The notes beneath the pieces were generated by a model. The model had not been told where the DNA came from and ran no database searches. It saw nothing but the letters and a program-made list of their open reading frames with translations. From Candidatus Aminicenantota bacterium (GTDB taxonomy: Bacteria > Acidobacteriota > Aminicenantia > Aminicenantales > Aminicenantaceae), in the NCBI GenBank assembly GCA_030614685.1, contig JAUWTO010000003.1, positions 1-46,060 of the forward strand: a DNA stretch of 46,060 nucleotides. The letters run 5' to 3'. Numbering within the stretch: position 1 is the stretch's first letter; the number at the start of each line of letters is the position of its first letter. Position numbers and translations under genes: made by a program. Shown here piece after piece: positions 1-46,060 of the stretch.

Positions 1-3
1 ACC

Positions 4-573
4 ATGTCGCAGACCTACCCCTCGCGAAGCAGCTCTGCGGGCCGCTCCACCTCGTCACAGGGCCGGGTATCCGCGCGGTCGACGAGGACCTATTCCAGCC
101 GTACAACCCGGGGTGTGACACAGCAGAACTATGACAGCAGTGCCCGGGGCACGCCTTCCCGCGGCTATTCTTCCCGCAACACAGGGAGCGCGAGCCGATC
201 CACGACCGGATCTGTCTCGTCGCGATCCCAGAGTGTCCGTGCCGCGCCGCGGAGTGCCACGGCCAATTCCTCCCTCCGCCGGTCGGCTTCCAGCTACCAG
301 AGCCGGGGATCGACCTCGAGCCGCTCTGTCCCGCGCAGCAGTTCCTCCTCAAGCCGGGGCGTTGTGTCTTCCTCCAGGCGCTCTTCGAGCCGTATGGGAA
401 GCACCACGCGGTCCTCCTCTGCCTCCCGCACATCCCCCTCACGCAGCTCCTCCTCTGTGCGCTCCTCTCCCTCACGGTCTTCGAGCCGGTCCTCGCGCTC
501 GTCGGGAAGGACTGCAAGTGCGTCCCGCTCGTCGTCCTCTTCACGCTCCGGCTCCAGGGTGAGAAAAAGGTAG
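4..573 (+). CDS. Ser/Arg-rich low-complexity protein (possibly C-terminal part of a longer protein starting before the window)
   Basis: 189-aa ORF, almost entirely S/R/T/G with many RS/SRSSS repeats; basic tail SGSRVRKR; ATG lies 3 nt from the window edge so an upstream extension cannot be excluded. Confidence 0.5.
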   Translation: MSQTYPSRSSSAGRSTSSQGRVSARSTRTYSSRTTRGVTQQNYDSSARGTPSRGYSSRNTGSASRSTTGSVSSRSQSVRAAPRSATANSSLRRSASSYQSRGSTSSRSVPRSSSSSSRGVVSSSRRSSSRMGSTTRSSSASRTSPSRSSSSVRSSPSRSSSRSSRSSGRTASASRSSSSSRSGSRVRKR

Positions 574-692
574 GTCGCTCAATTTCTGCTTTACATTTAT
601 CCCTCACGGTGGTATAAAGAATCCTACTTTAAAATAAGTGTGCATTCCCTGATGACACGGATGAGAACAACTATCAATTGGAGGTATGAGCC

Positions 693-1436
693 ATGGCTAT
701 CGTGAAAGGTTATGGAAGCAGGATGCATCTGACTCTGGGGCTGTTTGTAGCATTCGCACTCATCATTTCGGGCTCTATCGCATGCCAACAGGCTGAAGAA
801 AACCTCCCTGAAGAGCAGGCTGCCCTGGAAGAAGGGACGCTCGTTTTCGAGGGGACGCCGAAGCTGGCCATCGGGAAATTCCTTTTCCTGCCCGAGGCTC
901 AGGGTTTTGACCTCGTGGTGCAGGGAGCCGTGGATGGTGGGGACCTGACCAGCCTTGTGGGGCAGGAAGTGAAGGTCGAAGGAGAAATTGCACCCGAGCA
1001 ACCTGCGGTGTTGATCGCCAACACCATCGAGGTGAAAGAGGCGAACGGTGAGTACCGCAGCGTCTTCACCCGGACCGATGAACCGGTACTGGATGAGTAC
1101 CTCGACCTTCAGTCCCGGGCTGCCTTCGAAGCGCTGGATAAGCTCAAGTACGATGACAACGCGGGCTGGGAAGGCAAGGGGAGAGCGAAAGTTTACGGGA
1201 GCCTGGAACAGCTGGAGAACGGTTACCGCATCCTGGTTCTGGATGAGAAAGGCGAGCAGGTCGGCTTCGTTGTGGTCGACAGCCTTTCGGATTACGCAAA
1301 CTTCTATCTCCAGAAGCTTCCGCTCTTCGATAAATTATGGTTCTATCTCGACATTAAGGAAACCATCGCGTGGAACACGCGCCGGCGCACAAGCGAATTG
1401 TTCCATGCCGACGTGCTCTTTGCCGGATTATTCTGA
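693..1436 (+). CDS. putative lipoprotein of unknown function
   Basis: N-terminal hydrophobic segment followed by lipobox-like ISGSIAC; acidic soluble remainder; alternative start at 723. Confidence 0.7.
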   Translation: MAIVKGYGSRMHLTLGLFVAFALIISGSIACQQAEENLPEEQAALEEGTLVFEGTPKLAIGKFLFLPEAQGFDLVVQGAVDGGDLTSLVGQEVKVEGEIAPEQPAVLIANTIEVKEANGEYRSVFTRTDEPVLDEYLDLQSRAAFEALDKLKYDDNAGWEGKGRAKVYGSLEQLENGYRILVLDEKGEQVGFVVVDSLSDYANFYLQKLPLFDKLWFYLDIKETIAWNTRRRTSELFHADVLFAGLF

Positions 1437-1478
1437 TCCCCAGTCCTATTTCTTATAGGCATAATTCATACATGCTTT

Positions 1479-1504
1479 GAGGGCCTTTTACAGGCCCTCT
1501 TTCT
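1479..1504 (+). terminator. Rho-independent terminator after the lipoprotein gene
   Basis: GAGGGCCT-TTTAC-AGGCCCTC hairpin followed by TTTCT, between convergent genes. Confidence 0.75.
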
Positions 1505-1529
1505 ATTTGTGCCCCCAAAATTCCCCTGA

Positions 1530-3239
1530 TCAGTTCTGGTCCTGCGCCTGCTGCTTTTCCCTGTAGGATGCGATGTTGGCGTCCAGGTCCGGATGACGGA
1601 GGTGGAAATCGGTCGCCTCCTGATAGGCCTGGGCCACGCGTAGCACCGCGGCCTCGCCCATGAGTTTCCCCACGAACTGGATGCTGGTGGGGCTCCCCTT
1701 GGGGTCGAATCCCTGCGGCAGAACCACTGTGGGATGCCCGGTGAGGTTGGTGATCGACAGGTTGCTGGTGCGGGCGGAAGTGGGCACGAGGTAGACATCG
1801 ATGTCCTGCATGAGCTCCTCCATGCGCTCCATGAGCAGCGTACGCATCCGGTTAGCCTGGATATACTCCACCGCCGGCACCATGCGAGACCGGCGGAAGC
1901 TGTCGGGCCAGGCCCCGCGTCCCTGACGGACGAGGAGATCATCCCGGTTTGACCGCGTGAGCTCGTCGAAGGCCGCCGCCGCTTCGGCCGACAGGATGAA
2001 TCCCATCGCCCTGACCGGCAGGTCGGGCAGTTGGATCGGGATCAGCTCCACCTCGAGCTTTTTGAAAGTGGCCAGTACGGTCTGGTCGTTTTCCTTGTTG
2101 CGGTATTTTGATTCGAACGCCTCTTTAAGGTAGCCGATGCGGAGGGTCCGGATGTCGAGCTCTGGTTCCCAGAGGAAGGGATGTTCGAGGATCGTCCTGT
2201 CTCTGCCGTCCGGCCCATAGATGGCATTGAAGACCAGCGCGCAGTCCTCTGCGCTCCGGCAGAGGGGACCGATCTTGTCCATGCTCCAGCTCAGGGCCAT
2301 GGCTCCGTGCCGGCTCACACGTCCGAAGGTGGGCCGCAGCCCCGTGACCCCGCATCGCGTTGCGGGCGACACAATGGAACCCAGGGTCTCGGTGCCGATG
2401 GCGAATCCGACCAGGCCCGCTGCTGTGGCTGCGGCCGAACCGGCGGATGAGCCGCTGGACCCCTGCTCCAGGTTCCAGGGATTGCGGGTCTTGCCGCCGT
2501 ACCACACATCTCCCATGGCCAGGGCCCCCAGGGTGAGCTTGGCCACCAGTACGGCGCCCGCCTCTTCCAGGCGTGTGACCACCGTAGCGTCCTCATCGAA
2601 GACCTGGTCCTTGTAGGGCACGGCCCCCCAGGAGGTCTTGATCCCTTTGGTGGCGAGCAGGTCCTTGGCTCCCCAGGGGATGCCGTGGAGGGGGCCGCGG
2701 TAGCGGCCGGCAGCGATTTCCGCATCGGCCCGCCTCGCCTGCTCCAGAGCCAGGTCCTCTGTCAGGGTGACGATGCATTCGAGTTCCTTCCCGTATTTTT
2801 TCAGCCGGTCGAGATAGAGCTGTGTCAGCTGCAGAGAGGTGACCCTGCGCCCGCGAATGAGGCGGGCCAGGTCTGTGATCGAGTAAAAGGCCAGCTCGTT
2901 AGGGTCCTGGGGGACCGTGAGGCCCGGGTCTGCGGGGAGCTCGATCCGCTGCCTTGCCCAGGCTGCGGTTTCCTGAGGTGCGAGGGGGGCAAAGAGCAGG
3001 GCCGGTGACAGGCTGTTGGGCAGCTCGACCTGGCGCAGTTCCTGGTAGCTCGCCAGGTTGCGCTCCAGTCCGCCGAGCATCAGCTTGCGTTCGGTCCGGT
3101 CGAAATTGAGCCCGGCGACTTTTTCCGCGGCCATAATGTCCCATGTGGTGAGGCCCTTTTTCCATTTGAAATACATGTACCCCATCCCGGCACACATCAG
3201 GACGATGAGAACCAGCAGGGCGATGCAGAGTTTTTTCAT
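1530..3239 (-). CDS. membrane-anchored amidase signature (AS) family protein
   Basis: N-terminal TM segment; GAKDLLATKGI and GSSGSSAGSAAATAAGLVGFAIGTETLGSIVSPATRCGVTGLRPTFGRVSRHG match the amidase Ser-cisSer-Lys signature. Confidence 0.92.
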   Translation of the reverse strand: MKKLCIALLVLIVLMCAGMGYMYFKWKKGLTTWDIMAAEKVAGLNFDRTERKLMLGGLERNLASYQELRQVELPNSLSPALLFAPLAPQETAAWARQRIELPADPGLTVPQDPNELAFYSITDLARLIRGRRVTSLQLTQLYLDRLKKYGKELECIVTLTEDLALEQARRADAEIAAGRYRGPLHGIPWGAKDLLATKGIKTSWGAVPYKDQVFDEDATVVTRLEEAGAVLVAKLTLGALAMGDVWYGGKTRNPWNLEQGSSGSSAGSAAATAAGLVGFAIGTETLGSIVSPATRCGVTGLRPTFGRVSRHGAMALSWSMDKIGPLCRSAEDCALVFNAIYGPDGRDRTILEHPFLWEPELDIRTLRIGYLKEAFESKYRNKENDQTVLATFKKLEVELIPIQLPDLPVRAMGFILSAEAAAAFDELTRSNRDDLLVRQGRGAWPDSFRRSRMVPAVEYIQANRMRTLLMERMEELMQDIDVYLVPTSARTSNLSITNLTGHPTVVLPQGFDPKGSPTSIQFVGKLMGEAAVLRVAQAYQEATDFHLRHPDLDANIASYREKQQAQDQN

Positions 3240-3254
3240 GCTGCCATCCCTCCT

Positions 3255-3608
3255 TTATCTTTTATCGTTTGGTTGTATTTTCTGTTTAATTTTCTGGGAT
3301 ACTCGGTATACAAGGATTCCAACGACCAAGGACCCTCCCATCCAGAGGAGTTTGAACTGCTGGCTCTCGAAGTGGGCTAGGGCGTTCAGGACAAAACCGG
3401 AGAGTATCAGAAATGCGGTCACACATAGTGAGACCAGGAGGGGGAGCATGAGTAGGGACGCGCACCCCTCCTGCTCTTCCGCCTTTTCTGGTTCGTCCAA
3501 AGGAAGGGGAGCTGAGGCCTCTCCAGGTTCCCAGTACTCAGCCCCGCACTGAGGGCAACGGGATGCATCCCTGGGAATGGGAGCGTTGCAGTGCGGGCAG
3601 GTGTTCAC
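3255..3608 (-). CDS. zinc-ribbon membrane protein
   Basis: CPHCNAPIPRDASRCPQCGAEYWEPG zinc ribbon plus two hydrophobic segments. Confidence 0.75.
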   Translation of the reverse strand: MNTCPHCNAPIPRDASRCPQCGAEYWEPGEASAPLPLDEPEKAEEQEGCASLLMLPLLVSLCVTAFLILSGFVLNALAHFESQQFKLLWMGGSLVVGILVYRVSQKIKQKIQPNDKR

Positions 3609-3613
3609 GCTTT

Positions 3614-4942
3614 CTAGGGTTTTTCCAGGGCCCCGTCGCCTCTGGCATCGGTGCGCTTGAGGAGCAGTGCGAAGATCAGTCCCACGAAACCCAGGCCGGA
3701 GAACATCAGCAGGCTGGCGGTGTAGGACTTGGTGACGTCACGCAAAATGCCGTTGAGCAGCGGGAAGAGTGCCAGCCCGATGTTCTGGATGGCGGTCATC
3801 ATGCCGAATGCCATCCCCACACGCTCTTTGGGGACGATAAGAGGGATCGTGGGCCACATGGCAGCCGGGACCAGCACAAAGGCGGCTCCCAGGGCGATCA
3901 TGGGGAATATGGGATTGATATACGTCAGCCCCATCAAGGCATGGCTCGGGATCATGATCAGTGAACCCAGGATCATCAGGCTCGCCCGGCGCCCGATCTT
4001 GTCGACCATGCGGCCGGCAAAGGGGGCAAAGATCATGGAGGCGAAGATGATAATGCCGGTAATGCCGCCGGCAGTACTGAACATGTGCAGGAAGCTGTTG
4101 AACACCTGATACAGGAAGCCCCCACTGGTCTCGGCATACCGGGAGATTCCCCATTTGTCTACGAAGAAATCGGTGGACAGCGCGGTGAAAGGGAAGATCG
4201 CGGAATAGAAGGTCATGCACAGCATGGTGACGATCCAGAACGTGGGCTTGAACTTGCCGATGTCCTTGAAGACGATCTTTTCTTCCGTCGCGCTGTCCTT
4301 GAGCCCGAGCAGGCGTTCTCCGCGGCGGTCCATGATTATGTATACGATGTTGGCCAGGATGGAGAGCATGCAGAAGAGCACGGCGGCGAACAGGGCGTAC
4401 CGGTAGCTCCCGAACTGGCTGGATATGAGCTCACCGGTATTGAAGGCAAAGAGGGTTCCGAGGCGGCTGACCGTGAGCGCGATGCCGAACGACAGAGCCA
4501 GTTCCTTGCCCTTGAACCAGCGGGCCAGGATGGCGCTCTGGGCAACGATGAGAGGCTCGGAGCCTGCTCCGAAGATGAATCTTCCCAGGAACACGACCGG
4601 GATCGAACGGGCCTGCCAGACCACTATCGCCCCGACGAGCACCAGCAGAGAGAACATAAGACTGGCCTTGCGGGTGCCCAGGCGATCTATGAGGAAGCCG
4701 CCGATCAGGACAAACAGGATGGCGGCCACGTGATACATGGTGTAGAAGGAGCCGAGGGTCCCTCGGGCTGCCCCCAGTTCCTCTACCAGAGTGGGTGCTA
4801 AGGCGCCTAAGATGTCGTAGGCGAAGTAGCTCCCGAAGCTCAAGGCAGAGACGAAAATGAGGATGGCGAAACGGAATATGGCGTTCCGGGGGTGGAAGAG
4901 GCCTCCTGCCTGACTGGGGGGCTCGGGGTGGATTTCGTTCAT
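3614..4942 (-). CDS. MFS transporter
   Basis: about 12 hydrophobic segments; GGFLIDRLGTRKASL and FAGRMVDKIGRRASL MFS motifs; start chosen at MNEIHPEPP rather than the track's 5077. Confidence 0.88.
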   Translation of the reverse strand: MNEIHPEPPSQAGGLFHPRNAIFRFAILIFVSALSFGSYFAYDILGALAPTLVEELGAARGTLGSFYTMYHVAAILFVLIGGFLIDRLGTRKASLMFSLLVLVGAIVVWQARSIPVVFLGRFIFGAGSEPLIVAQSAILARWFKGKELALSFGIALTVSRLGTLFAFNTGELISSQFGSYRYALFAAVLFCMLSILANIVYIIMDRRGERLLGLKDSATEEKIVFKDIGKFKPTFWIVTMLCMTFYSAIFPFTALSTDFFVDKWGISRYAETSGGFLYQVFNSFLHMFSTAGGITGIIIFASMIFAPFAGRMVDKIGRRASLMILGSLIMIPSHALMGLTYINPIFPMIALGAAFVLVPAAMWPTIPLIVPKERVGMAFGMMTAIQNIGLALFPLLNGILRDVTKSYTASLLMFSGLGFVGLIFALLLKRTDARGDGALEKP

Positions 4943-5208
4943 ATCCTGGCTTATATCACAGGGTTCAGGGGCTGTCAAACCAGGCCTCCGTGAATGAGAT
5001 ACCCTCGCTTTCCGGCCTATTAAGCCCGAGCGGAAGACCCGCCGTCCAACCTCCCCCTCCTTGAAAGTGGAAGCCATTCATTCTCTCACCTCCCCATGCG
5101 CTCGGATTGAAAATGGCCGGCCCACACGCCCCGCTGAAACCCTCCCGCTTGTTATGGGTTCCGTGAGGGGCTATAATGCCAGCGAGCGATCGAAGGAGGG
5201 AGGCAAGC

Positions 5209-5817
5209 ATGATCCGGTGTGTCATTTCCGACCTGGGCAAGGTCCTGATCTTTTTCGACAACTCCATCTTCTATCGCAAGCTGGCCGCCTTCACCCCTTT
5301 CGACGTGAAAGAGATCGCCGCCCGGGTCAATGTCCATTCGGAGATCGGGGAGGCATTCGACACGGGACGGCTGTCTCCCCAGGGTTTCTATGAAAAGGCG
5401 CTCGAGGCTCTGGAGGCGGAATTGAGCTGCGAGGATTTCTTTGCGATGTACAACGACGTCTTCTCCCTTAACCGCCCTGTCGTCGATATCCTTAGCCGGC
5501 TGAAAGCCCTCTCCTGCAGGATGGTCATGCTCTCCAACACCGATGTCGAGCGCTTCGGATTCATCCGAAACCGCTTCCCGGAGGTCATGTTGTTCGACCA
5601 CTATGTGCTCTCTTATGAGGAGGGATACATGAAGCCGGATCCCCGGATCTTTGTGGTCGCCCTTGGAAAGGCCGAAGCAGCCCCTGCCGAGTGCGTCTTC
5701 ATCGACGACCGCAGCGAGAACATCGAGGCGGCCCGGCGATTGGGGATGCATGCCATACACTTTCTGGAGGATACGAACCTCCGGTCCGCTCTCAACGAGC
5801 TGGGCCTCGAACCGTAA
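5209..5817 (+). CDS. HAD-superfamily hydrolase (subfamily IA-like)
   Basis: MIRCVISDLGKVLI motif I region, MLSNTD motif II, KPDPRIF, CVFIDDRSENIEAARRLG; RBS GGAGGGAGG upstream. Confidence 0.88.
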   Translation: MIRCVISDLGKVLIFFDNSIFYRKLAAFTPFDVKEIAARVNVHSEIGEAFDTGRLSPQGFYEKALEALEAELSCEDFFAMYNDVFSLNRPVVDILSRLKALSCRMVMLSNTDVERFGFIRNRFPEVMLFDHYVLSYEEGYMKPDPRIFVVALGKAEAAPAECVFIDDRSENIEAARRLGMHAIHFLEDTNLRSALNELGLEP

Positions 5818-5861
5818 CCATACTCGGCCAGGGCAGGGTCCGAGCTTCCGCGGCAGTACCT

Positions 5862-6275
5862 TTAAGCGCGGCAGGCCACATGCACGCGACGAGTGCGGGG
5901 CCCATCGAATTCACAGAAGTAGACTCCCTGCCAGGCCCCCAAGACCAGGCGGCCCCTTTCGATCAGGATCTGGACCGAGGGTCCCATGAGGCTGGCCTTG
6001 ACGTGAGCGGGCGAATTGCCCTCTGCGTGTGTGTAGGGAAGGGAATCCGGTACCATGGTTTTCAGGGACATGAGTATGTCGTTTTTTACGGAAGGATCGG
6101 CGTTCTCATTGATGGTGATCCCGGCTGTCGTGTGGGGGACATAGACGACACATACACCGGTGCGGGCTCCGGAAAGATGGACGACGCGCTCTACTTCGGC
6201 TGTGATGTCCTTGAGCTCCTCCTGCGACCGCGTCTGGACCATGATCGTTTGATAAGTGTCCTCAGAGCGTTCCAT
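5862..6275 (-). CDS. YjbQ / UPF0047 family protein
   Basis: GVCVVYVPHTTAGITINENADPSV and LVLGAWQGVYFCEFDGPR are characteristic of this family. Confidence 0.92.
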   Translation of the reverse strand: MERSEDTYQTIMVQTRSQEELKDITAEVERVVHLSGARTGVCVVYVPHTTAGITINENADPSVKNDILMSLKTMVPDSLPYTHAEGNSPAHVKASLMGPSVQILIERGRLVLGAWQGVYFCEFDGPRTRRVHVACRA

Positions 6276-6434
6276 AATGCTGATATTCTAGCACAAAAAT
6301 GGACTGGAGCAGATGAAAAAACGGGTTGAAACCGTGCGTTTTTACCGCCCGGGAAGTTCTCAAAAAATATTTTCGATGAATCTCCAAAAAATACTTGACA
6401 TCTCTTGGTGGCAATAATAAAGTTGGGAACGCGA

Positions 6435-6482
6435 GTACAACATTTTGTACCGTTCCGAGCGCACACATACAACATATTGGTG
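6435..6482. promoter_or_regulatory. tandem NrdR-box-like sites upstream of nrdD
   Basis: GTACAACATTTTGTAC (6435-6450) and ATACAACATATTGGTG (6467-6482), 32 bp apart; TTGACA at 6395-6400 and TAAAGT at 6418-6423 form a candidate promoter with 17-bp spacing. Confidence 0.72.
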
Positions 6483-6595
6483 AGGTTCCAACGGAATCTC
6501 CCCCTATGGGAGGGCTACACAGGGGGGTGAAGGGGCCTGAGCTGGATCTGCTGAACTGTGGATAGCGTTGTATTTTGGAAGAAAGGAGCTATTGT

Positions 6596-8722
6596 ATGTC
6601 GGAAACTCTCACAAGGATCAAGAAGAGGGATGGAGAAATCAGTGATTTTGTCCATGATAAGATCACAACCGCTATCTACAAGGCCATGGAGTCCAAGGGT
6701 ATCGATGATCGGAGGGCGGCCCAGAGCGTATCGGACATCGTAAAGTTTGTCCTGGAGGAGAAATTCGGCGGTTACACCACGCCCTCAGTCGAGCAGATCC
6801 AGGATATCGTGGAAAAGGTCCTCATGAAGCAGGGGTACCATGATGTTGCCAAGGCCTATATCCTGTACCGGGAACGACACAAGGACATCCGTGAGGCCAA
6901 GAAGGTCGGGATCAACCTGGAGAGGTTGATCAAAGACTACATCAACGACGCGGACTGGCGCATCCGCGAGAACAGCAACGAGGGTGTCCAGAGCTTTTCC
7001 GGTCTCAATGCCCGGATCGCCGGGCAGGTCCTGACAAATTTCGCCCTGAACCACATCTACTCCGAGGATGTAAAGAGAGCTCATGTGGAAGGCGATATGC
7101 ACATCCACGACCTGTCCTATCCCATTGTCGGCTACTGTGCGGGCTGGTCGCTGGAGAACCTGCTGCGCAAGGGATTCGGTCATGTCCCCAACCAGACTCA
7201 CTCGTTCCCTGCCAAACATCTGGAGACGGCAACCCTGCACATGGTCAACTACATCGGGACCATGCAGGCCGAGTTTGCCGGCGCCCAGGCTTTTTCCTCC
7301 GTGGATACCCTGCTGGCTCCTTTTGTGCGGTCGGACGGGCTGGATTACAAATCCGTCAAGCAGGATGTGCAGAAACTGATCTTCGGATTGAACGTGCCTT
7401 CGCGCTGGGGATGGCAGACACCCTTTTCCAACCTGACCTTCGACTGGACCGTTCCCGATGACATGAAGGACAAAAAGGTCGTGGTCGGCGGCGAAGAGCA
7501 GGAATCCACCTACGGCGAATACCAGGCCGAGATGGACATGATCAACCGCGCTTTCCTGGAGTTGATGCGCGCCGGCGACCAGAAGGGCCGGGTTTTCACG
7601 TTCCCGATTCCCACCTACAATCTGACCAAGGATTTTGACTGGGATTCCCCCAATGCCACCCTCCTGTTCGAGGTCACGGCCAAATACGGGATCCCCTATT
7701 TCCAGAATTACATCGGGACCAACATGGATCCCGGCGACATCCGGGCCATGTGCTGCCGCCTGAACCTCGATCAGCGGGAGCTCATGCAGCGCCCAGGCAG
7801 CATCTGGGGCCCCGGTGACTCCACGGGGTCCATCGGTGTCGTGACCCTCAACCTCAACCGCATCGCTTATACGGCCCAGACCCGGGACGAGTTTTTCAAC
7901 CAGCTGAAGCACGTGATGACACTGGCCAAGGAATCCCTCGAGACCAAGCGTGAGATCGTGAACAACATGCTGGAGAAGGGCCTCATGCCCTACACCTCCG
8001 TTTATCTGGGGCATTTCGATAACCACTTCTCCACCATCGGACTGGTCGGGATGCACGAGTGCTGCCTGAACTTCCTGAACGCGGGACTCAACACGCCGGA
8101 GGGCAAGGAATTCGCGCTCGATGTGCTCAACTTCATGCGCTCCACCATGCGGGAGTTCCAGGAGGAGACCGGTTGCCTTTACAACCTGGAGGCCTCTCCC
8201 GCGGAATCCACTTCCTACCGGCTCGCCCGGATGGACAAACAGAGATTTCCCGGCATCATCACAGCGGGGACGGAGAAGTTCCCGTACCTCACCAACTCCT
8301 CCCAGCTCAACGTGGATGCCACCCGGGACATCTTCGAGGCACTCCAGCATCAGAATGACCTTCAACCCCTGTACACCGGCGGGACCATCTTCCACTCCTT
8401 CCTGCCGGAATCCATCGATGGGACTGCATGCAAAAAACTGGTCCAGAAGGTCGCCGAGAGCCGCCTGCCCTATTTCAGCATCACGCCCACCTTCAGTGTG
8501 TGCCGCAACCACGGATACCTGGGAGGTGAGGTGGCGGAATGCCCGGACTGCCATGAAAAGACCGAGGTGTACTCCCGGATCGTAGGCTATCTCCGGCCTG
8601 TGGCCACTTGGAACGACGGCAAAAAACAGGAATTCAAGGAGCGGACACCCTACACGGTCACGACCAACGGAGCAGATCATGAATTACCTGCTGTTCACGT
8701 ATCCGAACTGCCAAAAGTGTGA
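6596..8722 (+). CDS. nrdD: anaerobic ribonucleoside-triphosphate reductase, class III
   Basis: ATP-cone N-terminus (IKKRDGEISDFVHDKITTAIYKAM), C-terminal Cys zinc site, RIVGYLRPVATWNDGKKQEF glycyl-radical region. Confidence 0.97.
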   Translation: MSETLTRIKKRDGEISDFVHDKITTAIYKAMESKGIDDRRAAQSVSDIVKFVLEEKFGGYTTPSVEQIQDIVEKVLMKQGYHDVAKAYILYRERHKDIREAKKVGINLERLIKDYINDADWRIRENSNEGVQSFSGLNARIAGQVLTNFALNHIYSEDVKRAHVEGDMHIHDLSYPIVGYCAGWSLENLLRKGFGHVPNQTHSFPAKHLETATLHMVNYIGTMQAEFAGAQAFSSVDTLLAPFVRSDGLDYKSVKQDVQKLIFGLNVPSRWGWQTPFSNLTFDWTVPDDMKDKKVVVGGEEQESTYGEYQAEMDMINRAFLELMRAGDQKGRVFTFPIPTYNLTKDFDWDSPNATLLFEVTAKYGIPYFQNYIGTNMDPGDIRAMCCRLNLDQRELMQRPGSIWGPGDSTGSIGVVTLNLNRIAYTAQTRDEFFNQLKHVMTLAKESLETKREIVNNMLEKGLMPYTSVYLGHFDNHFSTIGLVGMHECCLNFLNAGLNTPEGKEFALDVLNFMRSTMREFQEETGCLYNLEASPAESTSYRLARMDKQRFPGIITAGTEKFPYLTNSSQLNVDATRDIFEALQHQNDLQPLYTGGTIFHSFLPESIDGTACKKLVQKVAESRLPYFSITPTFSVCRNHGYLGGEVAECPDCHEKTEVYSRIVGYLRPVATWNDGKKQEFKERTPYTVTTNGADHELPAVHVSELPKV

Positions 8723-8945
8723 TGGCCTGAAGTCCCTTCTCAGGACCACCGAACTGGGAGGCGACGAGTACAATCTCACACGCAGGGAGGGCAAGCTCAA
8801 GATCCAGGATTATCTGAGGGTGATCAAGCGTGATGATAAGGGAGGCATAATCCTCCCCACGCTGGTCATCGAAGAGGAGAGCGAGGTCCTTACGGTCGTC
8901 AACGATCAGGAGGAGTTGACAGATTGGTTGAAATCAAGGGGTTAG
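8679..8945 (+). CDS. glutaredoxin/NrdH-like redoxin
   Basis: 88 aa, YPNCQKC redox motif, overlaps the nrdD 3' end and sits before nrdG. Confidence 0.75.
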   Translation: MNYLLFTYPNCQKCDGLKSLLRTTELGGDEYNLTRREGKLKIQDYLRVIKRDDKGGIILPTLVIEEESEVLTVVNDQEELTDWLKSRG

Positions 8946-9622
8946 AGAAGCTCGCCCCCAGGGATTTTCCCGGCCACCTCTCGGCCACCGTCTTCACCGG
9001 GGGCTGCAACTTCCGCTGCCCATACTGCCACAACGCTGAGCTGGTCCTGAGGTCGGCGTCTCTCAGCACGATATCCCGGGAGGAGTTCCTAGAGTTTCTG
9101 GAGGTGCGCAGGGGATTTCTCGAGGCCGTCTGTGTCACGGGAGGGGAGCCTCTCATGCACGAGGATGTGGGAGACCTCCTGGGTGCCATCAAGGGAAAGG
9201 GACTCCTGGTCAAAATCGACACCAATGGGGCCTATCCAGAACGGCTGCGGGAGTTGATCACGGAGGGAATGGTGGATTATGTGGCCATGGATGTGAAGGC
9301 CCCTCTCGAAAAATATCCGAAAGCCGTGGGTGTCGCAGTCGATACGGAGGCCATCCGGGAGAGCATCGCCATTCTCAGGGAATCCGGATGCGGCCACCTC
9401 TTCCGGACCACGGTGGTGCCAGGCCTGCTGTCCGGGGATGACATCGGGGCCATCGCTGAAATGCTCGAGGGCGCGGCAGAATACAGGCTGCAGCCATTTA
9501 TCGCTGGCCACACCCTGGATCCGGCCTATGCCGACCGTCCCTCCTGCAAAAGAGAGGAACTTTCCCGGCTGGCCGGAATCGCAGGGGAGTATATCCCCAA
9601 CGTCACGATCGAAGGGACGTAA
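8924..9622 (+). CDS. nrdG: anaerobic RNR-activating radical SAM protein
   Basis: TGGCNFRCPYCHN radical-SAM CxxxCxxC motif, VTGGEPLMHEDV; TTG start overlapping the upstream gene. Confidence 0.93.
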   Translation: MVEIKGLEKLAPRDFPGHLSATVFTGGCNFRCPYCHNAELVLRSASLSTISREEFLEFLEVRRGFLEAVCVTGGEPLMHEDVGDLLGAIKGKGLLVKIDTNGAYPERLRELITEGMVDYVAMDVKAPLEKYPKAVGVAVDTEAIRESIAILRESGCGHLFRTTVVPGLLSGDDIGAIAEMLEGAAEYRLQPFIAGHTLDPAYADRPSCKREELSRLAGIAGEYIPNVTIEGT

Positions 9623-9627
9623 ACAGC

Positions 9628-10050
9628 ATGGAACTCAAAGTCAAACGGCTGAACACGGACGCCAAACTGCCCTGCTACGGCCATCCCGGTGACGCGGGGC
9701 TGGATCTATTCAGCGCCGTCGACATGGTCCTCGAACCGGGGGAAGCGCAGGCGGTGCCCACGGGGATCCAGACCGCCATCCCGGTCGGTCATGTCGGGCT
9801 GGTCTGGGACAAGAGCGGGATCTCCTTATCCGGAGTTCACAGGCTGGCAGGGGTTGTGGATGCGGGCTACAGAGGGGAGATCAAGGTCGTCATGATCAAC
9901 CTAAGCCGCGGCGATTTCGTTATTTCCAAGGGCATGAAGATCGCTCAGATGCTCATCCAGCCGGTCATCGAGGTGTCGGTGAGCGAGGCCGACAGCCTGG
10001 ATGACACGGAGAGAGGCGAGGGAGGATTCGGGAGCACCGGGCGCTTCTGA
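9628..10050 (+). CDS. dut: dUTP diphosphatase
   Basis: DAGLDLFS, DKSGISL, GVVDAGYRGEIKV, GGFGSTGRF dUTPase motifs. Confidence 0.95.
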   Translation: MELKVKRLNTDAKLPCYGHPGDAGLDLFSAVDMVLEPGEAQAVPTGIQTAIPVGHVGLVWDKSGISLSGVHRLAGVVDAGYRGEIKVVMINLSRGDFVISKGMKIAQMLIQPVIEVSVSEADSLDDTERGEGGFGSTGRF

Positions 10051-10101
10051 TGCTCCAGGGGTGCCCATCAGGCCCCGAAAAAGACCCCTGGAGGAGAGAG
10101 C

Positions 10102-10809
10102 ATGGGATTCCAGCCTGACCCAGGAAAGAAATTCCGTGTGATCCTGGTGCGCCCCCAGAGCCCGGAGAACATCGGACTTGTGGCCCGGGCCATGAAAAAC
10201 GCGGGCTTTGCAGACCTGCATCTCGTACATGACCGCCTCCTGCCCTCACAGGCGCATATCACAGCCGTGCACGCCGAAGACATATTGGATAAGGCCCGGC
10301 TCTGCTCGAGCGTAGGCGAGGCTGTATCCGATCTGGATGCCGTCTTTGCAGCGGTGGCCCGGCACCGGAAGAACTTCCCCTCCCTGGCTTTGGAGCAGGC
10401 CCTGGACCGGCTGGATGAGCTGCCGTCAGGGAGCCGTGTCGGCTTCCTGTTCGGGAACGAACGGACCGGACTGGAGTCCCTGGAGTTGCGTCACTCCAAC
10501 TTTCGCTTCACCCTTCCCCAGGCCTCGGTCCAGCCGTCCTACAACCTGGCTTCAGCCGTACTGTTGACCCTGTTTCATGTCTCACGCATGGCAGGAGGCA
10601 GGGGGGTCGTCGAGCCCTGGGAACGGCCCCTGCCGCGCAGCGAACAGGAAGACTGCATCCGTCTGATCCTGCAGAAGCTGGAGGAAAAGCGGTTTATCCG
10701 TTCCGGAAACCAGCGGCATATGGATGAAAGGATCCACGACCTCTTCGGCCGGCTCGCCATGACGGCCGCTGACCGCGACCTCCTCCTGGCGATATTCGGG
10801 AAGAGGTGA
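10102..10809 (+). CDS. SpoU/TrmJ-type RNA 2'-O-methyltransferase
   Basis: VILVRPQSPENIGLVARAMKNAGF, FLFGNERTGLES, LPQASVQPSYNLASAVLL SPOUT motifs. Confidence 0.9.
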   Translation: MGFQPDPGKKFRVILVRPQSPENIGLVARAMKNAGFADLHLVHDRLLPSQAHITAVHAEDILDKARLCSSVGEAVSDLDAVFAAVARHRKNFPSLALEQALDRLDELPSGSRVGFLFGNERTGLESLELRHSNFRFTLPQASVQPSYNLASAVLLTLFHVSRMAGGRGVVEPWERPLPRSEQEDCIRLILQKLEEKRFIRSGNQRHMDERIHDLFGRLAMTAADRDLLLAIFGKR

Positions 10810-10857
10810 GATCCGCTCGCCCGGAGGGTTGAAGATGCCGACCCATAAATTGTATTG

Positions 10858-10984
10858 AGCCGAGGCTGTGAAGGGGTCAAGATTGGTGCAGCGACGAGGA
10901 TTGGTTCATGAGGTGTAGTGTACTACAGCGATTGGACCATGACGATGTTGATGTGCTGAGATTAGCCCCTTCACAGCCTCGGCT
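10858..10984. repeat. intergenic element bounded by 19-bp perfect inverted repeats
   Basis: AGCCGAGGCTGTGAAGGGG (10858-10876) is the exact reverse complement of CCCCTTCACAGCCTCGGCT (10966-10984); TGTAGT-GT-ACTACA hairpin near the centre. Confidence 0.75.
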
Positions 10985-10986
10985 GA

Positions 10987-11955
10987 TCAGTGGGTGAGTT
11001 GGGGGATCCACAGATAATAAAACCCGCTTTTGAGCGTCTGCATCATCTGTCGGACCTTCGAACTGTCCATCGTCATGAAGTCATCCAGCCGTGTAGCATA
11101 GATGTTGGTTTTGGTCTTGGGATAATACGAGAAGGAGACAACCTTGGCCTCGGATATTCCCGCCAGCTCCAGGACTTTCCCCAGGGCGTCATCGAAGTAG
11201 CCTATGGAGTCGATCAGGCCCTCTTCCAGGGGCTGGGGGGCGGGGTAGATCCGACCATCGGCCAGGGTACGGAGCCTGTCCAGGGAGATCTGAGTCTTCC
11301 GCCCGGCAGCGACAGCCTTGATGAAATTTTGGTGAAAACCGTCGACGATATCCTGGAAAACGGCCTTTTCTTCGGTGCTCATTCCCCGGAAGGGGCTGCC
11401 GGAGTCCTTCATCTGGCCTGATTTGATCACGGTCATCTCGACTCCGATCTTCGAGAAGAGCTCCTCGATGTTGGGAAAGATGGAGATGACTCCGATGCTG
11501 CCGGTTATGGTGGAGGGGTGGGCGGTGATGTGGTCGCACGCCGATGCCACGTAATAGCCTCCTGATGTGGACAGTCCCATCATGAGGGCCACTACCGGGA
11601 CACCGGTCCTGGCCCGGAACTCCTTGACCTCATTGTAGAGGATATCGCTCGCGGTCACCTCCCCTCCAGGCGTGTCCAGCCGCAGGATGATCCCCTTGAC
11701 CCTGCTGTCCTCGGCCGCCTTCTCCAGCCTGTAGTAGACCTGAGACAGGATGTTTCCGTCCTTCCTCGGAAAAAATCCTGTGTCCCCCATGACACCGATG
11801 ATCCCGCTTATATCCAGGAGCAGGATCTTGTCCTTCGCCCGGCTGTCGGCAAGTGTGACCTCCTCGATCTTGTCTTTGCCCAGCATGTCGAGATGCACGT
11901 GACACCCGGCTGCAAACACAAGAACGACGAGGGACAGTAAAAGGATTCGTTTCAT
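10987..11955 (-). CDS. SppA-type signal peptide peptidase (S49), lipoprotein-like N-terminus
   Basis: MGLSTSGGYYVASACDHITAHPSTITGSIGVI; LVFAAGC lipobox; start at MKRILLL rather than the track's 12303. Confidence 0.88.
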   Translation of the reverse strand: MKRILLLSLVVLVFAAGCHVHLDMLGKDKIEEVTLADSRAKDKILLLDISGIIGVMGDTGFFPRKDGNILSQVYYRLEKAAEDSRVKGIILRLDTPGGEVTASDILYNEVKEFRARTGVPVVALMMGLSTSGGYYVASACDHITAHPSTITGSIGVISIFPNIEELFSKIGVEMTVIKSGQMKDSGSPFRGMSTEEKAVFQDIVDGFHQNFIKAVAAGRKTQISLDRLRTLADGRIYPAPQPLEEGLIDSIGYFDDALGKVLELAGISEAKVVSFSYYPKTKTNIYATRLDDFMTMDSSKVRQMMQTLKSGFYYLWIPQLTH

Positions 11956-12094
11956 GTTGGCCCTCCTCATAGGTTTCCTTGCTTCGATTATAGCACACTC
12001 TTCCGAGTCTCGTGAGAGGGGGGATATGGGGAGATGAGTTCTGTTGACTTCTCTCAGAGGGGGTGATATATATCGAGGCGAAAAGAGTCCATAA

Positions 12095-13024
12095 ATGATT
12101 CGATGGATCAAAGGGTTCGTGCGGGACCATTTCGAAGGGGCAATCCTCGGCCTGATCCTGGCAGGGGTCTTCCTCATGGCGTTCCTGGTCCAGAATAAGT
12201 TCTCGTTCCTCAACTTTTTCTTCCTGCCCGTTATACTCTCCGGGTATTTTCTGGGTAAGAACCGAGCCGTGCTCATGGCGGTCTTCTCGGTGCTGCTCGT
12301 CATACTGTATCTGGTCTACGTGGAGCTGATCACCGGACCCAAGGATTTCTTCATGTTTCATGAGGCGATCAACCTGGTGACCTGGGGAAGCCTGCTGATC
12401 CTCACGGGAGCATTGATCGGTTCCTTTTCGGAGCAGCGGGAGGCAAAGCTCGATACGCTCCGCAAGGCCTATGTGGGAACCCTCGAGATCATGCTCAAAT
12501 ACCTGGAGAGCGTGGACGAGGCCACTCCGCCGGCCCAGAGGGTGGCGCGGATAGCGGGCCGGATCGCCGCCGCTGCCGGACTTGAGACCAATGAGATCGA
12601 GAACATCAAATCGGCTTCCCTGCTGTCGGTGGCGGGCGACCTGAGTTCCAGCCTGCCCCTTTTCGTCGAGATGACGGATTTCCTGAGTTCGGACGAGGAC
12701 GTCCTGGCGAGATCGCTCGATGACCGGAAGAAAATCATGTTGCGCTCCACGTCCTCGCTTCTCAAAGAGATCCAGCCGCTCCTGCGGGCCTTTTATGCGC
12801 AATATGTGCAGCAGAGCGACACGCTGGACAAGGATCTGGCCGAGGTCCCGTTGGGAAGCAGCATCATGGCTCTGGCGCAGGTCTATGACAGGATCGCAAC
12901 CAGGTCGGCTCCCTTTCAGGGAAGGGAAGAGTTCGGCTCCATGATGGAGGTCCAGCAGTTGTCCGGAAGAACCTTCCCCCCCGAGGCTGTCGAGGCCCTC
13001 ATGCTGGTGATCACATCGACCTGA
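12095..13024 (+). CDS. membrane protein with degenerate HD-GYP-like domain
   Basis: three to four N-terminal TM segments; C-terminal YVGTLEIMLKYLE...QRVARIAGRIAAAAGL...IKSASLL and MALAQVYDRIATRSAPFQG...SGRTFPPEAVEAL resemble the HD-GYP layout without the HD motif. Confidence 0.6.
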   Translation: MIRWIKGFVRDHFEGAILGLILAGVFLMAFLVQNKFSFLNFFFLPVILSGYFLGKNRAVLMAVFSVLLVILYLVYVELITGPKDFFMFHEAINLVTWGSLLILTGALIGSFSEQREAKLDTLRKAYVGTLEIMLKYLESVDEATPPAQRVARIAGRIAAAAGLETNEIENIKSASLLSVAGDLSSSLPLFVEMTDFLSSDEDVLARSLDDRKKIMLRSTSSLLKEIQPLLRAFYAQYVQQSDTLDKDLAEVPLGSSIMALAQVYDRIATRSAPFQGREEFGSMMEVQQLSGRTFPPEAVEALMLVITST

Positions 13025-13088
13025 GCATGAAGTCTCCCCCCCTGGGCGTGTCCTCAGGGGAATAATCGCAGGAAATAAGGAGAACAAT

Positions 13089-14584
13089 ATGCAGAGATGG
13101 CATGGTGACCTTAGCATCGCCCTGATCGTTTTTCTGATCTTGACTTTTGGAGCCGCTCTCTACGGCCAGTCCCCGGGTATAGAGAGCGGTAAGCGATACG
13201 AGCGGCTGATCATCCGCAATGTGATGATGATCGATGGCAACGGTACTCCGGCCCAGGGGCCGATGGATATCGTGATCGAAGGCAATGCCATCCAGTCGGT
13301 CCGCGGGGCCCGTCAGGGAGAGAATCCCTACTCTGGCGAGGCCCACGTGATCGACGGCAGTGGGATGTATGCCCTGCCCGGCCTGATCAACCTGCATGCA
13401 CACATCCACGACACGCGCGGCCGCCGCCCCATACCCTTCGAATATCTCTATAAGCTCTGGCTGTCCTGCGGGATAACCTCGGTGCGGGATGTGGGTTCCA
13501 ACACCCAGAAGACGATCCAGGAGAGAGCGAATAGCCAGGCCGGTGAGATCGCGGCTCCGCGCATTTACCTGTACATGCGAGCAGGCGGACGTACCCCGGA
13601 GGAGGCCCGGCAGGCGGTCCAGAGGATAAAGAAGGCGGGCGGGACGGCGTGAAGATCTTCGGCATGGACCAGGACATCATGGAGGCGGTCGTGCAGGAGG
13701 CCCGTGACTTGGGCATGCGGGTGGCGCATCACGTGGGAGTTGAGGAAACCGATGCCCGGCACGATGCGGCCTACGGCGTCACCAGCATCGAGCACTGGTA
13801 TGGAGTCCCTGATGCCGCTCTTCGGGGTTCGCAGAACTTTCCGTACGGCTACAACTACAACGACGAGAGTGATCGCTTCCGCTATGCGGGCCGCCTCTGG
13901 CGGGAGGCCGATCCCAAAAAGTTGCAGAAAGTCCTGTCGGACATGGTGGCCAACAAGGTGTCTTGGTGTCCGACCTTCGTGATCTACGAGGCCAACCGGG
14001 ACCTCCAGAGAGCGAAGAACCAGCCCTGGTTCACGGACTATCTGCATCCGGTACTGGAAGAGTATTTTGTTCCCTCTCCGGCCAACCATGGTTCCTATCA
14101 CTGGAACTGGACCACGACCGACGAGGTCTTCTGGCGGGAGAACTATCAGATCTGGATGAAGGCGGTGCGTGCCTTCGCAGACATGGGAGGCGTGGTCGGC
14201 TGCGGTGAAGACGCCGGCTACATCTACATGATGTACGGATTCAGCCTGATCCGGGAGCTGGAGCTCCATCATGAGGCGGGATTCCATCCCATCGATGTGA
14301 TCATGCACGCCACCGGCAACAACGCGCGCATCCTGGGCCTGGAGGACAGGCTGGGCCGGATCCGGCGGGGCTGGCTGGCAGACGTGATCCTGGTGGAGGG
14401 CAACCCACTCAAGAACCTCAAGGTCCTGTACCCCACCGGCACCCTCGACCTGATCGACGGCGAGGTGGTTCAGACCGGCGGGGTCCGCTGGACCATCAAG
14501 GATGGGTTCGTCTATGATGCCAAGGCACTGCGGCAGGATGTGAAGGATTTGGTTTCAGCCGCCCGCGCTGCCGCAAAAAAATAA
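13089..14584 (+). pseudogene. amidohydrolase split by a frameshift (13089-13652 and 13649-14584)
   Basis: first ORF has the N-terminal amidohydrolase module incl. LPGLINLHAHIHD and ends KKAGGTA; second continues VKIFGMDQDIMEAVVQEARDLGMRVAHHVG...SIEHWYG...GCGEDAGY in another frame, overlapping by GTGA. Confidence 0.75.
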
Positions 14585-14606
14585 AACCTCAGCCGATTTG
14601 ACCAGA

Positions 14607-14762
14607 GGAGTTAGAGCGACCATCGCAGATGCAGCCCTGACGAGGCATTCTTTGAGGGGATCCGACGCAGTCGGGCGGCGAGAATGTTTGAGCCCCGCGA
14701 GTTTCGCAGCCGCCGAAAAGAATGACACGGGAGGGCGGTGAGCATCTGCGGGGAGCTACTCC
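14607..14762. other. strongly structured intergenic element with nested complementary segments
   Basis: ordered nested pairings: 14607-14611/14758-14762, 14624-14632/14742-14750, 14634-14638/14732-14736, 14646-14653/14717-14724, 14674-14679/14709-14714, 14697-14700/14704-14707. Confidence 0.6.
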
Positions 14763-14794
14763 CTGATGAATTCGGCGGAAAGGTTTGTTTGTGG

Positions 14795-15736
14795 TCAGGG
14801 AGTGAAATTGCGAGGCGAGATGATCTTGAGGGCGCGCGGCAGGATCTTGAGCTCGACCACATCCCGCTTCCCCAGGGACTCCCCGTTGTACTGAACCGGG
14901 AGGCTCTTTCCCCTGAAGACGGCCTTCGTGGCCTTGAAATGCCTCTGGGTCTTCTGAAACTTTCCGAAATAGATGCTGGGGAAGGACAGGAGAAATTTGC
15001 TGCCGCTGACCTCGAAAAAAGTAAGGTCGATGTAGCCGTCGTCGATCTTGGCCTGAGGAGCGACCTTCCATCCGTAGCCGAAATGGCTGCTCTTCCCGAT
15101 GATGACATCAAATACCTTCAAGTTCAGGACCTTATGCTTGAAATGGACACCGTCGTCGTCGAATCCGTCGAAAAGCTCGATCTCCAGTTCCTGCCTGGAA
15201 AGACGGGACATGATCCGTCCGGCCAAAAGGTGGCCGAAAATCCCCGGCATCCAATGGCGCTCCGCCTCCCAGGTTACCCTCGCCGTGGCCCCCAGGGATC
15301 CGAAGGTGCCCACGCGCCCTCCGAAATCGATGAGATCGATCTCCCGGGTGAATCCTTCCTGGATGATCCGGAGCGCCCGTGGCAGGTGCAGGGGGATGCC
15401 CAGGGAGATGCGGAAGGCATTACCGCTTCCCAGCGGCAGGATACCCAGGGCCAGCTCATGGCCGCGCCCCGAGAGGACGATGCCCTGAAGCACATCGGCG
15501 ATGGTCCCGTCCCCGCCGGCAGCCACGATGATATCGTGATCGGCACACAGTTCGGCAGTCTTCTGTACTGTGAAATCTTTGTCCTTATGCGTGTCGACGA
15601 ATTTGCCCGGCAGGTTCTTCTGGACGTAGTTTCGGACGAGGATGTTTCGTTCCCACTTCCGGTTAGCAGCTTTGGGATTGATTATGCAGACAATCCGGGG
15701 AGCGGAGCTCGCGTCACTCTGTGTCATGGTTTTCAA
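14795..15736 (-). CDS. diacylglycerol/lipid kinase family protein
   Basis: IVCIINPKAANRKWER, IIVAAGGDGTIADVLQGI, LGILPLGSGNAFRISLGIP (DAGK catalytic motifs). Confidence 0.92.
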   Translation of the reverse strand: MKTMTQSDASSAPRIVCIINPKAANRKWERNILVRNYVQKNLPGKFVDTHKDKDFTVQKTAELCADHDIIVAAGGDGTIADVLQGIVLSGRGHELALGILPLGSGNAFRISLGIPLHLPRALRIIQEGFTREIDLIDFGGRVGTFGSLGATARVTWEAERHWMPGIFGHLLAGRIMSRLSRQELEIELFDGFDDDGVHFKHKVLNLKVFDVIIGKSSHFGYGWKVAPQAKIDDGYIDLTFFEVSGSKFLLSFPSIYFGKFQKTQRHFKATKAVFRGKSLPVQYNGESLGKRDVVELKILPRALKIISPRNFTP

Positions 15737-15786
15737 GGCATTTTGTTGGAATCGGTTCCTATTATACTCAAATTGTTATTGTAAAC

Positions 15787-16767
15787 TCAATGGGAATGCA
15801 TGCTTCCGGACAGAGTTTCCCGAAAGCCCCGCTCCAGCGAGTATTCCGGTGTGAAGCCCAGTTGGGAGCGGGCCTTGTCGCAGGAGAACAGCCAAGGGGT
15901 CTGTGTCATGCTCTTCCAGGCCCTCCTCCCGAAATAGGACCGGATCAGCCGGGCCCGCTTTAGCCCGTCGGTCAGGGACGCGGCCAGCACGATAACGGCT
16001 TCCGGCAGGGGCACATACACAGGTCTGCTCAGGACGATATCCCTGAACGTGAACAGGACCCGGCGCCAGGAATATATCTCCCCGTCCGTCAGGTAATATG
16101 TCTCGCGGAGGGCCTCCGGTGCCAGGGCGGCCTGCACGGTTCCGCGATTGAGGTCCTCGACGTAGATGAGGGTTGTGGCAGGCTCGCGGCTTTTCAGGAC
16201 CGGGACGATCCGCTTTCGGATGAGGCGCATCAGGAGTTCGGTCTCCTTCTGCCGCGGGCCGTACACGTTGGGTGGGCGGATGATGGTGTAGGGAAGGCGC
16301 TCCCCGGCCTCCCTGACCGCCTCCTCACCCCTCAGTTTGGTGCGGCCGTATTCTGTGCGGGGTGAGGAGTTTTGTTCCTCGGTCTTGATGCTCCCCGTTT
16401 CAGAGGGGCCGGCGGCGGCGATGGAGGAAACATATACGAAGCGTCGCAGCGTGCCGCCGGCTTCGAGAGAGGCCTGTACCAGGTTGCGAGTGAATACATG
16501 GTTGACCTGTTCGTAGACTTCCCTGGGGGCGGAATGGATGCGCGCTGCCAGGTGGAAGATGTAATCCTGGCCGGATACGGCCTGTGTGAGGCGGTCAAGC
16601 TCGTCCAGCCGTCCCCGGACCAGCCTTACCCCCCGGTCCTTCAGCCTTGCCGTTCGGCTCTCCGGCCGGCACCAGCAGGTGATGTCCCAGCCCTTATCCG
16701 TCAGATAATCGACCAGGTGGCTCCCGATGAAGCCGGTGGCGCCTGTGATCAGTGCTCGGAGCGGCAT
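15787..16767 (-). CDS. NAD-dependent epimerase/dehydratase (extended SDR)
   Basis: LITGATGFIGSHLVDYL Rossmann motif, YGRTKLRGEEAV (YxxxK), RPPNVYGPRQ. Confidence 0.9.
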   Translation of the reverse strand: MPLRALITGATGFIGSHLVDYLTDKGWDITCWCRPESRTARLKDRGVRLVRGRLDELDRLTQAVSGQDYIFHLAARIHSAPREVYEQVNHVFTRNLVQASLEAGGTLRRFVYVSSIAAAGPSETGSIKTEEQNSSPRTEYGRTKLRGEEAVREAGERLPYTIIRPPNVYGPRQKETELLMRLIRKRIVPVLKSREPATTLIYVEDLNRGTVQAALAPEALRETYYLTDGEIYSWRRVLFTFRDIVLSRPVYVPLPEAVIVLAASLTDGLKRARLIRSYFGRRAWKSMTQTPWLFSCDKARSQLGFTPEYSLERGFRETLSGSMHSH

Positions 16768-16783
16768 GTCTTGTACTCCCTGG

Positions 16784-16870
16784 TTACTCCTCTTTTTCCG
16801 TTTTGGGAATCTCAGAGAGCAGCTCGATGTCCTTTGATCCCGGGACCAGGAGTCCTGGTAGAGTTTTCAT
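16784..16870 (-). CDS. possible 28-aa small ORF upstream of the epimerase gene
   Basis: GGAGGGCGGC before ATG; translation MKTLPGLLVPGSKDIELLSEIPKTEKEE; in-frame upstream ATG at 16900 gives 38 aa; too short for the supplied ORF track. Confidence 0.3.
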   Translation of the reverse strand: MKTLPGLLVPGSKDIELLSEIPKTEKEE

Positions 16871-17030
16871 GCCGCCCTCCATGAGATATTTTCCAGACAT
16901 GCCAAGAGAATTCTAACATATATGAAACCGGCTGGATATTCAACGGGCTTATCCTATATGGGGGTGGGACGCTCAGCTTGCATTTTCGCTGCAGATTTAG
17001 CACAATCTTTATGGTTTTCAGACCGGAAAA

Positions 17031-18017
17031 GTGAAAACAATGCCATCACTCGAAGCCGTGCACGAAGTCAGGGGGAAGCGCTTCCTGTTTGCGGTAGAGA
17101 CCTCTGACCGAGGAGTGGACTACCTGAAATACGAGCGCCTGCGAATGGATATCTGGAAGGATCCGGCCGACCACCTCGCTGGCGCCCGGAACCTGGTGAG
17201 CGAGAATTTCCTCTATGACGGGGCAAGCCTGTTCATCGCCGTGTACGAGGAGGACCGGCTCGGGCAGTTCGAGAGGGACGATGTGCATCTGGCCGCGTTC
17301 GCCTACGGGTATGTTGGGGTGGATGACAAGATCGTCGCCTTCCGCAAGCAGGAAAACCTGATCTTCTACTCTCAGTATGCGGCCGTGCGTCCGGACCTCC
17401 AGAGCAGAGGCCTGGGGATTCTGCTGAAGGAGTTCCAGCGCGAACAGGTGAGCGAGCGCCTGGGCGTGCGAGTCATCACCTGCACCTTCGACCCCCTGGC
17501 CGGCGTCAATGCTTACCGCAACATTCACATCTTCGGGATGGAGGTCCGGGCCTATAAAGACGCCTACTACGAGGATTTCTCCGGCCTCTTGAACAGGATG
17601 GATGTCCCCAGCGACCGGTTCCTGGTAGCCTGGGATCTGGACAAACCGCGCGGCCGAGAACGGTCGGAGGTCGACCTCCCGGGCCTTCTGTTGGCCGGTG
17701 CCGAGTGTTTGCTCACGGAGCCGGCCCGGGTCCCGGGGAAACACGCGGAGCTGGACCTGAGGGTGGCCAGAGCGATGAGGCCGGGGCCGATACCGGATCC
17801 GGCCCTGATCGAGGTCCCCTTTGATTTCTACACCATGCTCAGGGAGACGGACGTCGCAGACCATCAGGTCCGGCAGATCCCCATCGCCTGGAGGGAGGTC
17901 TCCCGCCGTGCTTTCCATACCTTGTTTGACGCCGGCTACAGGGTCATCGATTTTCGGTATCTGAAGAGTGATGGGGAAAAACGGGATTTTTATGTGTTGA
18001 GCAATAAACAAGTCTGA
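17031..18017 (+). CDS. GNAT-like acyltransferase family protein
   Basis: YSQYAAVRPDLQSRGLGILLKEFQREQ acetyl-CoA-binding-like loop and ITCTFDPLAGVNAYRNIHIFGMEV; GTG start or ATG at 17040. Confidence 0.65.
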   Translation: MKTMPSLEAVHEVRGKRFLFAVETSDRGVDYLKYERLRMDIWKDPADHLAGARNLVSENFLYDGASLFIAVYEEDRLGQFERDDVHLAAFAYGYVGVDDKIVAFRKQENLIFYSQYAAVRPDLQSRGLGILLKEFQREQVSERLGVRVITCTFDPLAGVNAYRNIHIFGMEVRAYKDAYYEDFSGLLNRMDVPSDRFLVAWDLDKPRGRERSEVDLPGLLLAGAECLLTEPARVPGKHAELDLRVARAMRPGPIPDPALIEVPFDFYTMLRETDVADHQVRQIPIAWREVSRRAFHTLFDAGYRVIDFRYLKSDGEKRDFYVLSNKQV

Positions 18018-18218
18018 GAAGAGAGAGGGCGGCCATAACAAACAAAACGATCATACACTTCGCCTGACTGTCCGGACCGAGCCGCACCGGCATTTCTGTT
18101 GCCTAAAGTGTAAAAATGTTGTAGATATTGAGAACGAGGACACGCCCGCTCGCGAACTCGAAGGCCATCGAGCCAAGGGCTGCCAGGTTTACTTGCATGG
18201 CGTGAGTACTGACTGCTG

Positions 18219-18256
18219 CCGTTCATTGAACGGTTGATATTTTACATTATTATACT
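18219..18256 (+). promoter_or_regulatory. candidate promoter with overlapping palindrome upstream of the ferritin-like gene
   Basis: perfect palindrome CCGTTCA-T-TGAACGG (18219-18233) overlaps TTGAAC (-35-like, 18226-18231); TATTAT at 18248-18253. Confidence 0.5.
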
Positions 18257-18273
18257 TGAAGAAGGAGAATTGA

Positions 18274-18795
18274 ATGTCTGAGATCACCAAGCAGATCGAG
18301 AATGCCATCATCGGAGCCATTCGGCTGGAGGTCAACGGCCGCAAGTTTTTCAACCATGCCGCCGAAATGACCGAACATGAGAAAGGGAAAAACATGTTCA
18401 AGTTCCTTGCGGAGGAAGAGGTCAAGCATCTCGAGACCTTCAGCAAGCTGTTCAGTGAGATCCTGGACGGTGATGACTGGAAAAAATACATAAAGAGCAG
18501 CGACATGGAAGGCGAGGCGCCGCTGGTGGAGAGGCTGAAGGAGCGCCTGAAAAGCGGAGAAGGCAAAGGCGAGACCGAGGCCCTCAGCATCGGCATGCAG
18601 CTGGAGATGGAAGCGATCCAGTTCTTTCAGAAGGCGGCGGCGGAAACAGATGACCCGGTGGCCCGCAAGATATTCCGGGACATTGGCGAAGAAGAGAAAT
18701 TCCACTACGATCTCCTGCAGGCCCAGCACGATTCAGTGACCAATTCGGGATTCTGGCTGGACGGCGCCGAATTCCAGATGGATGGGAAGTGGTAA
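18274..18795 (+). CDS. ferritin-like / rubrerythrin-type diiron protein
   Basis: two helical repeats with LEVNGRKFF...LAEEEVKHLE and LEMEAIQFF...IGEEEKFHYDLL (ExxH motifs). Confidence 0.87.
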   Translation: MSEITKQIENAIIGAIRLEVNGRKFFNHAAEMTEHEKGKNMFKFLAEEEVKHLETFSKLFSEILDGDDWKKYIKSSDMEGEAPLVERLKERLKSGEGKGETEALSIGMQLEMEAIQFFQKAAAETDDPVARKIFRDIGEEEKFHYDLLQAQHDSVTNSGFWLDGAEFQMDGKW

Positions 18796-18809
18796 ACTGA
18801 AGCCGTTTT

Positions 18810-18826
18810 TGTAAAGATATTTTACA
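18810..18826. promoter_or_regulatory. candidate enhancer (UAS) palindrome TGTAAA-N5-TTTACA
   Basis: TGTAAAGATATTTTACA; matches TGTAAAACCCTTTTACT at 23363-23379 in architecture. Confidence 0.6.
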
Positions 18827-18897
18827 TATTTTCCTTTTTGTGTTATCCTATCCATGACTCACCCCTGGAAATCCGAGGGTGGACCCTGGGTTCATGG

Positions 18898-18913
18898 TGG
18901 TATGAAACTTGCT
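18898..18913 (+). promoter_or_regulatory. sigma54-type -24/-12 promoter
   Basis: TGGTAT-GAAAC-TTGCT, GG-N10-GC spacing, upstream of the solute-binding protein operon. Confidence 0.65.
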
Positions 18914-18955
18914 CCTGAAAAACCCCTGAACCATGCACCGATAATTGGATAGACA

Positions 18956-20551
18956 ATGCACATCAAGCTACCGCTCTTACTGCTTTTTTTCACCTTCATC
19001 GCAGGGGCGTCGCCCCAGCTTTCCGAGGAGGTCAGCGATCCGGTCGTAGTGTTCAACTCGGCTTCCCAGAACATCTTCCGTCTCAAGGCTTTTGGTGAGA
19101 GCTTCGAGGTCCAGCTGGATCCTATCCACCCCGACGCCACTGTTTTTGTCTCGGAGCAGCTCTTCGATGGTCTGGTGACCCTGGATTCCGAGCTGAATCC
19201 CGGGCCCGCCCTGGCAGACTACTGGTACAAGGACCCCCAGGGCCTCTTCCACCGCTTCATGCTGCGCAAGGGTGTTCGGTTTCATCACGGCGAGGAGCTT
19301 ACTGCCGAGGACGTGAAATTTTCCCTGGAACGAATCCTGGATCCGGCAAACGCATCGCCCTATGCCGAGTACTTCCTGGACCGTGTGGTCGGGGCCCGGG
19401 AATTCAACTCCGGAAAGGCGAGGGAGGTCACTGGATTTAGGGTCGTGGACAGCCTTACGTTTCAGATCCGGTGGACGAGACCCTATGCCATGGCACTTTC
19501 TCTGCTGAGCATGCCTTTCTGCAAGATCCTGCCGCGGGACCGCGTCCTGGAGCAGGAGAGGGGCTTTTTTCAGAAACCGGCCGGCACGGGACCCTTCATG
19601 TTCGAGGAGTGGGTCAGGGACAACCGCCTGGAGATCGTGGGCGTGCGTCTTGCCAGGAATCCGGGATATTTCGGCGGGATCCCCCACATCGAATATGTGG
19701 AATTCTGTCCCTATTACCAGCTGGATGACTTCATGCAGGGGAAGATCCACGCCATTCCTGTGGAGTCGGAGAGACTGCTCCAGGGGGATTATCAGGTCTT
19801 CCGAGACGGATCCATCCATCCGTTTTTCCTGGGGATGAGCTGCCATATCGCGCCGCTGGACGACCCCCAGGTCAGGCGGGCCATCGCACTCGGCATCGAC
19901 AAGCCGGAGATCGTGCGGGTCACACACGATGTGAGATATCACAGGCAGCTGCTGCACGGCTTCATCCCCTCCAAGCTGCCCGGCTTCTTCCTGACCGATG
20001 AATTGAACACCTACAACGTTCAACAGGCCCAGGAGATGCTGGAGGGAGCGGGGCTGACCCAGGAAAAATTCCCCGAACTCACGCTGCTCCTGGAGGAGCC
20101 CCGCACCGATTTCAAGCACCTCCTCTTTGTTGAGCTGCGCCGCCAGATGAGGGCTTTGGGGATTGATCTGAGGGAAGAATATTACCGCAGGATCGAGCAG
20201 GTGAGGAATTTCCGGAGACCCTACCTGATGCTGAGCTCTCTGCGGCTGGATTTTCCCGGCCCCGAGGCTATCATCCGCCCTCTCTTCTCTTCGAATGCTC
20301 CGGAAAACCTGTGCCGCTACAGCAATCCCGAGCTTGACGGCCTGCTGAGGACCGCAGATCTGGAAAAGAGCTGGAATGTCCGCAGGGATCTTTTTGTGCA
20401 GATTCAGAAGCTCCTCAACACAGATATGCCGGCCGTACCCCTGTTCACGCAGCAGAACCAGGTGGCCGTGCAGCCCTTTGTGCGGGGGATCAAAAATCAA
20501 TCCCTGGGATTCTACTATATCAAGATGAAAAACGTCCGAGTGGAGAGATAG
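18956..20551 (+). CDS. family 5 (DppA/OppA-like) extracellular solute-binding protein
   Basis: signal peptide; DATVFVSEQLFDGLVTLDSELNPGPALADYW, LRKGVRFHHGEELTAEDVKFSLERILDP, GTGPFMFEEW. Confidence 0.93.
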   Translation: MHIKLPLLLLFFTFIAGASPQLSEEVSDPVVVFNSASQNIFRLKAFGESFEVQLDPIHPDATVFVSEQLFDGLVTLDSELNPGPALADYWYKDPQGLFHRFMLRKGVRFHHGEELTAEDVKFSLERILDPANASPYAEYFLDRVVGAREFNSGKAREVTGFRVVDSLTFQIRWTRPYAMALSLLSMPFCKILPRDRVLEQERGFFQKPAGTGPFMFEEWVRDNRLEIVGVRLARNPGYFGGIPHIEYVEFCPYYQLDDFMQGKIHAIPVESERLLQGDYQVFRDGSIHPFFLGMSCHIAPLDDPQVRRAIALGIDKPEIVRVTHDVRYHRQLLHGFIPSKLPGFFLTDELNTYNVQQAQEMLEGAGLTQEKFPELTLLLEEPRTDFKHLLFVELRRQMRALGIDLREEYYRRIEQVRNFRRPYLMLSSLRLDFPGPEAIIRPLFSSNAPENLCRYSNPELDGLLRTADLEKSWNVRRDLFVQIQKLLNTDMPAVPLFTQQNQVAVQPFVRGIKNQSLGFYYIKMKNVRVER

Positions 20552-20560
20552 GGCAACGAA

Positions 20561-22024
20561 ATGGCCGTGTATATCTCTTTACGCACTCGCCTGGCGCTCT
20601 GGGTGATCTTTCTGCTCCTCGCCCAGGTGGTTTTGGTCCTGTTCGTGATCCAGCGGCAGGAGGTCGTCGCCATTGAGCAGGAGCAGAGGGAGAAGGGCCT
20701 GGTCCTGGCCAACAGCATCATCCAGGAGAACACCCCCCTTCTGGTGCGGTTCGATTACGACGCCCTTAAGGAAAACCTCGATGCCCGGATCGATGATATG
20801 CTGGTCTATATCATCTTCTATAATCGTTTCAACATGCCGGCCGCGGGCAATGACTTCATCGTCGGATTCGATGACATCTATCAGTTCACCAATCTGGGGG
20901 AGGATCTTACTGACAGGGAGGCCGTCGTCCGGCGGCATCAGCTGCGGGATGCCGAGCACAACCCCCTGGTCGATGTGCTCGAGATCGAGATCCCTATTTT
21001 CCTGCGGGATGTGAGCGATCGTTGGGGTTCCGTGAAGCTGGGACTTTCTCTGGATGAGATGCATGCCGAGGTGCGGCGCACGAGCATGCTGCTGCTGGGG
21101 ATCGGGGTCCTGGGTCTCCTGATCGGGATCATCGGTGCGACCTGGCTGGCTCGCAGGATCACGACGCCCCTCCAGAAACTCGTGGAGGGCACCAAACAAC
21201 TCAGCCGGGGAGATTTTTCCCTCCAGATCGACATCGATTCCCAGGATGAAGTAGGAAACCTGGCCAGGAGTTTCAACGAGATGAGCAGCCAGCTCCAGCT
21301 GCTCCAGAAACGGATGGAGGAGGCGAACAAGCGCCTGATCCAGGTCGAGAAGCTGGCCTCCATCGGGCACATCTCCGCCGGTATCGCCCATGAGATCCGC
21401 AATCCTCTGACGGCTGTGAAGCTGAACATCCAGAAGATCAGCGCAAAAGAGAACCTGGACGAGGGGGACCTGGTCAACCTGGAGATTTCCCAGGAAGGCA
21501 TCGCCCAGATCGAGAAGTTCATCAAGGAGCTCCTGAATTATGCCCGGGTCTCCGAGCTCAATCTGGACTGGTTTGCCATGGACCAGATCATCGACGGATC
21601 CATCAAGATGATCGCCGATTCACTCGAGCTAAAGAATGTGACGATTGAAAAGCACTATGCCCCAGATATGCCCCAGGTGCGTGTGGATGCGGACAAGGTC
21701 CGTCAGGTCATTCTGAACATGCTGCGCAACTCCTGTGAGGTGGTCGATGTCGGCGGGAAGATCAAGGTCCGCATCGAGAAGGCCGACACGCCTTCCGGGC
21801 CCCGGCTGCGGACTTTGATCTCAGACAACGGCAGGGGCGTCCCACAGAAGGACTGGGAGAACGTGTTCGAGCCGTTCTACACCACCAAGGCCAGCGGGAT
21901 CGGCTTGGGCCTGGCCATCGCCCGCAAGATACTCGAACAGCACGACGGCACCATCCGGGTGAGAGCCCAGGAGGGCCGGGGCAGCTGCTTCGAGATCCTC
22001 CTCCCCTGTGAGAGTGAAACATGA
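20561..22024 (+). CDS. sensor histidine kinase with periplasmic domain, HAMP, HisKA and HATPase
   Basis: two TM segments; HAMP-like RRITTPLQKLVEGTKQLSRGDF; GHISAGIAHEIRNPLTAVKLNIQ H-box; SDNGRGVPQ and GIGLGLAIARKILEQHDGTI. Confidence 0.95.
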   Translation: MAVYISLRTRLALWVIFLLLAQVVLVLFVIQRQEVVAIEQEQREKGLVLANSIIQENTPLLVRFDYDALKENLDARIDDMLVYIIFYNRFNMPAAGNDFIVGFDDIYQFTNLGEDLTDREAVVRRHQLRDAEHNPLVDVLEIEIPIFLRDVSDRWGSVKLGLSLDEMHAEVRRTSMLLLGIGVLGLLIGIIGATWLARRITTPLQKLVEGTKQLSRGDFSLQIDIDSQDEVGNLARSFNEMSSQLQLLQKRMEEANKRLIQVEKLASIGHISAGIAHEIRNPLTAVKLNIQKISAKENLDEGDLVNLEISQEGIAQIEKFIKELLNYARVSELNLDWFAMDQIIDGSIKMIADSLELKNVTIEKHYAPDMPQVRVDADKVRQVILNMLRNSCEVVDVGGKIKVRIEKADTPSGPRLRTLISDNGRGVPQKDWENVFEPFYTTKASGIGLGLAIARKILEQHDGTIRVRAQEGRGSCFEILLPCESET

Positions 22025-23355
22025 AAACCATCCTGATCGTTGACGACGATCCCCTCATCCTGAAGACTCTGTCTTCGCATTTCACGAATAGCGGCTACGA
22101 GGTTTTGACTGCTGCGGACGGCAGAGAGGGCCTCCAAAAATATACCGATGCGATGCCTGACCTCGTCATCCTGGACATCCGCCTGCCCGATGTGGACGGC
22201 CTGGAAGCACTCAAGCGGATCCGGGGCATCGATCCGAAGGCCCTGGTCGTCATCATCACCGCCTTCGACGACATGAAGACCACAGTGGAGGCCATTAAAT
22301 CCGGCGCCTTCGAGTATCTGGTCAAGCCCCTGGATTTCCTGGAGCTGGATCTCACCATCAACAAAGCCTTCCAGGTCAGCAAGTTGGAGGGCAAGCTGCA
22401 TTACCTGGTCGAGGAGAAGCAGAAGGAATATACCATCGACAACATCATCGGCCGCTCCCCCCCAATGCGAGAGGTCTTCAAGCTGATCGGATCTGTGGTC
22501 AACAACCGGGCCAATATCCTGATCCAGGGAGAGAGCGGGACAGGCAAGGAGTTGTGCGCCAAGGCCATCCATTACAACAGCGCCAACAAGGACGAGCCGT
22601 TTATCGTCATCAACTGCTCAGCCATTCAGGACACTCTGCTCGAGAGCGAGCTGTTCGGCCATGTCAAGGGCGCCTTCACCGATGCGATCCAGGAGACCAA
22701 GGGCAAGTTCGAGATCGCCGGTAAGGGGACGCTGTTCCTGGATGAGATCGGAGACATCTCACCCAACCTGCAGTCCAAGCTGCTGCGGGTGATCGAGAGC
22801 CGGGACTTCATGAAGGTGGGAGGGGAGAAGGTCCTCACGACCGAGGCCCGCATCATCGCCGCCACCAACAAGGACCTGAAGACTCTGATCGAAGAGGGGA
22901 CGTTCCGGGAGGATCTGTACTGGCGGCTGAAGGTCGTGGAGATCAAGCTGCCTCCGTTGCGCGAACGCAAGGAAGATGTTCCCGAACTGGTGGGCTACCT
23001 GATGGAGAAGATCAACCGGGAGCTGCGCAAGAATGTGCGCAAGGTGCCGGATCATGTCATGAAAAAGCTGATCGCCTGGCCCTGGAAAGGCAATGTCCGG
23101 GAGTTGGAGAACGCCCTGACCCATGCCGCTATCCTGGCTAAGGGGGACATCATCCTGGAGGAAAACCTGCCCCTTGAAGGAGGCGACAAGAATCCCTATC
23201 CCCAGAAGCTGGTGGCCCTTAAGGAAGTGGAGAAGAGCTACATCCAGCATGTCCTCCAGATCGCCAAAGGGTCCAAGATCCAGGCCAGCCAGATCCTGGG
23301 GATCAGCCGCCCTACTCTGGACAAGAAGATCAAGGATTACCAGCTGGACGTCTGA
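22021..23355 (+). CDS. NtrC-family sigma54-dependent response regulator
   Basis: receiver ILIVDDDPLILK...VILDIRLPD...EYLVKPLD; AAA+ GESGTGKE, GAFTDA loop; C-terminal Fis HTH SKIQASQILGISRPTLDKKIKDYQL; ATGA overlap with the kinase gene. Confidence 0.96.
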   Translation: MKTILIVDDDPLILKTLSSHFTNSGYEVLTAADGREGLQKYTDAMPDLVILDIRLPDVDGLEALKRIRGIDPKALVVIITAFDDMKTTVEAIKSGAFEYLVKPLDFLELDLTINKAFQVSKLEGKLHYLVEEKQKEYTIDNIIGRSPPMREVFKLIGSVVNNRANILIQGESGTGKELCAKAIHYNSANKDEPFIVINCSAIQDTLLESELFGHVKGAFTDAIQETKGKFEIAGKGTLFLDEIGDISPNLQSKLLRVIESRDFMKVGGEKVLTTEARIIAATNKDLKTLIEEGTFREDLYWRLKVVEIKLPPLRERKEDVPELVGYLMEKINRELRKNVRKVPDHVMKKLIAWPWKGNVRELENALTHAAILAKGDIILEENLPLEGGDKNPYPQKLVALKEVEKSYIQHVLQIAKGSKIQASQILGISRPTLDKKIKDYQLDV

Positions 23356-23362
23356 ATCAGAA

Positions 23363-23379
23363 TGTAAAACCCTTTTACT
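23363..23379. promoter_or_regulatory. candidate enhancer palindrome TGTAAA-N5-TTTACT
   Basis: TGTAAAACCCTTTTACT; a second TGTAAA half-site begins 20 bp downstream at 23383. Confidence 0.6.
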
Positions 23380-23460
23380 TGGTGTAAAATTTATTTCCGA
23401 GTATTCTTATCTAAATGTTAAACTATCCCCTTTTTTCCCCTGGGAAGCCTTTTCTAAACT

Positions 23461-23476
23461 TGGCACGAAACCTGCA
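23461..23476 (+). promoter_or_regulatory. sigma54-type -24/-12 promoter
   Basis: TGGCAC-GAAAC-CTGCA, GG-N10-GC spacing, upstream of the single-domain receiver gene. Confidence 0.72.
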
Positions 23477-23514
23477 TGTATATAACTGTAAGTCAAATTG
23501 GAAGAGTGAAAACA

Positions 23515-23910
23515 ATGTCTATTAAAAAAGTACTCATCGTTGAAGACGAACCCACCATACGCAAGACCTTTACCGTGCTCCTGGAGAACCGGTATCGAGT
23601 CGTTGCCGTGGAGTCTCCCCGCGAAGCTCTGCAGCGCTTCCGCAAGTCCAAGATCGATTTGATCATAACAGACCTGAGGCTGCCTGAAATGAGTGGACTG
23701 GACCTGATCGAGCGGTTCCGTGCCTCGGGTTATGAGGGCGATGTCATCCTGATCTCCGGCTATCCGGAGGATGTGGATACCGATATCCTGCTCGACCTTT
23801 CCATCGGGTATTTCTTTGCCAAACCCCTGGATCTGGACGAACTGAACAATGCCATAGAGTATGTGCTGGACACACGGCTGTGGCATGAGAAACGCATAGC
23901 CAGTATCTAA
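23515..23910 (+). CDS. single-domain response regulator (receiver only)
   Basis: KVLIVEDEPTIRKTF, LIITDLRLPEMSGL, YFFAKPLDLDEL; no output domain; start at MSIKKV. Confidence 0.9.
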   Translation: MSIKKVLIVEDEPTIRKTFTVLLENRYRVVAVESPREALQRFRKSKIDLIITDLRLPEMSGLDLIERFRASGYEGDVILISGYPEDVDTDILLDLSIGYFFAKPLDLDELNNAIEYVLDTRLWHEKRIASI

Positions 23911-23959
23911 CTCCCGGCGGCCTTTCCGCCGACTCGGGAGGAAAGGACGGATCTCGACA

Positions 23960-24220
23960 ATGAATCCGGAGCGTTTTCCTACCTCGTGGGATGCCGAAGA
24001 TCAGAACCCGATTCCGGAATTTTTGGTAACTCTGCAGAACGAGTGTCTGATCGATCTCCTGTTCGAACGCCTGGAGAAGCGGCTGCTGGTTCGGATCCTG
24101 TCCATGAACCGCGGGGATCGTCAGAGGACAGCCGAATACCTGGAGATGGAGTACGCAGTCCTTTGCCAGGAGTTGAAGAAGCACCACCTCATCGTCCTTA
24201 AAGATCACCAAGACACCTGA
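23960..24220 (+). CDS. small protein with Fis-type HTH-like C-terminus
   Basis: LEKRLLVRILSMNRGDRQRTAEYLEMEYAVLCQELKKHHL aligns by eye with Fis/NtrC C-terminal HTH (LxxAGGNxxxAAxxLGISxxTLxxKLKxxxL). Confidence 0.6.
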   Translation: MNPERFPTSWDAEDQNPIPEFLVTLQNECLIDLLFERLEKRLLVRILSMNRGDRQRTAEYLEMEYAVLCQELKKHHLIVLKDHQDT

Positions 24221-24332
24221 TATCGATCCTCGGCATCCCCTCCTGCTGACAGATCAAATACTTGCTTCCCAGAGGACCTTCAGGGGTGTGAACCATCCCG
24301 TTATTTTGCTATGATATGCGGCGGTGTTTAAC

Positions 24333-25886
24333 ATGAGAGAGATGAGGTGTAAGCCGATTCCCGGCGGGCTCAGCGGCATTCTGATCGTGCTGGCGCTGTG
24401 TCTGAGCGGCGCCGGCGTTTTTCCCCTTTATGAGTTGAAACAGGCAGGCCCTGACCCTCCGGGTGAAGAAACCTGGATGGGGGTCTACATCAACGACGTC
24501 AAGGTCGGATACAGCCGCTTCTCGGAAAGCAGGGCAGTGAGGGAGGGGCAGGACGTCACGCTCCTCAGCAGCGAATCCCTGATAAAAGTATCCCGCTTGG
24601 GCGGGAATCCCATCGAGCTGCTGACGAGGCAGGAAACCTGGCTGGACGACGAGGATAGGCCTCTGGAAATCCGTGTATTGACCAAGATGTCCCAGACCGA
24701 GACTGTGATCCGGGCGGAGGTCCGGCCGGATACGGTGGTGTTTTATCTGGGAGACAGGATCGCCAAGGAGCTCCCTTATGTCGAAAGATTCCATGTCGAT
24801 GTACCCGTTCAGGATATCATCGAGACAAAGGGGCTGCACCCCGGTGCTTCCTACGAATTCAAGATCCTGGACCCCATGGCCTATGCGTTCTCTGAGTGCC
24901 GCTTTTTTGTCCGGGGAGAGGAGGACGTCCTGATCCTGGGCGAGAATAAACGGCTGTGGCATGTCACGACCGAATTGGATTCCCTCATCCCCATGGTAGT
25001 CGAGGAGTGGATCGACGGGACGGGTAAGGTTTACAAATCGGTGTCCCAGGTGGGATTTATGACGACGGCGGCTCTGTTGATGTCCAAAGAGAAGGCGCTG
25101 GAACCCGGAACCGAGAGCTTCGATATCGCGTTCTCGTCTCTCATAACCTCGAATGTGAGGCTGAAGCGGCCCCAGAACGTCCGGCGCATGCGCCTTAAGC
25201 TGTCGGGTCTCAGGGTGGACAAGCTCAAGAGGCTGCCGTGGGGCGAAGCCCAGGAGCTCCTCGAGGTCGGAGAGGATTTCGTCATCGTCGAAACCAGAAG
25301 CCGGATCTTCCGTGAAGAGCAGTCCCTGGCCCTGCCGATCCAGGCTGCGGATTGGCAGGATTCCCTGGCATCGACGGTGTTCTGTCAGGTTGATGATGCC
25401 GATATCCAGTCCGTCGCCCGCGAGGTTGTGGGGGAGGAGCGCAACGCCTGGCGTGCTGCCAAGAAGATCGCTGAGTGGATCGACCGTGAGATGGAGGCGA
25501 ACTATGACGTGGGATTCGCCTCCGCACGGGAGATCCTGGACAACCGCGAGGGGGACTGCAGCGAGCACACCGTGCTGTTCGTGGCGCTGTGCCGCGCGTC
25601 CGGAATCCCGGCCAGGGCTGTGGTGGGGATCATGTATGGGGGAGGGATCTTCGCCTATCACATGTGGCCCGAGGTCTTTGTGGGCGACTGGGTGGCTCTG
25701 GATCCCAAGTGGCTGGCCCTCGATCCCGAGACAGGGGAATATTTCACGGATGCCACCCACATCAAGTTCGGCCAGAGCAACCTGGATGAGAACATGTACC
25801 AGGAAATGGTCACTTCCATCTCCGAGATCATAGGCAAGCTCAAGCTTGAGGTGCTGAAGCATTCCGAGGACGGTGTATTGAGATGA
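24333..25886 (+). CDS. secreted/membrane transglutaminase-like (TGc domain) protein
   Basis: N-terminal hydrophobic segment; GDCSEHTVLFVALCRASGIPARAVVGIMY...YHMWPEVFVGDWVALDP Cys-His-Asp arrangement. Confidence 0.88.
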   Translation: MREMRCKPIPGGLSGILIVLALCLSGAGVFPLYELKQAGPDPPGEETWMGVYINDVKVGYSRFSESRAVREGQDVTLLSSESLIKVSRLGGNPIELLTRQETWLDDEDRPLEIRVLTKMSQTETVIRAEVRPDTVVFYLGDRIAKELPYVERFHVDVPVQDIIETKGLHPGASYEFKILDPMAYAFSECRFFVRGEEDVLILGENKRLWHVTTELDSLIPMVVEEWIDGTGKVYKSVSQVGFMTTAALLMSKEKALEPGTESFDIAFSSLITSNVRLKRPQNVRRMRLKLSGLRVDKLKRLPWGEAQELLEVGEDFVIVETRSRIFREEQSLALPIQAADWQDSLASTVFCQVDDADIQSVAREVVGEERNAWRAAKKIAEWIDREMEANYDVGFASAREILDNREGDCSEHTVLFVALCRASGIPARAVVGIMYGGGIFAYHMWPEVFVGDWVALDPKWLALDPETGEYFTDATHIKFGQSNLDENMYQEMVTSISEIIGKLKLEVLKHSEDGVLR

Positions 25887-26752
25887 GGGCGGCGCTGGAG
25901 TGTTTTCCCTGTTACTATTCCCAGATCTTGAAGACCGCCCGCATGATGTCCCTCACGGAGGAACAGACCCGGGAGGCTATCGCCCGGTTTAGCGGCTTGC
26001 TGCCAGGACTGCCGGATTCGGCCACGCCAGCCGGGATCGGGCGTGAGCTTTACCTCATCCTGTCCGAGCTTTCCGGGGATCCGGACCCCTACAGAGGGAT
26101 CAAGGCCCACTGCACGCGGCTGGCCCTGGACATGTATCCGAAAATGAAAGAGAGGGTCCGGTCCTCCCGGGACCCCTTGAAGGAAGCCTTGCGCATCGCC
26201 GTGGCCGGCAACTTCATCGACTTTGGCACCTCCGAACAGGTGAATCTCAAGGCCGGACTGGAGGAGGTCCTGGACCAGGAGTTCTTCATTGATCACTATG
26301 AGGAACTGCGGGACCACCTGGACAAGGTGGATGAGGTCCTCATGCTGGGTGATAACGCGGGTGAGACCGTCTTTGACCGCGTCCTGATCGAGGAACTGGG
26401 GAAGCCGGTGCGTTATGTGGTGCGCGAGGCACCTATGATCAATGATGCGGTCCGGGAAGATGCGGTGATGGCCGGCATCGACCGGGTAGCGGAAGTGATT
26501 TCCTCCGGATGTGTGGCGCCGGGGACCATCCGGAGGTTTTGCTCGGCCGAGTTCTGGCAGACCATGCAGGACGCTCAGCTTATCATCAGCAAGGGCCAGG
26601 GCAACTTCGAAGGACTCAGCGACGAATCCCTCCCCATCTTTTTTCTGCTCAAGGCCAAGTGCGTTGCCGTGGCCCGCGAGATCGGCGTTCCCATGGGCAG
26701 CCTCCTGCTCCTTTCCCCCAGAAGAAAAAGTTGCACAGCAGACTCTGGTTGA
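25883..26752 (+). CDS. DUF89 (ARMT1-like, damage-control phosphatase) family protein
   Basis: ECFPCYYSQILKTARM, EVLMLGDNAGETVFDRVLIEEL, ISKGQGNFEGLSD. Confidence 0.85.
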   Translation: MRAALECFPCYYSQILKTARMMSLTEEQTREAIARFSGLLPGLPDSATPAGIGRELYLILSELSGDPDPYRGIKAHCTRLALDMYPKMKERVRSSRDPLKEALRIAVAGNFIDFGTSEQVNLKAGLEEVLDQEFFIDHYEELRDHLDKVDEVLMLGDNAGETVFDRVLIEELGKPVRYVVREAPMINDAVREDAVMAGIDRVAEVISSGCVAPGTIRRFCSAEFWQTMQDAQLIISKGQGNFEGLSDESLPIFFLLKAKCVAVAREIGVPMGSLLLLSPRRKSCTADSG

Positions 26753-26790
26753 TGTAGTATCAAAACGAATATGAGAAAGGAGGGTCACTC

Positions 26791-27741
26791 ATGAAAAAGA
26801 TGGACCGTCGTGAATTCATTAAGCGGAGCGCCCAGGTCGGTGTGTCCGCGGTTGTGGGCAGTGCTCTGTACGGCAGCCAGAGGCCGGATGCCCTATCTTA
26901 CACCCTGGAAGGTGACTTGATCGACCTCTCGGTGGTGGAGGGGCCCGATTTTTTCAGGACAACGGAGATGGCCGTGGCTCAGTTGGGTGGCATGGAGAAG
27001 TTTGTGCCCAAGGGAGCCAAGGTGGCCATCCTACCCAACGTGCAGCGTTGGCATCCCGGGACCTTTACCAAGCCCGACATCGTCCGCGCCATCGTGCAGA
27101 TGTGCAAGCAGGCTGGGGCCGCCGAGGTCAACTGCCTGTCCTGGCTGGAGATGAAGAACTGGGAATCTACAGGACTGGATAAGGTGCTCAAAGAAGAGGG
27201 CGCGAGCCTCAAGCTTATCGCCTCCGAAGAGGCTGACTTCAAGACGGTCAAAGTAACGAACGGCGCCTCTCTGGACGAGGCCATGATCATGAAGGAGTTC
27301 TACAACAACGACGTGTTTATCGACATCCCCATCACCAAAGACCATGCCGGCAACAAGTTCACGGGCACCATGAAAAACTTGATGGGGCTGAACTACCGGG
27401 TCAACAATCGCAGCAAGTTCCACAAGGAAAACTGGACCACGGACGTAAACGCCATCCGCCACCTGGAGCAGTGCATTGTGGACCTTAACACGCTGATCAA
27501 ACCGGATCTCTGCGTCGTGGACGCCACCGAGTTCATCATAACCAACGGGCCCATGGGGCCCGGCGACATCATCAAGCCGCACAAGGTCATCGCCGGTGTG
27601 AACCGGGTGTCGGTGGACGCCTACTGCACGACGCTGTGGGATATCGAGGCCAAGGACATCATCGCCATCACCCATGCCCACAAGCGGGGGCTGGGCAACA
27701 TGAGCCTGGCCGAGCTGAGCATCAAGGAAACAAGACTGTGA
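26791..27741 (+). CDS. DUF362-family protein with Tat-like signal
   Basis: MDRREFIKRSAQVGVSAVVGSAL twin-arginine N-terminus; KVAILPNVQRWHPGTFTKPDIVRAIVQM, DIPITKDHAGNKFTGTMKNLMGL. Confidence 0.83.
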   Translation: MKKMDRREFIKRSAQVGVSAVVGSALYGSQRPDALSYTLEGDLIDLSVVEGPDFFRTTEMAVAQLGGMEKFVPKGAKVAILPNVQRWHPGTFTKPDIVRAIVQMCKQAGAAEVNCLSWLEMKNWESTGLDKVLKEEGASLKLIASEEADFKTVKVTNGASLDEAMIMKEFYNNDVFIDIPITKDHAGNKFTGTMKNLMGLNYRVNNRSKFHKENWTTDVNAIRHLEQCIVDLNTLIKPDLCVVDATEFIITNGPMGPGDIIKPHKVIAGVNRVSVDAYCTTLWDIEAKDIIAITHAHKRGLGNMSLAELSIKETRL

Positions 27742-29060
27742 GCGCCCCGGAACCCCAACAGACTTCGTTTCTATCCCGCAGGGATTTCGTAAAATACATG
27801 ATGGCGGGATCGGCCCTCTCGGTGGCTGCGCTGGACAAACTCAACGCCGGCATCTACCAGAGCATCACAGAGCTTGACCGGAAATACCTCCGCGACTTGG
27901 CCCCGGACGGCCGCTACTGGGACTCCATCCGCGACAAATTCATGTTCCAGGACGGGCTCATCATGATGAATAACGGCACCGTAGGGCCCATGCCCAAGCC
28001 GGTGTTCAACACACTCATCAAGGCTTTTAAGGTGCAGGCCACTCATCCTGTGGATGTGTATACCTCCCTGCCCATGCAGGAGGAAGAAGTGCGAGGAAAG
28101 GTGGCCGCCTTTATAGGGGCCTCCGAAGACGAGGTGGCAATCGTCCGCAACACCACCGAAGGCATGAACTTCGTGGCCCATGGCTTGGACATGGAGGCGG
28201 GCGACGAGGTCCTGATGTCATCCATGGAGCATCCCGGCGGCACCCACCCATGGAAAATCAAGGAGAAGCGCTACGGCATCAAGGTCACAGAGGTGCCCAT
28301 CGGGCTCCCACCCCAGAGTGTGGACGAGTTTGTGGGTGCCTTCGAGAGGGCCATCACGCCGAGGACACGCATCATCAGTGTAAGCCACACGGTCTTTATC
28401 TCCGGCCTTATGGCGCCCCTCAAAGAGCTGTGCACGATGGCGCACGAGAAGGGGCTGCTGGTGGTGGCCGACGGCGCGCACGGCATCGGCATGCTCGACC
28501 TCAACATGCACGACCTGGGAGTGGATTTCTATGCCACCAGCCCCTACAAATGGTTGGGGGCCCCCACGGGAGCGGGCGTGTTCTATGTGCGCAAGGAGGC
28601 TCAGGACAAGCTCTGGCCCACCATCTGCACGTCCGGATGGGACAATCCCGGCAGCGCCCGCAAGTTCGAGACCCTGAGCCAGCGGGCGGTGGCACTCATC
28701 ATCGCCCTGGGAGAGGCTGTCGACTTCCAGAACTACATCGGCAAGACCCGGATCGAGAAACGGGTCAAATCCCTGGCCGGATATTTCAAGCAGGAGCTGA
28801 AGTCCATACAGGGAGCCAGACTCCATACCTCGGAGGATCCCTACCTCAGCGGCGGTTTGACCGCGTTCTCCATCGAAGGTGTGGAGCCGCTCGACATCGT
28901 TGAGTACGTGCGCCAGAAGTACAACATCGTGATCCGCACCGTAGGCAGCAAGCAGAAGGGCACTTACGGTGTACGCGTCTCCACCCACATGTACATCAAC
29001 CACATGGAAGTGGATATGCTCCTGGAGGGTATCAGGCAGGTCGCCGACCGCCGCACCTAA
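27738..29060 (+). CDS. class-V aminotransferase (PLP-dependent, isopenicillin-N-epimerase-like) with Tat-like N-terminus
   Basis: SRRDFVKYMMAGSALSVAAL; MMNNGTVGPMPKPV, VVADGAHGIGMLDLNMHDLGVDFYATSPYKWLGAPTGAG (PLP lysine); GTG start overlaps the DUF362 stop. Confidence 0.88.
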   Translation: MSAPEPQQTSFLSRRDFVKYMMAGSALSVAALDKLNAGIYQSITELDRKYLRDLAPDGRYWDSIRDKFMFQDGLIMMNNGTVGPMPKPVFNTLIKAFKVQATHPVDVYTSLPMQEEEVRGKVAAFIGASEDEVAIVRNTTEGMNFVAHGLDMEAGDEVLMSSMEHPGGTHPWKIKEKRYGIKVTEVPIGLPPQSVDEFVGAFERAITPRTRIISVSHTVFISGLMAPLKELCTMAHEKGLLVVADGAHGIGMLDLNMHDLGVDFYATSPYKWLGAPTGAGVFYVRKEAQDKLWPTICTSGWDNPGSARKFETLSQRAVALIIALGEAVDFQNYIGKTRIEKRVKSLAGYFKQELKSIQGARLHTSEDPYLSGGLTAFSIEGVEPLDIVEYVRQKYNIVIRTVGSKQKGTYGVRVSTHMYINHMEVDMLLEGIRQVADRRT

Positions 29061-29104
29061 CGTAGGGGATTTGGCTTTTCAAAATGGTATAACGCGTAGT
29101 CTGC

Positions 29105-29671
29105 CTACCCTGACAGCTCTTTATGTCGATAACAATCCGTTGTGTGGTCATTGACCAGGCCCGCGGCCTGCATGAAGGCATAGCAGATGGTCGGCCCCAC
29201 AAAGGAGAATCCTCGCTTCTTCAAGTCCTTGCTCATGGCTTCTGACTCGGGGGTCTTGGCAGGGAGGTCGTGGAGTGATCTCCATGTGTTGTGTATGGTT
29301 TTTTCCCCAACGAATCCCCATATATAGGTATCGAAACTCCCGTATTCCTCCTGCACTTTGAGGAAAGCTTGAGCGTTTTTTATGGCTGCCTCGATCTTCA
29401 GCCGGTTGCGGATGATGCCCGCGTCCTGCAGCAAGCTTTCGATTTTGTCGGATTTGTAGTTGGCGATCTTCTTGGCATCAAAGCCTTCGAAGGCCTTCCT
29501 GAAATTTTCCCGCTTGCGGAGGATGATCTCCCAGCTCAGGCCGGCCTGGAATGCATCCAGGATCAGATGTTCGAACAGCAGGCCGTCATCATGCACCGGC
29601 ACTCCCCACTCCCTGTCGTGATAATCTGTGCAGTAGGAACCATCGGGAACCCATTCACAGCGTTTCTTCAT
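29105..29671 (-). CDS. tag: DNA-3-methyladenine glycosylase I
   Basis: YHDREWGVPVHDDGLLFEHLILDAFQAGLSWEIILRKRENFRKAF and FSFVGPTICYAFMQAAGLVNDHTTDC. Confidence 0.95.
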   Translation of the reverse strand: MKKRCEWVPDGSYCTDYHDREWGVPVHDDGLLFEHLILDAFQAGLSWEIILRKRENFRKAFEGFDAKKIANYKSDKIESLLQDAGIIRNRLKIEAAIKNAQAFLKVQEEYGSFDTYIWGFVGEKTIHNTWRSLHDLPAKTPESEAMSKDLKKRGFSFVGPTICYAFMQAAGLVNDHTTDCYRHKELSG

Positions 29672-29877
29672 CCTGATTTCTCCTCTGCAGTGAATGTACT
29701 CATAACGACCACGGAGCGCAATTGAAATTATTACTGGGGGAGGTCCCCCAGTGTTTTTATTGAGCAATGATTCAGTTATAATGGGTCATCCTGATAATCC
29801 ATGCAATTAGAGAGAAGCGCTTCCTGGAGGGACCAATCCGAGAGCTCATAGTCGTCACCGCTTGTCTTGCGGCCCTG

Positions 29878-31011
29878 GTGTTGTTCTATGCCGTGGAATC
29901 CCAGCGCGTGCAACGAAGCCGTAAGCGCCTGGCCCTCCGGATCTGTGTCACCGGCGCCCGGGGCAAGTCCAGCGTCACACGCCTTCTGGCGGCAGCCATG
30001 AGGGAAGGCGGCTTCAAGGTGCTTGCCAAGACCACCGGCTCCCGGCCCATGCTGCTCCTTCCTGATGGTTCGGAGGTCGAGCTCAACCGCCGGGGAAGGC
30101 CATCCGTCCTGGAGCAGCTCAAGGTCATGCGGAGGGCCACGGATCTGTCCGCCGATGTGGTCGTGGCTGAGTTGATGAGCATCCGGCCAGAGACCCTGAA
30201 CATCGAAAGCCATCGGATCTTTAAGCCGAACATCCTCCTGATAACCAACGCGCGCCGCGACCATATGGAACATTGGGGGCCAACCCAACAGTCCGCTGCC
30301 CTTTGCCTGGCCGCGGCCATCGGACCGGACTGCACGGTGTTTGTCCTGGATGAGGAGATGATGCCGGTCTGGGGGGAAGCGGCCTCCCGGCTGGGATCGG
30401 AGATCCGCACAGTCAAAGAGGGATCCGCGCAGAACATGCTGCGATTTGAGTCCAATGTGCGGCTGGTGCAGACGGTCACGGATTTCCTGAACATCGATCG
30501 GGAACTTGCCGACCAGGGCATCCAAAAATCTCTCCCGGATTTGGGCGGGCTGAGGATTTGGAGGTGGCAGCCGAATCCAGACGGCCCGGTCTGGGATTGT
30601 GTGAACGCCTTTGCGGCCAACGACCCGGATTCTACGCGTCTGGTGCTGGATAAACTCACGGCTCTGGGCCTGATCAACGGGAAGCCCGTCATCGGGCTGC
30701 TTCATCTGCGCCGTGACCGCGGCGACCGCACACTGCAGTGGATGGAGGCGCTCCGAGCCGGGAATTTTCCGGATCTACAGGAGCTCTACGTGACCGGCAC
30801 TCATGCCCGGGCCTTCAAGAGGCGGCTGAGTGGAGATCGCAGCAGCCTGGTACCGGTTATTCTTAAGAGCGCCCGGCCCGAAGGTATCATGTCTGCCTTA
30901 ACCGCAAATGTATTGGCCCCCGCCCTTGTCCTCGGCATGGGCAACATGGGTGGCGCCGGCAGAGAGCTGGTGGAGTATTGGGATAGGGAGGGAGAGCCCC
31001 GTGCTGTATGA
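29878..31011 (+). CDS. pgsB: poly-gamma-glutamate synthase subunit PgsB/CapB-like
   Basis: RICVTGARGKSSVTRLLAAAMREGG P-loop and Mur-ligase-like layout; true start probably upstream of 29878 (TM-like codons from about 29791). Confidence 0.85.
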   Translation: MLFYAVESQRVQRSRKRLALRICVTGARGKSSVTRLLAAAMREGGFKVLAKTTGSRPMLLLPDGSEVELNRRGRPSVLEQLKVMRRATDLSADVVVAELMSIRPETLNIESHRIFKPNILLITNARRDHMEHWGPTQQSAALCLAAAIGPDCTVFVLDEEMMPVWGEAASRLGSEIRTVKEGSAQNMLRFESNVRLVQTVTDFLNIDRELADQGIQKSLPDLGGLRIWRWQPNPDGPVWDCVNAFAANDPDSTRLVLDKLTALGLINGKPVIGLLHLRRDRGDRTLQWMEALRAGNFPDLQELYVTGTHARAFKRRLSGDRSSLVPVILKSARPEGIMSALTANVLAPALVLGMGNMGGAGRELVEYWDREGEPRAV

Positions 31012-31444
31012 GACCCTCTTCATCGGCATTGTGGTCGCCCTCCTCTATGTGGAGATCACGGATGTCTACCCGGGCGGGATCATTGTCCCGGCCTACTTTG
31101 CTTTGTTTCTGGACCAACCCCTCACCGTGGCCGCCACCGTGGCCGTGGCCTTTGCCGCCCTCGGGGCGTACCGCCTGCTCTCCCGGCACCTCATCCTCTT
31201 TGGCAAGCGGCGCTTTGTTCTCCTCCTCCTCCTGGGGGCGCTTTTCTCCCAGCTCGTGCTGCTTTTCGCACCGCGCCTAATCCCGGCCATGGTTGAGGTC
31301 CGCATCATCGGCTGGGTCATACCCGGACTCCTGGCCAACAACCTGGACAAACAGAAGGCCGTCCCCACTCTGGCGTCCCTTCTGACTGTGGCCTTGGCCG
31401 TCTATGTGATCGTGAGGATTTTGGCATGGGCCATAGGGGCGTAG
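31001..31444 (+). CDS. pgsC: PgsC/CapC-like membrane protein
   Basis: ETLFIGIVVALLYVEITDVYPGGIIVPAYFALFLDQP, GWVIPGLLANNLDKQ; GTG start with GGGAGGGAG RBS overlapping the pgsB end. Confidence 0.87.
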   Translation: MLYETLFIGIVVALLYVEITDVYPGGIIVPAYFALFLDQPLTVAATVAVAFAALGAYRLLSRHLILFGKRRFVLLLLLGALFSQLVLLFAPRLIPAMVEVRIIGWVIPGLLANNLDKQKAVPTLASLLTVALAVYVIVRILAWAIGA

Positions 31445-32535
31445 GCCGCTCTTCGCCGGTCTTTGTGTGGCTTCTGATCGTGAGTGTGGTGTTCCTGGCC
31501 CTGGTCTACATCGCACCTTTTCCCGGACCTGCCGATCTGCATTCCACCATGGTTCGGGCATCAGAAAAGATGACTCAGGCCACCATTGCCCTTCGTGAAT
31601 GCCGACTCGGTCTTGGTCTATCCATCGATCCCAAGATAGACCTAAATCAAACCGGACTGATCGGCAGCGAATACTCATCGACCACCACCTCGGTGGGGCA
31701 GCTTGCGGCCAAGCGCACGACCACCAATCCCAACTCTGCCGGGCTGATCGTTCTGCTGTTGCACGAGGCCGGAGTACACCGAGGCGATACCATTGCCGTA
31801 GGTGCGTCCGGCTCCTTCCCCGCCTTGATCGTCGCGACCTTGTGCGCTGCTTCAGCCATGGAGGTCGATGCCCTGCTCATCCCATCCCTGGGTGCTTCCC
31901 AGTGGGGGGCCAATGATCCAAGATTCCACCTGCTTATTATGCTGGAGTGCCTGAAGGACTTGGGATTGGTCCACCGCCAGCCTGTGGCCGTTTCCCTGGG
32001 TGGAGACAGCGACGTGGGGGCCAACATGGCACTGGAGGGGCGTTCGATCCTTGAGGAGGCCATGGCGGCGAGCGGCTTGATGATCATTCGGGAACCGGAT
32101 CTGGGAAAAAATATCGTCCTCCGCACTCAGTTTCTCGAGGCTGGAGCCGAGGGAGCGACCATCCGGGCCTTCGTAAACATCGGCGGGACTTATGCCAATA
32201 TGGGTACAGACTCTCTCATCCTGGAGGTCAAGCCGGGAGTTGCCCGCATCCACCGCTTCCCGCCACCGGAACAACAGGGCATGCTCTTTGCCATGGCTGC
32301 CCGGGGCATCCCCGTGATCCACCTGCTTTACATCCGAGGTTTGGCCGACGAGTACGGGCTTGCCTGGGATCCACAGCCCCTGCCTCTACCCGGCCAGGGC
32401 TTACTCTACCGTCGAGTTCGTGAACAGAGCCTGACCTTCATTATCCTGGGCCTGGTTTATCTGGCGATTGTGATCGCCCTGCTCCTTTTCCACAGCTTGC
32501 GCTTAAGGCATCCTCATGATGCAGGCAGCATCTGA
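31426..32535 (+). CDS. PgsW-like poly-gamma-glutamate system protein
   Basis: downstream of pgsBC, N- and C-terminal TM segments, GLIVLLLHEAGVHRGDTIAVGASGSFPALIVATLCAA, VNIGGTYANMG. Confidence 0.75.
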   Translation: MGHRGVGRSSPVFVWLLIVSVVFLALVYIAPFPGPADLHSTMVRASEKMTQATIALRECRLGLGLSIDPKIDLNQTGLIGSEYSSTTTSVGQLAAKRTTTNPNSAGLIVLLLHEAGVHRGDTIAVGASGSFPALIVATLCAASAMEVDALLIPSLGASQWGANDPRFHLLIMLECLKDLGLVHRQPVAVSLGGDSDVGANMALEGRSILEEAMAASGLMIIREPDLGKNIVLRTQFLEAGAEGATIRAFVNIGGTYANMGTDSLILEVKPGVARIHRFPPPEQQGMLFAMAARGIPVIHLLYIRGLADEYGLAWDPQPLPLPGQGLLYRRVREQSLTFIILGLVYLAIVIALLLFHSLRLRHPHDAGSI

Positions 32536-32759
32536 TACTTTTTGTGTTCCGCTCCAAGACTACCTTCACCACTTGTGTGTCATCTGTCCTGGCCTGAGGA
32601 CACGTCCCCATTCCAATAATTTTTTTCAATCCCTGATAAATATCTGGAACACAATCTGCCTAACATTTAGGGAGCTATGGAATATATTTTCAGGGGAGCT
32701 AGGTGTGGAAGAGGAATTATTCTACGTGGATTGCGGAATTGATGCGGCTTTATGTAGTT

Positions 32760-34058
32760 CTATTCAGGGGCCTGTTGTTGCTCTTCGCGCTTGATGAAGA
32801 ATGCTCCGACGATCCCGCCCAGTAGGGCTGGCAGGATCCAAGGGAATCCCGCATCAGCGAGGGGAATCCTGGCGAGGAGTTCGTTGATGGCCGTGATGGG
32901 GAGACCGGCCGCGGTGAGAGCATCGAACACGCTGGTCGCCAGGGCGCCGCTTATGGCCCCGGTGTAGATGGAGCGGGAGATCGCCTTCCTTCCGACCATG
33001 GTCAGCAGGATCAGGATGATGGCCACGGGATAGACCAGGACGAGGAGCGGCACGGCGACCTGCACGATCTTGGTGACCCCCACGGTAGAGAAGACGCCGC
33101 TGAAGACCACGGTGGCAATACAGATCGGCTTGTATTTGAGTTTCCCTTTGGTGATGCCGTTGAAATAATCGCCCACGGTCGCGGTGAGCCCGACGGAGGT
33201 TGTGAGGCAGGCCAGGGACACAGCCAGCCCCAGCGCGACCTTACCGGCGCTTCCCAGGATGCCCTGGGCGATGCCGATGAGCAGGGCGGTGCGCTCGATG
33301 TCGGCCGCAAAGAGGCCGCGGGAGGTGGCTCCCAGGTACATGAGCCCCCCGTAGACCAGGCCGAGGCCGGTAGCGGCGATCACCCCGGCCAGGGACGCCA
33401 GCTTGACTTGGTCCCGGACTTGCCTATAGCCCTTGTAGACCAGCGCCACGATGATGATCTCCGCGAACACGATGGAGGCCATGGCATCCATCGTCTGGTA
33501 TCCTTCCCGGAATCCAGAGGAGAAGGGATTGTCGAGGACCCCTGGGGTCAGAGGGCCCAGGGGCGTGACGATGCCCTTGACGATGATGGTCACCAGGGTT
33601 ACAAGCAGGAACGGGGTCAGGAATTTGCCGATCTTGTCCACTACCGTGGTCTGGTTGAGCGCGAAGAACAGTGTGATAACAAAAAAGACCACTGATGAAA
33701 CGGCCGGAGGCACCCAGGGCAAGTTGGGCCGGACACCCATCTCGAATGTGGTGGCGGCCGTCCGGGGGATGGCCAGGAGCGGCCCTATGGCCATGATGAC
33801 GACGATGCTCAGGACACGTGCGAACCTCGGGCCCACCCGGCCGGCCAGGTGCTCGATCGTGCCCCCCGCCCGGGCCGCGGCAATGATGCCCATGAGCGGC
33901 ATGCCGATGCCGGTGATCAAAAAACCCAGGAGGGAGATGGACCACAGGGAACCGGACTGGAATCCCATGTAAGGCGGGAAGATGAGATTGCCGGCACCGA
34001 AAAACATAGCGAACAGCGCCATTCCGACCAAAACCACATCGGATGTCTTTTTGTTCAC
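32760..34058 (-). CDS. LIVCS-family branched-chain amino acid transporter (BrnQ-like)
   Basis: MALFAMFFGAGNLIFPPYMGFQSG, TTSVGLTATVGDYFNGI, multiple TM segments. Confidence 0.93.
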   Translation of the reverse strand: MNKKTSDVVLVGMALFAMFFGAGNLIFPPYMGFQSGSLWSISLLGFLITGIGMPLMGIIAAARAGGTIEHLAGRVGPRFARVLSIVVIMAIGPLLAIPRTAATTFEMGVRPNLPWVPPAVSSVVFFVITLFFALNQTTVVDKIGKFLTPFLLVTLVTIIVKGIVTPLGPLTPGVLDNPFSSGFREGYQTMDAMASIVFAEIIIVALVYKGYRQVRDQVKLASLAGVIAATGLGLVYGGLMYLGATSRGLFAADIERTALLIGIAQGILGSAGKVALGLAVSLACLTTSVGLTATVGDYFNGITKGKLKYKPICIATVVFSGVFSTVGVTKIVQVAVPLLVLVYPVAIILILLTMVGRKAISRSIYTGAISGALATSVFDALTAAGLPITAINELLARIPLADAGFPWILPALLGGIVGAFFIKREEQQQAPE

Positions 34059-34106
34059 GCGGTTCTCTCTCTGAGTTAAGCCTTTGTATACCAGAGGGGA
34101 AAAACC

Positions 34107-34391
34107 ATGTCAAACACATTCCCTGAAAACCAGCCAGCCTTCCGCCGCTCATCAGTTTGACAGGATGCCCTGTTGGATTTTCTGGATGATCTTTCTCAGG
34201 GCCTGGCTCATTTTCGACCGGCTTAAGGCCAATGCCAGGTTCATGTCGATTTTGGATGGATTGAAGTCCGAGTAAGGTGCCCGACCTTGGATCCCTTATG
34301 GCTTGCCATTCCCCTGGGCAGCAGTTACAATCAGTGGGCTTTATCAGACGCGGAGCGCAATCTGGAAGACTTGCGTGCGTTATTCAGGGCA
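34107..34391 (+). pseudogene. degraded small gene with two in-frame stops
   Basis: single frame from RBS-preceded ATG: MSNTFPENQPAFRRSSV*QDALLDFLDDLSQGLAHFRPA*GQCQVHVDFGWIEVRVRCPTLDPLWLAIPLGSSYNQWALSDAERNLEDLRALFRA*. Confidence 0.4.
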
Positions 34392-34419
34392 TAATGGATC
34401 ATCTAGAGGAGGGATCGGA

Positions 34420-34698
34420 ATGGCGAAGATCAAGGTGAGCGTGGATCGGATCGACGGGCACTGCAACCTCCCCATGCAGGTGGGCGATCACTTCTTTGTA
34501 GAGGGATCCAAGCTCACGGTTCCTGAGGGAGAGCACATCTGCATCTGGGCCCTACAGAGCATGATGCCGGTCTTTCCCATCCTGGCCGAGAAAGACAGGT
34601 TGGACGAGGGCCACTGGGTGCGCAATCTATCAACCTTCTCCTGCCCCGATCCCAAAGGCCTTGTGCAGTTCCGGCTCGAGATTGTAGAAAACTCCTGA
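34420..34698 (+). CDS. TIGR04076-like small protein
   Basis: MAKIKVSVDRIDGHCNLPMQVGDHFFVEGSKLTVPEGEHICIWALQSMMPVFPILAEK; RBS GAGGAGGG; adjacent to ferredoxin/AOR. Confidence 0.65.
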   Translation: MAKIKVSVDRIDGHCNLPMQVGDHFFVEGSKLTVPEGEHICIWALQSMMPVFPILAEKDRLDEGHWVRNLSTFSCPDPKGLVQFRLEIVENS

Positions 34699-34710
34699 GG
34701 AAAGACAGAC

Positions 34711-35253
34711 ATGATCCGTGTGGACCTGAGCCGCTGCACCGGCTGCCGCCGCTGTGAGGCGGCCTGTGCGTTCTTCCACACCGGCCGCATCAATCCCGAG
34801 CTGGCGCGCCTGAAGGTGGTCCACCTGTATGAGACAGGCATCGACGGCCCGGTCGTGTGCCAGCAGTGCGAGGAGCGGTTCTGCATGGTCTGCCCTGAGA
34901 ACGCACTTTCGCTGGGCAGCAACGGCGAGGTGATTTGTTCCCCCACGGTCTGCACGCTGTGCGGGGCTTGTGAAAAAGCCTGCCCCATCGGGGCCGTCAC
35001 TCAATTCCAGGGGTTTGTTTACATCTGCGACCTGTGCGGCGGCGATCCCAAATGTGTCAAGGCGTGCACGGAAAAGGCCATCTTGTTCGAGGAGGGAGAG
35101 CGGCCCTCTTTTGAGAATATCCACAAGGCAACCCGCGGCATGAACCCACAGGAACGGAGGCATTTTTACCTCAGCCGGTTGGGACAGAAACTCAGAGAAG
35201 AGTGGGCAGCGCGCAGCCCGGCAGAGGAGAGCCAGGATCTGGACAAGACGTGA
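34711..35253 (+). CDS. 4Fe-4S ferredoxin-type electron transfer protein
   Basis: CTGCRRCEAAC, CQQCEERFCMVCP, CTLCGACEKACP, CDLCGGDPKCVKAC cysteine clusters. Confidence 0.93.
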   Translation: MIRVDLSRCTGCRRCEAACAFFHTGRINPELARLKVVHLYETGIDGPVVCQQCEERFCMVCPENALSLGSNGEVICSPTVCTLCGACEKACPIGAVTQFQGFVYICDLCGGDPKCVKACTEKAILFEEGERPSFENIHKATRGMNPQERRHFYLSRLGQKLREEWAARSPAEESQDLDKT

Positions 35254-35281
35254 GAGCATCGGATGTCGAGAGATTCCCTAA

Positions 35282-37087
35282 ATGACGCGGCTTAGGTACG
35301 GCTACGGGGGCCGCCTCCTCCGCGTGAACCTCACCCGAAGGACATTCGAGATCGAGGAGATCGACCCCGGCTGGATGAAATCGGTGATCGGCGGCCGGGC
35401 CGCCAACACAAGGCGGTTGGATGAGGAGCTCGACCCCGGTTGCGATCCGCTGGGCCCTGACAACCCCCTCATCTTTGGCGTGGGGCCTTTGACCGGGTCT
35501 CTGCTCCCGGCCTCCGCCTACTACACGGTCACGGCCAAGTCCCCGCTAACCGGAATTCTGGGAGACTCAGCAGCCGGTGGCCAGTTCGGCGCTGAGATGA
35601 AGATGACGGGGTTCGACCAGATCATCATCAGCGGTCGGGCCGATGCTTGGCTCTATCTCTGGATCACGGATGAGGGAGTGGAGTTTATCGACTGCCCGGG
35701 ATATGCCGGACTCGGTGTGGCCTCGACCACCTCCTCGATCCGGAAGGCGCACCGGGATTACAGCGTACAGGTGGCGGGCATCGGGGCGGCCGGAGAGAAC
35801 GAGGTGCTCTATTCCGCCATCGTATCCAGCGGGAACCGGGTCAACGGCCGCACCGGTATGGGCGCAGTCATGGGAGCCAAACGCCTCAAGGCTGTGGCCG
35901 TGCGGGGAAAGAGATCTCTGGAGGTGGCGGACACCCTGGGTTTTCTGGAGCAGACGAGGAATCTGGAACGGGCGATCCTCGAGCACTGCGAGTACGACAA
36001 AAGGTACCGCCTGGGGACCACCATGCTGATGCAGGACCTGAACGGCATCGGGATCCTGCCCACCAATCACTTCCAGGAGGGGGTGTGCGATTATGTGGAC
36101 GAGGTCTCGGGGCAGACTTTGGCGGAGCGCTACAAGGTTAAAAACAAAGCCTGCTACAACTGCAACCTCCACTGCTCGCGCTACTATGTGACGAATGAAT
36201 ATGAGGCGGAAGGACCAGAGTTCGAGACTCTGTGCAGCTTCACCTCCCGGCTCGGATGCCGCGACCTCGCCTTTGCGCTGGAGATGAACGCTGTCCTCAA
36301 CCAGGCCGGGCTGGATTCCATATCCACAGCCGAGGTGATCGGCTGGATCATGGAGTGCCAGGAAAAAGGACTGGTGAAGCCTGAAGACCTGGACGGCCTG
36401 GAGCTGCGCTGGGGCGATACGGAAGCCGTCCGCTCGACCGTGGACATGATCATCCACCGCCGGGATTTGGGTGACCGCCTGGCCCAGGGTGCGACCCGGC
36501 TGTCTCGGGATTTCGGCGAGGAGGCCCAGAAGCTGGTCATGCAGGTCAAGGGACTGGACATCATCTGCGGAGATCCCCGGGGAATCAAGGCCTACGGCCT
36601 GACCTATGCCATAGCCTCTCGGGGAGCCGACCATTTGAGGGCCGAACCTTACTTCGAGCTCACCGACCTGCAGGACGAGGCCAGGGAGCGCTTCGGGACC
36701 GAGAAGGCGGCCATGCGCATGGAGGAGGAGGGCAAGGCCGTGCTCGTTACCTATTCGGAGAAGATCGCGCTGCTCACCGACTGCCTGACCATGTGCAAGA
36801 ACATCGGACTGTGCATGGACATCCTGGACCTGGAGAACGCGGCCTCCCTGCTCACGGCCGGAACCGGTGTGGACTACACAGCTGCATCCCTCGAGGAGGT
36901 CCTGGGTGAGGCCGTCCAGAGGGACCGCCGCCTCAACCGGCGCTTCGGGATCAGGCGTGCGGACGACACACTGCCCGAGCGGTTCCGGAAGGAATCCCTG
37001 CCGACAGGGCCGACACAGGGCTCCATCGTCGATATCGAGCGCATGGTCGAAGAATACTACCGCCTGCATGGCTGGGAGGACGAGTAA
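35282..37087 (+). CDS. aldehyde:ferredoxin oxidoreductase family (tungsten-pterin) protein
   Basis: GGRLLRVNLTRRTFEIEEID, TGMGAVMGAKRLKAVAVRG, CYNCNLHCSRYY, GADHLRAEPYFE. Confidence 0.95.
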   Translation: MTRLRYGYGGRLLRVNLTRRTFEIEEIDPGWMKSVIGGRAANTRRLDEELDPGCDPLGPDNPLIFGVGPLTGSLLPASAYYTVTAKSPLTGILGDSAAGGQFGAEMKMTGFDQIIISGRADAWLYLWITDEGVEFIDCPGYAGLGVASTTSSIRKAHRDYSVQVAGIGAAGENEVLYSAIVSSGNRVNGRTGMGAVMGAKRLKAVAVRGKRSLEVADTLGFLEQTRNLERAILEHCEYDKRYRLGTTMLMQDLNGIGILPTNHFQEGVCDYVDEVSGQTLAERYKVKNKACYNCNLHCSRYYVTNEYEAEGPEFETLCSFTSRLGCRDLAFALEMNAVLNQAGLDSISTAEVIGWIMECQEKGLVKPEDLDGLELRWGDTEAVRSTVDMIIHRRDLGDRLAQGATRLSRDFGEEAQKLVMQVKGLDIICGDPRGIKAYGLTYAIASRGADHLRAEPYFELTDLQDEARERFGTEKAAMRMEEEGKAVLVTYSEKIALLTDCLTMCKNIGLCMDILDLENAASLLTAGTGVDYTAASLEEVLGEAVQRDRRLNRRFGIRRADDTLPERFRKESLPTGPTQGSIVDIERMVEEYYRLHGWEDE

Positions 37088-37120
37088 GGCCTGCACTCGT
37101 GCAGGACCCGGTCAGCCCCC

Positions 37121-38458
37121 ATGAAAAGCGATTCCCCGCAGCCCTCCAGCCGCGAAACCTTTACCTCCCGCTTTGGTCTGCTCATGACCATGATCGGGGC
37201 CGCGGTCGGCCTGGGCGCAATCTGGCGGTTTCCCTACATGGCGGGGAGGTTCGGGGGAGCGGCCTTCGTGCTCTTCTACCTGGCGGTCATGTTCTTTATC
37301 GGCATCCCGGCGCTCATGGCGGAGTGGTCCCTGGGCCGCTTCACAGGACGCGGCACCCTGGGGGCCTTTGAGCGGGGAGGATTTCCCGGGGGCAGGTATG
37401 TGGGCGGTTTCCTGTTCGGCATCGTCTTCTTTGCCACGGGTTACTACTCCAATGCCCTGGGCTGGGTAGCCTTCCACGCGCTGGGGCAGGTGGCCAAGCC
37501 CTTGGGCTTTGACTTCGATCCGAGCGCCATCCTGCCGCCCGCCTCCGGCTTTGATGCCACCTCGTTCGGTCTGCAGCTGCTCATGACTGCCCTGGTCATC
37601 GGCGTCTGCGGCCTGATCCTGGTCAAGGGGCTGAGGAAGGGGATCGAGCGAGCCAGTAAGGTCATTGTGCCGGCCTTGTTCCTCATACTGATCATCCTTA
37701 TCGTGCGCTCCCTGACCCTTCCGGGTGCCGCCGAGGGCATCAAGTGGTATATCGGGAGCTTCCGCTTCCATGACCTCACTCCCGGCGTCATGGCCGCCGC
37801 CCTGGGCATGGCCTTCTTTTCTTTGTCGTTGGGCGGGACCTTCATGGTCATATACGGCTCGTATCTCGACCGCAGTGCTGACATCCCCCGCAACGCCGTC
37901 TTAACCGGGATCAGTGCCTCCCTGGCCGGAATACTGGCCGGCTTCGCCATCTTCCCGGCCGTGTTTGCGTTCGGGCTTGAGCCCGCGTCAGGGCCGGGCC
38001 TGATCTTCACCACCCTGCCGCTGACGTTTGAGCAAATGCCGGTTGGCTGGCTGTTCGGGCTGCTGTTTTTTACCGGCCTTTTTGGGGCCGCCTTCCTCTC
38101 CGATGTGGCTGCCTTCGAGGTGCTGGTCGGGGGACTCGTGGATAACACGCGCCTGGTCCGCAGGAAGGCCGTGATCCTGGCCTGCGGGGTGGTGTTTGTA
38201 CTGGCCATACCGCCCATGATCAACTATAAAATTTTCATCCCCTGGGACCTCACCTTCGGCTCGGGCATGCAGGCCCTGGGATCTCTGCTGGCCGTGGTGA
38301 CCGCGGCCTGGTGTTTTCGACGGGCCGAGGCGCTCAAGGAGCTGTCAGCGGGAAGCGGGAAACCGTTTCCCAAGTGGCTCTACTGGTGGCTGCGTGTGGC
38401 CGTGCCGGTCGCTATCCTGATCGTGGGGCTCAACTGGCTCGTAGAGTCGGTTTTCTGA
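37121..38458 (+). CDS. sodium-dependent transporter (NSS/SNF family)
   Basis: FGLLMTMIGAAVGLGAIWRFPYMAGRFGGAAFVLFYLA is the NSS TM1 signature. Confidence 0.95.
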   Translation: MKSDSPQPSSRETFTSRFGLLMTMIGAAVGLGAIWRFPYMAGRFGGAAFVLFYLAVMFFIGIPALMAEWSLGRFTGRGTLGAFERGGFPGGRYVGGFLFGIVFFATGYYSNALGWVAFHALGQVAKPLGFDFDPSAILPPASGFDATSFGLQLLMTALVIGVCGLILVKGLRKGIERASKVIVPALFLILIILIVRSLTLPGAAEGIKWYIGSFRFHDLTPGVMAAALGMAFFSLSLGGTFMVIYGSYLDRSADIPRNAVLTGISASLAGILAGFAIFPAVFAFGLEPASGPGLIFTTLPLTFEQMPVGWLFGLLFFTGLFGAAFLSDVAAFEVLVGGLVDNTRLVRRKAVILACGVVFVLAIPPMINYKIFIPWDLTFGSGMQALGSLLAVVTAAWCFRRAEALKELSAGSGKPFPKWLYWWLRVAVPVAILIVGLNWLVESVF

Positions 38459-38505
38459 TCCATTCGGAGTTCAGACACCTCCGACCGCTGCGGCCGCGGA
38501 TCTGG

Positions 38506-38839
38506 CTATTCGTAGCGCAGGGAGTTCACTGGTTCGGCCAGGGCCGCCCGGATGGATTGAAACTGGACGGCATTTCCCGAGGGCTTCAGGTTCAGGGTGG
38601 CGATGGATGCCAGGAAGTCGGGCCTCATATGTGCGGTCTGAGGTGGACAGGTCGGACTCGAGCCGATAGAGGCGGTCGCCCTTCTCGTGAAAGCGGTCGA
38701 AGCTGAGCTCGTCCTGGATGTAGAACAGGAGCAGAATGCTGCAGGCGAGGCCTATTGCTAGCCCGGTTATGTTGAGGAAGGAATAGAGTTTCTTGCGAAA
38801 CAGGTTCCGGAATGCGATCTTGATGTAGTTCTTAAGCAT
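38506..38839 (-). pseudogene. remnant of a MacB/FtsX-type ABC transporter permease with internal deletion
   Basis: N-terminus MLKNYIKIAFRNLFRKKLYSFLNITGLAIGLACSILLLFYIQDELSFDRFHE then out of frame C-terminus DFLASIATLNLKPSGNAVQFQSIRAALAEPVNSLRYE*. Confidence 0.8.
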
Positions 38840-38904
38840 GGACTCCTCCGTCCAGCTCTCTCTCTTCATTGAGAGATACGGAAAAATCCGGAAAATGGTT
38901 CTCG

Positions 38905-40089
38905 TTATTCGAAGCGGAGCCTGGCGGGGGAGACCTTACGGTGGTCATGGAGGTAGGCGCCGGTGCCGTTTTCAATCACTTCGGCATAGCGAGGGACGCT
39001 GGTGACGACCACTCCCCGCTCGGGGTGATCCTCTGTCCAGAGCTCCAGGATCTGCAGGATGGCAGAGCAGTGGCGGCCCACTCTCACATCTATGGGCCAG
39101 CCGTTCTCGTCGATCTTCTCGAAGAGCAGCCCATGCTCCCCGGCCTTGACCACGAACTCGTCCTTGCCCTCCAGCAGCAGCTTCCGGTCTGTGCGGCCCC
39201 GCGTAGCGTCCAGCATGGGTTCGGGTGCTTCCAGCAGGAGTGAGATGGCGTCCGTGTGATCTCCGATCTCCCGGTGGGACAGCCCGCGCAGCGCGTGGGG
39301 AGAGTTTTCCATGCCGAGGTCGAATCCCCCCATGCCCGAGATCATCATGGAGGTCATGGCTGCCAGATCCTGGCCCTTTTCGTGAGCCACGATGACGGAG
39401 ATCACCGGGTACTGGAGCTCGGCCTCATGGAGGTCGATGGCAATGTCGATCTTTTCCTCTTTGATCATCTGGATAATTGCGAAGCAGGTCTTTTCTGTCA
39501 GCGTCCCGTTGGCCCGGCCCGGCCAGGTGCGGTTGAGGTTGCGGATGTCCATATAGGCCAGCTCCTGCCGGCTGGGATAGTGGATATAGACCTCGGGATC
39601 CGGCCACTGATCGAGCGGGTTGGACCAGCGGTCGCCCATGCGGAAGGTGCGCTCCCCCCAGGGTGTCTCGATGCTGTAATCCGGGGGGTAGGCCCCACCC
39701 AGGCGCGTGACCGTAGTCCCGCTGCGGTTGGCGGAGAGGATCAAGAACAGCCGTCCTTGTTCCAGCACCGCGTTTTCTGCCAGGATCCAGGTCGCCAACC
39801 GCCCAGCCGGCTCTTCCGGGTGCGTGCCGCCCAGGATCAGAACACTGCCGCCTGGTTCCTGACCCTCCAGGACATACACATTGGCATCGTTGATGGTGCC
39901 CTCGAGGCCCTCGAAGTAATCGCTCAGCTTCTTGACCTCTGTAACACTCGGGCCCAGGACCACCGGCTCCTTGAGATGGCGGCTGTTGTAAAAACTCAAC
40001 CCCGCCAACAGCATGAGGGCCGCACCCAGCAGCAGGAATCCCGCTTTCCGCAAAGATCGGACATTCACTCGCATCGCTTGCTTCCTCAC
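38905..40089 (-). CDS. succinylglutamate desuccinylase/aspartoacylase (M14)-like exported hydrolase
   Basis: N-terminal hydrophobic anchor; LILGGTHPEEPAG zinc-ligand-like motif, NLNRTWPG, IDIAIDLHEAELQYP; GTG start overlaps the upstream small ORF. Confidence 0.75.
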   Translation of the reverse strand: MRKQAMRVNVRSLRKAGFLLLGAALMLLAGLSFYNSRHLKEPVVLGPSVTEVKKLSDYFEGLEGTINDANVYVLEGQEPGGSVLILGGTHPEEPAGRLATWILAENAVLEQGRLFLILSANRSGTTVTRLGGAYPPDYSIETPWGERTFRMGDRWSNPLDQWPDPEVYIHYPSRQELAYMDIRNLNRTWPGRANGTLTEKTCFAIIQMIKEEKIDIAIDLHEAELQYPVISVIVAHEKGQDLAAMTSMMISGMGGFDLGMENSPHALRGLSHREIGDHTDAISLLLEAPEPMLDATRGRTDRKLLLEGKDEFVVKAGEHGLLFEKIDENGWPIDVRVGRHCSAILQILELWTEDHPERGVVVTSVPRYAEVIENGTGAYLHDHRKVSPARLRFE

Positions 40090-40235
40090 TTCAGCCGCAG
40101 CAGGCGCAGGATGAAGGGCATAAGGATGATGACATAGAGAAGCTCATCCTGCCATTTCCTGGTCTTGAACAGGTTCCAGAGGATCAGACCCGCAATGAAA
40201 CCGATGAGAACATAATACAGGATGGTGATGATCAT
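40086..40235 (-). CDS. 49-aa membrane protein (not in supplied ORF track)
   Basis: manual translation MIITILYYVLIGFIAGLILWNLFKTRKWQDELLYVIILMPFILRLLRLK; stop overlaps the next gene's GTG start. Confidence 0.65.
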   Translation of the reverse strand: MIITILYYVLIGFIAGLILWNLFKTRKWQDELLYVIILMPFILRLLRLK

Positions 40236-40288
40236 CGCTGTTGTTTCTCCCTCAGACGTTTATTTTCATCCAACAATTATGCCTGCAT

Positions 40289-41590
40289 TTACAGCAGGGT
40301 CAAAAATGAAAGCTCCTTGCTGAAGACCACCATGAGCGTCCCCGTCACAATAATGAGCACGGCCGGGACAAGGCAGTAGGCCAGCATGCGGCCGTAGGAT
40401 TCTTCCATGCCTACGGTATCCTTGGTCAGCCGCCCGATGATGGCCGTAGGCGGGAGTGCGTCACCCAGAGGCCAGATGACGCTCATGCCGGCCAGGGCCA
40501 CGATCGGGTTGAGTCCGATGGTGTTGAAGAGCAGTACCAGGGGAACCCCCAGGACCGGGGCAGCCCCCCACATCAGCACGGCCTCCGATACCGGCAGCAC
40601 CACGGACAGGGAAAGGAAGACAACGGTCAGTGGAAGGGTGACAATGGTGACCGCGATCAGCCCGCGAACCCCGGTCAGGGTCATGACCTGGACCAGGATT
40701 CCCACGCAGGTCAGAGTGCCGATGAGGGGAAGAAGCTGGTGGATGGTCTCACGGGAGACCTTCAAAAAATCGAGCTTGACAGGAGACAACAGGAAGGTCA
40801 CGGCCGCCGCTGCCACGAACATCATGGGGAGCCCTATGATGGGCAGAGAATGGGGCCAGATCCGGCCGGCCAGGACAAAGGCAAAAAACACCAGGAAGGG
40901 CAGGATGACCTTGAGCCAGTTCATCTTTGCGGGCGCATCCGGCAGTTCCGCGAGGGCCTTCTCCAGGTCGACGGGCCTCCCTTTCCATCCCAGGATGAAG
41001 ATGGTGAGCAGGGCCAGCACCACACAGGGAATCAGCAGGGGCAGGAAAAAACCGACATAGGGCATGTTGACACCGGCCGCTGTCAGCATGGCCCATAGGC
41101 TCACGGGAGGGGCGGCCGCACTCAGCCCCGCCAGGATAAAGATGATGGCCGCTGCCCTGGGTCTGGCAATTCCCATGTAGTGGAGCACCACCGCGATCAT
41201 CCCCCCGGTGATCAGCACCGTGACACTGCCGGCTCCGGTCAGGGCCCCCGGAATGAGCAGGAGCAGGGTGATGAGCACGAACAGCACGGACCTGTGCCTA
41301 TGAAATCGGCTCAGAATCCCCCTGATCACAAAGGCAACGCCACCGGATTCCTTCAGGAGGTTCATGAACAGCGTGGCTGTCACAAAGATCAGGATGATGT
41401 CCAGATAGGTGAAGGCGCCCTCTACGATGTGGCGCGTTGGAATCCCCGCCCCGCCGGCCAGGGCACCGGCCAGGGCGGCAAAAAAGAGGGCCAGCTCGGT
41501 CGAGACTTTGAGCAGCCTGATCACGACGTAGGTCACGACCATTACGGCCAGGATGATCTGGGTGGATTGGAACATGCTCATGGACGACAT
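40289..41590 (-). CDS. DctM/TRAP large permease-like or related ion transporter family membrane protein
   Basis: about 12 TM segments; IPGALTGAGSVTVLITGGMIAVVLHYMGI, IFILAGLSAAAPPVSLWAML, WPLGDALPPTAIIGRL. Confidence 0.7.
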   Translation of the reverse strand: MSSMSMFQSTQIILAVMVVTYVVIRLLKVSTELALFFAALAGALAGGAGIPTRHIVEGAFTYLDIILIFVTATLFMNLLKESGGVAFVIRGILSRFHRHRSVLFVLITLLLLIPGALTGAGSVTVLITGGMIAVVLHYMGIARPRAAAIIFILAGLSAAAPPVSLWAMLTAAGVNMPYVGFFLPLLIPCVVLALLTIFILGWKGRPVDLEKALAELPDAPAKMNWLKVILPFLVFFAFVLAGRIWPHSLPIIGLPMMFVAAAAVTFLLSPVKLDFLKVSRETIHQLLPLIGTLTCVGILVQVMTLTGVRGLIAVTIVTLPLTVVFLSLSVVLPVSEAVLMWGAAPVLGVPLVLLFNTIGLNPIVALAGMSVIWPLGDALPPTAIIGRLTKDTVGMEESYGRMLAYCLVPAVLIIVTGTLMVVFSKELSFLTLL

Positions 41591-41678
41591 GGTAGGCGTC
41601 TAATGTATTGTATGTATCGAAGAAAATCAACCGATAATGGCAGGCAGGAATCTGAGAGCGGAACGATAAGGTTTTAAG

Positions 41679-42275
41679 CTAACGGGGGGAGTTCCCGATC
41701 CTTAGGATCTGGATGTTGGCGATGCAGGGGTAGCTTTCCAGAGTGCTCCTGTTCTGGTGGACCTTCTTCTCCACGATCAGGGTACCCAGGGCATAGTCTT
41801 CCCAGCGGTAGAGCGACGCGTGGAGCTGCGATCCGGTGATGGTGACGAGTTCGCGTGCTCCCTGTGTTACTTCCGGGAGATTCAGGGCGCGCAGCACCTT
41901 GTTGAGAGACGCGGGATTGGTGATGTGGAGGTGCGTTCCATTATCGTCAAGAGTCAGAGCCAGGCGGGGCGGGGGATCGTCGAAATAATAGGTCGTGATG
42001 TGGCTGGCGCTCCCCTTTCCATGCACCGTGCGATAGTTCAGCTCCAGGGCGCGGACCGGAAAGATCATGTCGCGGGCATCGGCGATCGTGAGCTTCTTGG
42101 AATCGCTCTGATTGAGGTAGAGCAGGACCAGTAGAAAGAACAGGAACAGGATCACGCCCCTGAAAAGGTTCCGCCGATCGTTCTTCATGAAGATCCTCAG
42201 CAGCCATAGAGAGGCCAGGAACAGGAATATCCCGATGATCTTGGTCAGCGTGAGATATTCCAGTACGGCTTCCAT
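41679..42275 (-). CDS. membrane protein of unknown function
   Basis: two N-terminal TM segments then an extracytoplasmic-like domain; directly upstream of the permease gene. Confidence 0.6.
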   Translation of the reverse strand: MEAVLEYLTLTKIIGIFLFLASLWLLRIFMKNDRRNLFRGVILFLFFLLVLLYLNQSDSKKLTIADARDMIFPVRALELNYRTVHGKGSASHITTYYFDDPPPRLALTLDDNGTHLHITNPASLNKVLRALNLPEVTQGARELVTITGSQLHASLYRWEDYALGTLIVEKKVHQNRSTLESYPCIANIQILRIGNSPR

Positions 42276-42324
42276 TCTTTCCCTTCTCGCTCCCTACATC
42301 TATTTAGTCAAACAAACCCGAAAA

Positions 42325-42963
42325 TCATTGGGGATATTTTTGTCCGTAAATCTGCTTGACGACTTCCAGGAGGTCGAGGTTCTTGGCAACCGTCAGGATG
42401 GCGATATTTTTTTCGTTGGCAATGGTGGTGAAGCGGCCGTCCGAGTCGCCGTCCTGATTGATGATCAGGAAGTCGGAGTTGGGAGCCACCGCGTCGATGC
42501 TGCGTTCGTCGGTGTTGTCCCCCGGGTCGGCCCCCTGTGCCCGGCGCTTCATACCGCCTATGTGGACCCCAATGATGGAGATTCCCTGGCTGCGGGCCGC
42601 CTCCACCAGTTTTTCCGTCCTCTCCAGCTCATCTTCGATGGCGATACCTGCGGCCCCCATGCCTTTGAGGCTGGCTCCCATGATGATCATGATGGACTTG
42701 AACGGCCGCCCGGCATCGGATGCAGCTGTGAGATCCTCTGGTGCAGCCTCCAGGATCAATTCATAGGCCGGGGTCGGGTGTTCGAGTTTGGCGCGCATGA
42801 AGATGGCCTTGAGCAGGCTCGAATCCGGGCTCTGACCGCAGGCCGTGATCAGCACAGGGAGCTGCGCCTGGGGTGTGTCTCCCTGGGCGGCGGCCAAGAC
42901 AAGTCCTCCGCCTGAGACCAGGAAAACAAGGGCAATGCTGATGCTGAGAAAGTTTTTTTTCAT
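42325..42963 (-). CDS. secreted protein, DUF6305-like
   Basis: signal peptide MKKNFLSISIALVFLVSGGGLVLAAA; PVLITACGQSPDSSLLKAIFMRAKL; start at MKKNF. Confidence 0.6.
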   Translation of the reverse strand: MKKNFLSISIALVFLVSGGGLVLAAAQGDTPQAQLPVLITACGQSPDSSLLKAIFMRAKLEHPTPAYELILEAAPEDLTAASDAGRPFKSIMIIMGASLKGMGAAGIAIEDELERTEKLVEAARSQGISIIGVHIGGMKRRAQGADPGDNTDERSIDAVAPNSDFLIINQDGDSDGRFTTIANEKNIAILTVAKNLDLLEVVKQIYGQKYPQ

Positions 42964-43074
42964 TGAATGTCCTTGTGATATCGGAATATTCGGATCGCTT
43001 TCCCTATCGTAATAAAAAGCAGGGGGCACGTCAACACGGCTGATGATGTATGCGCCTCCCCGCGATCTCGCTCT

Positions 43075-44448
43075 TTATCGGCTCGGAAGGGGGATGCCGT
43101 AGGGTCCGTCCAGGAGGACCGCGATCGATGGGCGGTGACCCAGATTATCCGACAGCTTCCGGATCGCTGTGTCGATCGATCCCTGGATGAGCGCTCCCAG
43201 GTCCAGAGCATGGGGGACCAGGGTTCGGGCATCGGTTCCGGGCAGCCATCGAAAGTCGTCGCGGGCAATGTCGAGCGTGCAGTAGATCAGGTTTTCGGGC
43301 GGAGTGACCTGGAACAGGCGGGACCACATCTGGGCCTCCCACTGATCTGGTACGAATGTCCAGTCGGGATCGAGGATCGCCCCCAGATACTCGTACGGGC
43401 CGATCTCCCCCAGGAGCCGCATCATGGCCTTATACTTCGGCCCTCCGATGGGATCGCTGTCAGGGTGCTTTCCCGCCAGGATGCACACCCCGCCCGGCTC
43501 CAGTACCGGGACGCATACCAGGCCACCTTTGGCCGCCTGGTAGTGATTGATCCCCGCAAATCCGCCGTGCGTGATGACCAGGTCGTACTTTCGAAATACG
43601 GGGATGCCGGCGTAGGTCTGGAGTTTGTTGAACGCCGCAATATGGGCCTCTTCCATGTCTCCCGCAAACACACCGGTCGTACGGTAGGCCGAATCCAGGG
43701 TGACATTGACGATCATGTCGCAGCCGGCCATGCGGGCCACAGCCAGGGCCTCTGCATGCACCGGATTTCCTTCCAGGACCAGATCGGTGGCCAGCGGTGA
43801 GGAGAGGATGGGGCCTGCGTGCAGGATGTGGATCGATCGCTCTGCCAGGAGTCCGGGACAGATGGACTTGCGGCCTCCGGAGACGCCGGCCATGAAATGG
43901 CTCTCGACCAGGCCTGTCAGGATCTTGATGTCGCTCTCCATGTACAATCGATTGATGAAAATGTCCCCTCCCAATTCCGTGTGTCCGATGCATATCAGCT
44001 CGTCCTGATTACGGCAGTCATGGTTGTGGATGGGGACGCCGAGGGAAAAGATCCTCGGATCCAGAAAGGCCCGCAGAGATTCCTCGCTCATGGCATGGTG
44101 GGTCCCGGTGGCCACCAGCAGCCGGATGTTGGCCGGGGCGAGGCCGGCCTTGATCATCTCGTCGATCAGGGGGAAAAGGATCCCTTCCTCCCCGGAATAG
44201 GGTACGGGGCGCGTGTCGTCGGATATCACCACTACAGCGGTGGCGTCTGCTTTGGCGGCCACCCTGCTGCCTACGAGCTGGGCGAGGGGAGGGCCTCCGA
44301 TTGGCTCCTGCAGGGCCTGCAGGACGGCCTGTGCCGGATCGGGCAAAGGTTCGGCGTGGCCCATGGCCAGGACCTCCGCATACTCGGGGACCCGTATCGG
44401 GATCTTGAGCCGCCCGAAATCTAAGAGGATCTCTTGTGTCGCGCTCAT
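43075..44448 (-). CDS. LarA-like nickel-pincer lactate racemase family protein
   Basis: VVVISDDTRPVP, LLVATGTHHAMSEE, VESHFMAGVSGGRKSICPGLL, SIHILHAG. Confidence 0.87.
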   Translation of the reverse strand: MSATQEILLDFGRLKIPIRVPEYAEVLAMGHAEPLPDPAQAVLQALQEPIGGPPLAQLVGSRVAAKADATAVVVISDDTRPVPYSGEEGILFPLIDEMIKAGLAPANIRLLVATGTHHAMSEESLRAFLDPRIFSLGVPIHNHDCRNQDELICIGHTELGGDIFINRLYMESDIKILTGLVESHFMAGVSGGRKSICPGLLAERSIHILHAGPILSSPLATDLVLEGNPVHAEALAVARMAGCDMIVNVTLDSAYRTTGVFAGDMEEAHIAAFNKLQTYAGIPVFRKYDLVITHGGFAGINHYQAAKGGLVCVPVLEPGGVCILAGKHPDSDPIGGPKYKAMMRLLGEIGPYEYLGAILDPDWTFVPDQWEAQMWSRLFQVTPPENLIYCTLDIARDDFRWLPGTDARTLVPHALDLGALIQGSIDTAIRKLSDNLGHRPSIAVLLDGPYGIPLPSR

Positions 44449-44450
44449 GC

Positions 44451-45728
44451 TCAATCCGATGCCATGGATCTGATCAGGGAAAGATCTTTCGTATAGGCCG
44501 CCTCCAGGATCGGGCCCATGTATTCATCCACCAGCCCCGCTGAGAGCGGGACCGGCATGTTCTTGAGTTTCATGTCGAGCTGAGGATTCTTGGCGGCCTC
44601 CAGTGCCCGTGAGATGTGCGCCTCTGTCATCCCCGGGACCTCTTTCAGGTGAGTGGGATAGCCGACTCTTCGGCCGAAGGCCATCAGCCCTTGTGCCACG
44701 GCCTCCCCCAGTTCGCGTCCGGATAGAGCCGCCACTCCGCTCGCAATCAGGTCATAGTGGAGAAGGAGACCGGCCAGTTTTTTCAGGTGCCTCTGGATGG
44801 CCGGGGCAAAAAACACCGTGTAATAGGGATTCATGATGGCGCAGGCCCGGCCGTGGCTGAGGATGTCCACCAGCGAAAAACTCGTCAGGTGGCCCCCATT
44901 GGTGCCGCCCACCATGACTGCGTAGCCGCCCAGATCGGCAGCCAGGCCCAGCGCCTCCCTGGCTTCCAGATCAAGCGGAGCGATGAGCGATCTCTCGAGA
45001 TACGCCAGCGTGAGCTCCATTCCGGAGAGGGCGATGTCCTCTGCCAGGTCGATGATCTCCGGAGGGGCCCCGTAGTAGACCTCCAGGCAGTGGGAGATCC
45101 CGTCAAAGGCCCCATCCAGAGTGAAGTCGGGTGACATGGTCGCTGTCAGGCTGTAGTCGAAAAGGCAGCGCGGGGGGATGATGGCATCGTCTACGATGAG
45201 TTTTTTTTGATGGGCGGCGAGGTCTGTGATGTTGGAGTATTTTGTGAGATGGGCCGAGGAGCCGGATGCGGTCTGGAGCCCGATGCAGGGGCGCATCGTG
45301 CGCCCCGAATCCTGAATTTTTTCCGTCACCTTACCCGTGCCGAAGTATTCATCGAACTCACCGCCCAGGTCAGCCAGGACCACGGCCGCCTTGGCCGCGT
45401 CGATCCCAGAGCCTCCGGAAGCAGCCAGCACAAAGTCCGGCTGCGTATCCAGCACCGCCTGCCGCATGCGCAGCACGTCCTCGCGCGGGGTGTTGGGGGG
45501 GGAGGAAGCCGTCTGTCCTGTGACCTCGACCCCGGCACTACTCAGCGAATCGATGATGGCTGCATAACTGTTCGGGTCACGGCGGTCCAGGTTCGTGATG
45601 AGCAGGGCCCGTGATCCGAATGGGGCTACCAGTCCACCGATCTGGTCGAGGCACCCTGGTCCATATATATAATCGCTCCCCTTGAAGGTGTCGATCAGTT
45701 CCCGTGCATGGTCTTTCAGTTTTTCCAT
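44451..45728 (-). CDS. iron-containing alcohol dehydrogenase family protein
   Basis: YGPGCLDQIGGLVAPFGSRALLIT, VLAASGGSGIDAAKAAVVL, TLDGAFDGISHCLEVYYG, GGHLTSFSLVDILSHGRACAIMNPYY. Confidence 0.92.
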   Translation of the reverse strand: MEKLKDHARELIDTFKGSDYIYGPGCLDQIGGLVAPFGSRALLITNLDRRDPNSYAAIIDSLSSAGVEVTGQTASSPPNTPREDVLRMRQAVLDTQPDFVLAASGGSGIDAAKAAVVLADLGGEFDEYFGTGKVTEKIQDSGRTMRPCIGLQTASGSSAHLTKYSNITDLAAHQKKLIVDDAIIPPRCLFDYSLTATMSPDFTLDGAFDGISHCLEVYYGAPPEIIDLAEDIALSGMELTLAYLERSLIAPLDLEAREALGLAADLGGYAVMVGGTNGGHLTSFSLVDILSHGRACAIMNPYYTVFFAPAIQRHLKKLAGLLLHYDLIASGVAALSGRELGEAVAQGLMAFGRRVGYPTHLKEVPGMTEAHISRALEAAKNPQLDMKLKNMPVPLSAGLVDEYMGPILEAAYTKDLSLIRSMASD

Positions 45729-45749
45729 AGCCTGATTTTAGACAAAATT

Positions 45750-45790
45750 GGGGATAATATAAAGGGGAGAAAAAAAGGGGAAAAAAGGGG
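45750..45790 (+). other. potential G-quadruplex tract (four GGGG runs)
   Basis: GGGG at 45750-45753, 45764-45767, 45777-45780, 45787-45790 separated by 10, 9 and 6 nt of AT-rich sequence. Confidence 0.5.
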
Positions 45791-45808
45791 AGTGGCGAAA
45801 AAATGGGA

Positions 45809-45839
45809 GTGGTCCAATTTAACCCGGTTAAATGACCAC
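45809..45839. promoter_or_regulatory. near-perfect palindrome upstream of Fe-ADH
   Basis: GTGGTC-CA-ATTTAACC-C-GGTTAAAT-GACCAC. Confidence 0.5.
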
Positions 45840-45856
45840 ACCCCATTTTTGTGTTT

Positions 45857-46060
45857 CTATAAAAACCCCTGTTTTTTGTATTTCTGGGGGTTGGGGCGGG
45901 CGGACGCCGTCTGTCCGGCGATCTCGACCCCGGCTCTGTTCAGCGAATCCACTATGGTGGTGTAATTTTCTGGGTCGCGGCGGTCCAGGCTGGTGATGAG
46001 CAGAACCCGTGAGCCAAAGGGAGCGGCCAGCTCGCCGATCCGGTCGAGGCATCCCAATCC
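45857..46060 (-). pseudogene. truncated second copy of iron-containing alcohol dehydrogenase (N-terminal part, continues beyond window)
   Basis: GCLDRIGELAAPFGSRVLLITSLDRRDPENYTTIVDSLNRAGVEIAGQTAS aligns with GCLDQIGGLVAPFGSRALLITNLDRRDPNSYAAIIDSLSSAGVEVTGQTAS of the neighbouring gene, then ends ARPNPQKYKKQGFL*. Confidence 0.8.

Follow-up and report, generated by a model that had tools for sequence, protein, structure and literature searches.

The window analysed here, a stretch of 46,060 nucleotides from a Candidatus Aminicenantota bacterium, raises the question of whether a short palindrome standing ahead of two sigma54-type promoters is the enhancer of a real regulon and, in that case, which protein would bind it and which genes it would control. 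The initial annotation of this DNA had described two such palindromes, each about 80 bp ahead of a GG-N10-GC promoter, and all four elements were found again at the positions given there. Direct reading of the window places enhancer palindrome 1 (TGTAAAGATATTTTACA, TGTAAA-GATAT-TTTACA) at positions 18810-18826 of the plus strand, on which all the other window features described here also lie, and the matching sigma54 -24/-12 promoter 1 (TGGTATGAAACTTGCT) at 18898-18913. Enhancer palindrome 2 (TGTAAAACCCTTTTACT, TGTAAA-ACCCT-TTTACT, with T as its final base) occupies positions 23363-23379 and is followed by promoter 2 (TGGCACGAAACCTGCA) at 23461-23476. The measured gaps from the end of the palindrome to the TGG are 71 and 81 bp for sites 1 and 2, and the corresponding distances from palindrome centre to GC are 93.5 and 103.5 bp. 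Moreover, a degenerate copy of palindrome 2 with 2 mismatches (TGTAAAATTTATTTCCG, 23383-23399) lies 20 bp further on, and similar repeats at 20-22 bp are present in the loci L065, L066, L081 and L198 of related genomes. The 20 bp offset corresponds to two helical turns. Within the window, palindromes with up to 2 mismatches gave 8 strand-matches against 0.69 expected, and exact matches exceeded those in shuffled sequences; the promoter pattern alone, with 1 mismatch allowed, was not enriched (3 vs 2.2).

The first of the two units is an operon of three genes. It encodes a secreted family-5 solute-binding protein (SBP) of the oligopeptide-binding type (18956-20551; SBP_bac_5, Pfam PF00496, 4e-55), whose best PDB match is the peptide-binding protein 8upi (2.6e-38), and a membrane histidine kinase (20561-22024), for which the domain search and the translation revealed an extracytoplasmic segment, HAMP, HisKA and HATPase_c, the hydrophobic segments being taken directly from the translation. 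The third gene encodes an NtrC-type response regulator (22021-23355) with receiver, Sigma54_activat AAA+ and HTH_8 domains, which is the proposed binder of the palindrome. This regulator carries the recognition helix ISRPTLDKKI and a sigma54-contact loop where the usual GAFTGA reads GAFTDA, a variant kept in 57 of 57 orthologues and found also in two other enhancer-binding proteins (EBPs) of the same genome. The second unit opens with a single-receiver protein conserved across the order (23515-23910; Pfam Response_reg, 5e-24), whose likely start is the ATG at 23515 rather than the in-frame ATG at 23476. The latter overlaps the -12 element of promoter 2. Behind it lies a gene for a mini-Fis protein of 86 residues (23960-24220), a copy degenerate in the window and without match in Pfam or NCBIfam, with clear HTH_8 orthologues (about 1e-12) in the loci L067 and L198; the gene was not recovered in Saccharicenans-type loci.

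The initial annotation regarded this regulon as local, an opinion that did not survive the genome-wide scan it had itself proposed. In the genome to which the window belongs (G000, 2.94 Mb, 83% complete), the exact pattern TGTAAA-N5-TTTACW occurs in six places, compared with none for the reversed pattern, and all six palindromes are followed by a GG-N10-GC element 50-97 bp downstream. Four of these exact pairs, and at least one more with 1 mismatch (C327:5830, a seventh promoter-paired site), are located elsewhere in the genome. The paired elements reach 11 or 12 of 12 positions on a pyrimidine-tolerant consensus, and such a pairing is expected by chance about 0.001 times per palindrome, a rough figure with a threshold set post hoc, since such elements occur across the window at a background density of about 1e-5 per base. 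The promoter pattern TGGYAYGN4YTGCW is found 18 times genome-wide in its exact form against 2 for the reversed one. Most other GG-N10-GC promoters of this genome have no such palindrome and are presumably served by different EBPs; there are 14 sigma54-activator matches, some of them fragments, and roughly a dozen EBPs in all. The rpoN gene, whose absence the initial annotation would have taken as fatal to its reading, is present (PF04552 at C175, E 1.7e-59). Palindrome 1 coincides in part with a sigma70-like site (TTTACA-17-TATCCT), as would suit an operator for a factor that is not an EBP, such as a repressor, lying near sigma54 promoters by accident. We hold this to be very unlikely, as sigma70-like sites occur at chance level (3 vs 2.5) and the six exact palindromes, like many orthologous ones, are paired with -24/-12 elements at distances that correspond to the usual EBP geometry.

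Both the SBP-kinase-NtrC operon and the receiver gene show conservation throughout the order Aminicenantales; most of the named loci of relatives belong to MAGs of Candidatus Aminicenantes and Saccharicenans. Across 27 distinct regions upstream of SBP genes, the palindrome arms hold 1.4-2.75 bits, compared with 0.1-1.0 for the spacer and about 0.16 for the flanks, and 23 of the 27 have a palindrome-promoter gap of 69-73 bp. The -24/-12 elements likewise rise above the unconserved surroundings. The conservation at orthologous loci that the initial annotation had expected was thus observed, and at a near-fixed spacing. A few further SBP loci have a perfect palindrome without a promoter match under the scoring rule used, and several families or genera show no site upstream of the SBP gene. 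The receiver gene keeps a site (at least 9 of 12 positions) with a -24/-12 promoter in 26 of 27 usable loci, a count that includes G095, an outgroup to the order, where the regulator is present and the receiver-gene site is weak. The site is kept at almost all receiver loci and missing at some SBP loci, which makes the receiver gene the steadier target of the two. Autoregulation, initially considered probable, holds up in part: the regulator's own operon carries a site here, and the same site is missing in several lineages, which makes operon autoregulation a lineage-dependent feature that comes and goes. The strength of the case is the exact palindrome, together with its fixed pairing and its conservation.

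Sites, pairing, conservation, genes and rpoN are all direct readings of genomic sequence, and the same holds for their distribution. The combined palindrome and promoter pattern gave 141 matches in 74 of 119 related genomes, with none for the reversed control in any genome. In a sample of the phylum Acidobacteriota, the pattern was found in 13 of 297 genomes (0 reversed), all of them Aminicenantales (13 of the 19 members sampled), and in none of the other 278. Palindromes with two mismatches are not enriched genome-wide in the window's own genome (41 vs 50 reversed), the one result that would agree with a chance likeness of AT-rich intergenic DNA. With conserved arms next to unconserved flanks throughout the order, and zero reversed-control matches in every genome searched, we assign that explanation a close to negligible probability. 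The switch recurs at other genes and at the corresponding genes across the order, so that it is almost certainly a real regulon; as read from genomes, it is of the NtrC-type, sigma54-dependent, order-wide and probably autoregulated.

The identity of the binder follows less directly. Orthologues of the regulator, defined by at least 70% identity (70-90%, with paralogues reaching at most 48%), were detected in 83 of the 119 relatives and in 19 of the 297 phylum genomes. Presence of the site goes with presence of the operon in all 119 genomes (p about 5e-14, a value confounded by phylogeny) and within the order only (p=0.004); family f1 taken by itself gives no significant association (p=0.19). 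Two genomes, G008 and G030, are exceptions with a site and no detected operon or regulator orthologue. These exceptions, together with the other sigma54 activators of the genome and the observation that EBP target motifs do not always track the similarity of DNA-binding domains (PMC4641369), would fit a palindrome that is a real enhancer for some other EBP, with the local regulator as merely one of its targets. We find this unlikely, given that the site precedes both the regulator's own operon and the adjoining receiver gene in genus after genus, and that site and orthologue are essentially restricted to the same order in the phylum-wide sample. Moreover, 56 regulator orthologues share one recognition helix, I[S/T]RPTLD[K/N/R]KI, as expected if the motif is constant, and SRPTL is absent from the other EBPs of the window's genome with a readable C-terminus, a comparison that left out two EBP fragments at contig ends. 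The uniqueness of the helix among readable EBPs and the site at its own operon favour the local regulator as the binder. The proposal that the regulator at 22021-23355 binds the palindrome and controls both units, already made in the initial annotation, gains from the presence of rpoN, the conserved sites and their co-occurrence with the regulator. We consider it highly probable that TGTAAA-N5-TTTACA is the UAS of a sigma54-dependent, autoregulated and genome-wide regulon of Aminicenantales, bound by this protein.

A circuit can be proposed whose steps are predicted from the sequences: binding by the regulator, its phosphorylation, the sensing of a ligand and the sign of the control. The orphan SBP would report its oligopeptide-type ligand to the membrane kinase, which would phosphorylate the NtrC-type regulator. 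Regulator dimers would then sit on the palindrome, which is present in tandem at a 20 bp offset ahead of the receiver gene, and the AAA+ ring would loop to the RNA polymerase-sigma54 complex at the downstream -24/-12 element and open the promoter. The first target would be the regulator's own operon, in a positive feedback; the second, the single-receiver and mini-Fis genes; and further ones, an ECF sigma/zf-HC2/TonB unit and exported or envelope proteins. A sensor role for the SBP is likely because of its oligopeptide-binding likeness and the lack of an adjoining permease, no ABC permease having been seen next to its gene among the ORFs at 14-30 kb inspected by eye. In the named loci of relatives, the SBP gene also clusters with the kinase and regulator genes. 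The analogy is with the CuaD-CuaS-CuaR system (PMC10384115), where an SBP gene lies directly ahead of kinase and regulator genes; the Aminicenantales system differs in that its regulator is a sigma54 EBP and its SBP is of the oligopeptide type, with a putative SBP-kinase contact. The single receiver could plausibly be a partner of the same kinase, or a phosphate sink exerting feedback on it, as its alpha1 sequence IRKTF resembles the ILKTL (I-R/L-KTL) of the regulator and differs from most receiver paralogues of the genome. Locus L127 has IRKSL at this position, and in Saccharicenans the alpha1 on the regulator side has drifted to VSRTL. For comparison, a feedback loop in which a kinase is inhibited by its response-regulator-like protein has been described (PMC9430884).

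As for the genes under the proposed control, the further predicted targets in the window's own genome are an ECF sigma factor (C108), a VWA-related secreted protein named from its sequence and without a Pfam match (C95), a truncated paralogue of the latter (C221), an S8 protease in two frames (C304) and a small membrane peptide (C327). When the non-local sites fetched from relatives are counted together with those of this genome, the most frequent recurring target is a secreted protein family of no known type and about 360 residues (18), followed by M1-peptidase-like proteins named by eye from sequence (9), zf-HC2/TonB proteins (8), with ECF sigma factors (6), and the VWA-related family (5). 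S8 and M16-like proteases also recur, and the target families are shared across genera. We infer that the regulon may serve to sense peptides and to adjust envelope or extracellular proteins, a role that fits the general link between sigma54 and the cell exterior (PMC3162934).

The closest precedent is PrsK/PrsR, a sigma54-dependent system for PEP-CTERM genes known from Proteobacteria (Haft et al. 2006, PMC1569441). It likewise combines a kinase with an NtrC-type regulator and many exported targets, and its motif 1 is a 17-nt enhancer that ends in TTTACA and is sometimes repeated, a likeness judged from the text of that paper with the 5' arm left aside. The spacer to the -24/-12 element is about 63 nt there and mostly about 70 here. 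Such similarities would agree with a PrsK/PrsR PEP-CTERM system transplanted into Aminicenantes, which we nevertheless see as exceedingly improbable. Membership in that system was rejected on the PrsR equivalog cut-off and the exosortase: the regulator scores 395.9 bits against the TIGR02915 cut-off of 502.6, with several paralogues scoring higher, and the exosortase EpsH is missing in G000, while of 60 relatives 58 lack it and a single one passes its cut-off. Reading full-length target sequences by eye revealed no PEP-CTERM sorting tails. The order-wide regulon preferred here also has SBP and receiver genes that set it apart from PrsK/PrsR, and in our data it is confined to Aminicenantales. 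The findings suggest that a PrsR-type enhancer geometry is in use beyond Proteobacteria and PEP-CTERM genes. EBP regulons of Desulfovibrio vulgaris (PMC4641369) and Clostridiales (PMC6615313) similarly have conserved sites upstream of -24/-12 elements, in other lineages and with other regulators and targets. Several Desulfovibrio motifs have TGT/ACA half sites separated by 9, 11 or 12 bp (PMC4641369), and the 11-bp class fits the TGT-N11-ACA of the Aminicenantales palindrome. An open-literature search found no paper mentioning both Aminicenantes and sigma-54, and this uncultured lineage gains a candidate regulon with an oligopeptide-type SBP sensor, a motif, a regulator and a list of targets across one order.

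Relatives offer a further candidate output. In Saccharicenans-type genomes, a third unit located 0.5-1.7 kb beyond the receiver promoter comprises a palindrome and a sigma54 promoter, then a variable stretch of about 200 nt, a CU-rich block and a terminator hairpin (AGAGGGGTGC...GCACCCCTCT). The CU-rich block GCCTCCTTTTTGCCCTTCTTTGCCCTTCTTTCCATTCCCCCTTCCTTCAATT is invariant in the 16 aligned sequences, and at least 50 nt of the RNA candidate are identical in all of them. Other genera (L277-L283, L286, L288, L289, L291) have a like site followed by a shorter CU-rich stretch and a terminator-like hairpin; the fold of the L280 candidate reaches z = -5.3, owing chiefly to its terminator. The upstream hairpin of the conserved Saccharicenans-type element shows few compensatory pairs (3), a weak covariation support. 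A protein-coding reading of the conserved element was set aside, though its frame is open in nearly all sequences, because changes are not biased towards the third codon position (2496/2515/2803 at positions 1/2/3; 376 synonymous and 1374 nonsynonymous), no synonymous change falls within the invariant block of the 16 aligned sequences, and one genome (L269) lacks the upstream part. The candidate looks like a small RNA driven by an EBP and sigma54. CrcZ is the small-RNA output of CbrB-sigma54. As in LuxO-Qrr (PMC10162802) and CbrB-CrcZ (CbrAB review PMC8871633), the enhancer and sigma54 promoter in relatives precede a short RNA candidate, here with a terminator; the Aminicenantales candidate differs in being CU-rich, without an Rfam match (four loci carrying the element were searched) and without a firm counterpart in the genome of the window, where a candidate at C304:13376 on the minus strand is no more than suggestive. 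That the regulator drives a sigma54-dependent small-RNA family outside Rfam, with an output like those two systems and with the co-induced receiver feeding back on the kinase, is a proposal that in our judgement could equally well prove right or wrong. In this way, uncharacterised secreted proteins and the CU-rich RNA candidate of relatives acquire a putative regulatory address. The CCTCC motifs of the CU-rich element resemble the anti-Shine-Dalgarno sequence.

Downstream of the receiver gene, relatives of this bacterium carry a unit that combines the palindrome proposed as enhancer of the NtrC-type regulator with a sigma54 promoter, an invariant CU-rich block and an intrinsic terminator (L070:10480-10870). 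The same unit was found in this position at relatives' loci L071, L074-L078, L083-L085, L091 and L257-L274, and Rfam queries with four loci containing the element returned nothing matching it. The unit is likely a sigma54-driven small RNA. Shorter sigma54-associated CU-rich transcripts with GC-rich terminators occur in other genera of the same order (L277-L283, L286, L288, L289 and L291), and are probably diverged members of the same RNA family. The window's own genome offers a candidate on the minus strand (G000:C304:13376; L196). It has a palindrome with one mismatch and a half site 20 bp further, as well as TGGCACTAAAACTGCA; a stretch rich in C and U and a long hairpin are also present.

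A stand-alone Fis-type HTH gene also follows the single-receiver gene (window 23960-24220, a degenerate copy; L067, about 9430-9860; L198:7362-7685), and both genes together resemble an NtrC protein minus its AAA+ domain.

Upstream of the rubrerythrin gene in the window, a site with two mismatches (18109-18125) and a TTTACA half site (18236-18246) were found; inspection by eye revealed no -24/-12 element. Palindrome and promoter are both present at G008:C51:6874 and G030:C224:746. These two genomes yielded no orthologue of either the SBP or the regulator, which may reflect an assembly gap or another regulator.

Two regulon targets in the window's genome appear truncated or frame-shifted, and may be pseudogenes or errors of the MAG: a VWA-related paralogue (G000:C221:36101; L193) and an S8 protease split across two frames (G000:C304:5104; L194). 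Very small single-transmembrane peptides (20-62 aa) follow the same switch at G000:C327:5830 (L195) and G020:C42 (L152).
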